A stretch of DNA of 64,000 nucleotides from a virus. Of the stretch, positions 1-64,000 are shown piece after piece (within the stretch, counting starts at the first letter, position 1; the number at the start of each line of letters is the position of its first letter). The position numbers were made by a program, and so were the translations under genes. The notes under the pieces were generated by a model that saw only the letters and a program-made list of their open reading frames with translations, had not been told where the DNA came from and did not search any database. Location: the IMG/VR virus record IMGVR_UViG_3300025732_000021, positions 57,868-121,867 of that record; one strand, written 5' to 3'.

Positions 1-812
1 TTTATAGCAGTACAATTTGTAAAAGTTTGTAATTCTTTCTCTTTATCAGTATATGGAATATGTGCAGTCCATGCTCTATTATTTGGAAGGTATTCAGCAG
101 TAGAAATAAATTTTTCTTTCATAAAATTACCCAAAAGGATACTTTTAAATCCAGAACAATCTATAAATAAGTCAGCATAAACTTTAGTGCCATTGTCTAA
201 AAGTATAGATGTTATACCATTTTCATTTCCATCAATATCAGTAACTGTACCAAATATTCTATTTACACCCCTGGGGATAGCATAATATTCTGCAAGCCAG
301 TTACCAAGTTTAGTAGCATCCATCTGCAATGCTAAATCCCTATGAGGCTGATATGGATTCATTGAGTCTATATGATCAATTACAAGTTTGTTTGTTTCCA
401 TGCTTTTAGCCTGCGGGAAAAAATATCTTACATAATCTTGATCTTCTGTTTTTGGATAAAATGCTTTTTTATAATGCCAATCATCAAGTCCATAATGTGT
501 TATTTCTGGGTCTAAATTGGGGTGTCCAAACGGATAATAAAATGTTGGCGAATCTTTAGTTTTAAAGTTAGTAAAACCTATTGCCACTTTATAGGCAGCA
601 TTTGTATATTTCATAATGCTTGAATAGTCTAAATCTAAAAAATTAAAAAATCCATTTATTTCAAATGTAGTACTTTCTCCTACACCAATAATTGGAATAT
701 CTGTGCTTTCAATTAAAGAAATATTTTTTTCTGGGTATGCTTTTATTAGTGCAGATGCAGTCATCCATCCAGCAGAACCCCCGCCAACTATTACTATTTT
801 ATTAATTTGCAT
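1..812 (-). CDS. Flavin-dependent (tryptophan-type) halogenase, C-terminus cut by window edge
   Basis: FAD-dependent halogenases use FADH2, O2 and halide to make hypohalous acid, which reaches the substrate through a tunnel to a catalytic lysine. I translated the minus strand from the ATG at 812-810; 270 complete residues are visible and the C-terminus lies left of base 1. The N-terminus has the dinucleotide-binding motif GGGSAGWMTA (residues 10-19), a GVGEST segment (43-48), the presumed catalytic lysine in AAYKVAIGF (Lys75, near Lys79 of PrnA), and DCSGF further on. The GWxWxIP motif would fall at or beyond the edge, so completeness is untested. A second, divergent halogenase is at 37797-39254. 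The upstream gene at 802-1164 overlaps it by 11 bases. Substrate is unknown. Confidence 0.85.
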   Translation of the reverse strand, partial: MQINKIVIVGGGSAGWMTASALIKAYPEKNISLIESTDIPIIGVGESTTFEINGFFNFLDLDYSSIMKYTNAAYKVAIGFTNFKTKDSPTFYYPFGHPNLDPEITHYGLDDWHYKKAFYPKTEDQDYVRYFFPQAKSMETNKLVIDHIDSMNPYQPHRDLALQMDATKLGNWLAEYYAIPRGVNRIFGTVTDIDGNENGITSILLDNGTKVYADLFIDCSGFKSILLGNFMKEKFISTAEYLPNNRAWTAHIPYTDKEKELQTFTNCTAI

Positions 813-1164
813 CTGGCTTCATACTTTCTAAGTTATCAAAAGCCTTTTTAATTCTAAGAACAGATAAATCATTTGGAGACGATGACTCTTGATCTAAAAT
901 TTTAGCAAATGTAATTAATTCTTTTTGTAAATCTTCAATATACTTATACGCCATATCTCTTGTTTCAGTTAAAAATGCTATTAGATGTTCTTGTTCAATA
1001 TTTTCTGAATTATTTTCTATTTTTTCTTTAATACTGTTTATATCTATGGCAGATTGTGTTAACAAAAACATTAACTCTATATTTTTATTTTTTAATCTTA
1101 TGTTTTCTATAACTGCGCCAACAATAACTATAACAACTAAAATAAAAACTAATAAATCAAGCAT
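802..1164 (-). CDS. Small membrane-anchored coiled-coil protein
   Basis: A 120-residue protein of unknown function. Residues 3-20 are a strongly hydrophobic segment rich in Leu, Val and Ile that should span or anchor in the membrane. The rest is hydrophilic, with heptad-like spacing typical of a coiled coil, rich in Glu, Lys, Asn and Asp. The start overlaps the end of the upstream glycosylase-like gene by 8 bases and its stop overlaps the halogenase start, so it belongs to the same operon. It could be a spanin-like or scaffold protein, but nothing specific supports either. Confidence 0.7.
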   Translation of the reverse strand: MLDLLVFILVVIVIVGAVIENIRLKNKNIELMFLLTQSAIDINSIKEKIENNSENIEQEHLIAFLTETRDMAYKYIEDLQKELITFAKILDQESSSPNDLSVLRIKKAFDNLESMKPDAN

Positions 1165-1654
1165 ATTTATCCTCGTGTGTTGGCCAATAATACTTACAAG
1201 GTTCTTTACGATTTGGACAGCAAGGTGAGTTATTTATGCTATAAATAGCGTGTTGAAATTTTGCATAATAAAGAGGATCTTTTTTAAATAAATTTGCTTT
1301 GTGTGTGGTAATAACAAGCATTAATTTATTTTTATCTATAAACCATTTAGGTTTATTTTTACCCCAAATTTTAGAAAATCTTGTTTTTAATAATTTCATA
1401 TTTTCTTGATTTTTATCAACTTTTATATTTCTAGACTTTGCTTCTTTAATCATTGCATAAACGTATTCATTAAGCATCCATTCGCTGCCTTTCCACATAA
1501 GTACGGCAGGATGATTGCGCCAACCACCAGTAGGTGAGTTTCCAGAGAGCACATTTAGTATTTGGTAGCCTTCTAATATTTGCTTATTTAATCTTTTAGA
1601 ATCAAGCATTTTTGCACAGATATTAAAATCTGATGATGGTAGAAATGTTTGCAT
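1157..1654 (-). CDS. MSMEG_6728-like / pyrimidine-dimer DNA glycosylase family protein
   Basis: The 165-residue protein begins MQTFLPSSDF and continues with LDSKRLNKQ and HPAVLMW. This pattern is typical of the MSMEG_6728-like family, related to T4 endonuclease V-type pyrimidine-dimer DNA glycosylases, which remove UV-damaged bases. A phage of surface waters could use such an enzyme, but activity here is inferred from memory of the family, not from a search. The C-terminal half is lysine-rich and ends in a cysteine cluster (CCPNRKEPC), which may bind metal. The start codon overlaps the stop of the 44-residue gene at 1654-1788 in a TAATG junction, indicating translational coupling. Confidence 0.65.
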   Translation of the reverse strand: MQTFLPSSDFNICAKMLDSKRLNKQILEGYQILNVLSGNSPTGGWRNHPAVLMWKGSEWMLNEYVYAMIKEAKSRNIKVDKNQENMKLLKTRFSKIWGKNKPKWFIDKNKLMLVITTHKANLFKKDPLYYAKFQHAIYSINNSPCCPNRKEPCKYYWPTHEDKYA

Positions 1655-1788
1655 TATAGATCTTCCTCGTCTTCTATATCTCCAAATATATCAAAGTCTT
1701 CAATTTTTGTCAACTGCCTAACCCAAAATGTTAATATTGTTGATAAGGTTATTATTCCAATAATGCCAAAAATAAATTTATTTTTCAT
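1654..1788 (-). CDS. Short single-pass membrane protein (44 aa)
   Basis: This short gene fills an otherwise empty gap. It encodes 44 residues: a basic start (MKNKF), a hydrophobic stretch of about 17 residues (roughly 6-22) and an acidic tail ending EDEEDL, the layout of an N-in, single-pass membrane peptide. Its ATG overlaps the TGA of the upstream gene (ATGA at 1788-1785) and its TAA overlaps the ATG of the downstream gene (TAATG at 1656-1652). Two coupled junctions argue that it is real. Function unknown. Confidence 0.65.
   Translation of the reverse strand: MKNKFIFGIIGIITLSTILTFWVRQLTKIEDFDIFGDIEDEEDL
1685..1713 (-). promoter_or_regulatory. Candidate sigma70-type promoter (TTGACA-N17-TATATT)
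   Basis: On the minus strand, TTGACA (1713-1708) is followed by a 17-base spacer and TATATT (1690-1685). It lies inside the 44-residue gene and could start a transcript about 24 bases before the glycosylase-like gene at 1654. The same -35 hexamer and spacing recur at four other places in the window. Confidence 0.45.
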
Positions 1789-2021
1789 TTTCCGCCTTCT
1801 CTTACTAATAAGACAATGGCACCATTATCTTCTAATGCTTTTTTTACTCTTACCATATATTCTACAGCACGACGCTTGTCTTCGTCAAGTAACGACATAA
1901 AAGATTTTTCTGATGCTTTAACAGTAATAAAATTATCATTATCTATAAGTTCTAAACTAAAACCTTTAGGACAAAAATGGTTTAATGACCTAAAAGCCCT
2001 ACGCATTCCATCTGTATACAT
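1785..2021 (-). CDS. Conserved-looking small protein, function unknown
   Basis: A 78-residue protein with alternating hydrophobic beta-like and helical segments, ending in GAIVLLVREGGK. There are no cysteine motifs or signal peptide. It starts directly after the stop of the gene at 2022-2324 and its stop overlaps the next start by 4 bases, so it is embedded in the operon. I do not recognise the family. Confidence 0.6.
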   Translation of the reverse strand: MYTDGMRRAFRSLNHFCPKGFSLELIDNDNFITVKASEKSFMSLLDEDKRRAVEYMVRVKKALEDNGAIVLLVREGGK

Positions 2022-2324
2022 TTATGACAAAAGGTCTTCTGATTGTTTTGGCGCTGTAATAATAATAGCCTTAGAACCTTCCCAACGAACTCTTCCCTTA
2101 CATCCAACATTCCATTTTGTCTCACCGTTATGCTGATTCACAATATCATAAACATATCCATGAATTTCAAATCCACTTGCTAAATTTTCAACTCCATTAA
2201 TAAAAATTCTCCATACCAAAGGATCTTCTGGTTGTGCCTTTGTATTAAACCTTACAGTAATTTCATCATATGGTCTAATCCAACGGTCTTTTACTATTTC
2301 CCAAATATATTTAATTTTATTCAT
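2022..2324 (-). CDS. Small protein of unknown function
   Basis: A 100-residue protein rich in aromatic residues (several Trp and Tyr), with a beta-strand-like pattern in the first two thirds and a C-terminal segment containing AIIITAPK. Its ATG overlaps the stop of the kinase/nucleotidyltransferase gene (2321-3082) by 4 bases, so the two are probably translated together. No domain recognised. Confidence 0.6.
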   Translation of the reverse strand: MNKIKYIWEIVKDRWIRPYDEITVRFNTKAQPEDPLVWRIFINGVENLASGFEIHGYVYDIVNQHNGETKWNVGCKGRVRWEGSKAIIITAPKQSEDLLS

Positions 2325-3082
2325 ATTCCCATTTCCTTACGTTTTTGTGTCGCAGAAATAGCCTGTATTTCTGGAGCAAGTTCAATCTGTTCAATTTTAT
2401 ATCCTACATCACGACCATAAACTATGTTAGTAATATTTGGCAAACGTAGCACCATTGCCCCATCCATAAACTCATCTTTTGAAATATATTCTTTAACTTG
2501 ATCAAATTTAAGCGGATCTTTTGGACTTGTGTTATATGTATTGCGTACCCCAAGAAGCACTTGTTTTGTTCTTTTCCCAGCCTCTTCATACAAAGCATGA
2601 TGGCCTTCATGCCAAGGCTGATATCTACCAAGCATTAATGTTGTAGGTGCTGACCAATCGTGTAAATTAAATTGATTAATGATTACCGATGCTTTTTCAT
2701 TGGCATCCCATTCATGACTAATAAATGCCATATCAAAGTTAGATGGCACTTCAAACATTTTATTAGTATCTTCAAATCTACCAGCCTCAATTGTTTCCAT
2801 ATAAACTAAAATATCTGGCTTACCAAATGCTGCACGAGTTAATTCTGTAGGACAAACAAAATCAACTACTACTGGTGCAACCCCTTGTTTTGCAATAAGA
2901 CGAGCCATCTCACCCATTCGTCTTGCCTGCTCAATCCTATCTTCATGGCTAAAGCCAAGGTCAGAATTTACGGTAGCACGAACCTCATCCGCATTAAGAT
3001 GAATAGCATTAATTCGTTCTTTTAATGCTTTTGCTAACTCTGTCTTACCAGAACCTGGTAATCCTATAATTTGTATAATCAT
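2321..3082 (-). CDS. Bifunctional APS-kinase-like P-loop kinase fused to an HxGH nucleotidyltransferase
   Basis: 253 residues in two domains. The N-terminal domain (about 1-125) has the P-loop GLPGSGKT (7-14) and the segment LNADEVRATVNSDLGFS, which closely follows the APS-kinase pattern (LDGDNVR..LN.DLGFS). The C-terminal domain (about 147-253) has GRYQPWHEGHH, an HxGH nucleotidyltransferase signature as in NadM-type and cytidylyltransferase-like enzymes, and ISATQKRK near the end, matching the ISxTxxR motif. It probably phosphorylates a small molecule and then attaches a nucleotide to it. The substrate cannot be read. A degenerate paralogue lies at 10394-11089. It overlaps both neighbours by 4 bases. 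Confidence 0.8.
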   Translation of the reverse strand: MIIQIIGLPGSGKTELAKALKERINAIHLNADEVRATVNSDLGFSHEDRIEQARRMGEMARLIAKQGVAPVVVDFVCPTELTRAAFGKPDILVYMETIEAGRFEDTNKMFEVPSNFDMAFISHEWDANEKASVIINQFNLHDWSAPTTLMLGRYQPWHEGHHALYEEAGKRTKQVLLGVRNTYNTSPKDPLKFDQVKEYISKDEFMDGAMVLRLPNITNIVYGRDVGYKIEQIELAPEIQAISATQKRKEMGI

Positions 3083-3285
3083 TCAAAATCCCTCTGACTT
3101 TCAAAAATTTTATTTATATCATCTTCAATTATATCAAATGATCTATTATCATGATTTTTACATACAGGATGTATTGAGTAACCATCTGCAATTATTGTTA
3201 TTGCAAAACCATCACAGTAATAACATTTAGACATAATTTTTTTATTTTTTTGTCTTAAAAATTCTAAATATTCTTTATTGTTCAT
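3079..3285 (-). CDS. Small zinc-ribbon-like protein
   Basis: 68 residues. It has CYYC followed about 20 residues later by CKNH, a C-x2-C / C-x2-H set that could bind one zinc. A similar arrangement is seen in the gene at 11086-11340, which also lies directly upstream of a nucleotidyltransferase-type gene's counterpart, so the pairing of small zinc protein plus kinase/nucleotidyltransferase occurs twice in this genome. Here the protein overlaps the bifunctional enzyme start by 4 bases. Function unknown. Confidence 0.65.
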   Translation of the reverse strand: MNNKEYLEFLRQKNKKIMSKCYYCDGFAITIIADGYSIHPVCKNHDNRSFDIIEDDINKIFESQRDFE

Positions 3286-3287
3286 TT

Positions 3288-3728
3288 TTATACTCTTCCA
3301 ATATGATCACTACAGATTCCAGCCATCTGCATATTTAAAACATCTGCGGTTGGCATTTCTTGATGAACCAAAATACTTTTTGGTGTAACTGGCATACCAG
3401 GGTATGTCCATATATAATGATTAGTAGTTATTGTAAAATCATCTTCTTGGTGCCAAAACGCATTATAATATTTTGGCATTGATAAAACTAAATCTAAGGC
3501 TTCTAAATTTTTACAATGAATCCATAACTTTTTAATATAAGAATTTAAAAAATATATGTCGATCTCATATGTTGGTTTATCATGTCCTAAATACATTTTA
3601 TTATTTACAAACCAAAAATCTATTTCAACATTGTATCCAGCATTTATAGCCTCAGCAATATAATCTGGGGAGTTTTCTCTTGATTCATTTTTACCATATA
3701 GATTACCCCTATGTGATATTTTAATCAT
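3288..3728 (-). CDS. GDPD-like (glycerophosphodiester phosphodiesterase fold) protein
   Basis: The protein (146 residues from the ATG at 3728) starts with ISHRGN, followed by ENSPDYIAEAI, VEIDFW and LGHDKP. This is the order of the GDPD catalytic core: HRG, EN, ExD, then HD. The enzymes hydrolyse glycerophosphodiesters with a bound metal. At under 150 residues it is much shorter than ordinary GDPD enzymes (about 240-300), so it may be a minimal or specialised member. The ATG at 3728, preceded by GGGGA, is preferred over an upstream TTG. It overlaps the end of the RuBisCO-like gene by 8 bases and closes the sugar cassette. Confidence 0.65.
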   Translation of the reverse strand: MIKISHRGNLYGKNESRENSPDYIAEAINAGYNVEIDFWFVNNKMYLGHDKPTYEIDIYFLNSYIKKLWIHCKNLEALDLVLSMPKYYNAFWHQEDDFTITTNHYIWTYPGMPVTPKSILVHQEMPTADVLNMQMAGICSDHIGRV

Positions 3729-4926
3729 TAACAATTCCCCACTTTTCTATAGCAGAAATATATTCTGGACCATAGGACTTATCTATAGCCTGCCTCATGG
3801 CCATAGTGCCCCCTAAAGTGCCACCAGAATGCCCGTGGATGGCTCCTCCTACGTTTGCCATATAGTTTATACCAAACCTTCTGCTTATAGCCTCTACAAG
3901 GCCAGGATGCATTCCGCAACTTAGCGCTGGCACAACATTATTATCATTTAATAAATCTATAGATCTTTTTAAATTATCTTCGTCATCACTTAAATACCCA
4001 CCCCACATACCAGTATGTATCGTATCTACTCCCATTAATGCTGCTAACTTACAAATAACATACCAATCAATTCTAAAATTATGACTAGGATTTGTTAATA
4101 TCTTATCCCCGCTTTTTTGAAAATGCATATATATTGGAAGATCCATTTTTCGTATAGAGTTATATGCTCCAAATCCGCTCCAGAAGTTTACATGTACACC
4201 ATTACCACCATTTTCATATACTGTTTTTACTCTATTTAAAATAGCATGTGGATCAGCATTAATACAATGAGCAAAAACTACCTTTCTTCCAGAATCTGCG
4301 ATAATGTTAGCAATGTGCTCAACTCTTTCTTCTAGCCTACAAAATGTTGGGTTAGATAATATTTCATCTTCTTTAATAAAATCAACGCCACCATCAATTA
4401 ACTCTTTAACTATATATCCTAGTTGTTTAACTGATATTCCAGTTTTAGGTTTTACAATACCGCCTAACAATGGCTTATTTTTTTGTCCAGTTAACTCTCT
4501 TATTCCAGACATACCAAACTTAGGGCCAAGAAAACTCTTTTTTACACTTTCTGGAAATTCAACATCTACCACTCTACATACTTTAAATACATCAATGTCT
4601 AATTGTCCACCCATAATCTGACATAAGAAATGCGAAATACCATCGTTATCCCAATCTGAATTTATTTTTGGAAAACCAATTTTAACAAAACCATTTAGTG
4701 CTAATTTTAATTTTTCTTCATCATCATAAATAACACATGATGACATTTCAAATATATCATCAGTTTCCCAACTATTTCTTTGTTTTGGATTACCAACACT
4801 TTGTCCAATAGCAAGCGCCCATGCAGCATCATTTAATCTACCATGTGAAGGATTGACTTCTATATAATATGTTACAACTATACATCTTTGTTTTTCAGAG
4901 TCGTCTAAGTCTCTATAAAACTTCAT
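3721..4926 (-). CDS. RuBisCO-like protein (RuBisCO large-subunit superfamily)
   Basis: 401 residues, similar in length to archaeal and form IV RuBisCO-like proteins. Recognisable blocks: TYYIEV (19-24); GPKFGMSGIREL (134-145); GGIVKPKTG (155-163), with both active-site lysines (K159, K161); DFIKEDE (182-188), keeping the lysine that is carbamylated in RuBisCO (K185) and both metal ligands (D187, E188); a His at 268 (His294 position); IHTG (303-306, His327 position); and a glycine pair at 360-361 in the phosphate site. Changes from true RuBisCO: Phe in place of Arg295, Tyr311 where loop-6 Lys334 should be, and no Asn at the Asn123 position. It therefore should not fix CO2. Enolisation, isomerisation or decarboxylation of a sugar-acid phosphate is more plausible. 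SD GGAG precedes ATG. It sits between cupin and GDPD-like genes. Confidence 0.85.
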   Translation of the reverse strand: MKFYRDLDDSEKQRCIVVTYYIEVNPSHGRLNDAAWALAIGQSVGNPKQRNSWETDDIFEMSSCVIYDDEEKLKLALNGFVKIGFPKINSDWDNDGISHFLCQIMGGQLDIDVFKVCRVVDVEFPESVKKSFLGPKFGMSGIRELTGQKNKPLLGGIVKPKTGISVKQLGYIVKELIDGGVDFIKEDEILSNPTFCRLEERVEHIANIIADSGRKVVFAHCINADPHAILNRVKTVYENGGNGVHVNFWSGFGAYNSIRKMDLPIYMHFQKSGDKILTNPSHNFRIDWYVICKLAALMGVDTIHTGMWGGYLSDDEDNLKRSIDLLNDNNVVPALSCGMHPGLVEAISRRFGINYMANVGGAIHGHSGGTLGGTMAMRQAIDKSYGPEYISAIEKWGIVND

Positions 4927-5236
4927 ACTTATCTCCTATAATAGATGGAACTTTTACTACTAAAACTGAACAATCTTCTAAAAATATTGGATCTGCTATA
5001 TCTCCTGGATTAAAAACAAAAACGTCTCCAGATTTTAATTCTTTTCCTTGTATTATCATTCTACCAGATACAAGAACATTATATTCTGTTGCAACCTCAT
5101 GGTAATGTTTTGGCCACATTTCTCCAGCCTTATGAGTTAACAAACCAACCTCAAATTTATCTGTTTTTAATAAAGACGGATCAAAGTTTCCTATAATCCA
5201 TCCTCTGGTAAAGTCTTCTATTCTTCTAATTTCCAT
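4913..5236 (-). CDS. Single-domain cupin
   Basis: 107 residues. Cupin motif 1 is visible as PKHYHEVATEYNVLVSG (HxH, then Glu after four residues and Gly six later); motif 2 is around GDVFVFNPGDIADP, with the usual histidine replaced. The two His and the Glu can hold a metal. Single cupins in sugar gene sets often act as isomerases, epimerases or dioxygenases. The gene overlaps the nucleotidyltransferase end by 19 bases and the RuBisCO-like start by 14 bases, so it is co-translated with them and probably works on the same pathway. The reaction cannot be assigned. Confidence 0.75.
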   Translation of the reverse strand: MEIRRIEDFTRGWIIGNFDPSLLKTDKFEVGLLTHKAGEMWPKHYHEVATEYNVLVSGRMIIQGKELKSGDVFVFNPGDIADPIFLEDCSVLVVKVPSIIGDKYEVL

Positions 5237-5946
5237 AGTTTCTCCATATATAGTTCTAAATCAGAAGGTACTCCAACAGCATTATGTTGAAAAGAAGGTA
5301 TGTGATAAATTCCAATTTTTTTACCATCTTTAATCATTGAATTATAAGTAGGTCCTACATAAAATTCTCCATTATATCTTTCGTTATTTAATATCATTTT
5401 GCTTGCACTATCAACAAAATCTTTTCCATGTTTCCAATAATGTATTCCATTTAATGATATATCACTTATAATTTCTTTTTCTTTTATTTCTAAAACTAAT
5501 CCATTTTTATTTATTTTAGCATAACTATTTTTATCTGTATTTGCGGTATAAGTTACAATCATTCCATCATATTTTGAATTACGTGCTACCTGTAAAAATA
5601 AATCAGAATCCCACCACATTATTTGATCAGAGTTAGCAATTATGAGTTCTTCATCATTATTGATAAAATCTTTTGCCATCAAGCATGTTTCTGCTGGTCC
5701 ATTTGTTAATTTATCAATCTTAATAATATTACATGTTGGCTCAATGTTTTTTAATGTTGAATATAATTCATCAAAAAATATGTTATCTCTAACTACAAAA
5801 TTATACTTTCCTTTTATAGATAAAGAATTTATGGCATGCTGTATCATAGAAATTCCATTTATTTTTATTAATGGCTTAGTTGTTTTATATATGTCTACTG
5901 GAAACCTACTACCAAGTCCAGCAATTGGAATAAGTATATTAGTCAT
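5218..5946 (-). CDS. Sugar-phosphate nucleotidyltransferase (GT-A-like NTP transferase)
   Basis: 242 residues of the NTP_transferase fold. The N-terminal signature IPIAGLGSRF (6-15), followed by the KP of TTKPLIKING, is the nucleotide-binding loop and substrate lysine of this family. NSDQIMWWDSD is in the position of the metal-binding Asp region. Such enzymes make CDP-, UDP-, GDP- or ADP-activated sugars or alditols from NTP and the phosphate. It is 8 bases overlapped with the GT61 gene and runs into the cupin and RuBisCO-like genes. I infer that it activates the product made by those two and that the GT61 enzymes transfer it. Confidence 0.8.
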   Translation of the reverse strand: MTNILIPIAGLGSRFPVDIYKTTKPLIKINGISMIQHAINSLSIKGKYNFVVRDNIFFDELYSTLKNIEPTCNIIKIDKLTNGPAETCLMAKDFINNDEELIIANSDQIMWWDSDLFLQVARNSKYDGMIVTYTANTDKNSYAKINKNGLVLEIKEKEIISDISLNGIHYWKHGKDFVDSASKMILNNERYNGEFYVGPTYNSMIKDGKKIGIYHIPSFQHNAVGVPSDLELYMEKLWKLEE

Positions 5947-6901
5947 ATATTTTTATAAACCTTTCAAGTTCTTTTTCTATTTTATCATATTTTCTAGTGA
6001 CATTTGGTACTGATACATATATTTTTTCAGAAAATAAAGAAGATATTAGATAAAAATGAAAATGAAATTCTATATTCTGTTTAAGTAATTGTGTTGTACT
6101 TAACTCTATAATGGTTGTATTTTTTCTCATAAAAAGCAAATTAGTGAGTCCTGATCCAGATAATGAAACTATAATTTTTGCTTTATCAAAATATTTTATT
6201 TGATCTTCAATGCTATTAAACATTTCTGGGGTACATATTTCAAATCCATTGGCTCTTAATAAATTCTCTAAATATTCTTCATTATCAATTCTTAAATCAT
6301 CTTTAAATTCTAATTTATCTATTTCTTCTTGTGACATTTGGTGTAATTGTGTTGCCATCATGTTTTGTTTTTTTTGTCTAGAAACATATATTTTTTTGTC
6401 ATTAGATATAGAAAGATCTCGATATCCTTCAACCATCTCATCAAGACAGCGAATAAATTCTCCACATAACTCTGTCTCTTCGTAATAATAAAAATTTCTA
6501 ACTATTGGGGGATAAATAGAATGTGTTTGCACAACGCTATACGGAATACCATATTTTCTTAATACATTTATTACAAATAATCCACTATTATGAAAAATAT
6601 CTTTTTCTTTGCTTGGATGTAATAGTATTACCTCAATGTTTTTATCTTGTTTATATTCATATAAAATTGGACCAAGTACGTGAAAAAATATATGAAAAAA
6701 TGCTGACTCAAATCTAACGACTATCCTTTTTCTATTAGTATCATCTAAAAAGTGATCTCCGTTATTATGTTGATTAAATGTATAGCCCTTAAATTCTTCA
6801 TGAGTTATCTTAGTAATAATTGGCATAGAAGCATTAAATCCATCTTCAATTTTAAATAAGCCATCATAATATATTGGCTTTCTTGGTTCCATTCTTATCA
6901 T
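5939..6901 (-). CDS. GT61-family (DUF563) glycosyltransferase, copy 2
   Basis: 320 residues. The C-terminal half carries the GT61 pattern: KIYVSRQK, LRIDNEEYLENLL, SIEDQIKYFDKAKIIVS, then SGSGLTNLLFM and IIEL. In many GT61 enzymes the glycine motif is GAHGAGLTN; here Ser replaces the His. It is paralogous to the next gene upstream (6898-7827), with the same motif order. GT61 enzymes move sugars from nucleotide donors onto glycans or proteins. Start is the ATG of an ATGA overlap at 6901, preceded by GGAG. Acceptor unknown; likely a capsule-type glycan or a virion protein. Confidence 0.78.
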   Translation of the reverse strand: MIRMEPRKPIYYDGLFKIEDGFNASMPIITKITHEEFKGYTFNQHNNGDHFLDDTNRKRIVVRFESAFFHIFFHVLGPILYEYKQDKNIEVILLHPSKEKDIFHNSGLFVINVLRKYGIPYSVVQTHSIYPPIVRNFYYYEETELCGEFIRCLDEMVEGYRDLSISNDKKIYVSRQKKQNMMATQLHQMSQEEIDKLEFKDDLRIDNEEYLENLLRANGFEICTPEMFNSIEDQIKYFDKAKIIVSLSGSGLTNLLFMRKNTTIIELSTTQLLKQNIEFHFHFYLISSLFSEKIYVSVPNVTRKYDKIEKELERFIKIYD

Positions 6902-7827
6902 AAATACTCCAAAAATTTTCTTTTTTCAAAATATTCTATTATATGCTCTGATTTTCTTTCATGTGGAATAGTAATAAGATTATGTTTTTTTGCCCAAGCA
7001 AAACCTTCATAAAATGGATGCACTTGTTGTGTTCCACCTATTAATACTGGGGTTTGCAATTCCACCACAATTTGTGATGGCTGCAAAAACATCATATTAG
7101 CCATGCCAGAACCAGATGGACATATCATTGCCTTTACACTGTCAAAATAAATAATTTGTTCTTCAAAACTTGCAAAATCTTCTGGATAAACTATGTCAAA
7201 ACCTTTTTGCTTAAAATATTCAATTAATACCTCTTCATCTTCTATCCTTAAATCATTTTTTATTCTAAAAGAATTTTGATCTTTTCCATTAAAAATACTA
7301 TTTTCTGCTTTTGGTGGAACTTTTGATCTTGCTAAATAGGCAACTTTATTAGGAGATTTAACTCTATTTATTTTAGTACTACAATAGTCATACACTTCTT
7401 TAAAAACAAAAGAAGAAAAAGGTATAACTGACATATATGTTGCATCTTTAACTACAATTGACTCTTCTTTTAAATAAACTAATTCATATTTAATTTTTTT
7501 ATCATCTAAAAGTTTTAAGATAAACTTAGCATGATTTATTTCTTTGTCTTCTTCACGATAATCTAATCCAAACATTATGACAAAATAAGCATCATTATTT
7601 ATTCTATGATAGTGTAAAATGTACTGAACCATATTAAAAAATGCATGTAAAAAATTTTTTTGCCATAAGACTAAATGAAGATCAGGTTTTTCAATTAGTC
7701 TTTCAGAAAATTCCTCATTATCTTCTAACTGTCCCATAATTGGCCATACATAACCTAATTTTGGAACACTTATTCTATGTAGTCCCTCTAGTTTATTTGG
7801 CTGCTTCCAATCTCCGTATACAAACAT
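6898..7827 (-). CDS. GT61-family (DUF563) glycosyltransferase, copy 1
   Basis: 309 residues with the same architecture as its downstream neighbour: AYLARSK, LRIEDEEVLIEYF, SFEEQIIYFDSVKAMIC, SGSGMANMMFL and VVEL. The N-terminal half has an FxH-x-FFN segment around LHAFFNMVQYI, also seen in copy 2. Copies 1 and 2 are diverged paralogues, suggesting that they add two different or successive sugars. It is the first gene of the cassette that runs to 3288 and begins one base after the WhiB stop. No signal peptide or membrane span, so it acts in the cytoplasm. Confidence 0.78.
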   Translation of the reverse strand: MFVYGDWKQPNKLEGLHRISVPKLGYVWPIMGQLEDNEEFSERLIEKPDLHLVLWQKNFLHAFFNMVQYILHYHRINNDAYFVIMFGLDYREEDKEINHAKFILKLLDDKKIKYELVYLKEESIVVKDATYMSVIPFSSFVFKEVYDYCSTKINRVKSPNKVAYLARSKVPPKAENSIFNGKDQNSFRIKNDLRIEDEEVLIEYFKQKGFDIVYPEDFASFEEQIIYFDSVKAMICPSGSGMANMMFLQPSQIVVELQTPVLIGGTQQVHPFYEGFAWAKKHNLITIPHERKSEHIIEYFEKRKFLEYL

Positions 7828-8112
7828 TTATTTTTCATTTGTCAGGATAGTCCAGACATTGCTCCAATCTTTTTCTGATCTATGGGAATTAAATTCTTTA
7901 GAAATATCACCATTTTCTAAATAAACTCCACCCCAAACTCCCCATTCTTTTTGAGAAACACCTACAGAAAAACAAGTTTTTAAGACTGGACAACTTAAAC
8001 ATAATTTGTCTATTGCTTCTCTAAAAGACTCAGATTCTTCATATTTATCAAAAAATATATTTGTGTCATATCCAAGGCAACTGGCATTATCTTTCCATTT
8101 TATTTTATGCAT
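7828..8112 (-). CDS. WhiB-family Fe-S transcriptional regulator
   Basis: 94 residues with the four conserved cysteines at 12, 38, 41 and 47 (C-x25-C-x2-C-x5-C) and the turn motif GVWGG (58-62), which together define WhiB-like (Wbl) proteins. These bind a [4Fe-4S] cluster and the principal sigma factor and occur only in Actinobacteria and their phages, so this gene is the best single pointer to the host. The C-terminal basic stretch is short compared with host WhiBs. It lies just upstream of the glycosyltransferase cassette and overlaps the gene before it by 8 bases. Likely role: reprogramming host transcription. Confidence 0.88.
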   Translation of the reverse strand: MHKIKWKDNASCLGYDTNIFFDKYEESESFREAIDKLCLSCPVLKTCFSVGVSQKEWGVWGGVYLENGDISKEFNSHRSEKDWSNVWTILTNEK

Positions 8113-8680
8113 TTTTTTCCACTACCTTTATCATTTTTTTACCCCATTTACTTTTTCGTGTGCTTTGCCATCGATCTAATTCTTTATCTTCAGGCCATTC
8201 ATGCACCCATTCTTCCATTCCAATGGAGTATGCTATATTTAGTGCCTCTTCTTTATTATTTGCAAGAACATCTAAATAATATTTATCTGAAAAAATTATT
8301 TCTGCCCTATATATTTTTTCTCCATTGCCGTAATTTTTTTTATTAACTATTCTAAATTTATATGTATCTATTTTGCCATGTGTTATTGTATAATTTGTTG
8401 AATTTAATAATAAAAATCCATCTCCAATATTTCCAACAACACCACTAACCACAAAAGAAAAAATATTATTATCCCAATAAGATATTCTTGTATTGTTTTC
8501 TTTTATTACTAAAACAAGTATATGTGGATCTAGAAAATTAAACGGCTCAGTATCTACATCAATTCCTTTTTCAATACATTTAGATTTAGCAGATGAAATT
8601 GCTGTATCAAAATCATCAGAATCTTCATTAAATATTTGAGGAAGAGTAATAACTGAACCTTTAAATATATTAAATTTCAT
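8105..8680 (-). CDS. Protein of unknown function upstream of whiB
   Basis: 191 residues with no recognised domain. The N-terminal 110 residues have alternating strands (e.g. ILVLVIKENN, SFVVSGVVGNIGDGFLLL); the C-terminal part looks helical and ends in basic residues (RKSKWGKKMIK). No cysteines of note, no signal peptide. Overlaps WhiB by 8 bases and follows the 68-residue gene after a single base. Confidence 0.6.
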   Translation of the reverse strand: MKFNIFKGSVITLPQIFNEDSDDFDTAISSAKSKCIEKGIDVDTEPFNFLDPHILVLVIKENNTRISYWDNNIFSFVVSGVVGNIGDGFLLLNSTNYTITHGKIDTYKFRIVNKKNYGNGEKIYRAEIIFSDKYYLDVLANNKEEALNIAYSIGMEEWVHEWPEDKELDRWQSTRKSKWGKKMIKVVEKNA

Positions 8681-8681
8681 A

Positions 8682-8888
8682 TTATGTCAGTTTTTCTGGT
8701 ATATACCAACCATCTCTGTTTAACTTAATTTTATTAACAATATACCATTTTCCATTAATAAACTTACCATTTTTAGAAGTTCTACCTTTGTCTGTTTTTG
8801 TTTTATGCATTACATCCCAGCCAGACCAAAACAGCGATCTATTATTTTTTACAATATTTTCCATTTGTTCTAATGACTTAATATACAT
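8682..8888 (-). CDS. Small basic protein, unknown function
   Basis: 68 residues, rich in Lys, Asn and Trp. The middle portion (KTKTDKGRTSKNGKFINGKW) suggests a compact beta domain that could contact nucleic acid. The pattern SGWDVMHKT and a Gly/Lys loop before WYIP resembles small conserved actinophage proteins I cannot name. Genes on both sides are within 10 bases. Confidence 0.55.
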   Translation of the reverse strand: MYIKSLEQMENIVKNNRSLFWSGWDVMHKTKTDKGRTSKNGKFINGKWYIVNKIKLNRDGWYIPEKLT

Positions 8889-8898
8889 TTTTTATCCT

Positions 8899-9249
8899 TT
8901 AGTATTTAAAAATTCCAACTTCAATATTATTTAATTCTGCTTCTTTAACTAAATTACCTTTACCCTCATTTGGTGTTGCAAGGTAAGCAAAATAATCAAT
9001 AGAAGACATATTTTCAATAACCCATGAAGGTGGGGTATGTATTAACTTAATTTTAATTCCACGAGATTTCATACTTCTTTCTGAAATATTTACAAATTCC
9101 ATGGCCATAGAGTTTACCCTTGCAGGACCTACGCTATGTATATAAAAGTATTTGTCATCGTTTTTTAAACTAGTAAGAGCAACAGCAATAGCACGTAAAA
9201 AGACCTGGTAATCATTAAAACCATTAGTCCCTTGAACCACCACTATCAT
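8899..9249 (-). CDS. Rossmann-like small protein (DprA/LOG/DUF2493-type fold suspected)
   Basis: I choose the ATG at 9249, preceded at seven bases by GAGAGGA, giving 116 residues; an upstream in-frame start would lengthen the overlap. The protein starts MIVVVQGTNGFNDYQVFLRAI, then has a YIHSVGPARVNSMA segment and an acidic/Thr loop (LATPNEGKG). A strand-GTNG-helix start followed by another strand with a Gly-rich turn suggests a nucleotide-binding Rossmann-like fold, as in SLOG/DUF2493 families that bind nucleotides or ligands. This is fold-level inference only. Confidence 0.55.
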   Translation of the reverse strand: MIVVVQGTNGFNDYQVFLRAIAVALTSLKNDDKYFYIHSVGPARVNSMAMEFVNISERSMKSRGIKIKLIHTPPSWVIENMSSIDYFAYLATPNEGKGNLVKEAELNNIEVGIFKY

Positions 9250-9649
9250 ATGTATCCTCTCTAAGCCTATCAATGATGAACATCATTTTATCTAATTGTA
9301 CCTTATTCATAGCCATTGTGTCAACTATCCTAGTCGTATCTTTATCGACCATTCCATCTGAACTCATATCAGCCATATAAAATACATTATCTTTAATCCA
9401 ATAAGCATTGTTATCCATAAGGATTACTTTGATGCTATATTTTGATTCATGAATAGATGCCTGAGATTTTTTTCTATTATTTCTTTTTGTGTTTTTTGGT
9501 AATAAAGGAAGCACTATAGAATGTATATGGCTTTGACTGTATTTAATTTTTTTTATTTTTGGCTCTTTAAAAATATCATTTTTTATTTGAAGTTTAAACA
9601 AAACATAAATCAATAAAAAAGAACTAAAAAACCCCACTAAGTACTTCAT
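9224..9649 (-). CDS. Membrane-anchored protein of unknown function
   Basis: 141 residues. Residues 4-19 (LVGFFSSFLLIYVLFK region) form one membrane segment or uncleaved signal anchor, followed by a basic, Ser/Lys-rich stretch and a C-terminal domain with acidic and Met-rich helices. A -10 box (TATAAT) sits nine bases before the ATG. The stop overlaps the next gene by 26 bases. Nothing points to a specific role. Confidence 0.6.
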   Translation of the reverse strand: MKYLVGFFSSFLLIYVLFKLQIKNDIFKEPKIKKIKYSQSHIHSIVLPLLPKNTKRNNRKKSQASIHESKYSIKVILMDNNAYWIKDNVFYMADMSSDGMVDKDTTRIVDTMAMNKVQLDKMMFIIDRLREDTYDSGGSRD

Positions 9650-9658
9650 AATAGAACT

Positions 9659-9664
9659 ATTATA
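9659..9664 (-). promoter_or_regulatory. Candidate -10 box (TATAAT) close to start codon
   Basis: TATAAT on the minus strand ends nine bases before the ATG at 9649. Transcription from it would give a 5' leader of about two to three bases, so the mRNA would be nearly leaderless. No clear -35 element is visible. Confidence 0.35.
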
Positions 9665-9991
9665 CTACTTGTTATACAAGGTTCTTTTTATTTCTTTTAA
9701 AGTATGTGATGTTTCTTTGTCTAACTGCTTAATTAATTTTAAATTAAAGGCCTTTGGTGTTAATCTAATAAGTGGATTTACTTCAGTAGGATCCATATCT
9801 ACCATACCCTTTTCCCATAAATCCATAACTTGTTGAGAAAACATATTATTTACCTCTCTGTGTAGGGCGGGATGAACATGTTTTAATTTTTTAGTAAAAC
9901 TATAAAGCATTTCACCAGTCTCTGGATCAATGCCAGCAGGTTCTATTGCCCCAGATAAAATAAGTTTATCAAAATCATTACTTTGTTGCAT
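9665..9991 (-). CDS. Protein of unknown function next to thermonuclease
   Basis: 108 residues from the ATG at 9991; a longer reading from 10072 would overlap the nuclease by almost 100 bases and is less likely. It contains IEPAGIDPETGEMLYSF, a segment reminiscent of proteins acting in packaging or host interaction but not diagnostic, then a His-rich helix (HVHPALHREV) and a lysine-rich C-terminus. Overlap with the nuclease stop is 14 bases. Family not recognised. Confidence 0.5.
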   Translation of the reverse strand: MQQSNDFDKLILSGAIEPAGIDPETGEMLYSFTKKLKHVHPALHREVNNMFSQQVMDLWEKGMVDMDPTEVNPLIRLTPKAFNLKLIKQLDKETSHTLKEIKRTLYNK

Positions 9992-10394
9992 TTTTTGACT
10001 TTTCTCTTTGTTTTGCAAGTACTGAAAAATCTTTAATTTTTGTTTCTCCCATGTAAGACCATGCATAACCATTTTCTATCATATAATCATTGACAGAAAT
10101 TGTATCACCATCTACATAAAGCCAGCCTAAAATACGACCATATTTTTCTGAAGAATCTGGTTTTTCTGTTTTAATTACTATTTCCTTGGCGTCTTTAAGT
10201 TTATTTTTTAGGTATTCTTTTGCCTCAAGTCCTAACGCTTTTTCAAATTTATCTGATGTTCTTGATTCTGGAGTATCTATTCCCGCAAGTCTAACCCTTT
10301 GAGAAAAAGATACATTAAATCCTAAATCAATATCAACATCAATAGTATCTCCATCCACAACACCAGTAATTTTTTTTACTCTATATATATACAT
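9978..10394 (-). CDS. Thermonuclease (staphylococcal nuclease-like, SNase)
   Basis: 138 residues, the usual size of a single SNase domain. The first strand pair carries VVDGDTIDVDIDLG; then RVRLAGIDTPES gives the catalytic Arg and metal-binding Asp/Glu region (Arg35, Asp40, Glu43 of S. aureus nuclease), and EKYGRILGWLYVDG the second catalytic Arg (Arg87). These Ca2+-dependent enzymes cut DNA and RNA. No signal peptide is present, so it should act inside the cell, perhaps in host DNA breakdown. The ATG abuts the gene at 10394. Confidence 0.85.
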   Translation of the reverse strand: MYIYRVKKITGVVDGDTIDVDIDLGFNVSFSQRVRLAGIDTPESRTSDKFEKALGLEAKEYLKNKLKDAKEIVIKTEKPDSSEKYGRILGWLYVDGDTISVNDYMIENGYAWSYMGETKIKDFSVLAKQREKSKNATK

Positions 10395-11089
10395 TAAACA
10401 ACCTCCACTATATTTGGCAATACAATTATATTAGCATCTGGAATATCTTTTAAAATTAATTCCTTTACCTGTCTTAAAGACAATTTATCTTCATCAGTCA
10501 TACCCATACAATGCTTAATTCCTATGACTACATTTCTTGTTTCAGATAATTCTTTATATTTTTGAAAATCTTCTTTTGTCCATGGTTGAAATTTTCCTAC
10601 CATTAATGTTTGCTCTGGTTTCCAGTCAAAAGTTTGATATTCTTTAATTACACTAAAAGCCCTAGTTGGCAATGCATCTAGATATTCATTTCCAGTGTTT
10701 GTAATTCTAAAGTCATACTCATTTTCGTTTGGTTCTTCCCATGCAATAGTTTTGCCAAATTTATCAGTAAATTCTTTTTTGTCTGTAGTATCAACCCATA
10801 CAGAAATATCTGGAAATTTATTTATTTCAGATAAATGCATGTAACCACTGATGTCTCTATATTGATCTCTTGCTTCTTTAGTTGGGAAATATCCACTAAC
10901 TACAATTGATGAATTATAGTCTTTTGTAAAAAATATAGATATTGTTCTAAGCCACCTAGCATACTGTGCTTGTAGTTCTGCCATAGGCAAATCTGTATCT
11001 AAAACATGCCAAGAATTTGTACGTTCAGCATATGCTATAGAAATCTCTGTTCTTGTTTTTTCATCCATTCCAAAAAATTGAACTATCAT
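10394..11089 (-). CDS. Degenerate paralogue of the kinase/nucleotidyltransferase (probable pseudoenzyme)
   Basis: 231 residues that mirror the two-domain protein at 2321-3082. The N-terminus MIVQFFGMDEKTRTEIS matches the kinase start, but the P-loop has become GMDEKTRTE and cannot bind ATP in the usual way. The C-terminal domain keeps TLMVGKFQPW and the spacing of LSLRQVKELIL, but the HxGH motif is replaced (WTKED) and the ISATxxR tail is gone. The reading frame is intact, so it is not a decayed pseudogene; a regulatory or structural role is likelier. It overlaps the small zinc protein by 4 bases. Confidence 0.7.
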   Translation of the reverse strand: MIVQFFGMDEKTRTEISIAYAERTNSWHVLDTDLPMAELQAQYARWLRTISIFFTKDYNSSIVVSGYFPTKEARDQYRDISGYMHLSEINKFPDISVWVDTTDKKEFTDKFGKTIAWEEPNENEYDFRITNTGNEYLDALPTRAFSVIKEYQTFDWKPEQTLMVGKFQPWTKEDFQKYKELSETRNVVIGIKHCMGMTDEDKLSLRQVKELILKDIPDANIIVLPNIVEVV

Positions 11090-11340
11090 GAATAAGATTC
11101 TCCCTTGGTTCTATTTTCATCCAGCCTGTTTCTTTCATCAACAACTTCTAAAGCAAATTTCATCATATTGTCATAACCTATTGCATTATCCATTGCTTTA
11201 TTATAATGGTGTGCACAAAATAATAAATCTGAATTATTTTTACCAATAACCTTTACATACGCTTGTGCCCCACATCTATCACATCTATCTGTTGCATCAA
11301 GAATCCAAAGTTCTTCTTTTGGTTTAAGCATACTAGACAT
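11086..11340 (-). CDS. Small zinc-finger protein (actinobacterial DUF7455-like)
   Basis: 84 residues. CDRCGAQAYVKV followed about 20 residues later by LFCAHHYNKA gives C-x2-C and C-x2-H ligands for one zinc, with a helical acidic tail. Short proteins of this design are common in Actinobacteria and their phages, where they are called DUF7455-like; the name is from memory. It stands directly before the degenerate kinase/nucleotidyltransferase, as the zinc protein at 3079 does before the active copy. Confidence 0.65.
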   Translation of the reverse strand: MSSMLKPKEELWILDATDRCDRCGAQAYVKVIGKNNSDLLFCAHHYNKAMDNAIGYDNMMKFALEVVDERNRLDENRTKGESYS

Positions 11341-11341
11341 A

Positions 11342-11527
11342 TTATACCTTTCTATTATCTGTTGTGTAAAAACCAGATCCGTTAAATGAAACTCCTACGT
11401 TAGAGTATACACGAACTAATGGCTTGTTGCAAGTTTCACAGGAATAGCCTGGATCTGACTCTGACATTCCACGAACTTTGGTATATCTTGTAGCACACCC
11501 CATACAATCATACTCGTAAGATGGCAT
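11342..11527 (-). CDS. FmdB-family zinc ribbon protein
   Basis: 61 residues starting MPSYEYDCMGCATRY, with CETCNKPLVRVYS: the two C-x2-C knuckles of the FmdB/CxxC_CxxC_SSSS family, found in many bacteria and actinophages. The ATG at 11527 is preferred over an upstream TTG, because FmdB proteins begin MPxYEY and because the TAA of the tiny upstream gene overlaps this ATG in a TAATG junction. Function of the family is poorly known; regulatory roles have been proposed. Confidence 0.75.
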   Translation of the reverse strand: MPSYEYDCMGCATRYTKVRGMSESDPGYSCETCNKPLVRVYSNVGVSFNGSGFYTTDNRKV

Positions 11528-11628
11528 TACTTTTTCTTTCGTAATTGCCAAACAGGGATTCCCCTTGGTGCGGCACTAAGTTCATAGCCCAAAACTTTAG
11601 CAATAAATCTAATTATTTTAATACGCAT
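11527..11628 (-). CDS. Tiny basic protein (33 aa), translationally coupled
   Basis: A 33-residue ORF fills the gap between the DUF2061 and FmdB genes. It starts with ATG at 11628 inside a TAATG junction with the DUF2061 stop and ends in another TAATG junction with FmdB. The peptide is strongly basic (starts MRIKIIRF, ends QLRKKK). Two coupled junctions with no intergenic base support translation. Function unknown; possibly a nucleic-acid or membrane-binding peptide. Confidence 0.55.
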   Translation of the reverse strand: MRIKIIRFIAKVLGYELSAAPRGIPVWQLRKKK

Positions 11629-11828
11629 TATCTAATCTTTCCCCCAAACTTAGCCCAAACTCTTTCGTGAATAAAGTATCCAAGTGCTTCCCAACCAATA
11701 TAGATGAGCGCACCAAGACTTGCATATTCCCATTCACCTGTAAATAGGTAAATAACTCCAGCAACACCAACAAGATGGAATGTTTCCCAACTTGCTGTCT
11801 TTAATAATGTACGTTTTGTAGATTCCAT
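11628..11828 (-). CDS. DUF2061 small membrane protein
   Basis: 66 residues from the ATG at 11828, which follows AGGAGG at a good distance; an upstream start would lack a ribosome site and overlap the methylase gene. The protein opens MESTKRTLLKTASWETFH and has two hydrophobic spans (about 18-31 and 36-53), with YIGWEALGYFIHERVW, the conserved feature of DUF2061. This family is found in bacteria and aquatic phages; its role is unknown. A promoter with good -35 and -10 boxes precedes it. Confidence 0.75.
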   Translation of the reverse strand: MESTKRTLLKTASWETFHLVGVAGVIYLFTGEWEYASLGALIYIGWEALGYFIHERVWAKFGGKIR

Positions 11829-11844
11829 AATTCCTCCTATATAT

Positions 11845-11873
11845 ATTGTATCATTTGATTTGAGATATGACAA
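11845..11873 (-). promoter_or_regulatory. Sigma70-type promoter (TTGTCA-N17-TACAAT, extended -10)
   Basis: Minus strand: TTGTCA (11873-11868), 17-base spacer, TACAAT (11850-11845), with TG one base before the -10 (TGATACAAT). It lies at the end of the RsmI-like gene and would start a transcript roughly 10 bases before the AGGAGG of the DUF2061 gene. The TGATACAAT core is the same as in the promoter at 25536. Confidence 0.6.
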
Positions 11874-12570
11874 GTGTGTAATGTGAGTAAAAGGTATGTA
11901 TATTGTTTTTCCATCCATTTATTATGTCAAAATTAAATGGAAAAAGTCTATATGGCTTTATAAATTCTAGAGCATTAGTAGTCTTCCCCCTTATAATTTT
12001 CTGTGTTGGCTTACTAAGATCAATACATATGGCAATATCTCTATATGGAAAAACAGTTGCTATATCCTCTAAATGTTTATTTAAAAATGGAATACATATC
12101 AGCACTATAGGACAATTAATATTAGATAATGTTTCTAAAAATTTAACTGTATCAGTATTTGGTATTCTTCCTCCAAAATAGAATTGTCCACTATCTCCAT
12201 CAAATCCTGAAAAAAATAAAGATTGTAATATTGCATTTGGACCAGGAATTAATTCAATTTCTATGTTGTTCTCTATTAAAGATTGTATTAATGGTGAAGC
12301 AAAATCTTGTATATTTGGATATCCATCATTTGACACAACAAGTATATTTTTGTTATTTTTAATACCATTTAAAATTATTTCTAAAGAATTAGAGTTATTA
12401 TATTCATATATATTGTTAATATAAACACCATTAATATCGCAAAAATTTTTGAAAACTTTTTCTGTTTCAACAATTGCTATATCTGTTTGATTTAAATAAT
12501 TTTTAAATGCTATAGCAATATGATCATTATTGCCTATTGGCATAGCAGCAAATACAACTTTTTTGTTCAT
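11851..12570 (-). CDS. RsmI-like tetrapyrrole-methylase-fold SAM methyltransferase
   Basis: 239 residues. It matches the order of RsmI, the SAM-dependent enzyme that 2'-O-methylates C1402 of 16S rRNA: AMPIGN near the N-terminus (RsmI: TPIGN), an acidic ETE segment, ILVVSNDGYPNIQDF (RsmI: VSDAGTPGISDPG), IELIPGPNAILQSLFFSGF (RsmI: PGPSAVxxALxxSG) and QFYFGGRIP (FxFxGFLP). It is shorter than bacterial RsmI (about 280) and the DAGTP motif is altered to NDGYP, so a different substrate, including a small molecule, is possible. It overlaps the carbamoyltransferase stop by 4 bases. Confidence 0.7.
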   Translation of the reverse strand: MNKKVVFAAMPIGNNDHIAIAFKNYLNQTDIAIVETEKVFKNFCDINGVYINNIYEYNNSNSLEIILNGIKNNKNILVVSNDGYPNIQDFASPLIQSLIENNIEIELIPGPNAILQSLFFSGFDGDSGQFYFGGRIPNTDTVKFLETLSNINCPIVLICIPFLNKHLEDIATVFPYRDIAICIDLSKPTQKIIRGKTTNALEFIKPYRLFPFNFDIINGWKNNIHTFYSHYTLVISQIK

Positions 12571-14003
12571 CGTACTATTTTAGTATTGTATGCTTTTTCC
12601 CATTCTAAAATATCATTTTCATCATTTAATAATGGCTGACCTTTAATATTTAAACTTGTATTAAGTAATATTGGGATTCCAGTGACAGCATACCATTCCG
12701 ATAATAGATTGTATAGTCCTGGATGTTGATTTTTATTTACAGTTTGAACTCTAGATGTACCGTCTTTATGTACTACAGACGGTATAAGTTCTGGCTTTAA
12801 ACATTTAGGAGTATACTGCATATAAGGAGAAGTATAATTCATATCAAACCATTTTGATGCATGCTCTTCTAAAATTACTGGAGCAAAAGGCCTGAATAAT
12901 TCTCTTTTTTTAATTAAATTAACCTTATCTTTAATGTCAGGATCCCTTGGATCTGCCAAAATACTTCTGTTTCCAAGTGCTCTTGGTCCGTATTCTGCAC
13001 GTCCAGTTGCAACTGCTGCAATTTTATTTCTTATTAATTCTGCCATAATTTTACTGACTGGATACTCTCCACCAAGATCGTAACCTAAATATGGATGCTC
13101 CCAATTTAAATGATTTCCATATGCTGCTGCTGCTGCGCCAAGAGAGGATCCAGCGTCGCCTGGATTTGGCATAATCCAAACATCATCAAACATCCTCCAT
13201 AACATTGTGTTTGCTGCACAATTAAGGGCGCATCCACCCATAAAAACAAGATTCTTTTTACCAGTTAATTTTTGAGCCATGGCCATGAAATTAACTAATC
13301 TATCCTCATATATTTTTTGAACTGCTGCTGCTATATCAAACTTGGCTTGTTCATCTATTATTTCATTCCAATCTAAAATACCATTATGGAATCCATATTT
13401 TTGGTCATCTATAGATGAAAAGTATTCTTTTACCTTGTTATAATATCTTGTCCAGTCACCATATGCAGCCATGCCCATCATAATATACTCTTCTTCATTT
13501 GGTTTTAATCCAACTAATTGAGTAAAGGCAGAATAGAATAGCCCAAAACTAAATGGATGATTTTTTTTATAGACCTGCTTAATATATGATCCCTGTCCAG
13601 TCCAGATTGTTGATGTATTATATTCCCCTATGGCATCTAAAACAACTATTACTGCATCATTAAATTTACTCGTGTAATAACCTGCTGCTGCATGAGAATG
13701 GTGATGGCTAAAAGATTCTCTTGGTATCCATCTTAAATCATTTCTTTCAAGATAATAAGGTTTTCCTCCTCCGAAGCCACCCCTAGTCATTATTCTTATT
13801 TTTTTTAACCAACGATTTTCATAATATGCTATTTGATCTGGCTTACCATACGAAAGTGCTTGATCTATTAGTTCGTCGTTTGTAAACCAATCATTTTTTT
13901 CTTTACTGTATCTTTCAGCATGGCCAGCAAACAAAATGCTACCATTATCTATTAATGATACAGAAGCATCATGTGTTGTTTCATTAATTCCTAAAATTTT
14001 CAT
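12567..14003 (-). CDS. NodU/TobZ-family carbamoyltransferase
   Basis: 478 residues from the ATG at 14003, preceded by AGAGGA. N-terminal Kae1-like domain: MKILGINETTHDASVSLI, SFSHHHSHAAAGYYTS (HxxxHAxxAY metal/adenylate motif), VVLDAIGEY, FMGGCALNC and NPGDAGSSLGAA. C-terminal YrdC-like part: GRAEYGPRALGNRSILADPR, FRPFAPVI, LLNTSLNIKGQPL. Members make carbamoyl adenylate from carbamoyl phosphate and ATP and carbamoylate sugar hydroxyls (NodU, TobZ, CmcH). In a phage it could modify a glycan or, as proposed for some phage clusters, a DNA base. It overlaps the SGNH gene by 20 bases. Confidence 0.88.
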   Translation of the reverse strand: MKILGINETTHDASVSLIDNGSILFAGHAERYSKEKNDWFTNDELIDQALSYGKPDQIAYYENRWLKKIRIMTRGGFGGGKPYYLERNDLRWIPRESFSHHHSHAAAGYYTSKFNDAVIVVLDAIGEYNTSTIWTGQGSYIKQVYKKNHPFSFGLFYSAFTQLVGLKPNEEEYIMMGMAAYGDWTRYYNKVKEYFSSIDDQKYGFHNGILDWNEIIDEQAKFDIAAAVQKIYEDRLVNFMAMAQKLTGKKNLVFMGGCALNCAANTMLWRMFDDVWIMPNPGDAGSSLGAAAAAYGNHLNWEHPYLGYDLGGEYPVSKIMAELIRNKIAAVATGRAEYGPRALGNRSILADPRDPDIKDKVNLIKKRELFRPFAPVILEEHASKWFDMNYTSPYMQYTPKCLKPELIPSVVHKDGTSRVQTVNKNQHPGLYNLLSEWYAVTGIPILLNTSLNIKGQPLLNDENDILEWEKAYNTKIVR

Positions 14004-14673
14004 AATTAATCCTCTTCTTAAATTCATTATACCAAATTAAATGTGCTGCAGGTCCAGGATGATGTTTATCATCACCAAGAATTTCACCACCATAATAATC
14101 TATATCGCTTTTATTAATTTCAAAAAAAGTATCAAAATTATTTAAAAAATCAAATTCATTTTTAGATGACCAGGAAGATGATAGAAGTTTTATATTATTA
14201 AAATAACAAAAAATTTCTAAAGATTTGTAAAAATTATAAACAACTTTATCAATATGATCTTTAATTATATATCTTCCATCCCTATGTATTGGTGGCAATA
14301 ATATAAAAATATAATCTGGATTTCCATATAAATTTATATATTTATATATATTTGATATTATTTCTATTGGCGAACCGCCTGGAAGAGAAACATTAAAAAA
14401 TCCAGAAGAATTTTTGAAATCAGAATAAACTTTATATGCCCATGTATCTTCTATATTAACACCTATACCACAAGTTATAGAACAGCCAGCAAATAAAATA
14501 TGTTCGCCATTATGATTTTTTATAAATTCATCTGATCTTAATCCATGTGAGTTTAATTTATATATTACATTACTGTTTGAAATATTTTTTCTATAATCTG
14601 GCATACCATCTTTATGCCAAAAAACTGGAGAGATAGTGGTGTTTTTTGTTAAATAATTTTCATAAAATTCCAT
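13984..14673 (-). CDS. SGNH/GDSL-type hydrolase
   Basis: 229 residues. ILFAGCSITCGIGV carries the block I nucleophile serine in a GxSxTxG setting; SLPGGSPIEI gives the block II glycine; FILLPP lies in the region of block III; and GDDKHHPGPAAH holds the Asp-x-x-His dyad of block V. Such enzymes are esterases or acyl-transferring hydrolases, often deacetylating or deacylating sugars. The place between a prolyl-hydroxylase-type oxygenase and a carbamoyltransferase suggests glycan tailoring. No signal peptide. The stop overlaps the carbamoyltransferase start by 20 bases. Confidence 0.72.
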   Translation of the reverse strand: MEFYENYLTKNTTISPVFWHKDGMPDYRKNISNSNVIYKLNSHGLRSDEFIKNHNGEHILFAGCSITCGIGVNIEDTWAYKVYSDFKNSSGFFNVSLPGGSPIEIISNIYKYINLYGNPDYIFILLPPIHRDGRYIIKDHIDKVVYNFYKSLEIFCYFNNIKLLSSSWSSKNEFDFLNNFDTFFEINKSDIDYYGGEILGDDKHHPGPAAHLIWYNEFKKRINYENFRN

Positions 14674-15344
14674 TATTCCTGGCCAGTCGACATTATTGGA
14701 GTCTTCATATTATGATACCAATGTGGCATGGAATATCTAGTTCCACTAATAATTGGAGCAACTTCATGTATATATAAATAATTTGAAGGAAAGAAAATAA
14801 TACTTCCTGGTTCTGGCTTTATTTTAACATTAGAATTTGGAAAAGATATTTCTCCACCTTCGTAATCATTATTTAAATACATAACAACAGAAATTACTCT
14901 GCTACTTACCCCATGATCTTGATGTGCTGGTAGGTACCCACCTTTTTCATACCTTAAAAGGTGCACACTATATTCTCTAGACTTAATATTTCTTGATGCA
15001 AATGGATATATAATATTTGTATAATGATTTGTTGCAGCATCTAATGCATCATAAAGTCTTTTAGAGACATACTGCTGATCCTTATAATAATAATCATCTG
15101 CTCTAATGTCCTCTGGTTTTGGGAAAAATTTTTGCCAACAAAAAGTTTCTAATGTTCCAGCACTTTCATTTTGCCAAGCATGCCAGGGTTGAACTGCAGT
15201 ATAATTATCTCCGTGTTCTTTTTGATTATATTTTTCATCAACAGATTTAACTATATCAATAATTTCTTGTGGATTATTTAAAGCATTTTTATAATAAACT
15301 AATCCTAAATCTAATATTTCATAATCATAAGTAGTTAAATTCAT
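14673..15344 (-). CDS. 2-oxoglutarate/Fe(II) dioxygenase, prolyl-4-hydroxylase type
   Basis: 223 residues from the ATG at 15344 (GGAGG ten bases before). The double-stranded beta-helix core shows HQDHGVSSRVISVVMYLN (HxD iron ligands), YEGGEISFPN, PGSIIFFPS and HEVAPIISGTRYSM (distal His plus the Arg that binds 2-oxoglutarate), the P4H signature. It hydroxylates an unknown substrate, possibly proline or another residue in a protein. It forms a tandem pair with the oxygenase at 15325-15927, which it overlaps by 20 bases, next to a Skp1-GnT-like glycosyltransferase. Confidence 0.82.
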   Translation of the reverse strand: MNLTTYDYEILDLGLVYYKNALNNPQEIIDIVKSVDEKYNQKEHGDNYTAVQPWHAWQNESAGTLETFCWQKFFPKPEDIRADDYYYKDQQYVSKRLYDALDAATNHYTNIIYPFASRNIKSREYSVHLLRYEKGGYLPAHQDHGVSSRVISVVMYLNNDYEGGEISFPNSNVKIKPEPGSIIFFPSNYLYIHEVAPIISGTRYSMPHWYHNMKTPIMSTGQE

Positions 15345-15927
15345 GTTCTGGCGCCCTCCATTTTGGATTCTTATCTTCTCCAAGAAAATCTGGATCTGCA
15401 TGTTGAGGAAGAGATGTATGCATATATAAAGCGGTATATCTATTGCCAGAAGTTACTTCTGTTATACCATGAATATATTCACTTCCAGCACTTGGAAAAA
15501 AGACTGCAGAATATCTTTTTGGTTGATAAATAAAATCTTGATTTGGAAAAAATATTTTTCCTCCAGTATAGTCTGGCTCCTCATTTAGATATATTATAGT
15601 ACTCCACTCAATCCATGGCTCTGGATCTTGTGCGTCTAAATGTAACGGTCCTTTTGTGCCAGTAGTCCAGTGTGAACCAAATGCCTTAAACACATATATT
15701 GGACTATTAAATCCGTTTAATTCTTTGTGAACCTCATTAGATTTATCGCCATATTTCTTTAATATAGACATTACTGTTGGGTTATATGGTAAAGATGTAC
15801 CACCAAATCTTTCTTTATAATATTCTGGATATGGAAGCCTAATTGAGTTTGGATCATTTTGTTGCTGTATTAATGTTAAAGCATCTATTGGCTCTATAAA
15901 ATTATCTATAATTTTAATTCTATGCAT
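15325..15927 (-). CDS. 2-oxoglutarate/Fe(II) dioxygenase, prolyl-4-hydroxylase type
   Basis: 200 residues from the ATG at 15927, which follows AGGAGG at five bases. Core motifs: HLDAQDPEPWIEWSTIIYLN (HxD), YTGGKIFFPN, YSAVFFPS and YIHGITEVTSGNRYTA (distal His and 2-oxoglutarate Arg). The order equals that of its neighbour but sequence identity outside the motifs is low, so the two may hydroxylate different substrates. A TATAAT box 16 bases before the start provides a candidate promoter. Confidence 0.82.
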   Translation of the reverse strand: MHRIKIIDNFIEPIDALTLIQQQNDPNSIRLPYPEYYKERFGGTSLPYNPTVMSILKKYGDKSNEVHKELNGFNSPIYVFKAFGSHWTTGTKGPLHLDAQDPEPWIEWSTIIYLNEEPDYTGGKIFFPNQDFIYQPKRYSAVFFPSAGSEYIHGITEVTSGNRYTALYMHTSLPQHADPDFLGEDKNPKWRAPEHEFNYL

Positions 15928-15943
15928 TTTTCCTCCTATTAAC

Positions 15944-15949
15944 ATTATA
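15944..15949 (-). promoter_or_regulatory. Candidate -10 box (TATAAT)
   Basis: TATAAT on the minus strand, 16 bases before the ATG at 15927 and upstream of its AGGAGG. No good -35 is seen at 16-18 bases, so strength is uncertain. Confidence 0.35.
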
Positions 15950-15954
15950 CACTA

Positions 15955-16809
15955 TTAGTAAATATAGTGTAAATGGCCTATAAATTTTCTTCCATCAAGT
16001 TTGTCAAAATCATTATTATAACAATCATATTCAACATCGTTTGTTTGAAATGGTAACGGAAATATTTTTTCTAAATCTATATTATGATAAGACAAAAAAT
16101 CATTTACTGTTCTAGCAGTTCCAGGATCAAAAAATGAACTATGCTGATTTTTTATAATTTTAATTATTTCATTATAATTATGATCTTTAGAATAAGGTGT
16201 ATATAAAATATCTATAGAATTCTGATTATTTTTTGTATAAAAACTACTTGGACAAGAATATATATCTATTCCTCTTGTAAACCAATACATTGATAAATAC
16301 TCTGCCTCGCCATTATATTTTAAAAAAGTTGGGTAGTTAGTATTATGAAAAAGTTCTTTTGAAATAAAAATAAAATCTTTGTCTACAAAATTTGATAATA
16401 TAAAATCATCAGAATTTAGCGAATTATTATAAAAGTAAAAGTTATCATTTGTTATTGACGGAATTCCTTTTCCAGATATAACAGAATTTGTTTTATAATT
16501 TTTAATTAATTCTAAATCCCAGTTATTATTTACTAAAATATTATCAGACATTATTAAAATAAATTCTTCTTGTATATTTCTTGCAGTTTCAAATCTATAT
16601 AAGCACTGACCATATGGGTAGTCCCAAAATTTATGTTTATATGAAACATTGCTTATAGAATTATAATATTCATTTTTTATTAATGGTGATTGGTCTAATA
16701 TATAAATATTGATTGTATGTTCTTTGGATGAATTTTCATTAATTTTTTGCACAACATCTTTTAAAGATTTTCCTTTATAAGAATAAATAACTACCCCAAT
16801 GCTACTCAT
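15955..16809 (-). CDS. Glycosyltransferase resembling Skp1 GlcNAc-transferase (GT60-like) / GT2
   Basis: 284 residues from the ATG at 16809 (an alternative ATG lies at 16824). It starts IGVVIYSYKG, then INIYILDQSP, YGQCLYRFETARN, FILIMSDNILVNNNWD. This series (strand, DQ, an AR-containing helix, and an acidic DSHxxF..WD-like motif) resembles the GlcNAc-transferase family that modifies hydroxyproline of Skp1, and also generic GT-A enzymes. Two prolyl-hydroxylase-type genes follow immediately, the pair of activities needed to hydroxylate and then glycosylate. Overlaps the paralogue pair gene by 8 bases. Confidence 0.6.
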   Translation of the reverse strand: MSSIGVVIYSYKGKSLKDVVQKINENSSKEHTINIYILDQSPLIKNEYYNSISNVSYKHKFWDYPYGQCLYRFETARNIQEEFILIMSDNILVNNNWDLELIKNYKTNSVISGKGIPSITNDNFYFYNNSLNSDDFILSNFVDKDFIFISKELFHNTNYPTFLKYNGEAEYLSMYWFTRGIDIYSCPSSFYTKNNQNSIDILYTPYSKDHNYNEIIKIIKNQHSSFFDPGTARTVNDFLSYHNIDLEKIFPLPFQTNDVEYDCYNNDFDKLDGRKFIGHLHYIY

Positions 16810-17584
16810 CGTCGTGATTCGCATCCTTTGAAAACATGTTTTTTATTCCGTATATTTTTTTTCTCCAAGTTGTTTTTTTATAATAACCATATAATAATGA
16901 TCGTCTATCTTCTGCCTTTAATAATTTTTTATCAACAGAATCATAATCTTCGTCTATAGACATTTCCCAATTTTCTCTTTTAAAAGGAATAATTTGCATA
17001 ATTGGTGTTCCTTTTGGAATTACGCCTTGAAAACCTCTTTTTAAAAAGAATGCTATGAAAACTGGTAAACCCCAAATATCTGATTCTACTATCCCAGACA
17101 TTGTATAAAATGGAAGATCATGCCTATTCATTGGATGTGTTATAAGAACAGAATATCCAGGCGGAGTATCATAAAACCAATTCATACGAAATCCATAATG
17201 CATAGGATGACAATTATCTGGAACGACTATATCATTTGTTGGTCTTTTATCTAATAACATTATATTGCCATTCCAAGATAGTTTTGGTCTTCCATCTGGA
17301 TCTAATTCAACATATAAATCATCTTCAAGCAAATATACATAACCAGCAGTCAATGCATCAAAGAACGGCAAGCACATTTTTGTAGCAACTTGTGCACCAT
17401 CAGATCCTAAATGATTAACTGGATTTAAATATCTATCATCGTTCCAATTATCATGCTTTGCTAAACTTTTATACCATTCTGGAACATGTTTAACTGCTGG
17501 CTCTGGTGCTGTTTGAACTACTGACCAATGTGGCTGTGCATTAAGCGCTGGAGTAAAGACAATTTCTAATGGATCTTCATTCAT
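16802..17584 (-). CDS. Unknown protein, paralogue A of a tandem pair
   Basis: 260 residues. Shared blocks with the next gene: HVPEWYKSLAK (31-41), CLPFFDALTAGYVYLL, a LPFYTMSG..E segment, FFLKRGFQGVIPKGTPIMQIIPFKRENWEMS. Several strands and the phrase GTPxxQIIPxKRExWE look like a beta-rich fold with a short helical tail. No iron-binding HxD motif or Walker motif is evident. I have a memory of similar proteins in aquatic phages but no function. Overlaps its paralogue by 4 bases. Confidence 0.6.
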   Translation of the reverse strand: MNEDPLEIVFTPALNAQPHWSVVQTAPEPAVKHVPEWYKSLAKHDNWNDDRYLNPVNHLGSDGAQVATKMCLPFFDALTAGYVYLLEDDLYVELDPDGRPKLSWNGNIMLLDKRPTNDIVVPDNCHPMHYGFRMNWFYDTPPGYSVLITHPMNRHDLPFYTMSGIVESDIWGLPVFIAFFLKRGFQGVIPKGTPIMQIIPFKRENWEMSIDEDYDSVDKKLLKAEDRRSLLYGYYKKTTWRKKIYGIKNMFSKDANHDDE

Positions 17585-18309
17585 GAAAATCTCTTCATGC
17601 TTCTATATTTACCCTTATATCCATTGCTAAATGTTGATCTTAAATGTATTCTTTGATGACCAATTTCTTTTTTTACTTGATCATGGGGAACCATTTCAGA
17701 CTCCCAATCTTCTCTCTTAACAGGAATTATTTGTACTAATGGAGTGCCTTGCTTAATTACACCAACAAAACCTTTTTTGATAAAGAAAGAAAAATGTCCA
17801 TCAACTATAAACTTATCTGTATCAACGAATCCTCCAAGTGCCCTAAATGGAAGTTCGTCTTGATGGTTTGGATGAAGAACTAATGTACTATAACCTTTTT
17901 CAGTTTTAAATGCCCAAAATGGCATTATTCTGAATAATGTTTTATGATACATGTCTGTATCTACAGGATAATGATTATATTGTTCTGGAGCATGCGTTGC
18001 AAACATATCTGTTCCAAATCTTTTCATTGGATTAGGACACTGAATGTTTAATTTATTTGGATCAGATGCATCTATATAAATATCCATAGGTAAAGATAAT
18101 ATATATCCAGCAGTCATTAAGTCAAATATTGGCATACATTTTTTTACTGTGCCATTAAAAGATCCCTGAGCAAGCCCTCTCTCATTATCTACTGTAGATG
18201 ATTGCTTCTTATACCATTCTGGAACAACTCTTGATGCTGGCACTGGTGGCGGAGCAAAAGATACTGTCTCTTCACTAAACGGATAAAATTTTATCTTTCG
18301 TAAACTCAT
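17581..18309 (-). CDS. Unknown protein, paralogue B of a tandem pair
   Basis: 242 residues matching paralogue A: VVPEWYKKQSS, CMPIFDLMTAGYILSL, HPNHQDELPFRALGG, FFIKKGFVGVIKQGTPLVQIIPVKREDWESE. Conservation is strongest at the EWYK start, the FDxxTAGY block and the C-terminal GTPxxQIIP block, so these are probably the functional surface. The tail is basic. The two genes sit between the metalloprotease and glycosyltransferase genes, suggesting a part in the same surface-modification region. Confidence 0.6.
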   Translation of the reverse strand: MSLRKIKFYPFSEETVSFAPPPVPASRVVPEWYKKQSSTVDNERGLAQGSFNGTVKKCMPIFDLMTAGYILSLPMDIYIDASDPNKLNIQCPNPMKRFGTDMFATHAPEQYNHYPVDTDMYHKTLFRIMPFWAFKTEKGYSTLVLHPNHQDELPFRALGGFVDTDKFIVDGHFSFFIKKGFVGVIKQGTPLVQIIPVKREDWESEMVPHDQVKKEIGHQRIHLRSTFSNGYKGKYRSMKRFS

Positions 18310-18964
18310 AAAACTCCCTAACTCTCTCTATTAACATTATATCAGTTGTTTGAACCTCAATATCAAACATTGGTGATTGTTTTTTAATTTTACCAAATTC
18401 TGAATCTAACATATGTTTTCCTACATTTTTAAAATGAAAATGTATAAAGGGTGGTTCTATTTCTGATGTATTAAATGGTATTTTTGTAAAAGCAATAGAA
18501 TCCTCATATATATAAAACGGACTATCATCTGCTTGTTTAAAGTTAACTGTAACATTTTCATCAATAATCCAAGGAACATAGAATCGATATATACCATCAA
18601 AACAACCATCTGGAAGAGTATACTCTTTTGCTGAACTATAGTATTGTCTAACCCATGGCCTATCTATATTATAAAACTGACCATCTCTTCTATAATGATC
18701 TACTAATAAGAACATTTCTGCATGATTACCCTGCCTTAACCTAAATCCATTATCTGTTATAGATATTAATTTTGGTGGAGGATATAGAGTTGCAGCATAA
18801 TGATTTATTGGCTTTAATATAGAATTTTTAAAAATTTCATTTTCTTTAACAGGAACATAAGAAAGCCATTTTTTATAAGGAACTGCTATTTTATTTATAT
18901 AAAGGAAACTTTCTGTTTTAGAATTATCCCATAAGTTCCAATCTTTTTTAAAGCCAGAAAACAT
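18275..18964 (-). CDS. Unknown beta-rich protein
   Basis: 229 residues from the ATG at 18964, two bases after the metalloprotease stop; an upstream TTG would make it slightly longer. Many aromatic residues and strands, including YPPPKLISI, HAEMFLLVDHYRRDG and PPFIHFHFKNVGKHM. The pattern of two His in IHFHF might bind a metal but is not a known motif. It overlaps paralogue B by 35 bases. No function assigned. Confidence 0.58.
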   Translation of the reverse strand: MFSGFKKDWNLWDNSKTESFLYINKIAVPYKKWLSYVPVKENEIFKNSILKPINHYAATLYPPPKLISITDNGFRLRQGNHAEMFLLVDHYRRDGQFYNIDRPWVRQYYSSAKEYTLPDGCFDGIYRFYVPWIIDENVTVNFKQADDSPFYIYEDSIAFTKIPFNTSEIEPPFIHFHFKNVGKHMLDSEFGKIKKQSPMFDIEVQTTDIMLIERVREFYEFTKDKILSV

Positions 18965-18965
18965 T

Positions 18966-20489
18966 TCATCTTGTTGGCTCAATTTTTATCACATCCCCAA
19001 ATGATCCAGATTCTATTACTTGTATTCTAATTCCATTATACTCTGCAATTTCACCTAATTTAAGTGAAGCGTTTGCATTATTTCCTTGTGATTTTGAATT
19101 CATATTATCTGCTCTAAGTATATTTTTATTTTTTGGCAATATTAATCTAATACCATCAGCATGATTTGTAAGAGACATATCAATAAAATAAACAAGAGCA
19201 CCCTCTGAAACTTGTGGAAGTTTATAATTTATTCCCTCTGCTCTTTGTGATTCAATAACAATAGCCTTTGAATTACTTAAAGGAATAACAATCATTTTAT
19301 CTCTTGTGCTTTTAACTGTAGATGGAGCAATATAGGCTATTGATGTCTTTTCTTTATCTAAACAAATAACCTGAGAATCAGAAATAAAGCCAGCAATCCA
19401 TTTATGCCAAGCAAGCAGATCAAATGTAGATGCCCAATTAATTAATCCCCACCATGATGGTGAATCATTTTGTGAATGATTATTATCATCAAAGCCAATT
19501 CCAACATGCATTAATTCATGCATCCACCATGTTGGCCATGAAAAATTTCTTTCTAAAGCAATGCTACCGCCACTTGGCATAATAGACCCAACAACATAAC
19601 CTTCATCTGTTAAAAATCTATTTAGACCTACTTGATCACCAATTATTTTATTTGTAGATGGTGGAAATAAAATTAATGCAATATTTGATCCAGAAAAATT
19701 AATCTTAGAATCTACAGCCTTGACTAAATCACTTGTAAACCTTTGTGCAGAAGATTCACTTCTTTCGTGTATTAAGTTATATGACGATATGTTTCCAGGC
19801 ATATAAATATAATTATTAGGCACTCTAAATTCTACATTAGATCCATTATCTGATGCCTGCTTAGTCCAAGCAGTAATGAAATCAAAATATTTTTTAAAAT
19901 CATCATTAGGATTTGTTTTAGAGTTTGGTATGTCATCAGAATATAAAGGAATAACCTGATAAATAGTATTTGGCGAAGGATGTTTTAGTGATGTTTGCCA
20001 GTATGAGTCCCAAGTTTTAAATCCTAAAACATTTCCTTTATTTCTAGATTGTTCAATTTTGCATTGAGAAAGATTTAAATTAGACTTATCTGTTTGTGTT
20101 GTTGGTAACTCTATTAAGGGTTGAGTATTTGGTATCCTGAGTGCACTTAAACAACCGCCACCGTTAATATGTTTTCTTTCAAAATCTTTCCATTCTGTTG
20201 GAGTATTTGGATCAAGATCGCATGGACTGTTAAAATATTTTTTAGTAACATTTGGTTTAGTATTAATAGTTGCAGATGGTGTTGGTGTTGGTTTTATGGT
20301 TGGCGCTATTGTAGGAACTACATCTAATTTTGCCCATCTATAAACATTATCAATCTTTTTACAAATAAAACCATCTTTAATTTTATTTAATTGATTTTTT
20401 GGACATGCCTTTAATGGTGTTGCTGCGTTAACGCAAGATGGTAATAATAAAGAAAATGATAAGACGAAAGTTATAAATATTTTTTTCAT
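18966..20489 (-). CDS. Secreted zinc metalloprotease (HExxH)
   Basis: 507 residues. The N-terminus is a signal peptide (basic MKK, hydrophobic 4-17, then SCVNA-AT); LPSC may instead be a lipobox. It is followed by a short ACPKNQLNKIKDGFICKKI..YRWAKL domain of a type I associate with secreted acI-actinobacterial proteins, then a Pro/Thr-rich linker (PTIKPTPTPS). The catalytic motif WWMHELMHVGIGFDD has HExxH with a possible third Asp ligand as in HExxHxxGxxD metallopeptidases. A secreted protease could clear or alter the host surface. It has the best promoter of the window, with a leaderless start. Confidence 0.72.
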   Translation of the reverse strand: MKKIFITFVLSFSLLLPSCVNAATPLKACPKNQLNKIKDGFICKKIDNVYRWAKLDVVPTIAPTIKPTPTPSATINTKPNVTKKYFNSPCDLDPNTPTEWKDFERKHINGGGCLSALRIPNTQPLIELPTTQTDKSNLNLSQCKIEQSRNKGNVLGFKTWDSYWQTSLKHPSPNTIYQVIPLYSDDIPNSKTNPNDDFKKYFDFITAWTKQASDNGSNVEFRVPNNYIYMPGNISSYNLIHERSESSAQRFTSDLVKAVDSKINFSGSNIALILFPPSTNKIIGDQVGLNRFLTDEGYVVGSIMPSGGSIALERNFSWPTWWMHELMHVGIGFDDNNHSQNDSPSWWGLINWASTFDLLAWHKWIAGFISDSQVICLDKEKTSIAYIAPSTVKSTRDKMIVIPLSNSKAIVIESQRAEGINYKLPQVSEGALVYFIDMSLTNHADGIRLILPKNKNILRADNMNSKSQGNNANASLKLGEIAEYNGIRIQVIESGSFGDVIKIEPTR

Positions 20490-20495
20490 ATCTTT

Positions 20496-20524
20496 AGTAT
20501 ATACTTAAATGCTCAGAATGTCAA
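20496..20524 (-). promoter_or_regulatory. Consensus promoter for a leaderless mRNA (TTGACA-N17-TATACT-N6-ATG)
   Basis: Minus strand: TTGACA (20524-20519), 17-base spacer, TATACT (20501-20496), then six bases and the ATG of the metalloprotease at 20489. With usual spacing the first transcribed base is the A of the ATG, so the mRNA has no 5' leader and no Shine-Dalgarno. The -35 lies in the last codons of the proteasome-like gene. Confidence 0.75.
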
Positions 20525-21038
20525 TAGGACCTTTACATGACATAGAATGATTAATTGCAGCATTTACTGCAAGTACCGCTCTTTTCCTTGCATCCTTTTG
20601 CTTTTGTGTTGAATATAAAGATCCCAATGCCAAGTCTCCACCAGATCCCATAGCAAGATAATCTTGTTCATACTGAGTTAATGACATATCTCCAGCATTG
20701 TGTTCATATATTTTTCCACGAATACAAATAATCATTCCAAAGTCTGATGATGGAGATGTATCAACCCACCAACCTTCATAAAAATTACGAAGTGCTTTTA
20801 GGAATTTACTATACATAAATTTATCAATACTGCCACGACCTTCAAATGCTGGGGGAACAAATAAGTGTTTTATTCTATCTCCATCCATAGAGCCAGCATA
20901 TCCAAATAAATATCCTTCTTTTTTCCATATTTTAGGACTTGAAGATACATTAATAACATTATCATCAGAAACTCCACGGTCTCCTGCCATCCAAAGTTTA
21001 TTGTTTATATTATCACGTACGACTGCTATGCAAGTCAT
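20505..21038 (-). CDS. Proteasome-like Ntn hydrolase (20S beta / HslV fold)
   Basis: 177 residues. The sequence begins MTCIAVVRD followed by WMAGDRGVSD. If Met1 is removed, Thr2 becomes the N-terminal nucleophile, as in HslV and proteasome beta subunits; Asp and Lys partners are in AGDR and PKIWKK. YLAMGSGGDLALGSLYS matches the GSG-x3-A-x-G segment of the family. There is no long propeptide. Actinobacteria have 20S proteasomes, so the phage protein might form its own particle or interfere with that of the host. Its own strong promoter lies upstream. Confidence 0.75.
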   Translation of the reverse strand: MTCIAVVRDNINNKLWMAGDRGVSDDNVINVSSSPKIWKKEGYLFGYAGSMDGDRIKHLFVPPAFEGRGSIDKFMYSKFLKALRNFYEGWWVDTSPSSDFGMIICIRGKIYEHNAGDMSLTQYEQDYLAMGSGGDLALGSLYSTQKQKDARKRAVLAVNAAINHSMSCKGPIDILSI

Positions 21039-21064
21039 TGTAGCCTTTCTGATTGTTTAATATC

Positions 21065-21093
21065 AGTATATCAGGAAATATTTTTTATGTCAA
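21065..21093 (-). promoter_or_regulatory. Consensus promoter TTGACA-N17-TATACT
   Basis: Minus strand: TTGACA (21093-21088), exactly 17 bases, TATACT (21070-21065). Transcription would start near 21058, giving a leader of about 20 bases with AGAAAGG before the ATG at 21038. It occupies the whole gap between the endolysin stop at 21094 and the proteasome-like gene. Confidence 0.75.
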
Positions 21094-21681
21094 CTACTTT
21101 TTTATTTCTTGTCCACATTCTGAACAAGTTTTTGGCTTAGAGGTTTTATTAGGTAATGTATTAGATTTATTTTCTTTTACAGCACCAAATTTTGGACGAC
21201 CAAAGCCTACGATAGAAATCATTTCTCCAGCCTTATTTTTCTTATATGCACGAAGTTTCTTTGAAACCTGTCCACCATTTCTTTGGCTACCCTTTTTATC
21301 TGGGCTTGTATTTCCTTCAATGCACCATACAGTTCCATCTTCATTGTCTGCAATAACAATACCAACATGTGAGATTCTATCAACACCATCTGATGGAAAG
21401 TCAAAGTAAGCAATATCGCCTGGTTCTGGATCTGCTACATCGCCATCAATCCAAGCACCAGCCTTCTTAAATGCTGCTGCGCCTCCTGGAGTATAAACAG
21501 TATTAGGAACCTTTACTCCTGCTTCATTTGCACACCACATAACAAATGAGCCACACCATGGCTGAAAGTTTGCTTTAGTAAAAGCACCATACTTTGTTTC
21601 GTTATCTTTTGGACCTTCAATAGTTCCCAATTCACCTTTAGCAACTTCAATAAGTCGTGCTGCTGTACCTTGTTCTGCCAT
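21094..21681 (-). CDS. CHAP-domain endolysin
   Basis: 195 residues. The CHAP catalytic Cys is in QPWCGSFVMWCANEAGV (about 42-58), the His in RISHVGIVIA and the third residue in WCIEGNTS, the usual C-H-E/N order. CHAP enzymes are amidases or endopeptidases cutting peptidoglycan peptides. The C-terminus ends in a small CSECGQEIKK zinc-knuckle-like motif after a Lys/Pro-rich linker, which may be a wall-binding tail. No signal peptide, so it needs a holin; candidate membrane proteins lie directly upstream. Confidence 0.85.
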   Translation of the reverse strand: MAEQGTAARLIEVAKGELGTIEGPKDNETKYGAFTKANFQPWCGSFVMWCANEAGVKVPNTVYTPGGAAAFKKAGAWIDGDVADPEPGDIAYFDFPSDGVDRISHVGIVIADNEDGTVWCIEGNTSPDKKGSQRNGGQVSKKLRAYKKNKAGEMISIVGFGRPKFGAVKENKSNTLPNKTSKPKTCSECGQEIKK

Positions 21682-21683
21682 GA

Positions 21684-22127
21684 TTACTCCTTATGCCAAT
21701 CTAAATCAACTGGTTGCTCTTCTGGCATTTGACCATCTGGTTTAGCAGCAAGTCTTGCCATAGTAGCATCAATTTCTGCTTGAGCCTTATTCTCAGCAAT
21801 TTCCAGTTCTGATTCAAGTTTCTTATCAGCCTGTGTATTTTTTGCATCCATTTCTTTATTAGATAATTGTGCTGCCATAATATCTTTAGCACCAGACTGC
21901 CCAATTAATAGTCCTGCTAATGTTCCTGTAATGAATGTTGCAACTGATCCAAGCACATTGAAGAACATCTTATCATTTTCTGATTGTGCTCCAACTGGTT
22001 GTGTAACAAACAACAAACCATATAAAATTCCAAGTGCTGTAAATAAAAGAATTCCTCCAAGAATTAATCCTAGGGTAAACTTTAAACGAGCATCCAACTC
22101 TGCTGGTGTTAATCTTTCTTTAGCCAT
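21684..22127 (-). CDS. Two-span membrane protein with coiled-coil tail (holin candidate)
   Basis: 147 residues. Two hydrophobic spans (about 16-41, rich in Leu/Gly, and 55-76, NVLGSVATFITGTLAGLLIG) are followed by a charged helical tail with Ala/Glu/Lys heptads. It is two bases from the endolysin, the usual location of a holin, although the long cytoplasmic coiled coil is not typical of small holins. Similar proteins beside actinophage lysins are known to me only as membrane proteins. Its start overlaps the lipoprotein gene stop by 8 bases. Confidence 0.65.
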   Translation of the reverse strand: MAKERLTPAELDARLKFTLGLILGGILLFTALGILYGLLFVTQPVGAQSENDKMFFNVLGSVATFITGTLAGLLIGQSGAKDIMAAQLSNKEMDAKNTQADKKLESELEIAENKAQAEIDATMARLAAKPDGQMPEEQPVDLDWHKE

Positions 22128-22335
22128 TTTTCTTTCCGTTCTGGTATTCGTCCCATACTGTTTTTCCTACTAGATCCCGTGAACAAGTTCCAGAAGGTTC
22201 ACAAACTGGTGGATTGCATTCCTTTGCTTCCCAGTTTGCTGGGTCTTGGCAAGGGTAACGATAAAAACCGCTATACCCACAGCCACTAAGACTTAATATA
22301 AGTATACACGATAGTAAAATATGACGAATTCTCAT
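22120..22335 (-). CDS. Small lipoprotein
   Basis: 71 residues with a lipoprotein signal: MRIRH, hydrophobic ILLSCILILS, then the lipobox LSGC at 16-19, so the mature protein should be acylated at Cys19 and anchored on the outer face of the membrane. The mature part has five further cysteines (including PVCEPSGTC) that could form disulphides outside the cell. Phage lipoproteins often block superinfection. A TATAAT box six bases before ATG implies a leaderless mRNA. Confidence 0.75.
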   Translation of the reverse strand: MRIRHILLSCILILSLSGCGYSGFYRYPCQDPANWEAKECNPPVCEPSGTCSRDLVGKTVWDEYQNGKKNG

Positions 22336-22341
22336 GTCAAC

Positions 22342-22350
22342 ATTATACCA
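22342..22350 (-). promoter_or_regulatory. Extended -10 promoter (TGGTATAAT-N6-ATG)
   Basis: Minus strand TGGTATAAT at 22350-22342, six bases from the ATG at 22335. Transcription seven bases after the box would begin at the ATG, so the lipoprotein mRNA should be leaderless. No -35 is needed for an extended -10. Confidence 0.55.
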
Positions 22351-22355
22351 ATTTA

Positions 22356-22565
22356 TTATTCTTTTTCTTCACGAAGCGGGATTGTAATAAGCCATATGGC
22401 TATTGATATTAATGTGGCTACCCCCACTACCTGCTGGGCGGTACCTGTAAGGGTAAGCCAAGCAATAAAGAAGCCAAGAATGGTAAATACCTGGGCTATG
22501 CTCTCAATAACAGCAGCCTTAAGCCACTTTAGTAAACCCTTAACTATCTTTTTAATCATGTTCAT
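22356..22565 (-). CDS. Small membrane protein (second holin candidate)
   Basis: 69 residues: an amphipathic basic N-terminus (MNMIKKIVKGLLKWLKA), then two hydrophobic spans (about 23-40 and 44-62) and a charged end (REEKE). Size and hairpin topology fit a class II-type holin, although it is one lipoprotein gene away from the endolysin. It starts one base after the stop of the Pro-rich surface protein gene. Confidence 0.6.
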   Translation of the reverse strand: MNMIKKIVKGLLKWLKAAVIESIAQVFTILGFFIAWLTLTGTAQQVVGVATLISIAIWLITIPLREEKE

Positions 22566-22566
22566 A

Positions 22567-24201
22567 TTATAACCTCCTTAGTGACATAACTGAACTAACA
22601 ATATTCCCTACCAAAATAACAGGAATAACTACTTCCTGAACCTTTTCTCTTTGATCATCTGTCATATCCTTACCCCATTCTGTAGGACTTAATAACTTTT
22701 CAAAGTCTATATCTATTAGTACTCCAAGTGGATCAGCCAAAAATGCTTCTGTTTGTATTTCTGTAATTGCATCTGCTAATGTATAAGGCATTGGAGCATT
22801 TTGATTTTGTGCTGCTTTATCCGTAAATTGAACTACGGCTGCTGCAACTGCAGGGTTTTCTTTTGCTATCTCTGCTATCAGTGCTACTTCTTCTGTTTTA
22901 ATACCCAAATCTTTTGCCAATTCTTTTGACTGCCCTGGATTTAATTCAGTTAAAAATGTTGATACTGCTGACATTAATTTAGCATCATTAACACTAATTA
23001 GTTTGTTTAACTTTTTAAGTTCCTCGTCAGAAATAGGATCGCTATCTGTGTTATTATTATCTGGTGTTACTACAAGATCTTCGTCAACAGGTTGCTCAGG
23101 TTCAGGTTCTGGGCTTGGATCTGTATCCTCTGGCTGAGATGAAGGCTCTTGTGAAGGTTCTGGAGTTGGATCAGTCTCTTCGTTCTCCCCATTTGTGGTA
23201 TCAGGACTTGGAGTTGGATTGGGATCGTCTGGTTGAGTTTGCTCATCATCTGGCCAACGGGGATCGTCTGGTGTAATAACTTCTGGGTCAACTTCAATAT
23301 CAGGGTCAGGCAAATCAGGGTTTTCTGTAGAGTCAGGAGTAGGATCAACAGATGGTTCTGGATCAACAGATGGCTCTGGATCTGGTGTAGTTACAGTAGA
23401 ACCATCACTATTAATGGAAGCAATAAGGCTATTTAAATCAGCAATATCACTAGCAAGTTGTGCTGCCTCTGCTACTTGTGCTTGCTGTTCTTCAGCCGTT
23501 ATAGGCGTTTGTGAGGGCGTTGGAGTTGGAGTAGGGGTAGGGCTTAGGGTTGGATCTGGAATAGGCTCTGGAGCCAATGTAGGCGTTGGGCTTCCAGCCT
23601 GCACCTGTGTTGCCCCCCAAGCCTCAAGGGAAACTATAGATCCATCATGTAGACGAACACCTGTTCTAAGATTATTATATTCTGGCCCTTGATAACTATA
23701 GGATACTGCAAGACTGCCTGTATTAGTAATGGCAACTAATATATTTACAGTACTTGGCTGTGCTCCATAATTGCCATATGGAACCATATTAAGATTTAAC
23801 TGAAAACCACCTTCTGAATAATAAATATCCAAACCAGATGTCCCACTTGCTCCTGGAAACCAATCCATAGAATATAGGGAAATAGATGGTGTGGATGGGT
23901 AAGTCCAATATGTACCATCAGGTTGACCAAATGTAATTACTGAGTTAGTTGTTGCATAAATGTTTTCATACTGTACCCCGTCAAAAGTCACGGTAGTTGC
24001 AATTGGAATTTGATAAGAAACATCATCACCAGAACATGTATCCATTGTATGAACTGTTGGTTCTGCATCACCTTCGTATGCTGCTGCTATAGTTTGTGAT
24101 TGTATAAAATTAATGCATGTTGCGTTTGCATTTTCTGGAAGCCAAAGATTGAATCCAAATGCTAATAAACTTGCTGATAATATTCTGATTAATTTTTTAA
24201 T
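22567..24201 (-). CDS. Secreted Pro/Thr/Glu-rich surface protein, probable ATT start
   Basis: The frame is open upstream of the first ATG (24045) for 52 more codons that encode a good signal peptide: KKLIRILSASLLAFGFNL then PENANA-T. No ATG, GTG or TTG lies before it; an ATT at 24201 directly follows AAAGGAAA within GGAGGAAGAAAGG, so I choose ATT. The 544-residue protein has a beta-rich domain (about 53-200), a long disordered region of PTPTPTPTPSQTP and acidic Pro repeats (PEPSVDPEPSVDP), a helical part and a C-terminal hydrophobic span (VIPVILVGNIVSSVM) ending in RRL: a wall- or membrane-anchored stalk protein. Confidence 0.7.
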   Translation of the reverse strand: MKKLIRILSASLLAFGFNLWLPENANATCINFIQSQTIAAAYEGDAEPTVHTMDTCSGDDVSYQIPIATTVTFDGVQYENIYATTNSVITFGQPDGTYWTYPSTPSISLYSMDWFPGASGTSGLDIYYSEGGFQLNLNMVPYGNYGAQPSTVNILVAITNTGSLAVSYSYQGPEYNNLRTGVRLHDGSIVSLEAWGATQVQAGSPTPTLAPEPIPDPTLSPTPTPTPTPSQTPITAEEQQAQVAEAAQLASDIADLNSLIASINSDGSTVTTPDPEPSVDPEPSVDPTPDSTENPDLPDPDIEVDPEVITPDDPRWPDDEQTQPDDPNPTPSPDTTNGENEETDPTPEPSQEPSSQPEDTDPSPEPEPEQPVDEDLVVTPDNNNTDSDPISDEELKKLNKLISVNDAKLMSAVSTFLTELNPGQSKELAKDLGIKTEEVALIAEIAKENPAVAAAVVQFTDKAAQNQNAPMPYTLADAITEIQTEAFLADPLGVLIDIDFEKLLSPTEWGKDMTDDQREKVQEVVIPVILVGNIVSSVMSLRRL

Positions 24202-24232
24202 TTTCCTTTCTTCCTCCAGTTATAATAAGATT

Positions 24233-24241
24233 ATTATAACA
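24233..24241 (-). promoter_or_regulatory. Extended -10 promoter (TGTTATAAT)
   Basis: Minus strand TGTTATAAT at 24241-24233, just after the terminator of the upstream gene and about 32 bases before the ATT start at 24201. It would give the surface protein independent transcription. Confidence 0.45.
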
Positions 24242-24251
24242 TTATATTAAA

Positions 24252-24282
24252 ACAAAAAAAGGCGTAGAAATTAATCTACGCC
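24252..24282 (-). terminator. Rho-independent terminator of the surface-protein moron
   Basis: Perfect 8-bp stem: GGCGTAGA (24261-24268) with TCTACGCC (24275-24282), a six-base loop, followed on the minus strand by TTTTTTTGTTTT. It ends the gene at 24302-25450. Confidence 0.9.
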
Positions 24283-24301
24283 CTTAATGTTTAAGTTTTA
24301 A

Positions 24302-25450
24302 TTACTTAAGTGTGGCAACCTTAGCCTTTGGATTAGCCTTGTTCCACTTTGCAGCAAGAGAATTAAATGCCTTCTTGATTGCAGCGAGTGCAACATCATT
24401 GTCAGCCTTTACCTTTGCAAGTTCTACAGCGTGTGCAGCAGTTGCATCAGCAAGAGCCTTATCAGCAGCAGCCTTTGCAGTTACAGCATCAGCCTTTAAC
24501 TTAGCAACTTCAGCATTAGCCTTAACAAGTTCTGCAGCAGCAGTGATTGCAGCAGCAGCAGCCTTGTCTTGTTCTGCCTTTACAGCAGCAGCAAGAGCAG
24601 CAGCAGCAGTAGTTGCATCAGCAGCACGAGCAGCCTTTTCTGCAGCAAGCGCAGCATTAGCAACAGCAAGTGCAGATGAAAGATCAGACACTGTTACGAT
24701 TGCAGTCTGTGAAGTTGTAGCCAACTTAATTGTTGGAACTGATGTAGGTGCAGTAATAGATGCACCGACAGCAACGCTTCCAGCAGTTGCAGGAAGTGTA
24801 ATATCTGATGTGTAACGACCTGTTACAAGAGCATCAGCAGTTACTGTTCCAGCAGTTGCGCCACCAAGAGTAGTTACTGTCACTGTATCAGCAACAGCGT
24901 TTCCAAAGATATCTGCAACATCAAAAGTTGCTGTTACCTTACCAGAAATGTTTCCTGAAGCAGGAATTGACATCTTAAGATCGTATGCAGGACCTGCAAC
25001 ACCCTTAAGATAGATTGTTGTTGCTGCACCAGTTACAGAAACTGTAACAGCAGAAGCAGCAGTTGTAGTTGTATATGCATATACAGTCGCTGTTGTTGAA
25101 GCAGGTGTGACTGTGATTGATGAGGATCCAGCAGATGCATTAACTGTTGAACCAATTGCAGAGACGAGGCGTGTATTTGCACCTACTGCTGTAAATGTCA
25201 CTGGTGTTCCAGCAACTACAGTTGCAGTAAGAAGCAATGCTTCGTTGTTTGTTACAGTTGTGGTATCTGCAACGCTTACTACGTTATCAGAAGGAACCTT
25301 AACTGTGAATGGTGAGGCTGCAGTACCTGCGCCAGAAATTTCTGTTGTTACGTCTACAGAAACGGTATTGGCACTTGCAGGTGTCACTACTAATGTGCCC
25401 AGTGTCATGGCTGCAACCACGGCAAGAGCGATCTTCTTAAATGAATTCAT
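24302..25450 (-). CDS. Secreted host-like surface protein with Ala-rich coiled coil
   Basis: 382 residues from the ATG at 25450 (AAGGAG six bases before). Signal peptide MNSFKKIALAVVAAMTLGTL..TPASA, then a Thr/Ala/Val-rich beta region (about 28-235) that may hold Ig-like repeats, and a C-terminal coiled coil of Ala, Lys, Glu and Asp (about 240-370) ending KWNKANPKAKV. The signal and the ending resemble secreted coiled-coil proteins of acI Actinobacteria (from memory). Base composition is much richer in GC and GCA/GCAGCA codons than the neighbours, consistent with recent capture from a host. It has its own promoter and terminator, as a moron gene does. Confidence 0.7.
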   Translation of the reverse strand: MNSFKKIALAVVAAMTLGTLVVTPASANTVSVDVTTEISGAGTAASPFTVKVPSDNVVSVADTTTVTNNEALLLTATVVAGTPVTFTAVGANTRLVSAIGSTVNASAGSSSITVTPASTTATVYAYTTTTAASAVTVSVTGAATTIYLKGVAGPAYDLKMSIPASGNISGKVTATFDVADIFGNAVADTVTVTTLGGATAGTVTADALVTGRYTSDITLPATAGSVAVGASITAPTSVPTIKLATTSQTAIVTVSDLSSALAVANAALAAEKAARAADATTAAAALAAAVKAEQDKAAAAAITAAAELVKANAEVAKLKADAVTAKAAADKALADATAAHAVELAKVKADNDVALAAIKKAFNSLAAKWNKANPKAKVATLK

Positions 25451-25476
25451 TTTTCTCCTTTTATTATTCATTTGGC

Positions 25477-27261
25477 TTATATTGTTTTTAGTCTATCCAA
25501 ATAGTTATTTATTTGTTCTATTTGACTAGGTTTATATTGTATCACGTTCTCAGGGAGCGTGTCAACTCTACGTGGTTTATCTTTAAAGGTATGAACTTCA
25601 ACTTCAAGGTTTTGATCTCTTGGTGTATAAGAAATAGCACCAAAAATAGAACCACACACAGCATCTGCTAAGTCTTTTGACAGTTTCCTGGGGTGATCTA
25701 CCTTATCTGTTTTTGTAATTTTAAGTTCTGTTAACTCTTCAAACAAAAGTTCTACAGCAGGCATAGCCAATCTTTCTTCATATACAAGCATAGCCATATC
25801 TTCATAATGTTTTTTTGCTACAGATACAGTTTCTGTCCTCATCCCAACAGCCTGTAATTCGTTTTGAATATCGAATGATTGCCATCGGTCAAATGTCACT
25901 AATCCAATATTAAACCCTATTCTACGTAAATTTTGAATCCATTGTTTTACTTCGGATAAGTTTACTGGCCCTTCTATTCTTGGTTCCCACCAAGCAACGG
26001 CATCTACTACTACAACTGGAGATATTTGTTCATAATCTTTAATTACCTGAACGTTTACCCATTTCTCTACATGTGCAATTGCGACAGCACACTTGTCATG
26101 TTTTTGAGCAAGGTCAGCATGAACATAATAAACTTTTTCTGGATCTGGTTTAAACCCTGCATCAAATCTTCTAAAATTATCCAATGGGTTTCTAATAGTC
26201 ATACATGCTCTTACCTTATCAGCCTGTTTAAAAAATGCATCTGATGCATATGTAGGAACACATGCAAAACGCATCATTGCATCACCAAGATCTGTCATAA
26301 ATGCAATTTTAAAATCATCAACTTTTCTTGTAGGATTAACTTCCCACGTTGCTCTTTTTAATGCAAATACTCCAGGATATTTATATGATTTAATTTCATC
26401 ATAATCCCAAGTAATTTCAAACCAATTATCTTTATCATCTTCTGGAAGTAATGGATTAATAATAAATCTATGTGTTTTTGCTATAGTTTCTTTTTCTGCA
26501 ATCACAGCATCATATCTTTCAGAAATAAAGTCACCATTAAAACGTGGAAAAGATAGAAGAACTACTTTGCCAAGATCAGGGAAACGAGAATCCACAGATC
26601 CACGAAATGCCTTGTATATATTATCTGCTGTTTTACCTTGCTCATTACCGCTTTGTAATTCTGTTGCAAATCCAGAAATCTCATCAAGAACTGCCAGCAA
26701 AAGATTTAAACCCTCATGAGATTCTTTTTCTGAATGTCCAGAGTAAACTGTTATTGATTTATTAAAACTAATAGAAGAAACCTTTGCTTCATATTTTCCA
26801 GCAAACCACGGAGACTTTTCAATTTTAGTTGCAAATCCTTTAAAGAAAACGTTTTTAGCCTGTTGAGCATTAATAGCAACGTTAATAAGATCTATGGCAT
26901 CTCCACTGGGTTTACCGAAATATCTTGCTGGATCCTTAAGGCATAGTAACTTATACACAATGTAAGCACAAGCAACAGTAGAAGTAAAATCTTTTCCACT
27001 ACCCTTGCCAAGTTGAAGAATGATTTCATTTTTAGTATATTTATTATAATAGTCAGCACCTTCTTTATCACCCATTATTCTTTGTAAGTCTTCTTGTTTA
27101 TATATCTGACTCATTGCTTCAACAATATCGTATTGTGCATCTGACAATGGTGGTTGACCTAAATAGTCTGGAGACTCAACAAATGTTTTTACATCAACAG
27201 GAATCTCTTCAAAATGATTATCCTTTAATGCTTCTAAAAAATCATCAAACATCGTGGACAA
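25477..27261 (-). CDS. terL: Terminase large subunit
   Basis: 594 residues. ATPase: QLGKGSGKDF is the Walker A loop (about 83-92) and LLLAVLDEISGF the Walker B Asp-Glu. C-terminal RNase H-fold nuclease: YYVHADLAQKHD gives the first Asp, VTFDRWQSFD the second and KDLADAVCGS the last. The protein translocates and cuts concatemeric DNA at the portal. The start is the TTG at 27261, eight bases after GAGGT; an ATG three codons later is the alternative. It overlaps the small subunit by 17 bases. The usual neighbour portal gene is not adjacent: the head genes lie beyond the right edge. Confidence 0.9.
   Translation of the reverse strand: MSTMFDDFLEALKDNHFEEIPVDVKTFVESPDYLGQPPLSDAQYDIVEAMSQIYKQEDLQRIMGDKEGADYYNKYTKNEIILQLGKGSGKDFTSTVACAYIVYKLLCLKDPARYFGKPSGDAIDLINVAINAQQAKNVFFKGFATKIEKSPWFAGKYEAKVSSISFNKSITVYSGHSEKESHEGLNLLLAVLDEISGFATELQSGNEQGKTADNIYKAFRGSVDSRFPDLGKVVLLSFPRFNGDFISERYDAVIAEKETIAKTHRFIINPLLPEDDKDNWFEITWDYDEIKSYKYPGVFALKRATWEVNPTRKVDDFKIAFMTDLGDAMMRFACVPTYASDAFFKQADKVRACMTIRNPLDNFRRFDAGFKPDPEKVYYVHADLAQKHDKCAVAIAHVEKWVNVQVIKDYEQISPVVVVDAVAWWEPRIEGPVNLSEVKQWIQNLRRIGFNIGLVTFDRWQSFDIQNELQAVGMRTETVSVAKKHYEDMAMLVYEERLAMPAVELLFEELTELKITKTDKVDHPRKLSKDLADAVCGSIFGAISYTPRDQNLEVEVHTFKDKPRRVDTLPENVIQYKPSQIEQINNYLDRLKTI
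25536..25565 (-). promoter_or_regulatory. Promoter TTGACA-N18-TACAAT (extended -10) for the surface-protein gene
   Basis: Minus strand: TTGACA (25565-25560), 18 bases, TACAAT (25541-25536), with TG before the -10. It lies in the last codons of terL, about 85 bases upstream of the start at 25450, and has no other gene to serve. Confidence 0.6.
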
Positions 27262-27778
27262 TTGTAATTACCTCATCTTTTTTAGCAATGTCTGAAAGTC
27301 TACGCATGATCTCATCACGAATTTCTGGATACTCAGAAGCAATATCTCGTAATATACTCATCAAAACTTCTTGCTTTTTTTCTATTTCTAACATTTCTTC
27401 TGCTAATTCTTTATTTTCAAGTAGGCCTGCTTTTTGCAACATATCAATTCTTTTAGATTCAATATCCATAACTAACTTTATTGCTGCGGTCTTTGCGCTT
27501 AAATTATTAGTTAATGATGCTTCATCAATAACTTCATATGATTTACTAATAAGTTTATTATAGTGTGTATCAGCAGTAGCCAATGCTTCTTTTGCACGGG
27601 CACGAATGGCATCATTTGCAGACACCATAACTTTCCATTCATTGATATGCTGGACTACACGAGTACGTGGTATAGAAAGATCTTTAGAAATTTTAGTAGC
27701 ATCATTTCCCTTTAGATATTCTCCTACTACTATATTTATTTCATCTAAATGTTTAATTAAGTCTTCTTCAGTCGACAT
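27245..27778 (-). CDS. terS: Probable terminase small subunit (HTH DNA-binding)
   Basis: 177 residues directly before terL. The N-terminus has a helix-turn-helix (about 19-46): VVGEYLKGNDATKISKDL then IPRTRVVQHINEW, a homeodomain-like pattern. The remainder is helical, with long Glu/Lys-rich coiled coils (about 90-160), suited to ring oligomerisation. The combination and the position fit TerS, which recognises the packaging start site. Identity rests on location and fold, not sequence similarity. Confidence 0.7.
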   Translation of the reverse strand: MSTEEDLIKHLDEINIVVGEYLKGNDATKISKDLSIPRTRVVQHINEWKVMVSANDAIRARAKEALATADTHYNKLISKSYEVIDEASLTNNLSAKTAAIKLVMDIESKRIDMLQKAGLLENKELAEEMLEIEKKQEVLMSILRDIASEYPEIRDEIMRRLSDIAKKDEVITIVHDV

Positions 27779-28124
27779 GTCCGTATGCTTCCTGCATTTT
27801 TAACTCTTTTGCCTTTGCTATTTTTAATAAAACAAGGTATCCAATAAGATCGTCAATATCGTTATCACCAACATACTCTGTGCCACGCATTATCCTACTT
27901 AACTTATCGTCTATACGTACATGTAATTGTTCTCTTGCATCAGCCCTGCTAAAAACACGAACTGGCTCTAATGCGGAATTACCATATGCTATATTTTTTT
28001 TAATAAGCATATGTGCAATTTCATGACAAGACTCATATATTTCTTTACCTGCAGATGTACCTACTGTTAGTAAATATAAATCATCACATCTAAAATTATC
28101 AATATCTGGAAATACTGGATTCAT
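27768..28124 (-). CDS. DUF1599-like nucleotide-modification-associated protein
   Basis: 118 residues. MLIKKNIAYGNSALEPVRVFSRADAREQLHVRIDDKLSRIMRG and DIDDLIGYLVLLKIAKA match the all-alpha DUF1599 (Nmad1) family, where the KNxxYGNS, RIDDKLxR and DLIGYL blocks are conserved, probably as an NTP-binding site related to MazG-like pyrophosphatases. It is called nucleotide-modification-associated because it often occurs in phage clusters for modified bases. The start overlaps the HTH gene by 4 bases. Confidence 0.8.
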   Translation of the reverse strand: MNPVFPDIDNFRCDDLYLLTVGTSAGKEIYESCHEIAHMLIKKNIAYGNSALEPVRVFSRADAREQLHVRIDDKLSRIMRGTEYVGDNDIDDLIGYLVLLKIAKAKELKMQEAYGHVD

Positions 28125-28276
28125 CGTTTTGATTTCCTCAATCCAAATTTAGCAAGATATACGTATACTGTTTCCACTGTAACACCACACTCCTTTGCTA
28201 TGGCTTCTGGAGATTTTTTATCAACATGATATCTCTTTTTTAGCCATAGTTCGTTTGTATATAGTTTAGCACCCAT
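28121..28276 (-). CDS. Small helix-turn-helix protein
   Basis: 51 residues from the ATG at 28276, preceded by AGGA six bases away; an earlier ATG at 28306 would overlap the resolvase. The sequence WLKKRYHVDKKSPEAIAKECGVTVETVYVYLAKFGLRKS is a classic helix-turn-helix (SPEAIAKECGVT as the first helix and turn, VYVYLAKFGL the recognition helix), found in DNA-binding domains of homing nucleases and small regulators. Alone it may be a regulator or nuclease accessory. Confidence 0.68.
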   Translation of the reverse strand: MGAKLYTNELWLKKRYHVDKKSPEAIAKECGVTVETVYVYLAKFGLRKSKR

Positions 28277-28287
28277 AATATATCCTG

Positions 28288-28887
28288 TCAAATTGCCTTT
28301 TCCCAATTATTTATAGCCCAGTGACCTATTCCTGCTGAGTCTGCAACATCATTGTCTGTTATTTTTTTATCATAAATAACATCTAATAATTTAATGGTTC
28401 TTTGTTTTCTAAAGTCTCTTTCATATGTTTTATACCATGATGATGATTTTCCTGGATTAGCGGATCTAATATTTAACTGTTCTTCTTTAGTTAATTTTTT
28501 ATTTCCTAAGTAAGACTGCCATGTTATTGGAGAAACCTTACCAATAATTTTAATACCAGCCAGCCCAGCACCGCCTATTATCGCACCTTGAACAAGAGCA
28601 AGGTCTGCTGCAGTTTTTGGAGAATTCATAAAAACAGTATGCTCAATAATTATTGCTTCAACTAAGTTATAATGGTCAAATAATGCTTTTGTTTTTTTAT
28701 TTGCATCTATAACTTTTTGATAGATATCTTTACCTTTAAATTCTATTTTTCCATGTTCTGATAAGTTTTTATATGAGTAAATTGTAAATGCTAAACTTGT
28801 AGTGCTTGCGTCTATTGCACAAATAACTCCTGGCTGACTAGATAAATCATCTCTAAAATATCTATCTGTCTCTAAAGCCTTAGCCAT
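28288..28887 (-). CDS. RuvC-like Holliday junction resolvase
   Basis: 199 residues of RNase H-like fold. Active-site acids in order: Asp in VICAIDASTTS (first strand), Glu in IIIEHTVF (third strand) and Asp pair in ITDNDVADSAGIGHWA at the C-terminus, as in RuvC. The middle includes LALVQGAIIGG, a helix common to RuvC members. It resolves branched DNA before packaging. Overlaps the zinc-finger gene by 8 bases. Confidence 0.8.
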   Translation of the reverse strand: MAKALETDRYFRDDLSSQPGVICAIDASTTSLAFTIYSYKNLSEHGKIEFKGKDIYQKVIDANKKTKALFDHYNLVEAIIIEHTVFMNSPKTAADLALVQGAIIGGAGLAGIKIIGKVSPITWQSYLGNKKLTKEEQLNIRSANPGKSSSWYKTYERDFRKQRTIKLLDVIYDKKITDNDVADSAGIGHWAINNWEKAI

Positions 28888-29158
28888 TTGATAATCCTTT
28901 AATTTGTTTTATTGCTTTTTTAACGTCATTTGGATTAACAGAACAATTATTACATAACAAATCATCATTATATATTGATAACTTTGATCCACATTTTTTG
29001 CATAATCTATTTCTGCCTTTTCTTTTTTGTCTTCTAGTCTGAATATATCTTTGACTTATTTTTTCTTTTGTAGCAGATTCCCTGCATTCTGGAGAACAAT
29101 AAATCTGATAAGAAACTGTTGGCTCAAAAGTATGATCGCACCAATTACAACTTTTCAT
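28880..29158 (-). CDS. Double zinc-finger protein
   Basis: 92 residues. Two putative knuckles: CNWCDHTF..CSPECRES near the N-terminus (C-x2-C and C-x3-C, as in MYM/HNH-like or DUF2116-like zinc fingers) and LCKKCGSKL..LLCNNCSVN (C-x2-C twice) in the middle, separated by a strongly basic segment with RRQKRKGRN. It could bind nucleic acid near the resolvase and the nuclease. Overlaps the nuclease stop by 14 bases. Confidence 0.7.
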   Translation of the reverse strand: MKSCNWCDHTFEPTVSYQIYCSPECRESATKEKISQRYIQTRRQKRKGRNRLCKKCGSKLSIYNDDLLCNNCSVNPNDVKKAIKQIKGLSNG

Positions 29159-30005
29159 CTTCTAGCAACTCCAGAGGTTTAATTTTAATTACCCCTGTCT
29201 CTGCTTCAGCACATGCTTTTTGAATAGGACAAACTTTGCATATTTTAGAATTAGATCTGTAGGGTTTTTGTGGTAACTCCTGCTTTTTCCAACTTGCATA
29301 TACATCTTTCATCCAATCAAATGCCTGGTCTACCCACCGACGGAAATGATCGTTCATTACAACTGGCAAGGTTAATAGTTCATGATTATTTTTGTTCTCA
29401 TAAATCATTACACCCTTATCCACTTTCCATACCCTCATATAAATTAATAGTTGCATAAGATGACCCATCTTAGGCTTCTTACTATTCTTTTTATATTCAA
29501 AACCTTCATTAGTGATAGTTTTAATTTCACCAATAACTCGCTCATTATTAATATTAAGCATAACATCGCCATAACCATCAAATGGTGGATTTTCTAAACT
29601 TACTCTAAACTCCATTGAAGGATGTGTTTGTTTATTATACTTTCTTGGAACTGGATCCATAACCATGTCTTTATCAAGCAACCCAGAAGCCTCTATTGCT
29701 TCTTGTATTCTTTCATGACCCAAAGTTCCATTTGTTCTGTTTGCAACACCATATGCATCTGAGTTATCATGAAATACTGCTCCATCAAATGCTAGATACC
29801 AATATCTTGGACATTCACCAGCACCATAAGTTAAGCCAGATGCAGAAAAATTAGTCTTTTTACTAAACTTAGGTTTAGTTTTAGTTAAATATCCAGACTG
29901 TATTTTTTCAATTAAACCATCAATAAAAGACATATCTTCTAGATCTTTTGCTGTTTTATTTATTTTTGAATCTTTAATCATTACTTCTTTTAATAAATTT
30001 TTCAT
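29145..30005 (-). CDS. Cas4/RecB-like PD-(D/E)XK nuclease with Fe-S cluster
   Basis: 286 residues. Core: GYGDVMLNI (Asp), VIGEIKTIT (E-x-K) and HLMQLLIYM (QxxxY-like helix). Cysteines: ECPRYWYLAF near the start of the domain and CKVCPIQKAC (C-x2-C-x5-C) at the end, the four-cysteine [4Fe-4S] pattern of Cas4 and AddB/RecB-type exonucleases. It probably resects DNA in recombination-dependent replication with RecA and RuvC-like neighbours. There is no CRISPR array, so a phage exonuclease role is likelier than spacer acquisition. Confidence 0.82.
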   Translation of the reverse strand: MKNLLKEVMIKDSKINKTAKDLEDMSFIDGLIEKIQSGYLTKTKPKFSKKTNFSASGLTYGAGECPRYWYLAFDGAVFHDNSDAYGVANRTNGTLGHERIQEAIEASGLLDKDMVMDPVPRKYNKQTHPSMEFRVSLENPPFDGYGDVMLNINNERVIGEIKTITNEGFEYKKNSKKPKMGHLMQLLIYMRVWKVDKGVMIYENKNNHELLTLPVVMNDHFRRWVDQAFDWMKDVYASWKKQELPQKPYRSNSKICKVCPIQKACAEAETGVIKIKPLELLEDEKL

Positions 30006-30025
30006 TGTTATCCTTTGTTTATACT

Positions 30026-30034
30026 ATTATAGCA
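30026..30034 (-). promoter_or_regulatory. Extended -10 promoter (TGCTATAAT)
   Basis: Minus strand TGCTATAAT at 30034-30026, about 20 bases before the nuclease start at 30005, with AAGGA in between for ribosome binding. It sits in one of the few real gaps in this region. Confidence 0.5.
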
Positions 30035-30038
30035 GGTA

Positions 30039-30344
30039 TCATCTAGTTATATATTTAAGTGCAGATACAAGATTATTTATAGATTCTGCAGCAGTATAAT
30101 AAAGGTTCTTTTTGCCTCTATTAGATTTATCTACATTTGCCATCCAAGTGGCTCTTAATGCCATCTTAGATGCTATTGCTTGTAATCTAACTATCTCTAA
30201 AGTTGCAACATTCATAGGAATATCTGGTTTTAGTATTAACTTTGCAATTGTAGTTAATGCAACAGTAAACTCTTCATCTTCCATATATTCTGCGATTTCT
30301 GAAAGACCATTAATCATTTCTAGTGTAGTTTGTTGTTGTTCCAT
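30039..30344 (-). CDS. Small helical protein of unknown function
   Basis: 101 residues, almost wholly helical in pattern, with Met/Leu/Ala-rich segments (e.g. LEMINGLSEIAEYMEDEEF) and a basic stretch (DKSNRGKKN). No signal peptide or cysteine motif. The start overlaps the oxygenase-like gene stop in a TAATG-type junction, so it is in the same operon. Confidence 0.55.
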   Translation of the reverse strand: MEQQQTTLEMINGLSEIAEYMEDEEFTVALTTIAKLILKPDIPMNVATLEIVRLQAIASKMALRATWMANVDKSNRGKKNLYYTAAESINNLVSALKYITR

Positions 30345-31132
30345 TACCCCATCGATTCTGGCGGAATGCCGTCTTTTATACCATCTTCAGCCCATAATTT
30401 AAATGCAGCCTGCATGTCTGGCCTTGCTTGTAATTTATCTAAATATTCACGTCTTTTATCAGGATATTTTTCTGGATCTATTGGATTTTCTTCTCCATTA
30501 AATCTATAACTTGTAATAGGGCAATAGTCCATACTAATAATTTCACAAAACTCTCCCTCTTTAAACTTACGTTTTGGTCTCCAGTGAATCTGATTTACAG
30601 CACTAAATACTATAGTTTGTCCTGGACCAAGTGTGTATCTTGTAAAGTTTCCAGTATCATCCCAGTTACCAACATATAGATCCCACTCAATATTAGTATC
30701 TGGACAATAATTAATAGTAACAAGATTTTCATCAGCATCTAAATGTGGAGGTAGTGCTGGACTATTATCACCATAACCATATTTTAAATTATAATCAATA
30801 TAATTCCAATGACATAGAGCGATTGGTTCTTTATATAAAGGTTTAGCAATTGAGTCTAATATTTCCTCACAATCTTTAGGCATATCAAATTCAATTAAAA
30901 CACGGGACATATTTTTTGCTATTTTTGGCTGAAACCTACTTTTAAATGTTCCAGTTCTAATATATCCATCTTCAATTCTATCGCCAATAACAAATGGTTC
31001 TAATTTTCTGTTTTCTTTAATGATTGACATAATTCTATTTTTTTGATCATCATTAAATAAGTTATCTATATAAAATGGTAATGGTTTATTGTACTTATCA
31101 AACCCAGTTAAATAATTATGAATCTGAGCCAT
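30344..31132 (-). CDS. Putative 2OG/Fe(II) oxygenase-like protein, tandem paralogue 3
   Basis: 262 residues from the ATG at 31132 (GGAGG eight bases before). The beta-helix-like core has PPHLDADENLVTINY (HxD), a NIEWDLYV block and QTIVFSAVNQIHWRPKRKFKEGEFCEI, with His in place of the distal iron ligand and nearby Arg/Lys. It shares this layout with the next two upstream genes. The classical GxRY-type 2-oxoglutarate Arg motif is not evident, so the cosubstrate is uncertain. Position between RecA and the nuclease suggests DNA or nucleotide as substrate, but that is only context. Confidence 0.62.
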   Translation of the reverse strand: MAQIHNYLTGFDKYNKPLPFYIDNLFNDDQKNRIMSIIKENRKLEPFVIGDRIEDGYIRTGTFKSRFQPKIAKNMSRVLIEFDMPKDCEEILDSIAKPLYKEPIALCHWNYIDYNLKYGYGDNSPALPPHLDADENLVTINYCPDTNIEWDLYVGNWDDTGNFTRYTLGPGQTIVFSAVNQIHWRPKRKFKEGEFCEIISMDYCPITSYRFNGEENPIDPEKYPDKRREYLDKLQARPDMQAAFKLWAEDGIKDGIPPESMG

Positions 31133-31733
31133 TTGTCCAACCTCCTGCATCAAAATATGCCTTTCTATATGCTGCAACCTTTTCGTCCATTCTTTGATTT
31201 AGGTCTGGTTCTTTTGGTCCAGATGTTGGATCTGAAAAATGACAGAATATCATTTCTACAAAATCACCTTCTTTAAATAAAGTTGGCTTTCTCCAATGAA
31301 CTTGATGAGTTCCACTAAAAGTTATAGCCTGATTATCTTTTAATACAAACTCTTTATCTGGCTCAACCACTATTGGCCAACTAATGTTTGAACTTAACTG
31401 ATAATCAAATGTAAACCTTGGCTCCTTAAAAGTTTCATCATAATGCGGAAATAAGGAAGGTTTAAAATGAAACTTGCCACAATTACTGGTTACGTTCTCA
31501 TATCTTGCAAAACAATGCTCTGTTAGTACTAAATTATTGTTTCCACTAACCTGTCTTGCTAATCTTGTAAATTTTTCTGCGACAGCATTTTCAAGTTGTA
31601 TAAATAGGTTTGCCTGACAATGCTCTTGTACAAAATTACCGCCAGTGTTTCTAGAAATAGATGCTCTTACAGAATTTATTCCATCCTGATTTAAGATATC
31701 ATCTAGTATTACATTATTTTCATTATGCTTCAT
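31116..31733 (-). CDS. Putative 2OG/Fe(II) oxygenase-like protein, tandem paralogue 2
   Basis: 205 residues. Matches its neighbours through LFPHYDETF (HxD), FDYQLSSNISWPIVV and QAITFSGTHQVHWRKPTLFKEGDFVEMIF (HWR block). The start codon overlaps the stop of paralogue 1 (TAATG at 31735-31731) after a GGAGG, so all three are translated as a coupled set. The N-terminal 60 residues differ from those of the other two, so substrate specificity probably differs. Confidence 0.62.
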   Translation of the reverse strand: MKHNENNVILDDILNQDGINSVRASISRNTGGNFVQEHCQANLFIQLENAVAEKFTRLARQVSGNNNLVLTEHCFARYENVTSNCGKFHFKPSLFPHYDETFKEPRFTFDYQLSSNISWPIVVEPDKEFVLKDNQAITFSGTHQVHWRKPTLFKEGDFVEMIFCHFSDPTSGPKEPDLNQRMDEKVAAYRKAYFDAGGWTNGSDS

Positions 31734-32365
31734 TATTTTCCTCCGTTATATTTTTCTGCAAAATCCCAAATTTCTTCACTTGTATAAGTACAATCATTTA
31801 TATTTTTATCCTCTAATTCAATATGAAAAAATAACATTTTAACATACTCTCCACTATTCCAACTTCTTTTTGCTCTCCAGTGGTAATTTTTAGTTGTTAT
31901 AATGCCAAGAGCATCATTATTTGACAATGAGTAGACGTCTTTATTTATTCCTATTGGCCAATCTATGTTTGAATCTAACTGATAGTCTAAGACAAAATCA
32001 GATGCGTCAGGATGGTCTTTATGTGGATTTAAATATGGCTGTCCGTTATCTCCATATTTTGGATTATATTCAACATATGTAATTCCAGTAATACCTGTTA
32101 CTTTCATATTCATTTCTGAACAAATATCATCAGCACATTCTTTTGCTACAGTAATAATTTCATACGGCAAAACAAACTTATCTATATCTAACCTAGAAAG
32201 TAACTCTTTCTTAATTGCAATAAATTTTTTATCATTCGGATACTCATGCCCAGTCTTTGAATCATACCAGTCTATCTGTTCTCTACTGGATAACTCTTTA
32301 TCAACACATTCATATATTTTTGCTATGTGTTCATTTGAAAAAACATTTTTTCTAATTAGACCCAT
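31733..32365 (-). CDS. Putative 2OG/Fe(II) oxygenase-like protein, tandem paralogue 1
   Basis: 210 residues, first of three. Core blocks: LNPHKDHPDASDFVLDYQLDSNIDWPIGI (HxD and the NIxWPI block) and DALGIITTKNYHWRAKRSWNSGEYVKML (HWR block). The shared scheme PH-x-D, Yx(2)-SNIxW, HWR-x(4-5)-F/W-x(1-2)-G-E/D-F/Y defines the family in this genome. The -10 box TATAAT six bases before its ATG (with GGAG in between) suggests that the trio begins its own transcript here. Confidence 0.62.
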   Translation of the reverse strand: MGLIRKNVFSNEHIAKIYECVDKELSSREQIDWYDSKTGHEYPNDKKFIAIKKELLSRLDIDKFVLPYEIITVAKECADDICSEMNMKVTGITGITYVEYNPKYGDNGQPYLNPHKDHPDASDFVLDYQLDSNIDWPIGINKDVYSLSNNDALGIITTKNYHWRAKRSWNSGEYVKMLFFHIELEDKNINDCTYTSEEIWDFAEKYNGGK

Positions 32366-32371
32366 ATCTCC

Positions 32372-32377
32372 ATTATA
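32372..32377 (-). promoter_or_regulatory. Candidate -10 box, TATAAT-N6-ATG
   Basis: TATAAT on the minus strand followed by six bases (containing GGAG) and the ATG at 32365. A transcript would be leaderless or nearly so. It overlaps the stop codon of the preceding gene. No clear -35. Confidence 0.45.
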
Positions 32378-32657
32378 CCTTATCGATTAACTCTTCTAAT
32401 ATGCTTAGTTCTATAATAGCAAGTCTAACTTTTTTATTTCCCTCTCCAAGGATAACCATAATTGCTGGGTCATTTCCATTTCTTATGGCATCAGTAGTTG
32501 CTTTAGCCCAAACATCATGGTTAAGGGTAAAGGATTTTGAATTTTCCTTAAAGTCTATAGTAAAATTTTTCCAAGTAGCGTCGCCCTTTTTTATATTTCT
32601 ACCAGAATTTTTATGCTGTTTAGCACCTATTCTTTTACTTTCATTTTTTTCACTCAT
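32373..32657 (-). CDS. Small phage protein, possible PD-(D/E)XK resolvase-like
   Basis: 94 residues. The core SGRNIKKGDATWKNFTIDFKENSKSFTL has a Gly/Lys-rich loop followed by a strand with D-x-K, and PAIMVILGEGNKKVRLAI as the next strands. I recall similar small phage proteins annotated as putative Holliday junction resolvases or PD-(D/E)XK nucleases, with the DFK(E) as part of the active site. This is tentative. The start overlaps the small zinc protein stop by 8 bases. Confidence 0.5.
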   Translation of the reverse strand: MSEKNESKRIGAKQHKNSGRNIKKGDATWKNFTIDFKENSKSFTLNHDVWAKATTDAIRNGNDPAIMVILGEGNKKVRLAIIELSILEELIDKV

Positions 32658-32826
32658 TTGTTTTTATTTTCTTATATCCTACTTTATAAAGTTGTACTTC
32701 AGAGAGATGTTTATCTTGACACATCCATGATGCCATGCCTGTTGCTGGATATAGTCTCATTGTTTTTACCTCTTTTTTACATACTTTACAAGAAAACTTT
32801 CCTTGATAAATAGAATATTTATCCAC
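32650..32826 (-). CDS. Small zinc-binding protein (58 aa), GTG start
   Basis: An ORF that fills the 160-base gap downstream of recA. It starts with GTG at 32826, overlapping the recA stop by 8 bases, and ends with TGA at 32650, overlapping the next ATG in ATGAGTGA. The 58-residue peptide has FSCKVCKKEV (C-x2-C), then TGMASWMCQDKHLS (Cys-x3-His), consistent with one zinc site, and a lysine-rich end. Coupled overlaps at both ends and the zinc pattern support a real gene. Role unknown. Confidence 0.7.
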   Translation of the reverse strand: MDKYSIYQGKFSCKVCKKEVKTMRLYPATGMASWMCQDKHLSEVQLYKVGYKKIKTNE

Positions 32827-33832
32827 TAATCTTATTCTTAATCATATCTTGTAGATCAAGATCCTCTCTTACACGATTTACAAAGGCATCTCTTCCTTGA
32901 ACCTTAGATCCATCTGGAAGCAAGTACCATGCTCCAGTACGTTCTACTATGCCAACAAGTTCAGCAGTGTCAACAAGATCAGCGACAGAATCAATGCCCA
33001 AACTATCGCCTCTAAAATAGAAGTCATACTCACCAGACTGAAAAGCAGGAGAAGTTTTGGAAAACTGGAGTTCCCATCTAATCTTTCTACCAACTTTTTC
33101 TTCAATAGCCTTGTCACCAACATATATTTTTCCTTTCAGTGCTTGATTATCAGATTCAGATGAAAATAATTTAACTACAGTAGAAGAATAAAACTTAGTT
33201 GCCTGCCCTCCAGTTGGTTGCTGGCTTGTATACATAGCATTAATATTATTTCTAGATTGAGAAATAAGTATTAGCAATGTTGGCTTCGCTTTATTATTTG
33301 CATAGTTAAGCATTTTCCAGGCATTGCTAAAGTCACGAGACTCAGCACCAATTTGTTTTGTATTTTCTAACTGCTTCAATTCTGACGAATCTTTTTCAAA
33401 ATAAATTGCTGGCAGCAAAGACGTAATTGAATCAACAACAATAATATCCACTCCAGCCTCTATTAGATTTACTCCAACATCGACCATTTCATTTATTGTC
33501 CTTGCCTGAGAAACAATTAATTTAGATGTATCTACTCCTAATTTTTCTGCCCAATCTTTATCATAAGACATTTCTGCGTCTATCCATGCACATATTTTGC
33601 CTTCTTTTTGAGCCAGTGCAATTGTCTGAAGACATAGAGATGATTTGGCGGATGACTTTGATCCCCAAATAAGCACTTGGCGACCATAAGGCAAACCACC
33701 ATTCAGTGCACGATTTAATCCAAAACTTGGTGTTACGGCATATTCTGTCTTTGGAACTTCGTCACCAACAAGAATGCTTTTTCTTAATTTAGGGTTTAGT
33801 TGTGCTAATACATCTTCAAGGCTAACCGACAT
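32819..33832 (-). CDS. recA: RecA-like recombinase with altered Walker A
   Basis: 337 residues. The core contains GGLPYGRQVLIWG, the P-loop GSKSSAKSS (57-65), ICAWIDAEMSYD (catalytic Glu region), IIVVDSITSLLP (Walker B) and LLILISQSRNNI. RecA has GPESSGKT; here Ala replaces the second Gly before the Lys, which is unusual but the Lys and Ser remain. The N-terminal oligomerisation part is short. It promotes strand exchange in repair and recombination-dependent replication. Overlaps the polymerase by 11 bases. Confidence 0.9.
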   Translation of the reverse strand: MSVSLEDVLAQLNPKLRKSILVGDEVPKTEYAVTPSFGLNRALNGGLPYGRQVLIWGSKSSAKSSLCLQTIALAQKEGKICAWIDAEMSYDKDWAEKLGVDTSKLIVSQARTINEMVDVGVNLIEAGVDIIVVDSITSLLPAIYFEKDSSELKQLENTKQIGAESRDFSNAWKMLNYANNKAKPTLLILISQSRNNINAMYTSQQPTGGQATKFYSSTVVKLFSSESDNQALKGKIYVGDKAIEEKVGRKIRWELQFSKTSPAFQSGEYDFYFRGDSLGIDSVADLVDTAELVGIVERTGAWYLLPDGSKVQGRDAFVNRVREDLDLQDMIKNKISG

Positions 33833-36800
33833 TTATATCCTCCAATATTACTGTACCGTCTTTAGTTTTACCCAATTCAAATTTATATGCATGTCCTTCT
33901 TCAATCTTCATATATGCTTTAGCAAATGCAGTAGGAAATACTGTTACTGGATGAAGTTCTCTAGAAGTATCTGCCAAAGTTAAAGAAGCCATTTTTTTGC
34001 CTGCTTTTGTTATTCTAGGCTTGAATGATATTACAAATAGTTCATCATCTTTGTATGGTAGCATCCTGTAATTTAAAAACTTAATTAATGCAGCATCTGA
34101 ATTTTTTATTTCATCCACAGGAACAGCACTAACAATTCTATTATCAGAACAGAGTGCAATATAACTTCGTCCAGCCTCAATTGTTGTTTGCTCTTCATCA
34201 AATACTCCTATGCTTCCAGTCTTATCTAATATTTCTACACGAGACCAACCTTTGCCACGCTTAATTCCTTTAACCATTCCCATAAGAATAAAAGATCCTT
34301 TTTCTTCAAAATCTTCTACAGGATTTATAAAAGCATGATAGTGTGATGGAACTGTCTGCGTGAATTCTGGCAAACCTAAATATTCATAAAGATTTTCACG
34401 AATCTCATTATCATTTCTTGGATTATCTGGAAATGTTGCAGCACCAATAACTCTTAATGCTTCCAATGCTCTACTGTTTACTCCATTTCCTTTTGTAAAC
34501 GTGAAATCTCTAAGTGCTTCAAAAGATTTAAAAGGTCGTGCCGATATATAGCGTTCTGCAATTTTATCAGAGATGAACTTGATCCCCGAGAGTCCAAACC
34601 GAATACCCTTACCCTCAATTTTAAAATCAATATCCGAATCATTAATGTGAGGCAACTTAATGCTAATGCCCATTCTTTTCGCTTCAATAAGATATTCAGT
34701 TCGTGCATCCTTGTCCCTTTCATTTTTTAGCAATGAGTACATAAACTCAATTGGATAATAATACTTTAGCCATGCCGTCCAATACGAGAGCGTAGAGTAA
34801 GCAACCGCATGAGACTTGTTGAACGAATAACCCGCATGCGCCTCAAAGTCATGCCATAAATCACGAGCCTGATTAGGACTAATAAACTTAGAAGCACCAT
34901 CAACGAACTTATCACGAAACGCATCAAACTCTCTAGCATCTTTCTTTTTACCAATGATCTTACGAACTTTATCAGCCTCAGACCACGACATTCCTCCCAA
35001 CTGAACACAGGCTTGCATAACCTGCTCTTGGTATAGGATACACCCATATGTTTCTTCTGTAAAAGGTTTCATGGTTTGGTGCAAATAATTAACTGACTGC
35101 CTACCATGCTTTCTTTCAATATAATCTTTTCCAATAGTATTCATGGCTCCTGGGCGAACAAGAGCATTTGATGCAGCCAATTCAGCAAGATTTTTTACTC
35201 CCATTTTAACTAAAAGGTTTGTATATGGTGTTGCTTCACATTGAAATACACCTTTTGTATAGCCTTCAGAAAGCATTTGGTAAACCTTTTGGTCTTGCAT
35301 ATCTAGTCCTAAAAGATTTATTTCTGTTCCTTCTCTTTCCTTAATAATCTTTAAGGTATCATTAATAACACTTAAAGTTTTAAGACCAAGTGCGTCGATT
35401 TTGATGAGTCCGATTTTTTCAGCCTCTTCCATATCAACTGCCACAACTGGTATACGATCATCGCTGCCAGGAGAGTTGCGTGTCTCCATCGGTGCGTACC
35501 TAAAAATAGGATTTTTACTAGTGACAACACCAGCAGCATGTATGCCAGTACCTCTAATACGGCCACGAAGTTGTTCTCCATATTGTTCCACCTCTGGATA
35601 TTTTTCTCTAAACCATGCAGTTGTTTTTGAAGTACAATATTCATCCCATGTATCTACTAACTTCAATACTTTGTTTACATCTGCTAATGGAATATTTAAT
35701 GCACGAGCAACATCTCGCACAACACCTTTATCCTTAAATTCTAAAAATGTAGCAATAGAAGCAACATGCTTATATTGTCTAACAAGATAATCTTTTACTT
35801 CGTCACGACGAGAATCTTGAATATCTGTATCAATATCTGGAAAGTCATTACGCTCTGGATTAATAAATCGGAAGAATAGAAGTCCGTGTTTTAATGGGTC
35901 AATATCTGTAATACCTAATGCATAACACAAAAGAGATCCAGCAGAAGATCCACGACCTGGACCAACCATGATTCCTTCTTTTTTAGCCCATGAAATCATG
36001 CTTTGTACAACTAGAAAATAAGGTCCAAAATTTTTATCTTTAATAACCTTTAATTCTTCTTCAAGTCTATCAAGATATTCTTGATTAGTGTCAAGCCCTT
36101 TATCTTTCAAACCCTCAATAGCCAGTTCTTTTAATTGTTTATCTGGATTTTTATATTGAACTGGCAATAAATTTAATCCATCTTGTATGTCATAATCTTC
36201 AATCTTATTGGCAAGATCAATAGTATTTTCATAAATGTCAGTTCTCCATACCGCCTGCTTTTCCATTGCCTCTTTGATTTCTTCATAAGATAATAGGTGA
36301 ATATCAAACTTATTAAATGACATCTGTCTATCAGCACCATATAAATAATCAAGACGCTTCATTAAGTCACCTTGCTTTTTAGACTTTTCATATGTAGCAT
36401 CTTTTTGAATCTTATTAGAATATGTATTAAGAATTAATTTTAATTCTTGAATCTCTTTTTGTGATTGATCAACATGATGACAGTCTGGAGTTACAATTGG
36501 CTTAATATTAAATTCATCTGCTAACTGTAAAATTGTTCTATTAATTGATTCATTATTATGTGGCATTACCTCAAGATAATAATCACCACCAAATTCTTCT
36601 TTAAACCATTTAATATATTTCTTTGCCATACCAAGTTCACCAAGTTCAATTGATTTAGCAACGATTCCGCTTGGGCATGCAGAAGATACAATTATGCCCT
36701 CTTTGTATTTGGAAAGAACTTCAAAATCTATTCTGGGTTTTTTGTAATAACCTTCTGTCCAAGCAATTTCATTTAATTTATTCAGATTTTCTAAACCAAC

Positions 36801-37100
36801 CTTGTTCTTGGCTAGAAGGATTATATGGTTATAAACCATATCTAGTTGATCGGTTCTTTCGCCTTTATCTCTTTGATCAAAGCGATCCTCACACATATAA
36901 CCTTCTATGCCAAGAATAGGCTTTATACCACTTGCTTTAGCAACACGATACATCTCTCTATGGCCAGAAAGGGAGCCATGGTCTGTAATCGATATTGCAG
37001 GCATACCCAAGTTTTTAGCACGTTCAACATATTCAGACGGCAACCCAATTCCGTCAAATAGTGAAAAATGGGTATGTAAATGAAGTGGTACGTAGTTCAT
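33822..37100 (-). CDS. dnaE: DNA polymerase III alpha subunit (DnaE-type family C polymerase)
   Basis: 1092 residues. N-terminal PHP domain: HLHTHFSLFDG and ISITDHGSLSG. Polymerase domain: GPGRGSSAGSLLCYALGITDIDPL and FPDIDTDIQDSRR with the catalytic Asp residues, then QYKHVASIATF and the tau-facing thumb/finger region. C-terminal helix-hairpin-helix and OB fold (GMVKGIKRGKGWSRVEILDK). It is similar in length to bacterial DnaE1 (about 1160) and the PHP metal residues appear present, so proofreading may be internal. It replaces the host replicase as in other large actinophages. Its own promoter lies two genes upstream. Confidence 0.93.
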   Translation of the reverse strand: MNYVPLHLHTHFSLFDGIGLPSEYVERAKNLGMPAISITDHGSLSGHREMYRVAKASGIKPILGIEGYMCEDRFDQRDKGERTDQLDMVYNHIILLAKNKVGLENLNKLNEIAWTEGYYKKPRIDFEVLSKYKEGIIVSSACPSGIVAKSIELGELGMAKKYIKWFKEEFGGDYYLEVMPHNNESINRTILQLADEFNIKPIVTPDCHHVDQSQKEIQELKLILNTYSNKIQKDATYEKSKKQGDLMKRLDYLYGADRQMSFNKFDIHLLSYEEIKEAMEKQAVWRTDIYENTIDLANKIEDYDIQDGLNLLPVQYKNPDKQLKELAIEGLKDKGLDTNQEYLDRLEEELKVIKDKNFGPYFLVVQSMISWAKKEGIMVGPGRGSSAGSLLCYALGITDIDPLKHGLLFFRFINPERNDFPDIDTDIQDSRRDEVKDYLVRQYKHVASIATFLEFKDKGVVRDVARALNIPLADVNKVLKLVDTWDEYCTSKTTAWFREKYPEVEQYGEQLRGRIRGTGIHAAGVVTSKNPIFRYAPMETRNSPGSDDRIPVVAVDMEEAEKIGLIKIDALGLKTLSVINDTLKIIKEREGTEINLLGLDMQDQKVYQMLSEGYTKGVFQCEATPYTNLLVKMGVKNLAELAASNALVRPGAMNTIGKDYIERKHGRQSVNYLHQTMKPFTEETYGCILYQEQVMQACVQLGGMSWSEADKVRKIIGKKKDAREFDAFRDKFVDGASKFISPNQARDLWHDFEAHAGYSFNKSHAVAYSTLSYWTAWLKYYYPIEFMYSLLKNERDKDARTEYLIEAKRMGISIKLPHINDSDIDFKIEGKGIRFGLSGIKFISDKIAERYISARPFKSFEALRDFTFTKGNGVNSRALEALRVIGAATFPDNPRNDNEIRENLYEYLGLPEFTQTVPSHYHAFINPVEDFEEKGSFILMGMVKGIKRGKGWSRVEILDKTGSIGVFDEEQTTIEAGRSYIALCSDNRIVSAVPVDEIKNSDAALIKFLNYRMLPYKDDELFVISFKPRITKAGKKMASLTLADTSRELHPVTVFPTAFAKAYMKIEEGHAYKFELGKTKDGTVILEDINVG

Positions 37101-37103
37101 CTA

Positions 37104-37766
37104 CTACCAGTCGATGTTTGTCGCTGATGTAGTAGATGGAGAGTCGAATCCAAGATAAAATGCTTCTTGTTCGGCATATGGCACACGACGAAGCGCCTTC
37201 TCCAATGGGTATGGCTCAATACCTTCCCACTTAAATGGCTCCTTATCTGGAGCAGATGGAATTAAAGTATAAGATGTTTCAGTTCCCTGACCATTACGCT
37301 TTAACTTCCATTGTAAATTTGAAATGCTACCAGTTTCTAGTGCATATTCACGAATTGTATTGAATGCGGATTGCTTGCTTACACCCATAGACCAAATTGC
37401 GACATAGGGCTTATCTTCAATCCCATCATCAACAAGAACATTACAATAAAAACGAAGACGACCACGCCATCCACTGTTTCCCTTTGGATCTTTGCGATAC
37501 ATCTCTTCAGCCCAGTCACGACCTTCTGTATCCATTGTGTCTACAGCCTTACGCTTATAGTCCTTTGGATTTGTATGTTCTTTTACAACAAGTGCAAGAC
37601 CACGGTCTTCTACATAATGTGCAGAATCTTCATCAAGTTCTTCGATGAATCTAATCTTTACAGATTGTCCATCTGCCAACTTGAGCCATCGCACCTTTGG
37701 TGCACCTTCATCATTTTTCTTATCGAGCAGGGCGTTGATATTTTTTAGTCCCTTAATAACGCTCAT
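37104..37766 (-). CDS. Putative ssDNA-binding protein
   Basis: 220 residues. N-terminal helix (INALLDKK), then VRWLKLADGQSVKIRFIEEL, a beta block seen in phage single-strand DNA-binding proteins of this kind, a basic middle (HTNPKDYKRK..GRLRFYCNVL) and an end TNIDW. The protein lies directly before the polymerase with only three bases between, and after a consensus promoter. I would expect it to coat ssDNA at the fork. Identity is supported by position and pattern, not by a match to a defined domain. Confidence 0.62.
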   Translation of the reverse strand: MSVIKGLKNINALLDKKNDEGAPKVRWLKLADGQSVKIRFIEELDEDSAHYVEDRGLALVVKEHTNPKDYKRKAVDTMDTEGRDWAEEMYRKDPKGNSGWRGRLRFYCNVLVDDGIEDKPYVAIWSMGVSKQSAFNTIREYALETGSISNLQWKLKRNGQGTETSYTLIPSAPDKEPFKWEGIEPYPLEKALRRVPYAEQEAFYLGFDSPSTTSATNIDW

Positions 37767-37788
37767 TTTTTCTCCTTTGTTTTATACT

Positions 37789-37817
37789 AGTATACATTAA
37801 AAGGTAACATCTGTCAA
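37789..37817 (-). promoter_or_regulatory. Consensus promoter TTGACA-N17-TATACT for the replication operon
   Basis: Minus strand: TTGACA (37817-37812), 17 bases, TATACT (37794-37789). The -35 is in the last codons of the halogenase. Leader of about 16 bases, with AAAGGAG before the ATG at 37766. Confidence 0.75.
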
Positions 37818-39254
37818 GTGCTTAGATAAATACTCTTTAACATCTATTCCTTCAAAGTTTTTTGCTTCATTATACAGTTTATCATATGCTTGCTTAGTTT
37901 GCAAATCTGAATACAAATTAGATCTATTAAACTGTCCAGTATTTACATATGTAGTCATCCATGACTGATATCCAAATGTTTTATTAGTATTTGAAATAAC
38001 GTATTGTGATATATAATCTTTATCTAATTCTCTTAATACATTTTCTGCATATTCTGGCATTTTATTTTCTATTTTAAAGTTTTTCCAAAATTCAGAATTA
38101 TCTTTGTCAGTTAAATAATGTATATAAATAAATCCTAATAGTTCTTTATTTTTTTGTAATATCAAATCATTATATTTTTCAATAACTGTTTCATTATTAT
38201 TTAATGTATATTCAGTTAAAAATTCTGGAGACGTAAACAATCTTAACATGTATATAGTAAGCATAATAGACGTAGCATGTAATGGTTCAAAGAATCCCGC
38301 AGCAAGCCCAACAGATAAACAATTTTTAACCCATGGTGTTTTATAATATCCTGGTTTAAAATCAAAATGATTAACTACTTTGACATCTTCTTTTTTAAAA
38401 AGAGTATAAATTTCTTCTAATGCATTTTCCTTAGATGTATATTTTGGATCGTATACATATCCGCATCCATATCTATGTTTTAACGGTGTCTTCCATACCC
38501 AACCATATTTCATTGCTATAATTTCTGTACACATAGAATAATTTTCATCTTGTGGTAAAAAGAATGCTAATGCTTTAGTACAAGGTAAACTTTCTGATGT
38601 ATCAACCCATTCAGATTGTAAGTGATGCCCAACAAATAAATTTTTAAATCCAGTAGCATCTATTAAAAAATCACATTGATAAGAACCAGACTCACAGTGT
38701 ATAACAGTAATATTTCCATTAAACTCTCCAACATGTTTAATTTTATCATCTATTATTTTTATTCCTCTTTTTGTTGACTCTTCTTTAAAAAATTCTGCTA
38801 ATTTAATAGCATCTAAATGCCATCCAATATATGGCCAAGATAGTTTATTTTTATTTGTAGCACTAAGTCCTTTATTAATATCATCTAAATTATTATTATT
38901 TGACATAACTTCTATAGATGCTAACTTAAATAATTCTAATTGTTCTTCTTTTGTAAGATCATTATCAGATACATAATTTATTAATGGATGAAAGTATGAA
39001 TCTTGTCTTTTAGACCATCCTATAAATTTTATACCGTTCTTTAATGTTGACCCAGTATGCTCTATAAATTTATCTATTGGTAATTCTAATTCATCAAAAA
39101 TATAAGCAAAGTTAGTTGTGGTTCCTTCTCCAGCACCCAGCACCCCAACTCTAGAACTATCTATTACCGTTATGTCTGCATGTGGCAATCTTTTATTAAT
39201 TGTTAAAGCAGCAAGATATCCAGCAGTACCGCCTCCAGCAACAACTACTTTCAA
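37797..39254 (-). CDS. Flavin-dependent halogenase (tryptophan-halogenase family), TTG start
   Basis: 485 residues from the TTG at 39254, which overlaps the upstream stop in TTGA and has GGAG eight bases before; an ATG 17 codons earlier would overlap more. Motifs: VVVAGGGTAGYLAAL (FAD), VLGAGEGTT, TLKNGIKFIGW with catalytic-type Lys72, FLIDATGFKNLFVG, and YGWVWKTPL (a GWxWxxP version of the GWxWxIP motif), then GLAAGFFEPLHATS. The GWxWxIP motif excludes simple monooxygenases. Sequence is quite different from the halogenase at 1-812. A cyanophage halogenase (VirX1) is known to be an active enzyme; the substrate here is unknown. Confidence 0.88.
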   Translation of the reverse strand: MKVVVAGGGTAGYLAALTINKRLPHADITVIDSSRVGVLGAGEGTTTNFAYIFDELELPIDKFIEHTGSTLKNGIKFIGWSKRQDSYFHPLINYVSDNDLTKEEQLELFKLASIEVMSNNNNLDDINKGLSATNKNKLSWPYIGWHLDAIKLAEFFKEESTKRGIKIIDDKIKHVGEFNGNITVIHCESGSYQCDFLIDATGFKNLFVGHHLQSEWVDTSESLPCTKALAFFLPQDENYSMCTEIIAMKYGWVWKTPLKHRYGCGYVYDPKYTSKENALEEIYTLFKKEDVKVVNHFDFKPGYYKTPWVKNCLSVGLAAGFFEPLHATSIMLTIYMLRLFTSPEFLTEYTLNNNETVIEKYNDLILQKNKELLGFIYIHYLTDKDNSEFWKNFKIENKMPEYAENVLRELDKDYISQYVISNTNKTFGYQSWMTTYVNTGQFNRSNLYSDLQTKQAYDKLYNEAKNFEGIDVKEYLSKHLTDVTF

Positions 39255-39550
39255 AGAATAACTCCAAAATATTTTGCAATATAAAGTATTGCAAGGATTG
39301 ACCATAAAATATTAAACCAAATTAGGGTAGGTATTGTTTTAACAGTAGATGACCAAATAAGTCCAATACTTGATACTAATGCAAATATATAAAACCACCA
39401 TACACTCACATCAAACAGTAATCCTGGTAAAATAATTATTGCTTTGGCAACAAAAGCAAAAAATTCTACAATGTTTGCCTTTGTCCAATATTCTTTATGA
39501 CCCATGGTTTTTAAAGCCTGTAACCATTCCATATGATTTTTATTTTTCAT
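39251..39550 (-). CDS. Small polytopic membrane protein
   Basis: 99 residues with three hydrophobic spans (about 29-45, 49-65 and 72-96) separated by short charged or polar loops. The N-terminal 25 residues are amphipathic (MKNKNHMEWLQALKTMG). It overlaps the primase stop by 4 bases and its TGA overlaps the halogenase TTG. It might help deliver or export the halogenated product, or simply be a neighbour. Function unknown. Confidence 0.62.
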   Translation of the reverse strand: MKNKNHMEWLQALKTMGHKEYWTKANIVEFFAFVAKAIIILPGLLFDVSVWWFYIFALVSSIGLIWSSTVKTIPTLIWFNILWSILAILYIAKYFGVIL

Positions 39551-40491
39551 ACTAACATCCTTTGTATTTGATCGGTAAAACTTTTATCTATCTTAATTAT
39601 ATCAGAATCATCCATATCCCCGATATCTTTATATTTACTTTCTAGGTTTATTATAGAAACAGAGTTATTTAATCTTTCTAATATTTTTTGTTTCATATTG
39701 TTTCCTGCATCATCATTATCAGCAATAATAACTATATCGTTAAAATATTTTTGAAGCAATGATATTTGTTTTGATGATACATTTGCTCCTAAGGTAGCAA
39801 CTGCTGGTAGACCAACCTGATCTAGTCTTATTGCATCAAATGATGACTCTACAACATATACACGACTTGCATTTTTAATGCGATTTAAATTAAATAGTAA
39901 TTTTGATTTTGGAAGTCCTGGAGTATTTTTAAATTCCTTTCCACTTATAGACCTAGCGACAAATCCAACACATAGTCCATCATGGTTATGAACAGGTATA
40001 GTTACCATATCTTGATTTTCAGAATATCCAAGTTTAAATTTTTTAATAGAATTCTCTGTTATTTTCCTGCCATCAAAATATTGTTTGGCTCTATCGTTTG
40101 ATAATGCCTGATCGGAAAGTCTATCTATTACATTAATATCAAACTCAGACCATTCTTCTTTTTCTACTAACTTAGAAGATATATCAGAAAGAATATCAAC
40201 CTCAACCTCTTTGCTTTTAATAAATCTAATAGCCTCAAAATATGTCCTATTTGAACAATGCATAACTAATTCTATTAAATCTGCAGTATGACTACAAGAA
40301 AAACAAAAAAACAATCCACTAAACTTATTTATTTCTGCAGCAGGGGTCCTATGGTTTGAGTGAAATGGACAAAAAACAACATACTCAGACTCTGCCTCTT
40401 TTTCTATATTTATGCCAGATCCTGAGAGAACTCTTTTAATCTGGTTGGCTGTGTATGAACTGCTTTCGTACCGTCTATTCCTAGTATCCAT
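39547..40491 (-). CDS. DnaG-type primase (zinc finger plus TOPRIM)
   Basis: 314 residues. N-terminal CHC2-type zinc finger: VVFCPFHSNHRTP (C-x2-H) and FFCFSCSHTADLIELV (C-x2-C). TOPRIM: RVYVVESSFDAI (Glu) and IVIIADNDDAGNN (D-x-D). Much shorter than bacterial DnaG (about 580), lacking the helicase-interacting C-terminal domain; a size common in phages. It makes RNA primers for the DnaE-type polymerase with the helicase encoded nearby. It overlaps the gene at 40410-40736 by 82 bases, an unusually long overlap here, and no later start codon gives the zinc finger. Confidence 0.88.
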   Translation of the reverse strand: MDTRNRRYESSSYTANQIKRVLSGSGINIEKEAESEYVVFCPFHSNHRTPAAEINKFSGLFFCFSCSHTADLIELVMHCSNRTYFEAIRFIKSKEVEVDILSDISSKLVEKEEWSEFDINVIDRLSDQALSNDRAKQYFDGRKITENSIKKFKLGYSENQDMVTIPVHNHDGLCVGFVARSISGKEFKNTPGLPKSKLLFNLNRIKNASRVYVVESSFDAIRLDQVGLPAVATLGANVSSKQISLLQKYFNDIVIIADNDDAGNNMKQKILERLNNSVSIINLESKYKDIGDMDDSDIIKIDKSFTDQIQRMLV

Positions 40492-40736
40492 TCGCTCTTT
40501 TTTCTCCCTATATATATTCCATATATACTTAATATAAAATTATATGTATTATTTTTTTCATTGTATTCTATTGTAAACTGAGGGTCAATATCAAATCTTG
40601 GAACATATCCAGACAAGCGCATTTCAGATACCAATAATCTGATATATTCTTGCTGTAATCTATATATAGAGGAGTCATCATAAATAACTCCGTCCATCCC
40701 AAACCTTTTTATAGGTTTGTGCTGATATGTCTCCAT
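40410..40736 (-). CDS. Protein of unknown function between helicase and primase
   Basis: 108 residues, beginning METYQHKPIKRFGMDG, with a beta-rich middle (PQFTIEYNEKNNTYNFILSIYG) and a C-terminal part that overlaps the primase. Its position between helicase and primase suggests a replication accessory, but the sequence shows no known motif. A TATAAT box seven bases before the ATG suggests a leaderless transcript. Confidence 0.55.
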   Translation of the reverse strand: METYQHKPIKRFGMDGVIYDDSSIYRLQQEYIRLLVSEMRLSGYVPRFDIDPQFTIEYNEKNNTYNFILSIYGIYIGRKKSEWILGIDGTKAVHTQPTRLKEFSQDLA

Positions 40737-40743
40737 GGCACAT

Positions 40744-40749
40744 ATTATA
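40744..40749 (-). promoter_or_regulatory. Candidate -10 box, TATAAT-N7-ATG
   Basis: TATAAT on the minus strand at 40749-40744, seven bases before the ATG at 40736, just after the helicase stop. Another of the short-spacer start sites of this genome. No good -35. Confidence 0.4.
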
Positions 40750-41971
40750 CTGACTTATCTTCATAATCTTTATACCTATAATATCCCTTGTCAAAGTCAG
40801 CCTGAACCAAAAATTCACCCATAAAACCATTGCGATTCTTGCGAAATACGCATTCTATAATATCGCTATTTGTAGCCCTACCTAAAGCAAGAACCCAGTC
40901 AGCATCATAGGCAATTTGACGTGACCATGCTGTTTGACCAAGTGTTGGAACTGTTTCAAGTTTAGTGACATCATCGGGGGTAGCAGATGATATGGCAATA
41001 ATTGGGACTTCTTCAGCGATTGCCATTAACTTTAATTCACGTGAAAGATTTTTCATACGAATAGTTTCATTGTCAGACTTAGTATTAGGACTCATTAATT
41101 GTAAATAATCTACAATAACAAAGTCTGGTTTATATTGATCTATTTTGCCACGTAAAACTAATGGAGTTATATCTCCGCCTGTATCGTTTGATATGATATG
41201 AAATTCTGGTCTACCCTGAACATTTTTAGTATGCCAAGATTTCAACATGTCCATTTCAATTTGACCAGCACTTAATTTACGATGTGACCATAATCCTTCG
41301 CCCATAATTGCAAATACACGATTACGCACTTCTGTCTCAGACATTTCAAGACTTATAATCATTGGACTACGACCCTGTTTCCAAGCCTGTACAGCAAAAT
41401 AGAGGGACAACCATGACTTTCCTATGCCTGGATATGCAAGAAAGACTCCTAATTGTCCTGGCATAATTCCAGAAGGCAAATAATTATCAAATCCTGGAAG
41501 TCCAGTTTTAATTCCAAGGGCACCAGCCTCTTGTTGCTTTTTAAGATTTTCAAAATATGCAATAGCAGAATCTAAATCTGTTACATCTATATCACGAATT
41601 GCTGCTGTGTTTTTTCTAAGTTCTGCTGTTTTTGATATTAAAGATTCTAATGCCTCGACACCAAGACCACCCTGAACTTCTGTCGCAGCAGATCTTAATA
41701 TATCTTTAAGACTATTAACTAGATATTCAGATTGTAACTCTTCAAGATGATGCTTTGTAGAACCAATTCCATCTACTGGTTCAAAATCTCTAAATTTTTC
41801 TACAACTAATTCTGTTGGAGGAACTGTTCCATTATGCTCATAATATTTTCTTATAAATTGCCAAACATCTAAGTGTGTTTTTAGTATGCCCTCAACATTG
41901 GCCTGAAGCATAACATGCGCTTGCTTATCTTTAAGAACGGCAGATATAAGTTTTGATTCTGAATTATTCAC
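40745..41971 (-). CDS. dnaB: Replicative DNA helicase, DnaB/DnaB-like
   Basis: 408 residues. N-terminal helical domain (about 1-120), linker, then a RecA-fold ATPase: TGLPGFDNYLPSGIMPG, FLAYPGIGKSWLS (Walker A, about 180-190), MIISLEMSE (the Glu), FVIVDYLQLMSP (Walker B, catalytic) and AYDADWVLALGR near the C-terminus. Fork helicase for this phage, cooperating with the primase at 39547. Shorter than bacterial DnaB by about 50 residues. Overlaps the 102-residue gene by 8 bases. Confidence 0.9.
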   Translation of the reverse strand: MNNSESKLISAVLKDKQAHVMLQANVEGILKTHLDVWQFIRKYYEHNGTVPPTELVVEKFRDFEPVDGIGSTKHHLEELQSEYLVNSLKDILRSAATEVQGGLGVEALESLISKTAELRKNTAAIRDIDVTDLDSAIAYFENLKKQQEAGALGIKTGLPGFDNYLPSGIMPGQLGVFLAYPGIGKSWLSLYFAVQAWKQGRSPMIISLEMSETEVRNRVFAIMGEGLWSHRKLSAGQIEMDMLKSWHTKNVQGRPEFHIISNDTGGDITPLVLRGKIDQYKPDFVIVDYLQLMSPNTKSDNETIRMKNLSRELKLMAIAEEVPIIAISSATPDDVTKLETVPTLGQTAWSRQIAYDADWVLALGRATNSDIIECVFRKNRNGFMGEFLVQADFDKGYYRYKDYEDKSV

Positions 41972-42272
41972 TTAGCCATTCCTTTGCTTTTTCCCTACGC
42001 TGCTGTCTTTCTTCTAAATCTTTTTGTTGTTGATGTATTGCTTCCAGTATATCATGTGCAATATAAGCAAAATGATTCCATGTTGGATTATCCGTAACTT
42101 CAAAATAATATTCTAATAATTGATAACATTTATCAAGTCCATAAGACTCTACTAATGCATCAGCAGACCATTGTTCAATCCACTTATTATACTGTGGCCC
42201 TTGTCCTAGTTTAAACTTATAGTGTTTATCAAACCTACTCAACAGAGCCATGCGCTTCTGTTTGTCTGTCAC
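41964..42272 (-). CDS. Helical protein before helicase, possible loader
   Basis: 102 residues, predicted all-helical: basic N-terminus MTDKQKRMALLSRFDKHYK, aromatic middle (YNKWIEQWSAD..YQLLEYYFEV..TWNHFAYIAH) and a Gln/Glu/Arg-rich coiled C-terminus. Direct translational coupling to the helicase makes a helicase-loader or primase-helicase bridging role possible; there is no AAA motif. Confidence 0.55.
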   Translation of the reverse strand: MTDKQKRMALLSRFDKHYKFKLGQGPQYNKWIEQWSADALVESYGLDKCYQLLEYYFEVTDNPTWNHFAYIAHDILEAIHQQQKDLEERQQRREKAKEWLSE

Positions 42273-42273
42273 A

Positions 42274-42480
42274 CTACTCGCTTTCGGCTAGTTCTGCTTT
42301 TGCTTCTGTAATTTTTGTTGTTAACTTATCTTCAACAAATTTATATACACGTTCAAATGCTTGATCTGTATTTTCACCATCACGCTTTGAATCTACTACA
42401 CCTAAGTCTAATCTTAAAGATTGAAAGTTTCCAAGATTGAGTGTGTAGCCAAGTGTTACTGATACTTTTGTATCTTCCAT
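42274..42480 (-). CDS. Conserved-type small phage protein, unknown function
   Basis: 68 residues from the ATG at 42480 (AGAAGG eight bases before); the longer reading would overlap the previous stop. It begins MEDTKVSVTLGYTLNLGNFQ and has LRLDLGVVDSKRDGENTDQAFERVYKFVEDKL: two strands followed by a helix. I recognise the style (GNFxSLRxDxG..AFxRVYxFVExKL) from many Bacillus and actinobacterial phages, without a known function. One base from the loader candidate. Confidence 0.65.
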   Translation of the reverse strand: MEDTKVSVTLGYTLNLGNFQSLRLDLGVVDSKRDGENTDQAFERVYKFVEDKLTTKITEAKAELAESE

Positions 42481-42494
42481 TTCATACCCTTCTG

Positions 42495-43037
42495 CTATAT
42501 TGATTCTGACCAAACTGGTATATATCTACCATCTTCAGTCTTTGTATATGTTAGTATACCATCTCCCATTCTGCGTGTCAATTCAGCCTTAGTGGGAGTG
42601 ATATCGTTTGTTATTAAATTATCTTTTCTTGGTCTACCAATATGGTATGTAGCCAGTATATCACGAATCTCTTTAACTTGCGATTCTGAATAATAAGATC
42701 TTACTTGCCATCCTCTTTTACCATCTTTTTGTGCTCCAATCGGAGTAGGTATTATTCCACGTTTCATTAATGTTGGCATATATTTTCTATGTCTATTGAC
42801 AAGATCTGCTGCTTCTGATACAGTATATGCTCTTTCTTTTTTATTTTTAAATTCGCTTATTAAACAACTTTCAATTTTATCTTTTGTAATATTATAAATA
42901 GACATAATGCCATTTGATCTATTAGAATGAATCACCCTTACAAGATCTTTATTTAAAAACCAAATTTTTTTACTACCCTGAATTACAGGGGAGAGATTGT
43001 ATTCTTCGCTCGTTCTAATTCCTTTTTTAGCAACCAT
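42495..43037 (-). CDS. Putative HTH DNA-binding protein
   Basis: 180 residues. A MerR/excisionase-like helix-turn-helix is suggested by AYTVSEAADLVNRHRKYMPTLMKRGIIPTP (about 92-119), preceded by a basic segment and followed by a Lys/Arg-rich C-terminal part (GRPRKDN). May control the switch between replication and tail operons, which meet here, or act in a replication origin. SD GGAAGG precedes the ATG, and the start overlaps the zinc protein by 55 bases. Confidence 0.62.
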   Translation of the reverse strand: MVAKKGIRTSEEYNLSPVIQGSKKIWFLNKDLVRVIHSNRSNGIMSIYNITKDKIESCLISEFKNKKERAYTVSEAADLVNRHRKYMPTLMKRGIIPTPIGAQKDGKRGWQVRSYYSESQVKEIRDILATYHIGRPRKDNLITNDITPTKAELTRRMGDGILTYTKTEDGRYIPVWSESI

Positions 43038-43174
43038 CTACCTTCCTCCGAATCAGACGGTGGATGAAAAAATTTTCTTGATCCACAAATAAAACAATAT
43101 ATTTCTATATGAGAGAATGAGTTGTATACTCTGTCTACCATCATATTTTTTAAACATTTTTTACATTTAATCAT
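42983..43174 (-). CDS. Small zinc-ribbon protein
   Basis: 63 residues. MIKCKKCLKNMMVDRVYN then IEIYCFICGSRKFF give two C-x2-C pairs about 20 residues apart, a zinc-ribbon arrangement, followed by a polar helix. Small zinc ribbons often sit beside phage transcription or replication genes. Its start overlaps the stop of the tail gene at 43174. Confidence 0.65.
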   Translation of the reverse strand: MIKCKKCLKNMMVDRVYNSFSHIEIYCFICGSRKFFHPPSDSEEGRWLLKKELERAKNTISPL

Positions 43175-43617
43175 TAATTGGGTATGCCGACAATAATTAA
43201 ATTAATACCAATGGATACATCTCCACTAGAATTAAAATTAACAACGCCATCTACCTTTGATGTAGTAATACTTTTTATTACTACCGAAACATTTTTTCCT
43301 GCTTCTGTTCCGCCAATATTAATTGGACTTGCTGTAACAATTGGGGCAAATTTAAAATCTGCGGGAAAGTTATACGAAAAAGGTTGCTGGCTTCCGATAC
43401 TCTGATTAGAACTTTTTACAACATCTGTATAGCCTGCAATTATTCTTGTTTCAGATGCCTTTGCATTTTGTGATACTCCATTAGGGACATCCACTGTAAC
43501 ATATTTATATATTGCTGGAGAAATCTGTAATGATAACTCGTTAATTGCATTTGCAATTTGATATATATATGAAACGTCAAGCGGTTGACCTAGTTCTGGT
43601 AAAGGTATTTTTGCCAT
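43174..43617 (-). CDS. Minor tail / tail-tip protein
   Basis: 147 residues, beta-rich, with an N-terminal helical part (DVSYIYQIANAINELSLQI) that looks like a short trimerisation helix and a C-terminal domain of alternating strands (VDGVVNFNSSGDVSIGINLIIVG). Beginning and ending fit a small receptor-binding or fibre-tip protein at the end of the tail module. AGGAGG precedes the start. Assigned from position and pattern. Confidence 0.62.
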   Translation of the reverse strand: MAKIPLPELGQPLDVSYIYQIANAINELSLQISPAIYKYVTVDVPNGVSQNAKASETRIIAGYTDVVKSSNQSIGSQQPFSYNFPADFKFAPIVTASPINIGGTEAGKNVSVVIKSITTSKVDGVVNFNSSGDVSIGINLIIVGIPN

Positions 43618-43632
43618 ATTTCCTCCTGTCTA

Positions 43633-43641
43633 ATTATATCA
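43633..43641 (-). promoter_or_regulatory. Extended -10 promoter (TGATATAAT)
   Basis: Minus strand TGATATAAT at 43641-43633, 15 bases before the ATG at 43617, between two tail genes. It could start a transcript that runs from the last tail gene into the replication genes. Confidence 0.45.
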
Positions 43642-44074
43642 GACTTCCTTCATTTTCAAATAATGTTGCATTTTGAAATCTTTCAAGTGGAATTGTGTTT
43701 GTCTGAACAGCAACATTAATATACTCTTTATCTGAAGAATAAACAATTGAATAATTTGTCTGAGATGTTTTGCCATAATATTGCCAATCTAGATTATTCC
43801 ATTTAACATATAAGTGATATTCTCCTATATTTAACTGAGGTTCCCATGTTAAATTAATAACACGGTTATTAGTATCTATTACCATACTATTTAAAATTTC
43901 TACTGGTGTATCTTCAGCAATTATTTTATAAACTGGAGACCAGTGAGATGTTCTATTTTTATCTTCTGAAATAAATCTATATCGTAAAACGTATGTTTTA
44001 TTGTTGCCAAAAAAACCTGGAAGTTTAGATTTTGGAATAATAACTTTTTTTATTCCTTGATCTGGACTAGACAT
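43634..44074 (-). CDS. Tail protein with fibronectin-III-like beta domain
   Basis: 146 residues. Features of a fibronectin-III-like or related beta domain: LRYRFISEDKNRTSHWSPVY, then VINLTWEPQLNIGEYHLYVKW and YSIVYSSDKEYINVAVQT. Such domains are common in phage tail proteins as carbohydrate-binding or spacer modules. TAATG overlap with the upstream tail gene. No catalytic site. Confidence 0.6.
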   Translation of the reverse strand: MSSPDQGIKKVIIPKSKLPGFFGNNKTYVLRYRFISEDKNRTSHWSPVYKIIAEDTPVEILNSMVIDTNNRVINLTWEPQLNIGEYHLYVKWNNLDWQYYGKTSQTNYSIVYSSDKEYINVAVQTNTIPLERFQNATLFENEGSLI

Positions 44075-45186
44075 TATTGCACATCCATTGCAAATCTAAA
44101 TTCTATATAATTTGTTGTATTGGCTTCTTTAATAACGGTTTCAGCATTGGTATTTTTTAATACTGTATATCCCGTTAAACCATATATTGGATTAGTAGTT
44201 GATATATTTTCAAACCTAATTGCATCTAATCCTATATAAAAGTTTTCAGAAGGTTCATTATCTTTTATAACAGTTGTATAAATCTTAACTATTGAAACGT
44301 TATTCCAAGTAAAACCAGAACTTTTATATAGTTCTTGTAGTTGTTTCGTTATTACATAATACCTATTATTTTCAAAATCATAGTCGTTTGCATCCATAAC
44401 GACTTCAAACCTTGCCCATTCATTAACTCCTGGAGCATCTGATTCTGCAAACTCTAATAATATTCTAACCTTGTCTGGAACAATTGCTCCATCTGGATCT
44501 TTATTGATAACACTAAAGGCTAATTTAATTTGATCTGTAGGTGAATTTTTATTAAAGTCTAATGCGGTTCCAGCAAGGTGTATATGTGCAGAGCCTTCTC
44601 CTATTGATAAGTGATTTGAAGAAATTCCTAAATCTGCAGAATCACCCCTCATCATAACAATGTTATTGAAAAATCTTGCCCTTTCATATCTCAAAACTCT
44701 TGCAGAATCTGTAAAAACTAAATTATCGGAGTTTGTTTGAAAGGCTTTTTGTGTTTGATCTATAGTATTATTTTCTCCTAGTGGTTCATAAATAATATCT
44801 AATGCTCCAGCGTTTCCTAGTTGATCATGATATTCCCAGTTTTCATTTACAGTAAAAGCAAATAAAGATCTTGAGTCATATGCTCCAGCAGACGGGTTTG
44901 CTCCAGCAGAATATATTCCAACTTCTGATATTTCATATCTTTCATCTGTTGGCAATTCTGCAGTTAAAACTATTTTTTCAACTCCATTATCATTTACATA
45001 TCCTCTAGAAATGATAGGTACACGGAACATCTCAAAATCTAAAACCTCTTTATCCGTATAGTCTCCAAATGCTTGTGCTGTATTTAATGGCTTTGCACCG
45101 CAACCAATTGCTATATAGGACGCATAAGCAGGAGCCTGTCCTATCAGATATTTTGCAATAATGCCTTTTCCAATATTAGTTATCAT
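44074..45186 (-). CDS. Tail protein, baseplate/fibre type
   Basis: 370 residues. The N-terminus (NIGKGIIAKYLIGQAPAYASYIAIGCGAKP) followed by VPIISRGYVNDNG..KIVLTAELPTDERYEISEVGIYS resembles the attachment part of phage tail fibre/collar proteins, in which an IxEVGIYS-like segment is common. The remainder is beta-rich with long loops, ending in NYIEFRFAMDVQ. Probably virion-surface. Overlaps the following gene by one base. Confidence 0.65.
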   Translation of the reverse strand: MITNIGKGIIAKYLIGQAPAYASYIAIGCGAKPLNTAQAFGDYTDKEVLDFEMFRVPIISRGYVNDNGVEKIVLTAELPTDERYEISEVGIYSAGANPSAGAYDSRSLFAFTVNENWEYHDQLGNAGALDIIYEPLGENNTIDQTQKAFQTNSDNLVFTDSARVLRYERARFFNNIVMMRGDSADLGISSNHLSIGEGSAHIHLAGTALDFNKNSPTDQIKLAFSVINKDPDGAIVPDKVRILLEFAESDAPGVNEWARFEVVMDANDYDFENNRYYVITKQLQELYKSSGFTWNNVSIVKIYTTVIKDNEPSENFYIGLDAIRFENISTTNPIYGLTGYTVLKNTNAETVIKEANTTNYIEFRFAMDVQ

Positions 45187-45188
45187 AA

Positions 45189-45827
45189 TTACACCTCATA
45201 TATTGTATCATCTAATACCTCCCCATTAGAAATTATGGATATTTCTACTTGTTCATCTTTTGCTAAATTTATAACATTAATAATTAAATCCCCTGTAGAT
45301 TCGTCTATATATACAATAGAACAGTTAGGCCCAGTACCACATAAAGGAACTTTACTTGAAAAATTAATAGGAAACTGCTTAAAATAATTAGCATCTATAT
45401 CTTGTAAACCAAGTATATTTTGTGGATTATATTGAAAATATATGCTGCTAAGATTTTTAATTGGTTGATATAAAATATTTTGACCGTTTACTAAATCAGA
45501 TCTTACAATATTAATTAATTCTTGACCACCTATATTTTCAAATATAAGGTCAGTCATTATTTCTATTGGAAGAGTATCATCTTTAAATAATATAATATCT
45601 GTAGTCGCTGGCTTAACATCTTTATTTACCAAACCATTTGGATATAAAACTGTTGGATCATCTGGTATTGCATTAAGACCACTTATATAATCTCCATATT
45701 CATCTAATTGCTCTTGACTAGTAACTCTTTTATCACTACCAAACTTCCAAGACATTTTTTGTTCATGTGTAGGCGCTATTGGATAATCATCATATACAAT
45801 TTTTCCATCTCCAGTAAAATATACCAT
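45189..45827 (-). CDS. Tail protein of unknown function
   Basis: 212 residues from the ATG at 45827, which follows GAGGTG; a start four codons earlier is less likely. Acidic and beta-rich, with SSIYFQYNPQNILGLQDI and a C-terminal set of strands (IINVINLAKDEQVEISIIS). It lies between the hub-type protein and the fibre-type protein. No motif recognised. Confidence 0.6.
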   Translation of the reverse strand: MVYFTGDGKIVYDDYPIAPTHEQKMSWKFGSDKRVTSQEQLDEYGDYISGLNAIPDDPTVLYPNGLVNKDVKPATTDIILFKDDTLPIEIMTDLIFENIGGQELINIVRSDLVNGQNILYQPIKNLSSIYFQYNPQNILGLQDIDANYFKQFPINFSSKVPLCGTGPNCSIVYIDESTGDLIINVINLAKDEQVEISIISNGEVLDDTIYEV

Positions 45828-45828
45828 T

Positions 45829-48800
45829 TTACACCTCACTCAAATATAATGTCATACTAGGACCATTTATATCCTTTTGATAATCTATATTATATACAAC
45901 AAAATTTGATGAAGATGGAGAGACAACATCTATGTTGTTTTCATTTTTATATTCTATATTAACTATATCGCCTAGTTGTACTATTGGCATACTAAAAACT
46001 TTTACCCCTACACTCTTTCTAGGCTTCATAATTTTTTCAATAATCCAGGACATCAAATCTCTTGCATCATCTTCTGACTGAATGTATGGAGAATCAATTG
46101 CAAATTCTTTTCTTCCATATGTCAATCTACTTGTTTTTATTTTATCATAATCTTGTTCTGCTCTTATTGGCGAAATTATTAATCCATCTTTACCTATTTG
46201 CGGGTCAGAAAAATTGCTGTTTTTAGTAAAATAATTATCAACAGTAAGTTCATTTTCTGATTGTTGTGTAAATGTAATTCCTTGAATTCTTAAATAATTT
46301 CCGCTTGTTTCGTCCAAATTAATTGTTGTATCTGTTGAATTAAATATTAAAAATTCAGCACCGTAGGATCCAGCCCTAAAACCAGAAACGGTATATCCCT
46401 TAATTCTGTTAAACGTTGGAGATAGTTGTGCATATAATGCTGGATATGCTTTATCATATCTAACTTTAAGATATGCTGCCTCTCTCATTATGCTTCCAAA
46501 TTCTTCAAAATACATATTAAATTTAGGTGGTTGACTTGAACTAATTCCAGATAAATATGTTGACTGTATAACTCCAGACATAGCATACTTTCTAAATGAT
46601 TCATTAGCATTAATTTCATTATCTGTAAATGCAGCAGACACTGGAGTATCCAAAGCAAATACTGTATTCTGACTATAATTATTTGTTAATGCATATATAT
46701 TTTCAAACATACACTTAGACCCACCACGAACAAATAAAGCCATATTATTATATGCTGGCGTTGGATTGTTATCATCTACAATTCCAACTATCTGATTATT
46801 TATATATAAATAAAATTGTCTTACGGAACCTAGATCTTGATATTCAACTGCTAAATCATATACAGTTGGATTTTCTTCTCCCATTAATCTTGATTGTCCA
46901 GTAAAGTTTCCATCATCAACTAGTATGTTTGTAAACCCGCCCCAAAGTTTAATTGGTATAGCGTTACCACTTTCATCAGCCAATATTTTATAAAACACAA
47001 CATTATGCAAATTTTCTGCAGCAGAAGAATATTCACTAACATTATTTTCTGTTAATGAAATAATTTCAAAATAATATCCGACATTAGTATTTGGATTTAA
47101 TAGTACAGATATACCTCCAGAACCACCAGATATATTTAAACTTTGATTTGGCTGAGATCCTGGTAATACATAATATGGAGTTGAGTTTAATGGTGTTTGT
47201 CCACGTGTTTCACTTGCTTCTATTTTCCCAACTATTCTCATTCTGGTGCCGAAGTGCTTGTATCTATTGTCTAATGCTTTATATTGATATGACAAAAAGT
47301 TAATAGGAGTTTCGGTTGTTGAAAAAGATGGTCCATTCATAACTAGAGCAGATGATTGTATTGATCCTGTTTGGGTAGATTTTATAGTATTATTTTGAGT
47401 TTCTTTTGTAAAAGATGTAGACAAAAAGTTTTTTATAATACCAGTTCTCTTGTTTTCTTTTGATTTTGTATTATTAACTCCTGCTGGTGATTCTGAAAGT
47501 TGTTCGCCAACACCTTCTACTATTTGATCTTGAGTTTGTCCAATGTACTCTAAACCAAACAAAAATTCACTTTTCATATCCATTCCACGTACATATGTAT
47601 TATCTGTCCAATATGTGTCTAGTCCAGCCTTGTGAGATAATACTGGGGTACCGAATTGACCTCTACCGTGTCTAGATACCTCGCCATTCTTCATAACAGT
47701 TATTCCATTAATTTCTTCGTATTTTGGTTCTGAGTAAATTCTAACAAGTCCTGTAGGATATATTTTTCCATTAAATGTAAGTTTTGATAAATAATCTTGA
47801 TATTCTTGATTGCTACTTATCCAAACATTTCCTATAGCACCAGTAGTCGTAGTTGTAAAAGTAACCTTGCCATTACTTTCCTCTCTTGCAATTATTTTTT
47901 CTGCTCCAGGTATACTATATTGAACTGCATCAAATCTTATTATTTCTCCATTTGTATAAAAATATCCAGAATGTCTGCTTAACCAATAAACTGCTTCTCC
48001 TAAATCAATAGTATTATTTGTTAATTGATTACCTACGACTATTGGTAAAGAGGATGACAGGTCAGAGTTTAACGGAATAGCAGATAAACTATACGCTGAC
48101 TGACTCTGCGCTTCTCCGTTAATTGATCGTAAAGAATTTTCTCCAGTTACTTCCCATAAAAGAACTGGCTTATATATCCAATTTTTTGCAGATGCTTCAT
48201 TGTCTACCATACTTGCTTGTTTAATTGTTCCATATGATCTTTGTATATATCTGGATTTATAATTAATTTTCCCATCATTAAATACACTTTTATCAGTAGA
48301 TGCAATATCTATTATGTTTGTAAGTTTTGTATTAATACTTTTATTTTCTATTGCAGCATCTTTAGTAAAATCTTTAGAGCCATAAAAGGTAAAAGACTTT
48401 TGTCTTTGTGAAGATGATGGGATCATATAATTTTTACTCATCATTACAAAATTATTATACTCGTCAAAAAACATTGCTGTTTGTGTTGAGATAGCAAGAT
48501 CATTTAATACAGATGCAACTGTTTTATCTGGTCCAATATAAAAAAATGGAATTACTAGTTCTTTTTCTCCATCTACTCTTTTAAAAGTATAGTTTGAAAA
48601 ACCTATAGAGTCTAATAATAAAGATACTGCGTAACTTAAAGAAACATTTGTAACCAGCATTTGTGGTGCAAGTATTGATTCAAAATAAAAATATAAATCT
48701 CTTAATTCAAGATTTACCTTTTTATCATTAGGGTTGTACTTTGGAAAAGCATCACAATATAATGTTTTTATTGGAACTAAATAGTCATAGCCATCAACAT

Positions 48801-50229
48801 CGATTATTATGTCATAAAATTTAATTTGTATGTTATTAGATAAATATTTATGAATAATACTTCCAGTATTATTTTCATTAAATGCATCATCATAATCAAA
48901 TATATTAAGATTGCCGACGGATGCTAAGAGTTGTCCGACTGGTAATCCGCTTGTACCTAAATCTGAAGCAGACTTTTTTACAGAAAATCCAGTAACCTTT
49001 TCAGAAATATCTGCAACTAATCTAGGTGACATTTCAATCAAGTCAAAAGTAGAGTTAACTTTATTCATTGTGTCTACCACAATTCTTATTCCTTTAATAT
49101 TTTCAAACTCTCTATATACAGTTTTATTTTCATTATTTGAAATAAAGGTAATTGGGTCAGTTAAATCAGTAACAAAGTTTGTTAATCTTGTGACAGTTTC
49201 CTCTTCTAAATACCAGCCATAGGACGGGGTGAATGTTTCCCAACCACCGTTAAACCATATATGATAAATACCTATGTCATTTTTATCTTGTTTTATTAAA
49301 TAAGCATATCCATTTATAGATTCTTTTGGTAAAAATGATTCATTATAATATTCTTCAGCACGAATAAAAACATCCCTATACTTATCTGGTACCTTTAAAC
49401 CATAGGCAAGTTCAACATAGCCATCTGATTTTATAATTGCTGTTCCATCTTTTCTTCTGGAATTTGATTCAAATGATACAGCGTCAATCCAGTCATTTTG
49501 TTTTAAATATTGTATTTTCCATTTAACTGGTGTTGACTTATTTGCATCACCGTATAATGGATCTGTAAAAGATCCTCCAGGTCCAGAAAAAGGACCAAGG
49601 TCAATAGATCCAACATTAGTTTGCATTTTAACAACTATCCTATTTGTTGGTACTGGACTATTATATACAACAAAAGGACATGCATCATCTATAAAATATT
49701 GACCATTTAATTGTTTATTTGCTATACCAAATACTGATCCAGATTCTGTTCTATAGGATGTCCAATATTTAAAATTATCATTTTTGTCTGCCATGTAATA
49801 TCTAGGTCTATTAGACATATTCATATTTGAGTGATGAACTTTTTTCCCTGGAATATATGTTGCCTTATTTATACCTGACCTTGGCCTAAATTTTTTAAAA
49901 CAATCTTCTAATGAATAAATCATTTTATTTTTTATATTTTGAGATAATAAAAACCATGGCTGTTCATTATCAGATGGATCAATACCACCATCTATTTTAA
50001 TATCAGCATCAGTAGCATTAGTATAAAAATTACCTATATCGTTTTGATCAAAACTATTTGGTATTAATTTATATTTTTCAGAAACAGATAACGTTGGTCT
50101 GTATCTATAATTTCCAATTCTAAAAATGTTATCTGCTATATTCATATTCCATTCTGCAATTACTGCAGATTGAGTCTTTATTGTATTTGATGACTCAAGA
50201 TGTAACTTTAAATCTTCATTTTGAAACAT
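45829..50229 (-). CDS. Large minor tail protein / tail hub (baseplate) protein
   Basis: 1466 residues from the ATG at 50229, the A of a TAATG junction with AGAGG before it. N-terminal part (about 1-600) with many strands; VTGFSVKKSASDLGTSGLP and LLASVGNLNIFDYDDAF mark a segment typical of siphophage minor tail proteins. A middle LamG-like region (about 1000-1170) has VRQFYLYINNQIVGIVDDN and MALFVRGGS. The end (MPIVQLGDIVNIEYKNENN and MTLYLSEV) resembles hub/Tal-type proteins. Likely to contact the tape measure and the distal tail and to bind the host. No obvious enzymatic motif. Confidence 0.68.
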   Translation of the reverse strand: MFQNEDLKLHLESSNTIKTQSAVIAEWNMNIADNIFRIGNYRYRPTLSVSEKYKLIPNSFDQNDIGNFYTNATDADIKIDGGIDPSDNEQPWFLLSQNIKNKMIYSLEDCFKKFRPRSGINKATYIPGKKVHHSNMNMSNRPRYYMADKNDNFKYWTSYRTESGSVFGIANKQLNGQYFIDDACPFVVYNSPVPTNRIVVKMQTNVGSIDLGPFSGPGGSFTDPLYGDANKSTPVKWKIQYLKQNDWIDAVSFESNSRRKDGTAIIKSDGYVELAYGLKVPDKYRDVFIRAEEYYNESFLPKESINGYAYLIKQDKNDIGIYHIWFNGGWETFTPSYGWYLEEETVTRLTNFVTDLTDPITFISNNENKTVYREFENIKGIRIVVDTMNKVNSTFDLIEMSPRLVADISEKVTGFSVKKSASDLGTSGLPVGQLLASVGNLNIFDYDDAFNENNTGSIIHKYLSNNIQIKFYDIIIDVDGYDYLVPIKTLYCDAFPKYNPNDKKVNLELRDLYFYFESILAPQMLVTNVSLSYAVSLLLDSIGFSNYTFKRVDGEKELVIPFFYIGPDKTVASVLNDLAISTQTAMFFDEYNNFVMMSKNYMIPSSSQRQKSFTFYGSKDFTKDAAIENKSINTKLTNIIDIASTDKSVFNDGKINYKSRYIQRSYGTIKQASMVDNEASAKNWIYKPVLLWEVTGENSLRSINGEAQSQSAYSLSAIPLNSDLSSSLPIVVGNQLTNNTIDLGEAVYWLSRHSGYFYTNGEIIRFDAVQYSIPGAEKIIAREESNGKVTFTTTTTGAIGNVWISSNQEYQDYLSKLTFNGKIYPTGLVRIYSEPKYEEINGITVMKNGEVSRHGRGQFGTPVLSHKAGLDTYWTDNTYVRGMDMKSEFLFGLEYIGQTQDQIVEGVGEQLSESPAGVNNTKSKENKRTGIIKNFLSTSFTKETQNNTIKSTQTGSIQSSALVMNGPSFSTTETPINFLSYQYKALDNRYKHFGTRMRIVGKIEASETRGQTPLNSTPYYVLPGSQPNQSLNISGGSGGISVLLNPNTNVGYYFEIISLTENNVSEYSSAAENLHNVVFYKILADESGNAIPIKLWGGFTNILVDDGNFTGQSRLMGEENPTVYDLAVEYQDLGSVRQFYLYINNQIVGIVDDNNPTPAYNNMALFVRGGSKCMFENIYALTNNYSQNTVFALDTPVSAAFTDNEINANESFRKYAMSGVIQSTYLSGISSSQPPKFNMYFEEFGSIMREAAYLKVRYDKAYPALYAQLSPTFNRIKGYTVSGFRAGSYGAEFLIFNSTDTTINLDETSGNYLRIQGITFTQQSENELTVDNYFTKNSNFSDPQIGKDGLIISPIRAEQDYDKIKTSRLTYGRKEFAIDSPYIQSEDDARDLMSWIIEKIMKPRKSVGVKVFSMPIVQLGDIVNIEYKNENNIDVVSPSSSNFVVYNIDYQKDINGPSMTLYLSEV

Positions 50230-50903
50230 TATACCTCTTCCAGCGTTACGCTTATGTTCCAAAAGTCAAAATTACTACCGCCTCTTTTTACGATGCTATA
50301 GTTAAAATCTGTAAAATACATTTCTATTAATTGATTATATTGTGGAAGATGTGCATAAGAATTATTGTCAATATCACCATTGTCATTTTTAAAATTTTTA
50401 TATTTATCATATGCTAAATAAACCCAGAATGGTCCCTTATGATTTTCATACCAATCTAAAATTTCTACTCCTCCAGCACCACCATCTGTTGTAAACTCTA
50501 AATTATTGTCATTAATATGAGGAGATTTTCCAGTAGTAGCATTAAATTCTGCTACCTGAAAATATGATCTGGATGGAAGCATTTGCCATGATGTACTTAT
50601 TTGTAATTTATCTGCTATATGATAAGATCTCATTCTTCCATTAATCATTCTTTCACGTTTTTCAATTCTTACAGGTCTAAAATCTATTTCTTGTCTATTG
50701 TCATCAGATAAAATAATAAATTGATTATAAAGAGATTCATCAGTTTCGCTTCCAGGATCTTGTCCTATTTCCAAACCATTTGGAACATATATTTTTGAGC
50801 CACCAGGACTTGTTTCTGCTAAAGTTCCAGAATTGTTTGCCCAGAGCATTGCTTGAGGTCTTTGGTACCTTCTTCTACCAGTTATGTAATTTACTGTAGC
50901 CAT
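50229..50903 (-). CDS. Distal tail protein (Dit-like)
   Basis: 224 residues, the typical position between tape measure and hub. It begins ATVNYITGRRRYQRPQAMLW, has a middle RKERMINGRMRSYHIADK and an end with NYSIVKRGGSNFDFWNISVTLEEV, a closing strand typical of Dit N-domain-like proteins. Probably forms the ring at the tail end. TAATG overlap with the hub gene and one base overlap with the tape measure. Confidence 0.65.
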   Translation of the reverse strand: MATVNYITGRRRYQRPQAMLWANNSGTLAETSPGGSKIYVPNGLEIGQDPGSETDESLYNQFIILSDDNRQEIDFRPVRIEKRERMINGRMRSYHIADKLQISTSWQMLPSRSYFQVAEFNATTGKSPHINDNNLEFTTDGGAGGVEILDWYENHKGPFWVYLAYDKYKNFKNDNGDIDNNSYAHLPQYNQLIEMYFTDFNYSIVKRGGSNFDFWNISVTLEEV

Positions 50904-53900
50904 TATACTGCTCTGCTCCTTAATCTCTTTGAATCTACTTGACGAATTTGACCCATTACCGCCCTTGCAATTTCATCAGGATTTGCATCTGATTTTACAT
51001 TAACAGCAATACTATAATTATACACCGAAGCATCTGATACATCGCCATTGTTAATTGCTCTCATTTTATCTACGCCATACGTATTTACTGCATATTTGCT
51101 CATGATAAATTCTCCAGGTGTTAACATTGAAGGAACAACATCAGTTCCTATAACTGGTCCACCAACAGCAAATCTTTTAATAAGCCCTCCAGAAGATTTA
51201 CCGCTAGGCCAGTTAGCAAATTGAGATGCTGCAATTGCATTTCCACCAAACTTTTTAATATCTGCAGCAGCCTTAGCCTTTGCAGCAGCATCAGCAGCAG
51301 CCTTAGCAGCATTTGCTGAAGTAGATGATGCTATAACTTTATTCGCAGCATTAATAACCTTCATATCTGATGCTGCTAGTCCTGCACCAAAATCGCTTGG
51401 TGTAGCACCCTTAGTTAAACTTTGAGTTACTTTTTTATTATACTCATTTTTTGCGTCAACTAAGTTTAAAGCATTTATAACTTTTTGATCAGCAGACGCT
51501 AGATCGTGACCGAAATCACTTGGCGTTGCTCCAGGTGCTAATGACTTTGCAACAATTTTGTCATATTCTTCTTTTGCTTCAATTAAATATGGAGTAAAAC
51601 CATTAATTAACCTTCCGCTATAATCTGTATTTGAATCACCAGTAGAATCATTGTTATTTCCAGATCCATCAGTTTTGCTTGTACCATCACTATTATCTGT
51701 ATTAAATGATCCAGCAGGAACACATCTGCCGTCATCTGCCTTAACCATTCCTGGGCCACATTCGCTTACACCGCCAACTGGAACACAGTTTCCAGCATCA
51801 TTCATGATATGTCCAGGAGGGCATGGCTCTGGTCCTGGTCCTGGTCCTGGTCCTGGTCCTGGTCCTGGTGTTCCTCCGTTTTCATATATAGTTATAATTT
51901 TATGTGTAGTTGTAATTATTTTTCCATCAAGCGAATTCCAATAATTAACAATATCTTCAACAACTGTAAGTGCTGCAGCAATTGCTTGCATATATTCTGC
52001 ACTAGATGTTCTTGCAATATCTATTCTATTTTTTATTGCTTCCCATTCTAATTTACTTTTTCCAAGAACTGTAAGTGATTGAATTAGTTCTCTCTTTTTT
52101 GCTTCTTCGATACGCACTCTTTCTTGTGCTGGTTCAAGTTCCTGTTCCTCTATCTTAAATATTTGATCACGTAAATTTTTAATCTGATCTTCTATTTGTG
52201 CACGAGTATAACCTTTTTCATTTCTTATATTTGCTAATTCATTTTCTTTAGCAGCATCTAATAATTTTTGCTGATTATCTATTGCATCTGTTGCTTGTTG
52301 AGATCTTATGTCTTGGGCTGCTCTTGCAGCAGCAGCAATATCTCCTTGTGACAATGCATCAGCAAGTGTAAGTTGTCCCTTTTGTTGTTTAGATATTTTA
52401 TCATTTAAACTTCTTATTTCATCTAATGCTTTATATTTAAGGTCATACTTATCATTAATTTTTTGCTCTTGTTCTTCTATACCCTTGAGACTTGCTTCCC
52501 AATCATCTATTTGATAATTAATTCCAGCAATTTTATCTTGAGCCTTTTCAATAATATCTTGATCTTTTAATGTGGTAAATTGAAAATCAAGTTCAATCTT
52601 AGTTTCCATAACAGAAAACTTTTCCATAGCCTTTTCAAAACCCTTATTAAATATTGACTCTTTAAATTCTATAGAATTAAGTACTTGTTGCAATCGTTCT
52701 TTAAATACTGCTGCTTGTTCTTTTGTAAGTTTATCCCAATTTGCCATTGCCTCTCTTAATGTATCGTCACTAAGGATTGCATCTGCTTCAAGCCAACTCC
52801 AATTGTTTGCTTTTGCTGCTTTTGCTAGATTTGCTCTTGCTGCAGCAGTCTGCTTATCTGCATCAATATCACCTTGTAAATCAGTTTTAATTTGATTTCC
52901 TTTAGATAAAGTTTTTGCTTCTTTTAATAATTTAATTAATTTTTGTGCAGCCTTTGTATTACCTTCTGATGCTATCATTGCAGCAAATGCTTTATCGGCA
53001 ATTAATTCTTGTGTATCTGCATAACTCAATCCAGCCTTTGTTAATATATCATATGCTGCTGATTGATCTGCTATTTCTTGTTTTAATTGAATCATTTGAG
53101 AAGCATAGTCTCCAGCAACTACAGCATTTAATGCTTCTTGTATTGTTTTTGCATCTTTTTTTAATCCAATAATATTATTATTATTATCAAATTTAAATAA
53201 TTGATTTTTTCTTTTTTCATATTCTTTTGGATCCATGCCAACAATGAGTTCAATAAAGTTACCTTTAGCACCAAGTTTAGCCAGGTCTTGCTCTATACCG
53301 CTAAACATTTCAAGTCTTTTTTTGCCACCAAATAACTGATCTAAAGTTTTCATTGATGCAGACCAACCTTCAGTTACCTTTATTTGATTTTTACGAACAT
53401 CCCTTAACTTTTTAACAATGTCATCTAATGGAGATGAATCAACCTTTCCTCCACCACTAGTGGTTTTTGCTGGAGTAGCAGAAGCCTGAGCAATAGATTC
53501 TTGTGTTACTTTCCATGGTTGGAATTGTCTATAAGCAGCAATCTGCTCTCCAATACTTTTTCCAGAATATGAAACTCCATTATATAAAGCACCTTCTTTT
53601 TGCCATTTAATAAATTCAGGATCTGCTTGTATTACTGGATCTGGAACATTTACAATAGTAGCAATTTCTTTTAGATATGTTATTCTTTCATCTTGAGATA
53701 ATTTTTCAAAATATGCTTTATCAATTGACCCCATAACATTTTCAGGTAAAAAGTTAGTCATTACATCAAGAGTTAACTTACCTTTATTTTTATCAATATT
53801 ATCAATTATTTCTTGTGTTTTTGCTTGCATTTCTGGATTCTTCATATAGAAATTTAATATTGCTGTCATGTCAAATACACCATTTGTGTTTGCTACTTCA

Positions 53901-56900
53901 GCAAAAAAGTCTATATACTTTGATGCTTCTTTATCATCTTTTTTAGTTGCAACGCTTGCTAAAAATTTTGTTTGTAACTCTTTATTAGGGGTTCCGTCAG
54001 GGTTTGAAAACATTCCCATTACTCTAGTAGCATCATCCGCAGTGGTAGCACTAAATCTAGTAATAATATCCATATACTGTTGCTGTACGTTTTTATCATT
54101 TCCAAAGTTGCTGAATAAGAACATCTGTTGGCTAGGTGTTAATTCTCCAGTAGACATTTTTACTTTTATTAAATACTGTTGTTCCTTAGTTAATTGTGAT
54201 TCTGACAATAATGTTTTTGCTGCATCCAAATATTGTATTTCATCACTATTCTTATATCTTTGTGTTAATAATTTATCAATACCAGTATCCATGGCGCTTC
54301 TAACATTTCCTTTTGTTGCACCATAATTTGTCATTATATCTTTATTTAACTGAGCACCCTTTTCTACAAGTTTATTTCTATCTTCATCATACTTTTTCTG
54401 TAGTGCTTTTGCTTCAGTAATTTTTCCTTCTATTTCTAATTCTTTTATTTTCTTTTGATAATACAAATCTAAAGAATCTAGCATTTCTTTTTGTTGTTCC
54501 ATCTGTGCTCTTTGTGATGCAACGACTGCTCCAGATAACTTACCATTTCTTTCATTAGCCCCTCTTTGAGAGAAATAGCCTCCTACTGCACCAGCAATAG
54601 CGCCTAGACCAGTACCAACTATTGTTCCAATACCTGGCAATATAGCAGTTCCAATTGCTGCACCTAATCCAGCACCTGCTGCAGTCATTCCACCCATAGC
54701 AACATTTGGATTTAAAGCACCCATATTAAGGAAGCCCCCACGACCACCCTTTTCTTGCATTTGCTGAAATAGTTGTTTGTTTTGTCCCTCTGTTTGCTCA
54801 ATAAGTTTCATTCTAATCTCTAAAGGATCTTTTTCTAAATTTTCTCCATTTGGTCCAATTAGTTGATTTATTTGAGCAGTTACCGAAAATCCTAATCCAT
54901 AATTTCCTGTTTTCTGACCAATATTTAATGCTATTGATTTTGCTTGTTCTGCACTTAATGCTCCAGCCAATACGCTACTTACTAATTGATTAGTTAAATC
55001 TCCTCCAGTAGCCTTAACTCCCCGAGTTTTAAGAGATTCAACTGTTGCGTCCATAACAGTTTTACCTTCTTTACTAGACACATATGCTTCTCCAAATGTA
55101 GTCTTTCCTGGTTTTGCGCCAACTAATCCAAATTTCTGATCTCTTCTTCTATCCATAATTTCACCAGCAGTAACGTTGCCAGAGAATTTAGCAAGGTTTC
55201 TCATTGAATCTTTGCTTGCTGACAAAGACTCTCTTAGTTTAATTGATGAATCTTGTGCCTTATCAAATTCCATTCTAAGTTTAATAATTCCTGCAGCCAT
55301 TGCACCTATAGAAACCATAAGTGCTCCTATAGGGGTTTGTAACATAGGCCCAATCATTGTTAGCATCATTAAAGGCATCATTAATTTTTGAGATACGTCA
55401 CCAACTTTGCCTGGGACCATTGATCCAGCCATAGCAGCCATTGAGAGGCCCATACCAACTCCACCCATGCTAACACCAGGTCTTGAACCTCTTTCAGCCT
55501 TTGCAAGTCTTTGTTGTTCAATTTTATTTTGTCTCCAATTACTAAACTTTCCAGCAACTGTTGGCTTTGCAGTTCCTGCTCCAGCAACCATTGGCATTAT
55601 TGTTGATTGTGATAAAGGTTTCTTTTGTGCTAGTTCTGCGATACGTGCTTGTTTTTGTAATTGTCTACGTAAAGACTTTTGTGAAGCATCTATTGGGCCT
55701 CCGCCATATAAAGATGCACGTGATGCTGCTGCCATTTGTGCTTGTGACATTACACCTTGTGTGGCTGCTACACCTATTTGCTGACCCGCTACTCGTGCAT
55801 CATCTACATATTCTTGTGCACCTATTATTAGTCCACGCCCAGCATCTTGACCAATCTTTTGCATTCTTTTTGATGGAGATGCAGATTGTAATTCAGCCCT
55901 TAAACCTTGCTCTAAACCATTTACAAGATGTTGTGCTGTTTGTTTTCCAAGATTTGTTCCTACACGAAGTTTAATTCTTTGTTCTCTATTAGCAGCCCTA
56001 GCAGCCTGCTCTTGTTTTGTTTGACCAAAATGTTCTTGAGAAGTTCCTGCTAAATATGCTGGCGATGCTGGTGCAATACCTGGAGTAAGCATAAATCTAG
56101 GAATTCCATATTGTGGTAATCCAGCAGCACCTCCAAACATTGAGATTCCTGCACCTCTGGCCTTAGATAAACCTTGAAAGTTTCCAGGCTTTGTAATTGA
56201 TTGTGCAACTATATTATTTGGTAACTTACCAGCAAGTGCAGTTGCATCAGCAGCATTTTTTACATTAAGTCCAAGTCTTCTTGCCTCATTTTGTGCTTGA
56301 ATTAAATCTTGTTGTAACATTGGAGCCATTTTCCTAGCAGCGTCTGCAAACTTGCTAACTGGGCCTCCAGCCCTCTTCATATCTGCATTAAACTTTTCCA
56401 TCAAATTGCCAAAGGCTTTTTCTGCTGGAATTCCCTTTTGAACTGCTTCTGTTGCTACATCTATTGCTTTTTTATTTGCTATTTGCCATTCTTTTATTTC
56501 TTTGTTAATTGATGTAACTGAAATCTTTGCAGCCTTAGCAATATCCTTTGCATAAATGCTAGTTAGATTTACCATACTTGCTGGATTAATACTTGTAAAT
56601 GGAACAGCACCTCCAGAATTTGAAACATTTAATTTATATGGAATTGGAACTGTTGTGCCAGACTTTCCAACCCTACCCTCAGATCCGCTACCAATTCTTC
56701 TTAATTTCTTTTCTACTACACTACCAACACCTTCTGAAAGGTATTCCATAGTACCACCAGCAATCATATGTTTTATTGCTGGTTTATTTCTTGGATCTTG
56801 TGCTGGACCTGCTGGGATTACTGCTTCTCCTGGAGTAAGCATTGCAGGGACAGTATCTGTACCTCTAGCAAAATAAAATGGTCTTACCTTTGTTGTACCA

Positions 56901-58891
56901 CTTGCAAACTTTGCCCTCTTACCCCCACCTATAATTGGACCACTAAATCCACGTTGGGCAGCAATTGCTCTTTGATAGGCGCTTATTAATGCATTTAAAG
57001 CAGATGTTTCAGATGTAAATGTTTGCTGTAATCTTGTGTGTATTTGATTTAAAGATGCTGCGACAGATGCTGCTTCTGCCTGCTCTGATGTTAAATATTG
57101 TGTTTGTTCTCCTAAAGTATTTGAAGATTGTCCTGCACGATTAAATATTGATTTCATGCTAACAAATAGTTTAATAATATTTGCAAGTCCGTTAGCCAAT
57201 AAACCAAAGGTCATAAGTAATATTGGACCTATTCCGCCAAGAAGTGTTGTTAGAATTACAACAAACTTTTTAGTTCCATCACCAAGATTATTAAACTTTT
57301 CTAATACCTTACCAATAAACTCTGCTATAGGTGTTATTGCTTTTAAAAATTGCTCACCGACTGGTGCTAAACTAACCTTTAAATCCTCTATTGTTTTCTT
57401 AAATTTATATGTAGTTGACTCTTCAACTTTAGATAATTCTCGTTCAGATAAAATAGCAAGTTCTTCTGTTGTGGCTTGAGTTAATTTTAATACACGACTT
57501 GCTTGATTTCCTTGCTGAATAACATTTTGGAATAGTGTTGATAAACGTGCAAACTGAAATTTACCAAATAATTGTTCAATTGCCTTTGCTCTATTTAATG
57601 GATCTAATGTATTAAGTGCTGCAGCAAAATCTAATACAACCTGTTTTACATTGCCCTTGTTTGTTTCAACAATTCCCTTTAAATTAATTCCCATATCAGC
57701 AAGCATTTGAGATGCTTTATCTGTTGGATTAATTAACGATGCAAGTCCAGACTTAAGTGCGTTTGCACCTTCTGATGCATTAATTCCACCTTCTTTCATT
57801 GCTGTTAAGAAGAATGCAAGATCTTCAACATCTCCACCAAGTTGTTTTACAACTGGACCAGCCTTTGGTATAGCAACTGTTAAATCTTCAATAGATACAA
57901 CTGTTTGGTTTTCTACTGCGTTTAAAAAGTTAATTTTTTGTGCTAATTTTTCTGCAGACAATCCAAAAGCATTTGTTAAGGATATTGTAGTTTCTAAAGA
58001 TTGCTCTTGTTCTACGCCACCTAAAACAGATAATCTTGTTGCTTCATTAACCTGTGCAAGCAGTTCAGCACCCATCTTGCCTTGTGCTGCTGCAGTGGCT
58101 GCCATCTCCATTGTCTTTTCAACAGCAACACCATACTTTGTAAATTGTTTAGCAAGTATTTGAATGTCTGAAAGCATTTTTTCAGTTTCTGCACCAGTAG
58201 TAAACATTTCTCCATAAACACGTTTAAATCTAATAGCCTGTTCTTCTAATTGCATAAAAGTTTTAGCAGCAGCAGTTCCAAGGTATGTTAGTGGTATTGT
58301 AAAGCCTACCATTAACTGACGACCAGCCCATTGTGTATTTTTACCAAAGTTAAGCATATTTGTTGCGCCTTGCTTCATTAACTGATTAAGCAATGCTTGT
58401 CTTTGTGATGCTATTGCAGTTTGAGTTCCATAGTTTTGCATATCAAGAGCCAATGGTCTAATAGCAATTGCTCTCATTGCCCCATTAGCATCTCTACCTA
58501 ATTTAATATACTGAGTTTGTAAATCTTTGACACGTTCACGTGCGACCTTACTTATGGTATCAAATTCTGATGAAAATAATCTTCCGAAAGTTTTTGTAGC
58601 ACCCATTGAATAGCGATAGTAATCTCGCATTGAAAGTTTGTTTTTTTCAAGAGCATTTGTAAAAGATTCTGTTGTAGTTTTAACAGTCCGCATAGAAGCA
58701 GACCATTTACCAGAAGCATTAAGTGAGTTGATTAAATTTTGTTGCATATTGGCGGAGACTGCTGACGCTGCTGCGCCACTCTTCGCCATAGATGTATGGA
58801 AGGCTGATATCTGCTTCTGTAAAAGTTTTATGCTGGCTAATGCTTCAGACGTATCGATATTTACATGAATATTCGATTGAACATCAGCCAT
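50903..58891 (-). CDS. Tape measure protein
   Basis: 2662 residues. The N-terminus is rich in coiled coils; hydrophobic Gly/Ala-rich spans (about 545-580, 1140-1205 and 1400-1440) are typical of tape measures. Two copies of the motif G-TDTVPAMLTPGEAVI / G-TDVVPSMLTPGEFIM (about 685 and 2590) occur in actinophage tape measures. The tape would give a tail of about 400 nm if 1.5 A per residue applies. The C-terminal 400 residues have an odd insert: a Gly-Pro tract (PGPGPGPGPGPEP), two cysteine motifs (CPPGHIMNDAGNC and CGPGMVKADDGRC) and two copies of a 38-residue repeat with GATPSDFG. These might form a disulphide-bonded tip or be cleaved. Confidence 0.93.
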   Translation of the reverse strand: MADVQSNIHVNIDTSEALASIKLLQKQISAFHTSMAKSGAAASAVSANMQQNLINSLNASGKWSASMRTVKTTTESFTNALEKNKLSMRDYYRYSMGATKTFGRLFSSEFDTISKVARERVKDLQTQYIKLGRDANGAMRAIAIRPLALDMQNYGTQTAIASQRQALLNQLMKQGATNMLNFGKNTQWAGRQLMVGFTIPLTYLGTAAAKTFMQLEEQAIRFKRVYGEMFTTGAETEKMLSDIQILAKQFTKYGVAVEKTMEMAATAAAQGKMGAELLAQVNEATRLSVLGGVEQEQSLETTISLTNAFGLSAEKLAQKINFLNAVENQTVVSIEDLTVAIPKAGPVVKQLGGDVEDLAFFLTAMKEGGINASEGANALKSGLASLINPTDKASQMLADMGINLKGIVETNKGNVKQVVLDFAAALNTLDPLNRAKAIEQLFGKFQFARLSTLFQNVIQQGNQASRVLKLTQATTEELAILSERELSKVEESTTYKFKKTIEDLKVSLAPVGEQFLKAITPIAEFIGKVLEKFNNLGDGTKKFVVILTTLLGGIGPILLMTFGLLANGLANIIKLFVSMKSIFNRAGQSSNTLGEQTQYLTSEQAEAASVAASLNQIHTRLQQTFTSETSALNALISAYQRAIAAQRGFSGPIIGGGKRAKFASGTTKVRPFYFARGTDTVPAMLTPGEAVIPAGPAQDPRNKPAIKHMIAGGTMEYLSEGVGSVVEKKLRRIGSGSEGRVGKSGTTVPIPYKLNVSNSGGAVPFTSINPASMVNLTSIYAKDIAKAAKISVTSINKEIKEWQIANKKAIDVATEAVQKGIPAEKAFGNLMEKFNADMKRAGGPVSKFADAARKMAPMLQQDLIQAQNEARRLGLNVKNAADATALAGKLPNNIVAQSITKPGNFQGLSKARGAGISMFGGAAGLPQYGIPRFMLTPGIAPASPAYLAGTSQEHFGQTKQEQAARAANREQRIKLRVGTNLGKQTAQHLVNGLEQGLRAELQSASPSKRMQKIGQDAGRGLIIGAQEYVDDARVAGQQIGVAATQGVMSQAQMAAASRASLYGGGPIDASQKSLRRQLQKQARIAELAQKKPLSQSTIMPMVAGAGTAKPTVAGKFSNWRQNKIEQQRLAKAERGSRPGVSMGGVGMGLSMAAMAGSMVPGKVGDVSQKLMMPLMMLTMIGPMLQTPIGALMVSIGAMAAGIIKLRMEFDKAQDSSIKLRESLSASKDSMRNLAKFSGNVTAGEIMDRRRDQKFGLVGAKPGKTTFGEAYVSSKEGKTVMDATVESLKTRGVKATGGDLTNQLVSSVLAGALSAEQAKSIALNIGQKTGNYGLGFSVTAQINQLIGPNGENLEKDPLEIRMKLIEQTEGQNKQLFQQMQEKGGRGGFLNMGALNPNVAMGGMTAAGAGLGAAIGTAILPGIGTIVGTGLGAIAGAVGGYFSQRGANERNGKLSGAVVASQRAQMEQQKEMLDSLDLYYQKKIKELEIEGKITEAKALQKKYDEDRNKLVEKGAQLNKDIMTNYGATKGNVRSAMDTGIDKLLTQRYKNSDEIQYLDAAKTLLSESQLTKEQQYLIKVKMSTGELTPSQQMFLFSNFGNDKNVQQQYMDIITRFSATTADDATRVMGMFSNPDGTPNKELQTKFLASVATKKDDKEASKYIDFFAEVANTNGVFDMTAILNFYMKNPEMQAKTQEIIDNIDKNKGKLTLDVMTNFLPENVMGSIDKAYFEKLSQDERITYLKEIATIVNVPDPVIQADPEFIKWQKEGALYNGVSYSGKSIGEQIAAYRQFQPWKVTQESIAQASATPAKTTSGGGKVDSSPLDDIVKKLRDVRKNQIKVTEGWSASMKTLDQLFGGKKRLEMFSGIEQDLAKLGAKGNFIELIVGMDPKEYEKRKNQLFKFDNNNNIIGLKKDAKTIQEALNAVVAGDYASQMIQLKQEIADQSAAYDILTKAGLSYADTQELIADKAFAAMIASEGNTKAAQKLIKLLKEAKTLSKGNQIKTDLQGDIDADKQTAAARANLAKAAKANNWSWLEADAILSDDTLREAMANWDKLTKEQAAVFKERLQQVLNSIEFKESIFNKGFEKAMEKFSVMETKIELDFQFTTLKDQDIIEKAQDKIAGINYQIDDWEASLKGIEEQEQKINDKYDLKYKALDEIRSLNDKISKQQKGQLTLADALSQGDIAAAARAAQDIRSQQATDAIDNQQKLLDAAKENELANIRNEKGYTRAQIEDQIKNLRDQIFKIEEQELEPAQERVRIEEAKKRELIQSLTVLGKSKLEWEAIKNRIDIARTSSAEYMQAIAAALTVVEDIVNYWNSLDGKIITTTHKIITIYENGGTPGPGPGPGPGPGPEPCPPGHIMNDAGNCVPVGGVSECGPGMVKADDGRCVPAGSFNTDNSDGTSKTDGSGNNNDSTGDSNTDYSGRLINGFTPYLIEAKEEYDKIVAKSLAPGATPSDFGHDLASADQKVINALNLVDAKNEYNKKVTQSLTKGATPSDFGAGLAASDMKVINAANKVIASSTSANAAKAAADAAAKAKAAADIKKFGGNAIAASQFANWPSGKSSGGLIKRFAVGGPVIGTDVVPSMLTPGEFIMSKYAVNTYGVDKMRAINNGDVSDASVYNYSIAVNVKSDANPDEIARAVMGQIRQVDSKRLRSRAV
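51831..51866. repeat. Six tandem GGTCCT hexamers in the tape-measure gene
   Basis: GGTCCT is repeated six times exactly, encoding Gly-Pro dipeptides on the minus strand. The perfect repeat suggests recent slippage and may vary among relatives. Confidence 0.9.
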
Positions 58892-58920
58892 TCCATTACA
58901 CCTCTATTTATATTTATTTT

Positions 58921-59247
58921 TTATACGTTTGCAAGTCCGCCGATAAGACTGGCTTCTGTTAACTTAATTCCTGAAGCCTCTTCAACGATTTTGTAAACTG
59001 TAGGAAGATCCAAATTCTCTTCAAGAGCAGCAAGATCTTCTGACAACTCTGGCTTATATTGCTGCATAGCAATTGCTACACATTCCATAAGAAGAGTCAT
59101 TGATTTTTCATTATCTTCTGCCACTGCTGCAATACCTTCGAACTTCTTCATAAATGGACGAAGAAGAGATATCTTCAGTGGTCTTACTTTTATCTTTGTG
59201 CCGTCAATAAGAACGATTTCTTTTGCTTCATGCACAGTTGTAGCCAT
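58921..59247 (-). CDS. Tail assembly chaperone, short form
   Basis: 108 residues. It corresponds to the N-terminal domain of the next gene upstream: VLIDGTKIKVRPLKISLLRPFMKKFEGI aligns with VELIDGTEIYVTPLKIKYLRLFMEQFENV, and DNLDLPTVYKIVEEASGIKL-like with DNIDIKTIYKVLDIAAGIKI. The pair replaces the gpG and gpGT proteins made by frameshift in lambda-like phages. It ends without extension before the tape measure. An extended -10 (TGGTATAAT) lies in the gap before it. Confidence 0.82.
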   Translation of the reverse strand: MATTVHEAKEIVLIDGTKIKVRPLKISLLRPFMKKFEGIAAVAEDNEKSMTLLMECVAIAMQQYKPELSEDLAALEENLDLPTVYKIVEEASGIKLTEASLIGGLANV

Positions 59248-59272
59248 TATTCCTCCTTATAAGGTTGAATTA

Positions 59273-59281
59273 ATTATACCA
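59273..59281 (-). promoter_or_regulatory. Extended -10 promoter (TGGTATAAT)
   Basis: Minus strand TGGTATAAT at 59281-59273, some 25 bases before the ATG at 59247, with AAGGAGG in between. It would let the short chaperone be transcribed independently of the long one. Confidence 0.55.
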
Positions 59282-59296
59282 CAATGGCTTTTATTT

Positions 59297-59983
59297 TTAA
59301 TCTTTTATTTCTTCATACTCTAGCCCCATGCCAATACCAAATCCAGCCTGACTAGCATTTATTCCTTGAAGTGAAAGAACATCTCTTGAGTCTGATGCCT
59401 TACCTTTACTAAATACTCTTGCTTTCATATCTTCCCAAGCATTTGACTTTTTAGTATTTTTATCTAAATCTACACCTTGAATTGCAGCATAAAACTTTTT
59501 ATCTGAATAATCTAACTCTCTTTTTATATTTAAGGTTTCTGTTAATTCTGGCATAGACATTGATGTTTCTAGTTCTTCATAGTCTTTCCAAATACCGAGC
59601 AAAAATACCTCTGCCTCAAGTTTGACCAAATCGAGTTTATCCCATGAAGCGCCTGGACTTTCTGTTGCTTGATCTTTTATTTTTTCTTGGGATTCTTTAT
59701 CTATTTTAATTCCCGCAGCAATATCTAATACTTTATAAATTGTTTTAATATCTATATTATCTTCAAGTTCTTCTATTGTTTTAATATTTGGATAATATTG
59801 TTTCATGCAGATTAATGCACATTTTGCTAATTCTGAAATAGCCTCTTCATCACTTTTTGACTTTTTAACATTTTCAAACTGTTCCATAAATAAACGAAGA
59901 TATTTTATTTTTAGTGGGGTAACATATATTTCTGTTCCATCAATTAATTCAACATATCCACTATTATATATTTCGGTAGCCAT
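59297..59983 (-). CDS. Tail assembly chaperone, long form
   Basis: 228 residues from the ATG at 59983; the longer reading would include the terminator. The N-terminal 105 residues are paralogous to the short chaperone, followed by about 120 residues with a second helical domain (KLEAEVFLLGIWKDYEEL..LNIKRELDYSDKKFYAAIQGVDL), like the T part of gpGT. It should help load the tape measure. A -10 box TATAAT stands six bases before the ATG. In phages with frameshifting, long and short forms come from one gene; here two genes do it. Confidence 0.82.
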   Translation of the reverse strand: MATEIYNSGYVELIDGTEIYVTPLKIKYLRLFMEQFENVKKSKSDEEAISELAKCALICMKQYYPNIKTIEELEDNIDIKTIYKVLDIAAGIKIDKESQEKIKDQATESPGASWDKLDLVKLEAEVFLLGIWKDYEELETSMSMPELTETLNIKRELDYSDKKFYAAIQGVDLDKNTKKSNAWEDMKARVFSKGKASDSRDVLSLQGINASQAGFGIGMGLEYEEIKD

Positions 59984-59989
59984 GTATTT

Positions 59990-59995
59990 ATTATA
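59990..59995 (-). promoter_or_regulatory. Candidate -10 box, TATAAT-N6-ATG
   Basis: Minus strand TATAAT at 59995-59990, six bases from the ATG at 59983, just after the terminator. Predicts a leaderless mRNA; no Shine-Dalgarno is seen. No good -35. Confidence 0.5.
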
Positions 59996-59999
59996 GCAA

Positions 60000-60036
60000 A
60001 CAGAAAAGCCCAGCCTTTTCAAATATGACTGGGCTA
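60000..60036 (-). terminator. Rho-independent terminator after tail tube gene
   Basis: Stem AGCCCAG (60007-60013) with CTGGGCT (60029-60035), 15-base loop, followed on the minus strand by a short T-rich run. It separates the highly expressed tail tube gene from the chaperones. Confidence 0.75.
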
Positions 60037-60055
60037 TCCGTTTTATTAAGTTGTA

Positions 60056-60679
60056 TTATGGAGTTACAGTGCGATCAATGATCTTACCGTATGAACCTGT
60101 TGAATCTTCTGGTAGCAAACGGAATGAAACTTCAAACATTGTAGCCTCATCACGCTTTGCAGACACAGTTACATTCTCAATTGAGAGTGCACGATATGCA
60201 ACATAGATTCTTTCCTTGTTGGAACCTTCTTCGCAATCACCTGTTCCAGGACCTACTGCTACTAAACCACGTTCTACTGGGCATTCGCCAAGATTACCTG
60301 ATTTAATATTAAAGACCTGGCCATTTGATGTACCCTTGTCACCAGTAAGGTCTCCAGGACCACCAGCAACAGCAATAAGAAGATTTTCCAATGTGGCTTC
60401 AGCAAATGTTGTGTTTAGATTTACTTGCATGCCTTGCTTAAAAAGTTTAGCAACGTCAAGGATCTGATCAACAGCAACCTCACCAAAGTCTGGCTGGAAC
60501 TGTAGTTCCAAACCATTCATTGTATATCCAACCGATTCAAAGCCTGCTGTGTCATCAAGTGTCGCAACATATGCTTCGCCAGATACTGGGGTTGGATTTC
60601 CACCCAAGGCTAATGGTCCGTCATGAACAAAAACCTGGGCTGCACCAACGATAATATTAGTACTATTACCTAGAGCCAT
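60056..60679 (-). CDS. Major tail (tube) protein
   Basis: 207 residues. Opens MALGNSTNIIVGAAQVFVHDGP and continues GYTMNGLELQFQPDFGEVAVDQILDVAKLF and QVNLNTTFAEATLENLLIAVAGG, the beta-strand plus helix pattern of siphophage tail tube proteins, and closes with MFEVSFRLLPEDS. Next to connectors upstream and chaperones downstream, and with its own terminator, it should be the most abundant tail protein. GAGGTG precedes the start. Confidence 0.85.
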   Translation of the reverse strand: MALGNSTNIIVGAAQVFVHDGPLALGGNPTPVSGEAYVATLDDTAGFESVGYTMNGLELQFQPDFGEVAVDQILDVAKLFKQGMQVNLNTTFAEATLENLLIAVAGGPGDLTGDKGTSNGQVFNIKSGNLGECPVERGLVAVGPGTGDCEEGSNKERIYVAYRALSIENVTVSAKRDEATMFEVSFRLLPEDSTGSYGKIIDRTVTP

Positions 60680-60751
60680 TTATATTTCACCTCTTTATTT
60701 TTCTAGAAATTAAAAGGCGTGTTTCCTCATTGATAAGTATACAGCCTTATT

Positions 60752-61258
60752 TTAAGATTTATGCCAGTCATAGTCTATTATTAGTTTATTGCCAGCAAAT
60801 GTTCTGGCTGTTCCAAAATCTATGATATCCCTGGTTTCTTCGAGTTGATATACCTTAATATTGTGAAAATATACTGGTAAAAATTCTTTATCTGCCACGA
60901 CAAACTTACCTTCATTTGTTAGTCTTTGGTCTATCCATCTATTTAACTCTTGTGCTGATTCGTCTGCATTATCTAACAAATCCTGCACTCTTTGAGTATG
61001 CTCTATTAGTAATTCTGGATCTCCATCTATTTTATAAAAATAATATAACAATTGCTCACATTTAATATGTGGAAATGGTCCACGACGCATTTTAAACATT
61101 CTATCAAAAACAGCAAACATACCATCTGGAAATGACTCCGTTAATGAGTGTAAGTCTGTTGGCATTGATGGAAAAAATGGTATTGTTTCTTTTCCAGACA
61201 TAGGAAGTTTATCCTTTAGATATTCATTAATAAATATTGGTGGGTAATATATTGCCAT
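60752..61258 (-). CDS. Probable tail terminator / tail completion protein
   Basis: 168 residues. Starts MAIYYPPIFINEYLKDKLP and is alpha/beta mixed, with HIKCEQLLYYFYKIDGDPELLIEHTQRVQDLLDNADESAQELNRWID. It fills the usual place of the tail terminator (gpU-like) just before the tail tube gene. The final part (AGNKLIIDYDWHKS) is strand-rich. TAATG-type overlap with the gene upstream. Confidence 0.6.
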   Translation of the reverse strand: MAIYYPPIFINEYLKDKLPMSGKETIPFFPSMPTDLHSLTESFPDGMFAVFDRMFKMRRGPFPHIKCEQLLYYFYKIDGDPELLIEHTQRVQDLLDNADESAQELNRWIDQRLTNEGKFVVADKEFLPVYFHNIKVYQLEETRDIIDFGTARTFAGNKLIIDYDWHKS

Positions 61259-61932
61259 TATTTAATCACTCCCGCATTTGCAATCCAACGATATCCTGTT
61301 TCATATCCTTTTGCTTTTCCACCTTTTTTACCAGCATTTAAATTTTTCTTATATGATGTAGGATTTTCTAAATAGTTTGCAATACCACTAATTCTTAAGA
61401 ATGCTTGTGTAAAAAACCTATTAAAAAATGAATCAAATATTTTTTCAAAACCACCCTGAACTGCAGTTCCTCCAGGATTTAAAACCTCTACAGGCTGTCT
61501 TGTAAAAATTTCTTCTCCATCAACTTCAAATGCTAAAGCCTGTGCTCTTACTGGACGAATCGTTACTGGTATTCCTTGTTCCATAATTCTTGCTTTATCA
61601 TAAAAAGGAACACGTGATCCATTTTTAATTGATGTAGATTGTTTAAAAGTTGACCTAAAAGAAAGTCCTACATTACTTGCTGTATATTGAATATCATATA
61701 ATCTTGCATTAGGACTTCCTGTTTGATACCATTCATAAACATGATGTAACATTTCTGGATTAACCCTAGCATTAGAATCTATATACTCTTTCATTAATTC
61801 TACTGTTTCTATACCAAGTGTACTCAAAAATGCTTTTTTGCCACCTTGTATTCCATCAACATATCCTATAGAATAATCTATAATATTTTTCATATCTTTA
61901 CGAAATGCAGTAGTGTTGAATGCAACTATCAT
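61258..61932 (-). CDS. Head-tail joining protein (HK97 gp10-like)
   Basis: 224 residues, with a helical N-terminus (FRKDMKNIIDYSIGYVDGIQGGKKAFL), a beta-rich middle and a long C-terminal helix plus a Gly/Lys-rich tail (KKGGKAKGYETGYRWI). Position between the head closure and the tail terminator and size fit gp10-like proteins that join head and tail. Overlaps neighbours by 1 and 4 bases. Confidence 0.6.
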   Translation of the reverse strand: MIVAFNTTAFRKDMKNIIDYSIGYVDGIQGGKKAFLSTLGIETVELMKEYIDSNARVNPEMLHHVYEWYQTGSPNARLYDIQYTASNVGLSFRSTFKQSTSIKNGSRVPFYDKARIMEQGIPVTIRPVRAQALAFEVDGEEIFTRQPVEVLNPGGTAVQGGFEKIFDSFFNRFFTQAFLRISGIANYLENPTSYKKNLNAGKKGGKAKGYETGYRWIANAGVIK

Positions 61933-62375
61933 ACATCTACCGCCTGGTTTTCTGATCTACGCAATATAAGTTTGTAATACTCTACATTACCAAATGGGCC
62001 AGCAAATGGTTCTTGTGTTGCTATTTCAAATATTGTAGACTTGCCTGCACGTGGACCAGATGTTTCAGTATATATTTCATTACAGTTTTTATCTTTAATA
62101 TTTGTAATAATAACATTTGTAATTGTATTTTTTGCATTAATACTAGATATGCGGACATCTGTTTTACATCTTCCCAAAAGTAATTTTTCTTGTGTTATAT
62201 TTATATTTGGTGTTATTTCTTCTTTAAATGCAGTTCCTGCTGCTGCAAAAGAACATGCAATTGTTCTATCTAAGATCCAAGTTTTCTTAACATTTCCATA
62301 TGCACCTTGTTCAACTATTGGATGGTATATGTCTGCCTGCATGGGAAAAGCGAAGTCTGGTTCCTCGCAAATCAT
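61929..62375 (-). CDS. Head closure protein
   Basis: 148 residues. Starts MICEEPDFAFPMQADIYHPIVEQGAYGNVKKTW, a pattern common to head-closure (gp16/FII-like) proteins, where one strand pair carries the VEQGAYGNVKKTW turn. The remainder alternates strands and loops. It should plug the connector after packaging. Overlaps the adaptor gene by 1 base. Confidence 0.65.
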   Translation of the reverse strand: MICEEPDFAFPMQADIYHPIVEQGAYGNVKKTWILDRTIACSFAAAGTAFKEEITPNINITQEKLLLGRCKTDVRISSINAKNTITNVIITNIKDKNCNEIYTETSGPRAGKSTIFEIATQEPFAGPFGNVEYYKLILRRSENQAVDV

Positions 62376-63295
62376 TATAAAACTCCTGGCTTAGTTATTG
62401 TCTTGACATATTTATCTAAAATTTTATCTACTACCATATTTCCAGTACCAGACATCATACCTTTATCAAATTGAATTCTAAATTGATCTGTATTGTAAGC
62501 AGATATATATCTTGTATAATAGTCTAATTTGCCACACTTTATATCTTCAATAAGCATTTTTGTTGCAACTTCTACATCTGCTGGTACTGCACGATATCCA
62601 ACATCTAAAATAAAAGTGTAATCAAACCCTCTTGGAAAGTCTGTTGGAGAATAAGCAACATATCCTAAATCTCCATGTGCTGTAGAAATTTTTGTTAAAT
62701 CATTTTCTCTTCTATTTTTTTCTTGTCCAACAGTTGCTGTTTCAACTTTATATATTGCAGAATTATCTAATAAAACTTTATACTCAAATTCATAATTTTC
62801 TGGGTTATCAATATCATATACTAAAATATCATTTTCATAAACTTTTAAAACTCTGTTAAAGTCATGCCATATTGGAAAATAATCTGCACCATTTCCAGAA
62901 GTATTCATTACTAGTTTATGATTATAAAAACCATCACCCACATAAGTATCAATTATAGATCTTGCTATAAGTTCGTACATCTGATATTCTTTAATTTCAG
63001 TTGCTGTTTGTGCCATATCTGATGGATTTACATATGGTCTTATTATTGATAAATTACTTTCGTAAAGAATATGTTCGTGTTCTGTATCATAAAATCTAAT
63101 TAAAAAGTCACGATCAAATTGTACTTTTTCAAGTGGTAATTGATAAACTAATTTTTTATTTGCATCAGAAAAAATATTTGACTCTTCTACTGAGTGATCC
63201 ACCAAATCCTCAACATAAACAATGTATTCATAATTTGCTATAGGCAAATCCCACGTTGTTACTAGAGGATAGGGTGGAACTCTCAATACTTCCAT
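62375..63295 (-). CDS. Head-tail adaptor protein
   Basis: 306 residues. The N-terminal half is beta-rich, unusual for adaptors. The C-terminal part (ATKMLIEDIKCGKLDYYTRYISAYNTDQFRIQFDKGMMSGTGN and VVDKILDKYV) is the helical bundle seen in phage connector proteins of the gp6 kind. Likely assembles below the portal. The gene after the capsid-associated protein and before the head closure supports this. Confidence 0.65.
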   Translation of the reverse strand: MEVLRVPPYPLVTTWDLPIANYEYIVYVEDLVDHSVEESNIFSDANKKLVYQLPLEKVQFDRDFLIRFYDTEHEHILYESNLSIIRPYVNPSDMAQTATEIKEYQMYELIARSIIDTYVGDGFYNHKLVMNTSGNGADYFPIWHDFNRVLKVYENDILVYDIDNPENYEFEYKVLLDNSAIYKVETATVGQEKNRRENDLTKISTAHGDLGYVAYSPTDFPRGFDYTFILDVGYRAVPADVEVATKMLIEDIKCGKLDYYTRYISAYNTDQFRIQFDKGMMSGTGNMVVDKILDKYVKTITKPGVL

Positions 63296-63297
63296 GC

Positions 63298-63774
63298 TTA
63301 TCGACCAAATTCCCTTGCCACTTCTTCTGGTGTAGCAATTCTTATATGATCACGTGTAAGCCACTTATCAGCAGCAGACTTTGAAACAATGTTATATCCA
63401 CGATATACCTTGCCAACTTCTGGCCAAGATACATTTCGTGTTGAAAAGATAGCGACTGTTTCTTCTTTTACTTTCTTCTTGTTAGACTTTTCTTCTTGCT
63501 TCTTAGGAGTAACAGATGTAGATCCGATGACTCCCTCTGCAACCAATCCCATTCCTGGGACATCAGAATTACCTCCGAAAGATGGTGCTGTAATTATGTT
63601 TTCTGCTGGCTTTGGTTCTTCTGGAGCAGAAATAGTTGCAGTAACATTAAGTTCTTCAGCAACTTGCTCCACCGCAGTTTGTTCTACTACAGGCTCCTCA
63701 TTTTGAATTACTGGTTCTGTTGGTTGTGTATTTTCATTAAAAGAAAAATCTTGTTCATTATTTTCTTCAGACAT
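63298..63774 (-). CDS. Acidic disordered protein after the capsid gene
   Basis: 158 residues. The first 60 are low-complexity and acidic (Glu, Gln, Pro, Val; e.g. QPTEPVIQNEEPVVEQ); a Lys-rich linker (KKQEEKSNKKKVKEE) follows, and then a small folded C-terminal domain (about 105-158: VAIFSTRNVSWPEVGKVYRGYNIV and IATPEEVAREFGR). It might bind head-tail components or decorate the virion. Own promoter upstream. Confidence 0.6.
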   Translation of the reverse strand: MSEENNEQDFSFNENTQPTEPVIQNEEPVVEQTAVEQVAEELNVTATISAPEEPKPAENIITAPSFGGNSDVPGMGLVAEGVIGSTSVTPKKQEEKSNKKKVKEETVAIFSTRNVSWPEVGKVYRGYNIVSKSAADKWLTRDHIRIATPEEVAREFGR

Positions 63775-63793
63775 ATATACCTCCTATGTAGAT

Positions 63794-63802
63794 ATTATAA
63801 CA
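63794..63802 (-). promoter_or_regulatory. Extended -10 promoter (TGTTATAAT)
   Basis: Minus strand TGTTATAAT at 63802-63794, directly after the capsid terminator and 20 bases before the ATG at 63774, with AGGAGG in between. Restarts transcription of the connector and tail genes. Confidence 0.6.
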
Positions 63803-63804
63803 GA

Positions 63805-63850
63805 ATATAAAAATAAGAGGGGGAGGAGATTGTCCCCTACCCCCTCTCAA
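63805..63850 (-). terminator. Strong rho-independent terminator of the capsid gene
   Basis: Minus strand stem AGAGGGGG plus AGG (one T bulged) pairing with CCT plus CCCCCTCT (63816-63847), followed by TATTTTTATA. GC-rich stems are rare in this AT-rich window. Confidence 0.88.
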
Positions 63851-63868
63851 AAGGGATGTACTTACAGA

Positions 63869-64000
63869 TTATGCATCTGCAGCAGCATCGGCCCAGACGA
63901 TTGCATCTTCTTCTTCCCATTGAATACCAAAACGAACGAAGACGGTATACTCAATTGTATCCTTCTTTGCCTTGTATTCACGGTTTACAACGATGTCTCT
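63869..64000 (-). CDS. Major capsid protein, C-terminal end (cut by window edge)
   Basis: Only the last 43 residues are inside the window, ending TAA at 63869. They contain RDIVVNREYKAKKDTIEYT and FGIQWEEEDAIVWADAAADA, which look like the closing strands of a phage capsid protein: a mixed charge strand, then a hydrophobic/acidic strand and an Ala/Asp tail. The strong terminator behind it and the connector genes that follow support the identification. No nearby start is visible. Confidence 0.68.
   Translation of the reverse strand, partial: RDIVVNREYKAKKDTIEYTVFVRFGIQWEEEDAIVWADAAADA

What the first reader, a model, noticed from the sequence alone, without database searches (positions are those of the whole stretch)
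3288..7827. Phage glycan cassette built around a RuBisCO-like protein
Five overlapping or coupled types of gene run in one direction: two GT61 glycosyltransferases, a sugar nucleotidyltransferase, a cupin, a RuBisCO-like protein and a GDPD-like protein. All junctions overlap by 4-19 bases, so they are made together. Known: RuBisCO-like proteins act as enolases, isomerases, decarboxylases or transcarboxylases on phosphorylated sugar compounds, and GT61 transfers sugars. Inference: the RuBisCO-like protein, cupin and GDPD-like protein make an unusual sugar or sugar acid, which the nucleotidyltransferase activates and the GT61 pair attaches to a virion protein or the host surface. I know of no described phage pathway of this design.
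Basis: partly seen in the sequence, partly recalled or inferred. Interest (0 to 1): 0.87.

Follow-up and report, generated by a model that had tools for sequence, protein, structure and literature searches.

The report
Phage RuBisCO-like enzyme in sugar cassette
Hundreds of uncultivated phages carry a relative of the CO2-fixing enzyme RuBisCO that has lost the residues needed to fix carbon and sits in a conserved set of sugar-activating genes; in a sister set of phage cassettes its place is taken by an ordinary sugar-phosphate isomerase, so it probably reshapes a sugar for the phage or host surface.

Summary
The cassette is real and conserved, and it is a gene family, not a one-off. On the minus strand, 7827 to 3288, six genes overlap by 4-19 bases: GT61, GT61, sugar nucleotidyltransferase (NTP), cupin, RuBisCO-like protein (RLP) and a minimal 146-aa GDPD-like barrel. 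The window lies in a tailed-phage contig. RLP relatives occur in about 300 IMG/VR contigs; the cupin or NTP directly abuts the RLP in 64 of 72 testable viral loci. The GT61 pair is not core: only the nearest relatives have it. The RLP forms its own clade. It keeps the lysine/Mg2+ enolisation site but has lost carboxylase residues (Y for K334, Q-K for H294-R295, G for N123, N-P for T65-W66), so it is not a CO2-fixing RuBisCO. Key new observation: 79 of 80 other phage loci carry the same NTP fused to ribose-5-phosphate isomerase B (RpiB), followed by the same cupin (77) and GDPD-like gene (67), and none has the RLP; none of 80 cupin-centred loci, 77 with RLP, has RpiB. RLP and RpiB look interchangeable, pointing to a ketose-phosphate isomerase/epimerase feeding nucleotide-sugar synthesis. 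Substrate, product and target are inferred. Published viral 'rbcL' carbon-fixation genes should be rechecked against this family.

The parts
6898..7827 (-). GT61-family glycosyltransferase b (309 aa); lineage-specific member of the operon
   Evidence: PF04577 E=4.3e-15; homologue only in 5 closest loci; fast-evolving, 54-64% aa identity against 83-88% for RLP, NTP and cupin
5939..6901 (-). GT61-family glycosyltransferase a (320 aa)
   Evidence: PF04577 E=1e-17; lineage-specific
5218..5946 (-). Sugar nucleotidyltransferase, NTP (242 aa); core gene
   Evidence: PF00483, phrog_3980; in 95 of 101 RLP loci; best PDB relative 4evw; homologue fused to RpiB in other phages
4913..5236 (-). Small cupin (107 aa); core gene
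   Evidence: phrog_24762; invariant H44, E51, N53, G58, S98, D102, K103 and near-invariant H46; in 74 of 101 RLP loci
3721..4926 (-). RuBisCO-like protein (401 aa); core gene
   Evidence: PF00016 E=2.9e-38; AF2 pLDDT 93, Foldseek best hit 2d69 with TM 0.87; family-wide active-site signature; own clade
3288..3728 (-). GDPD-like minimal TIM barrel (146 aa from ATG 3728; the ORF extends to TTG 3734); core gene
   Evidence: phrog_34507; invariant H6 R7 E35 D37 H49 H71 K73; AF2 pLDDT 97; weak match to solved GDPDs by profile and fold
7828..8112 (-). WhiB-like regulator abutting the first GT61 gene; possible head of the transcription unit and host clue
   Evidence: PF02467 E=1e-11; conserved in the 5 nearest relatives

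Best explanation
The core NTP-cupin-RLP-GDPD set is a portable phage cassette that makes a nucleotide-activated sugar for glycan decoration. The RLP is not a carboxylase. It most likely enolises a singly phosphorylated ketose (pentulose 5-phosphate type) on a lysine/Mg2+ site and isomerises or epimerises it. The NTP then activates that sugar phosphate, the cupin does a further isomerisation or epimerisation step, and lineage-specific transferases (GT61 here, phrog_13607 proteins in many other phages, perhaps LicD in Legionella) attach it. The GDPD-like barrel acts on a phosphodiester in the pathway. Shown: cassette, conservation, fold, active-site changes, exchange with RpiB. Inferred: the isomerase reaction, the pentulose substrate, the order of steps, the phosphodiester link, the glycan target.
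For: Conserved order in viral loci: cupin or NTP abuts RLP in 64 of 72, NTP abuts cupin in 61 of 72, GDPD-like nearby in 66 of 77; NTP 95, GDPD 82 and cupin 74 of 101 loci. Distant bacteria keep RLP beside NTP, cupin and/or GDPD (L096, L097, L098, SAR11 L088-L095, Nanoarchaeia L092). Exchange with RpiB: 80 phage loci with RpiB: 79 NTP-RpiB fusions, 77 with the same cupin, 67 with GDPD-like, 0 with RLP; 80 cupin-centred loci: 77 with RLP, 0 with RpiB; no RpiB in 48 RLP contigs. The RpiB domain looks intact: 105 bits to a solved RpiB (1o1x) with the C-x-T-G, HN and GGRH motifs aligned. Active site: K201/D203/E204, K175 and K177 equivalents invariant; C5-phosphate site R295/H327/S379 conservatively K/H/S; C1-phosphate site T65/W66/K334 all replaced, by N/P/Y, which suits a monophosphate rather than ribulose bisphosphate. 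An RLP acting as a pentulose-phosphate isomerase is known (R. rubrum/R. palustris Rlp1, PMC5893883). LicD beside RLP-NTP in three Legionella genomes.
Against: No biochemistry. The RpiB swap could mean two different sugars entering the same downstream machinery, not the same reaction. No phosphomutase is in the cassette, while RmlA-type NTPs usually use sugar 1-phosphates. The mutual exclusion was scored only within 4-6 kb flanks, and each set of 80 was chosen by similarity to its query. K271 and H304 vary in some members. The LicD link rests on one genus.
Confidence: 0.55

Rival explanations
1. The RLP feeds the cassette but by another RuBisCO-superfamily reaction (decarboxylation, retro-aldol, dehydration or oxygenase cleavage of a sugar-acid phosphate), as in the apionate and four-carbon-acid RLPs; this is the first reader's sugar-acid version.
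For: The RLP superfamily is catalytically diverse; OiaX is among the NCBIfam hits (147 bits). Q at position 42 and G at 107 (the N123 position) are shared with the OiaX group.
Against: Far below the OiaX cut-off (147 against 700 bits); the tree separates the two clades; OiaX-type RLPs keep H294-R295 and K334 and lose K177, the reverse of this family; no four-carbon acid sugar kinase was recognised next to it; replaceable by an aldose-ketose isomerase.
Confidence: 0.22
2. A true RuBisCO used by the phage to fix CO2 during infection (the usual reading of viral rbcL annotations).
For: Fold and top HMM hits are RuBisCO form III; the metal site is intact.
Against: N123, H294, R295, K334, T65, W66 and E60 equivalents are all replaced, most of them invariantly across the family; score 198 against the form III cut-off of 497; no phosphoribulokinase or other Calvin gene was recognised in the neighbourhoods; it sits among glycan genes.
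Confidence: 0.02
3. A methionine-salvage (MTA-isoprenoid shunt) pair: RLP 1,3-isomerase plus cupin methylsulfurylase, as in Rhodospirillum rubrum.
For: RLP next to a cupin; Rlp1 is a 5-methylthioribulose-1-phosphate 1,3-isomerase and its partner is a cupin (PMC5893883).
Against: The constant partner is a sugar nucleotidyltransferase and the setting is glycosyltransferases, epimerases and methyltransferases; the same cupin also occurs without any RLP, next to NTP-RpiB. MtnP and MtnA were not searched for specifically.
Confidence: 0.03
4. Host-derived surface-polysaccharide genes carried passively or mis-binned, with no phage role.
For: Homologues sit in SAR11 chromosomes next to lepA-like and hflKC-like genes and in Legionella, Azospirillum and others.
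Against: About 300 viral contigs against 21 loci in 84,980 genomes and at most 2 positives in surveys of 197-399 genomes per group; the window contig carries terminase, DNA polymerase, DnaB and tail genes; T4-type gp23 in six other contigs; low dN/dS between phages.
Confidence: 0.05

Closest known systems
RuBisCO-like proteins (form IV), e.g. MtnW, Rlp1 (DeepYkr), OiaX
   Same: Two-domain RuBisCO fold, carbamylatable lysine and Mg2+ ligands, several carboxylase residues lost; pentulose-phosphate isomerisation has a precedent in Rlp1 (PMC5893883)
   Different: Separate clade (SH-aLRT 100) with its own invariant signature GQSxGNPxxR, MGG, KEDE, QKSG, GGY, SCG; partner genes make nucleotide sugars; found mostly in phages
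IV-GOS RLP clade / 'new groups' of RuBisCO homologues in Global Ocean Sampling data (PMC1821046; clade named in PMC10173188)
   Same: Marine metagenomic RuBisCO homologues of unknown function; plausibly includes this family
   Different: I could not obtain those sequences, so identity is untested; neither passage I read mentions a phage cassette
Viral rbcL auxiliary metabolic genes (PMC12607003, PMC8506154, PMC12615777)
   Same: RuBisCO large-subunit homologues in virus contigs; the landfill study places its protein among 'RbcL-like' proteins and also saw the annotation in random IMG/VR viruses
   Different: Those are mostly presented as CO2-fixation genes; this family lacks carboxylase residues. 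Canonical form I and form II motifs gave zero hits in viral contigs although they matched 25 and 8 control loci. The soil study reports an active rbcL1, so not every report need be this family
RpiB (ribose-5-phosphate isomerase B)
   Same: Occupies the same slot, fused to the same NTP beside the same cupin and GDPD-like gene
   Different: Unrelated fold (own knowledge); no sequence relation to the RLP
GDPD (glycerophosphodiester phosphodiesterase)
   Same: HRG, E-x-D and HD motifs of the barrel's first half; nearest solved folds are GDPDs
   Different: Only 146 aa with shortened loops and helices; TM about 0.5; no Pfam hit

Membership tests
RuBisCO superfamily (fold) | RuBisCO N- and C-terminal domains, fold match | tested here: met
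   PF00016 and PF02788 over cut-off; TM 0.87 to 2d69
RuBisCO superfamily (fold) | Carbamate lysine K201 with D203, E204 and catalytic K175 | tested here: met
   K185, D187, E188, K159 invariant
True RuBisCO (forms I-III) | K334 loop-6 lysine, H294, R295, N123, E60, T65, W66 | tested here: not met
   Replaced by Y311, Q270, K271, G107, G41, N46, P47 in the window; nearly all invariant in the family
True RuBisCO (forms I-III) | NCBIfam curated cut-off | tested here: not met
   198 bits against 497 for TIGR03326
RuBisCO-like protein (form IV), broad sense | RuBisCO homologue lacking carboxylase residues, outside forms I-III | tested here: met
   labelled MtnW and IV-Photo references were not in the tree
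OiaX / four-carbon-acid RLP | Curated cut-off and shared clade | tested here: not met
   147 of 700 bits; separate clade
IV-GOS RLP clade | Clusters with the published GOS sequences | not testable with these tools
   Reference sequences not held; the 2007 review I looked up is not in the library
MTA-isoprenoid shunt (Rlp1 + cupin) | RLP beside methylsulfurylase cupin with MtnP and MtnA | tested here: inconclusive
   A cupin is present but is also found without RLP; MtnP/MtnA not searched specifically
GT61 glycosyltransferase | PF04577 over cut-off | tested here: met
   65 and 57 bits against 27
Sugar nucleotidyltransferase (NTP_transferase) | PF00483 over cut-off and G-x-G-x-R-F motif | tested here: met
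   23.7 against 21.2 bits; G10 G12 R14 F15 invariant; nucleotide and sugar specificity unknown
Cupin | Motif 1 metal ligands H-x-H-x4-E | tested here: met
   H44 and E51 invariant, H46 at least 90%
Cupin | Motif 2 histidine | tested here: not met
   The window sequence has P-G-D-I-A-D there; Pfam below cut-off
GDPD | HRG, E-x-D, HD catalytic motifs | tested here: met
   H6 R7 E35 D37 H49 invariant, D50 at least 90%
GDPD | Full-size barrel and Pfam PF03009 | tested here: not met
   No Pfam hit; 146 aa; TM about 0.5

The most novel reading that the evidence does not exclude
A new RuBisCO-fold sugar-phosphate isomerase or epimerase, interchangeable with RpiB, drives an undescribed phage-borne pathway to a nucleotide-activated pentose or pentulose attached to glycans, possibly as a phosphodiester; many viral 'rbcL' genes reported as carbon fixation belong to it.
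Probability: 0.35. Interest if true: 0.87.

Novelty: new variant of a known kind. Interest (0 to 1): 0.74.

Why it matters
It would give a first function to a large orphan RuBisCO clade living mainly in viruses, extend RuBisCO-fold chemistry to nucleotide-sugar synthesis, and show two unrelated enzymes swapping in one cassette, which makes the reaction directly testable. It also cautions against reading viral rbcL annotations as carbon fixation: canonical form I and II motifs gave no hit in 2.9 million viral contigs, while this family without carboxylase residues is in about 300.

Tried and rejected
INPHARED tblastn with the RLP: no match. Foldseek of the RLP against BFVD: only generic TIM-barrel hits, TM about 0.3-0.4. 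LicD as a general partner: present beside RLP only in three Legionella, one hit among 48 viral contigs. T4-type gp23: in 6 of 48 contigs, not in the window contig, so the cassette is not tied to one phage type. Search for related loci with form I RuBisCO: nothing. Papers on a phage RLP with glycosyltransferases: none relevant. CO2 fixation and apionate decarboxylation were rejected on active-site and tree evidence.
Full report
WHAT IS THERE. The window is bases 57,868-121,867 of a 121,867-base IMG/VR virus contig. The six ORFs exist exactly as described, on the minus strand from 7827 to 3288, overlapping by 4, 8, 19, 14 and 14 bases (the last overlap is 8 if the GDPD-like gene starts at the ATG at 3728). 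A WhiB-like gene abuts the first GT61 gene. The contig is a tailed phage: terminase, DNA polymerase, DnaB-type helicase and tail proteins. WhiB proteins are characteristic of Actinomycetota (own knowledge), so that is the likely host group.

FAMILY ASSIGNMENTS. Pfam and NCBIfam place the RLP in the RuBisCO superfamily but far below every curated cut-off for a known function. The AlphaFold model (pLDDT 93) matches archaeal RuBisCO with TM 0.87. The NTP belongs with RmlA/GlmU-type nucleotidyltransferases; its nearest solved relative, 4evw, is named only as a nucleoside-diphosphate-sugar pyrophosphorylase. The cupin has the first metal motif but not the second histidine. The GDPD-like protein is a compact barrel of 146 residues (pLDDT 97) carrying the HRG, E-x-D and HD motifs in all 47 aligned relatives, or nearly all for the last D; solved GDPDs are its closest matches by profile and by fold.

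RELATIVES. A scan of 2.9 million viral contigs found 227 relatives with the single protein and 297 with the family alignment; the best 80 were kept each time. In 84,980 prokaryote species, 21 loci were found, in SAR11, Legionella, Azospirillum, Elusimicrobia, Verrucomicrobia, Nanoarchaeia and others. Surveys of 197-399 genomes per group gave one or two positives each, including the genome used as centre. No relative was found in 50,697 phage records and no RuBisCO fold in the viral structure library. The family is therefore mainly known from uncultivated viruses. Some of the larger contigs are T4-like.

THE CORE. In viral loci with enough flank, a cupin or NTP directly abuts the RLP in 64 of 72, NTP abuts cupin in 61 of 72, and the GDPD-like gene is close by in 66 of 77. 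Over all 101 loci: NTP 95, GDPD 82, cupin 74, phrog_13607/DUF7796 protein 56. The GT61 pair occurs only in the five nearest relatives, so the transferases vary while the core stays. RLP, NTP and cupin are 83-88% identical between these relatives, GT61 52-64%. Distant bacteria and an archaeon keep RLP with NTP, and often cupin or GDPD, in other orders. In three Legionella species the RLP-NTP pair lies next to a LicD gene; LicD proteins transfer phosphorylated alcohols from CDP donors (own knowledge).

NOT A CARBOXYLASE. Across 99 family proteins the lysine and acid ligands of the metal site and both active-site lysines 175 and 177 are invariant or nearly so. K334 is tyrosine, H294 is glutamine, R295 is lysine (89 of 99), N123 is glycine, and the E60-T65-W66 segment is GQSxGNPxxR. 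The C5-phosphate pocket is conserved in kind (K, H, S) while the C1-phosphate pocket is rebuilt, which I read as a substrate with one phosphate; this is inference. In a maximum-likelihood tree with forms I-III and the apionate and four-carbon-acid RLPs, the family is one clade with SH-aLRT 100. Labelled MtnW and IV-Photo references are missing from that tree, and two long reference branches are unreliable.

THE SWAP WITH RpiB. In cultured cyanophages Bellamy and SynMITS9220M01 the homologue of this NTP is fused to RpiB and followed by the same cupin, a phrog_13607 protein and the GDPD-like gene. Searching viral contigs with the RpiB domain gave 80 loci: 79 fusions to NTP, 77 with the cupin, 67 with the GDPD-like gene, 48 with phrog_13607, none with RLP. 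Searching with the cupin alignment gave 80 loci: 77 with RLP, none with RpiB. RpiB is absent from 48 RLP-bearing virus contigs. The RpiB domain keeps the catalytic-site motifs of solved RpiB enzymes. Two unrelated enzymes thus alternate in one cassette; the simplest reading is that they do the same or an equivalent step, aldose-ketose isomerisation or epimerisation of a sugar phosphate. A RuBisCO-like protein acting as a pentulose-phosphate isomerase is already known from methionine salvage (PMC5893883), so the chemistry is plausible.

MECHANISM. Most likely: host ketose phosphate -> RLP (or RpiB) isomer -> NTP gives NDP-sugar -> cupin adjusts it -> variable transferases attach it to a glycan, with the GDPD-like barrel acting on a phosphodiester. 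The steps after the isomerase, their order, the sugar and the target are inference. Because RpiB and the cupin occur together, the cupin is not the step that RLP replaces.

LITERATURE. The GOS study saw groups of RuBisCO homologues outside all known forms (PMC1821046), and a review lists a IV-GOS clade (PMC10173188); the present family may include them, untested. Several virome papers report viral rbcL as carbon-fixation genes (PMC8506154, PMC12615777), and one places its protein among RbcL-like proteins (PMC12607003). In viral contigs, motifs of form I and form II RuBisCO gave no match, though they matched 25 and 8 control loci. Form III was not tested. I therefore suggest, without having tested their sequences, that some such reports are this family.

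VERDICT. It is a new RLP variant in a new setting, with one strong and cheaply testable functional clue.

Noticed in passing
window 7828-8112 (-): WhiB-like gene (PF02467) directly before the first GT61 gene; suggests an actinobacterial host for this phage.
   Followed up: partly
window 37797-39305 (-): Tryptophan-halogenase-type flavoprotein (PF04820 E=2.7e-88, phrog_2928) in a phage; substrate unknown.
   Followed up: no
window 12567-14027 (-): NodU/NolO-like carbamoyltransferase (PF16861/PF02543, phrog_1601), another possible glycan- or nucleoside-modifying gene.
   Followed up: no
window 2321-3082 and 10394-11089 (-): APS-kinase-like P-loop protein with a C-terminal nucleotidyltransferase-like part (phrog_10255, phrog_395) and a possible relative that clusters with it; role unknown.
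   Followed up: no
window 11851-12570 (-): Tetrapyrrole/SAM-dependent methylase family protein (PF00590 E=2.4e-9) in a phage.
   Followed up: no
L031-L044 (e.g. L040 9241-11935): A phage subgroup follows NTP-cupin-RLP with an APH-like kinase, a 3-dehydroquinate-synthase-family protein and a short-chain dehydrogenase; possibly a cyclitol pathway.
   Followed up: partly
L016 11390-12106; L095 9953-10732; L107 4684-5412: phrog_13607/DUF7796-like proteins of unknown function recur with the NTP/GDPD core with or without RLP; candidates for the transferase.
   Followed up: partly
L022, L066, L107, L109: HAD (beta-phosphoglucomutase-like) domain fused to a nucleotidyltransferase in phages carrying GDPD-like genes.
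   Followed up: partly
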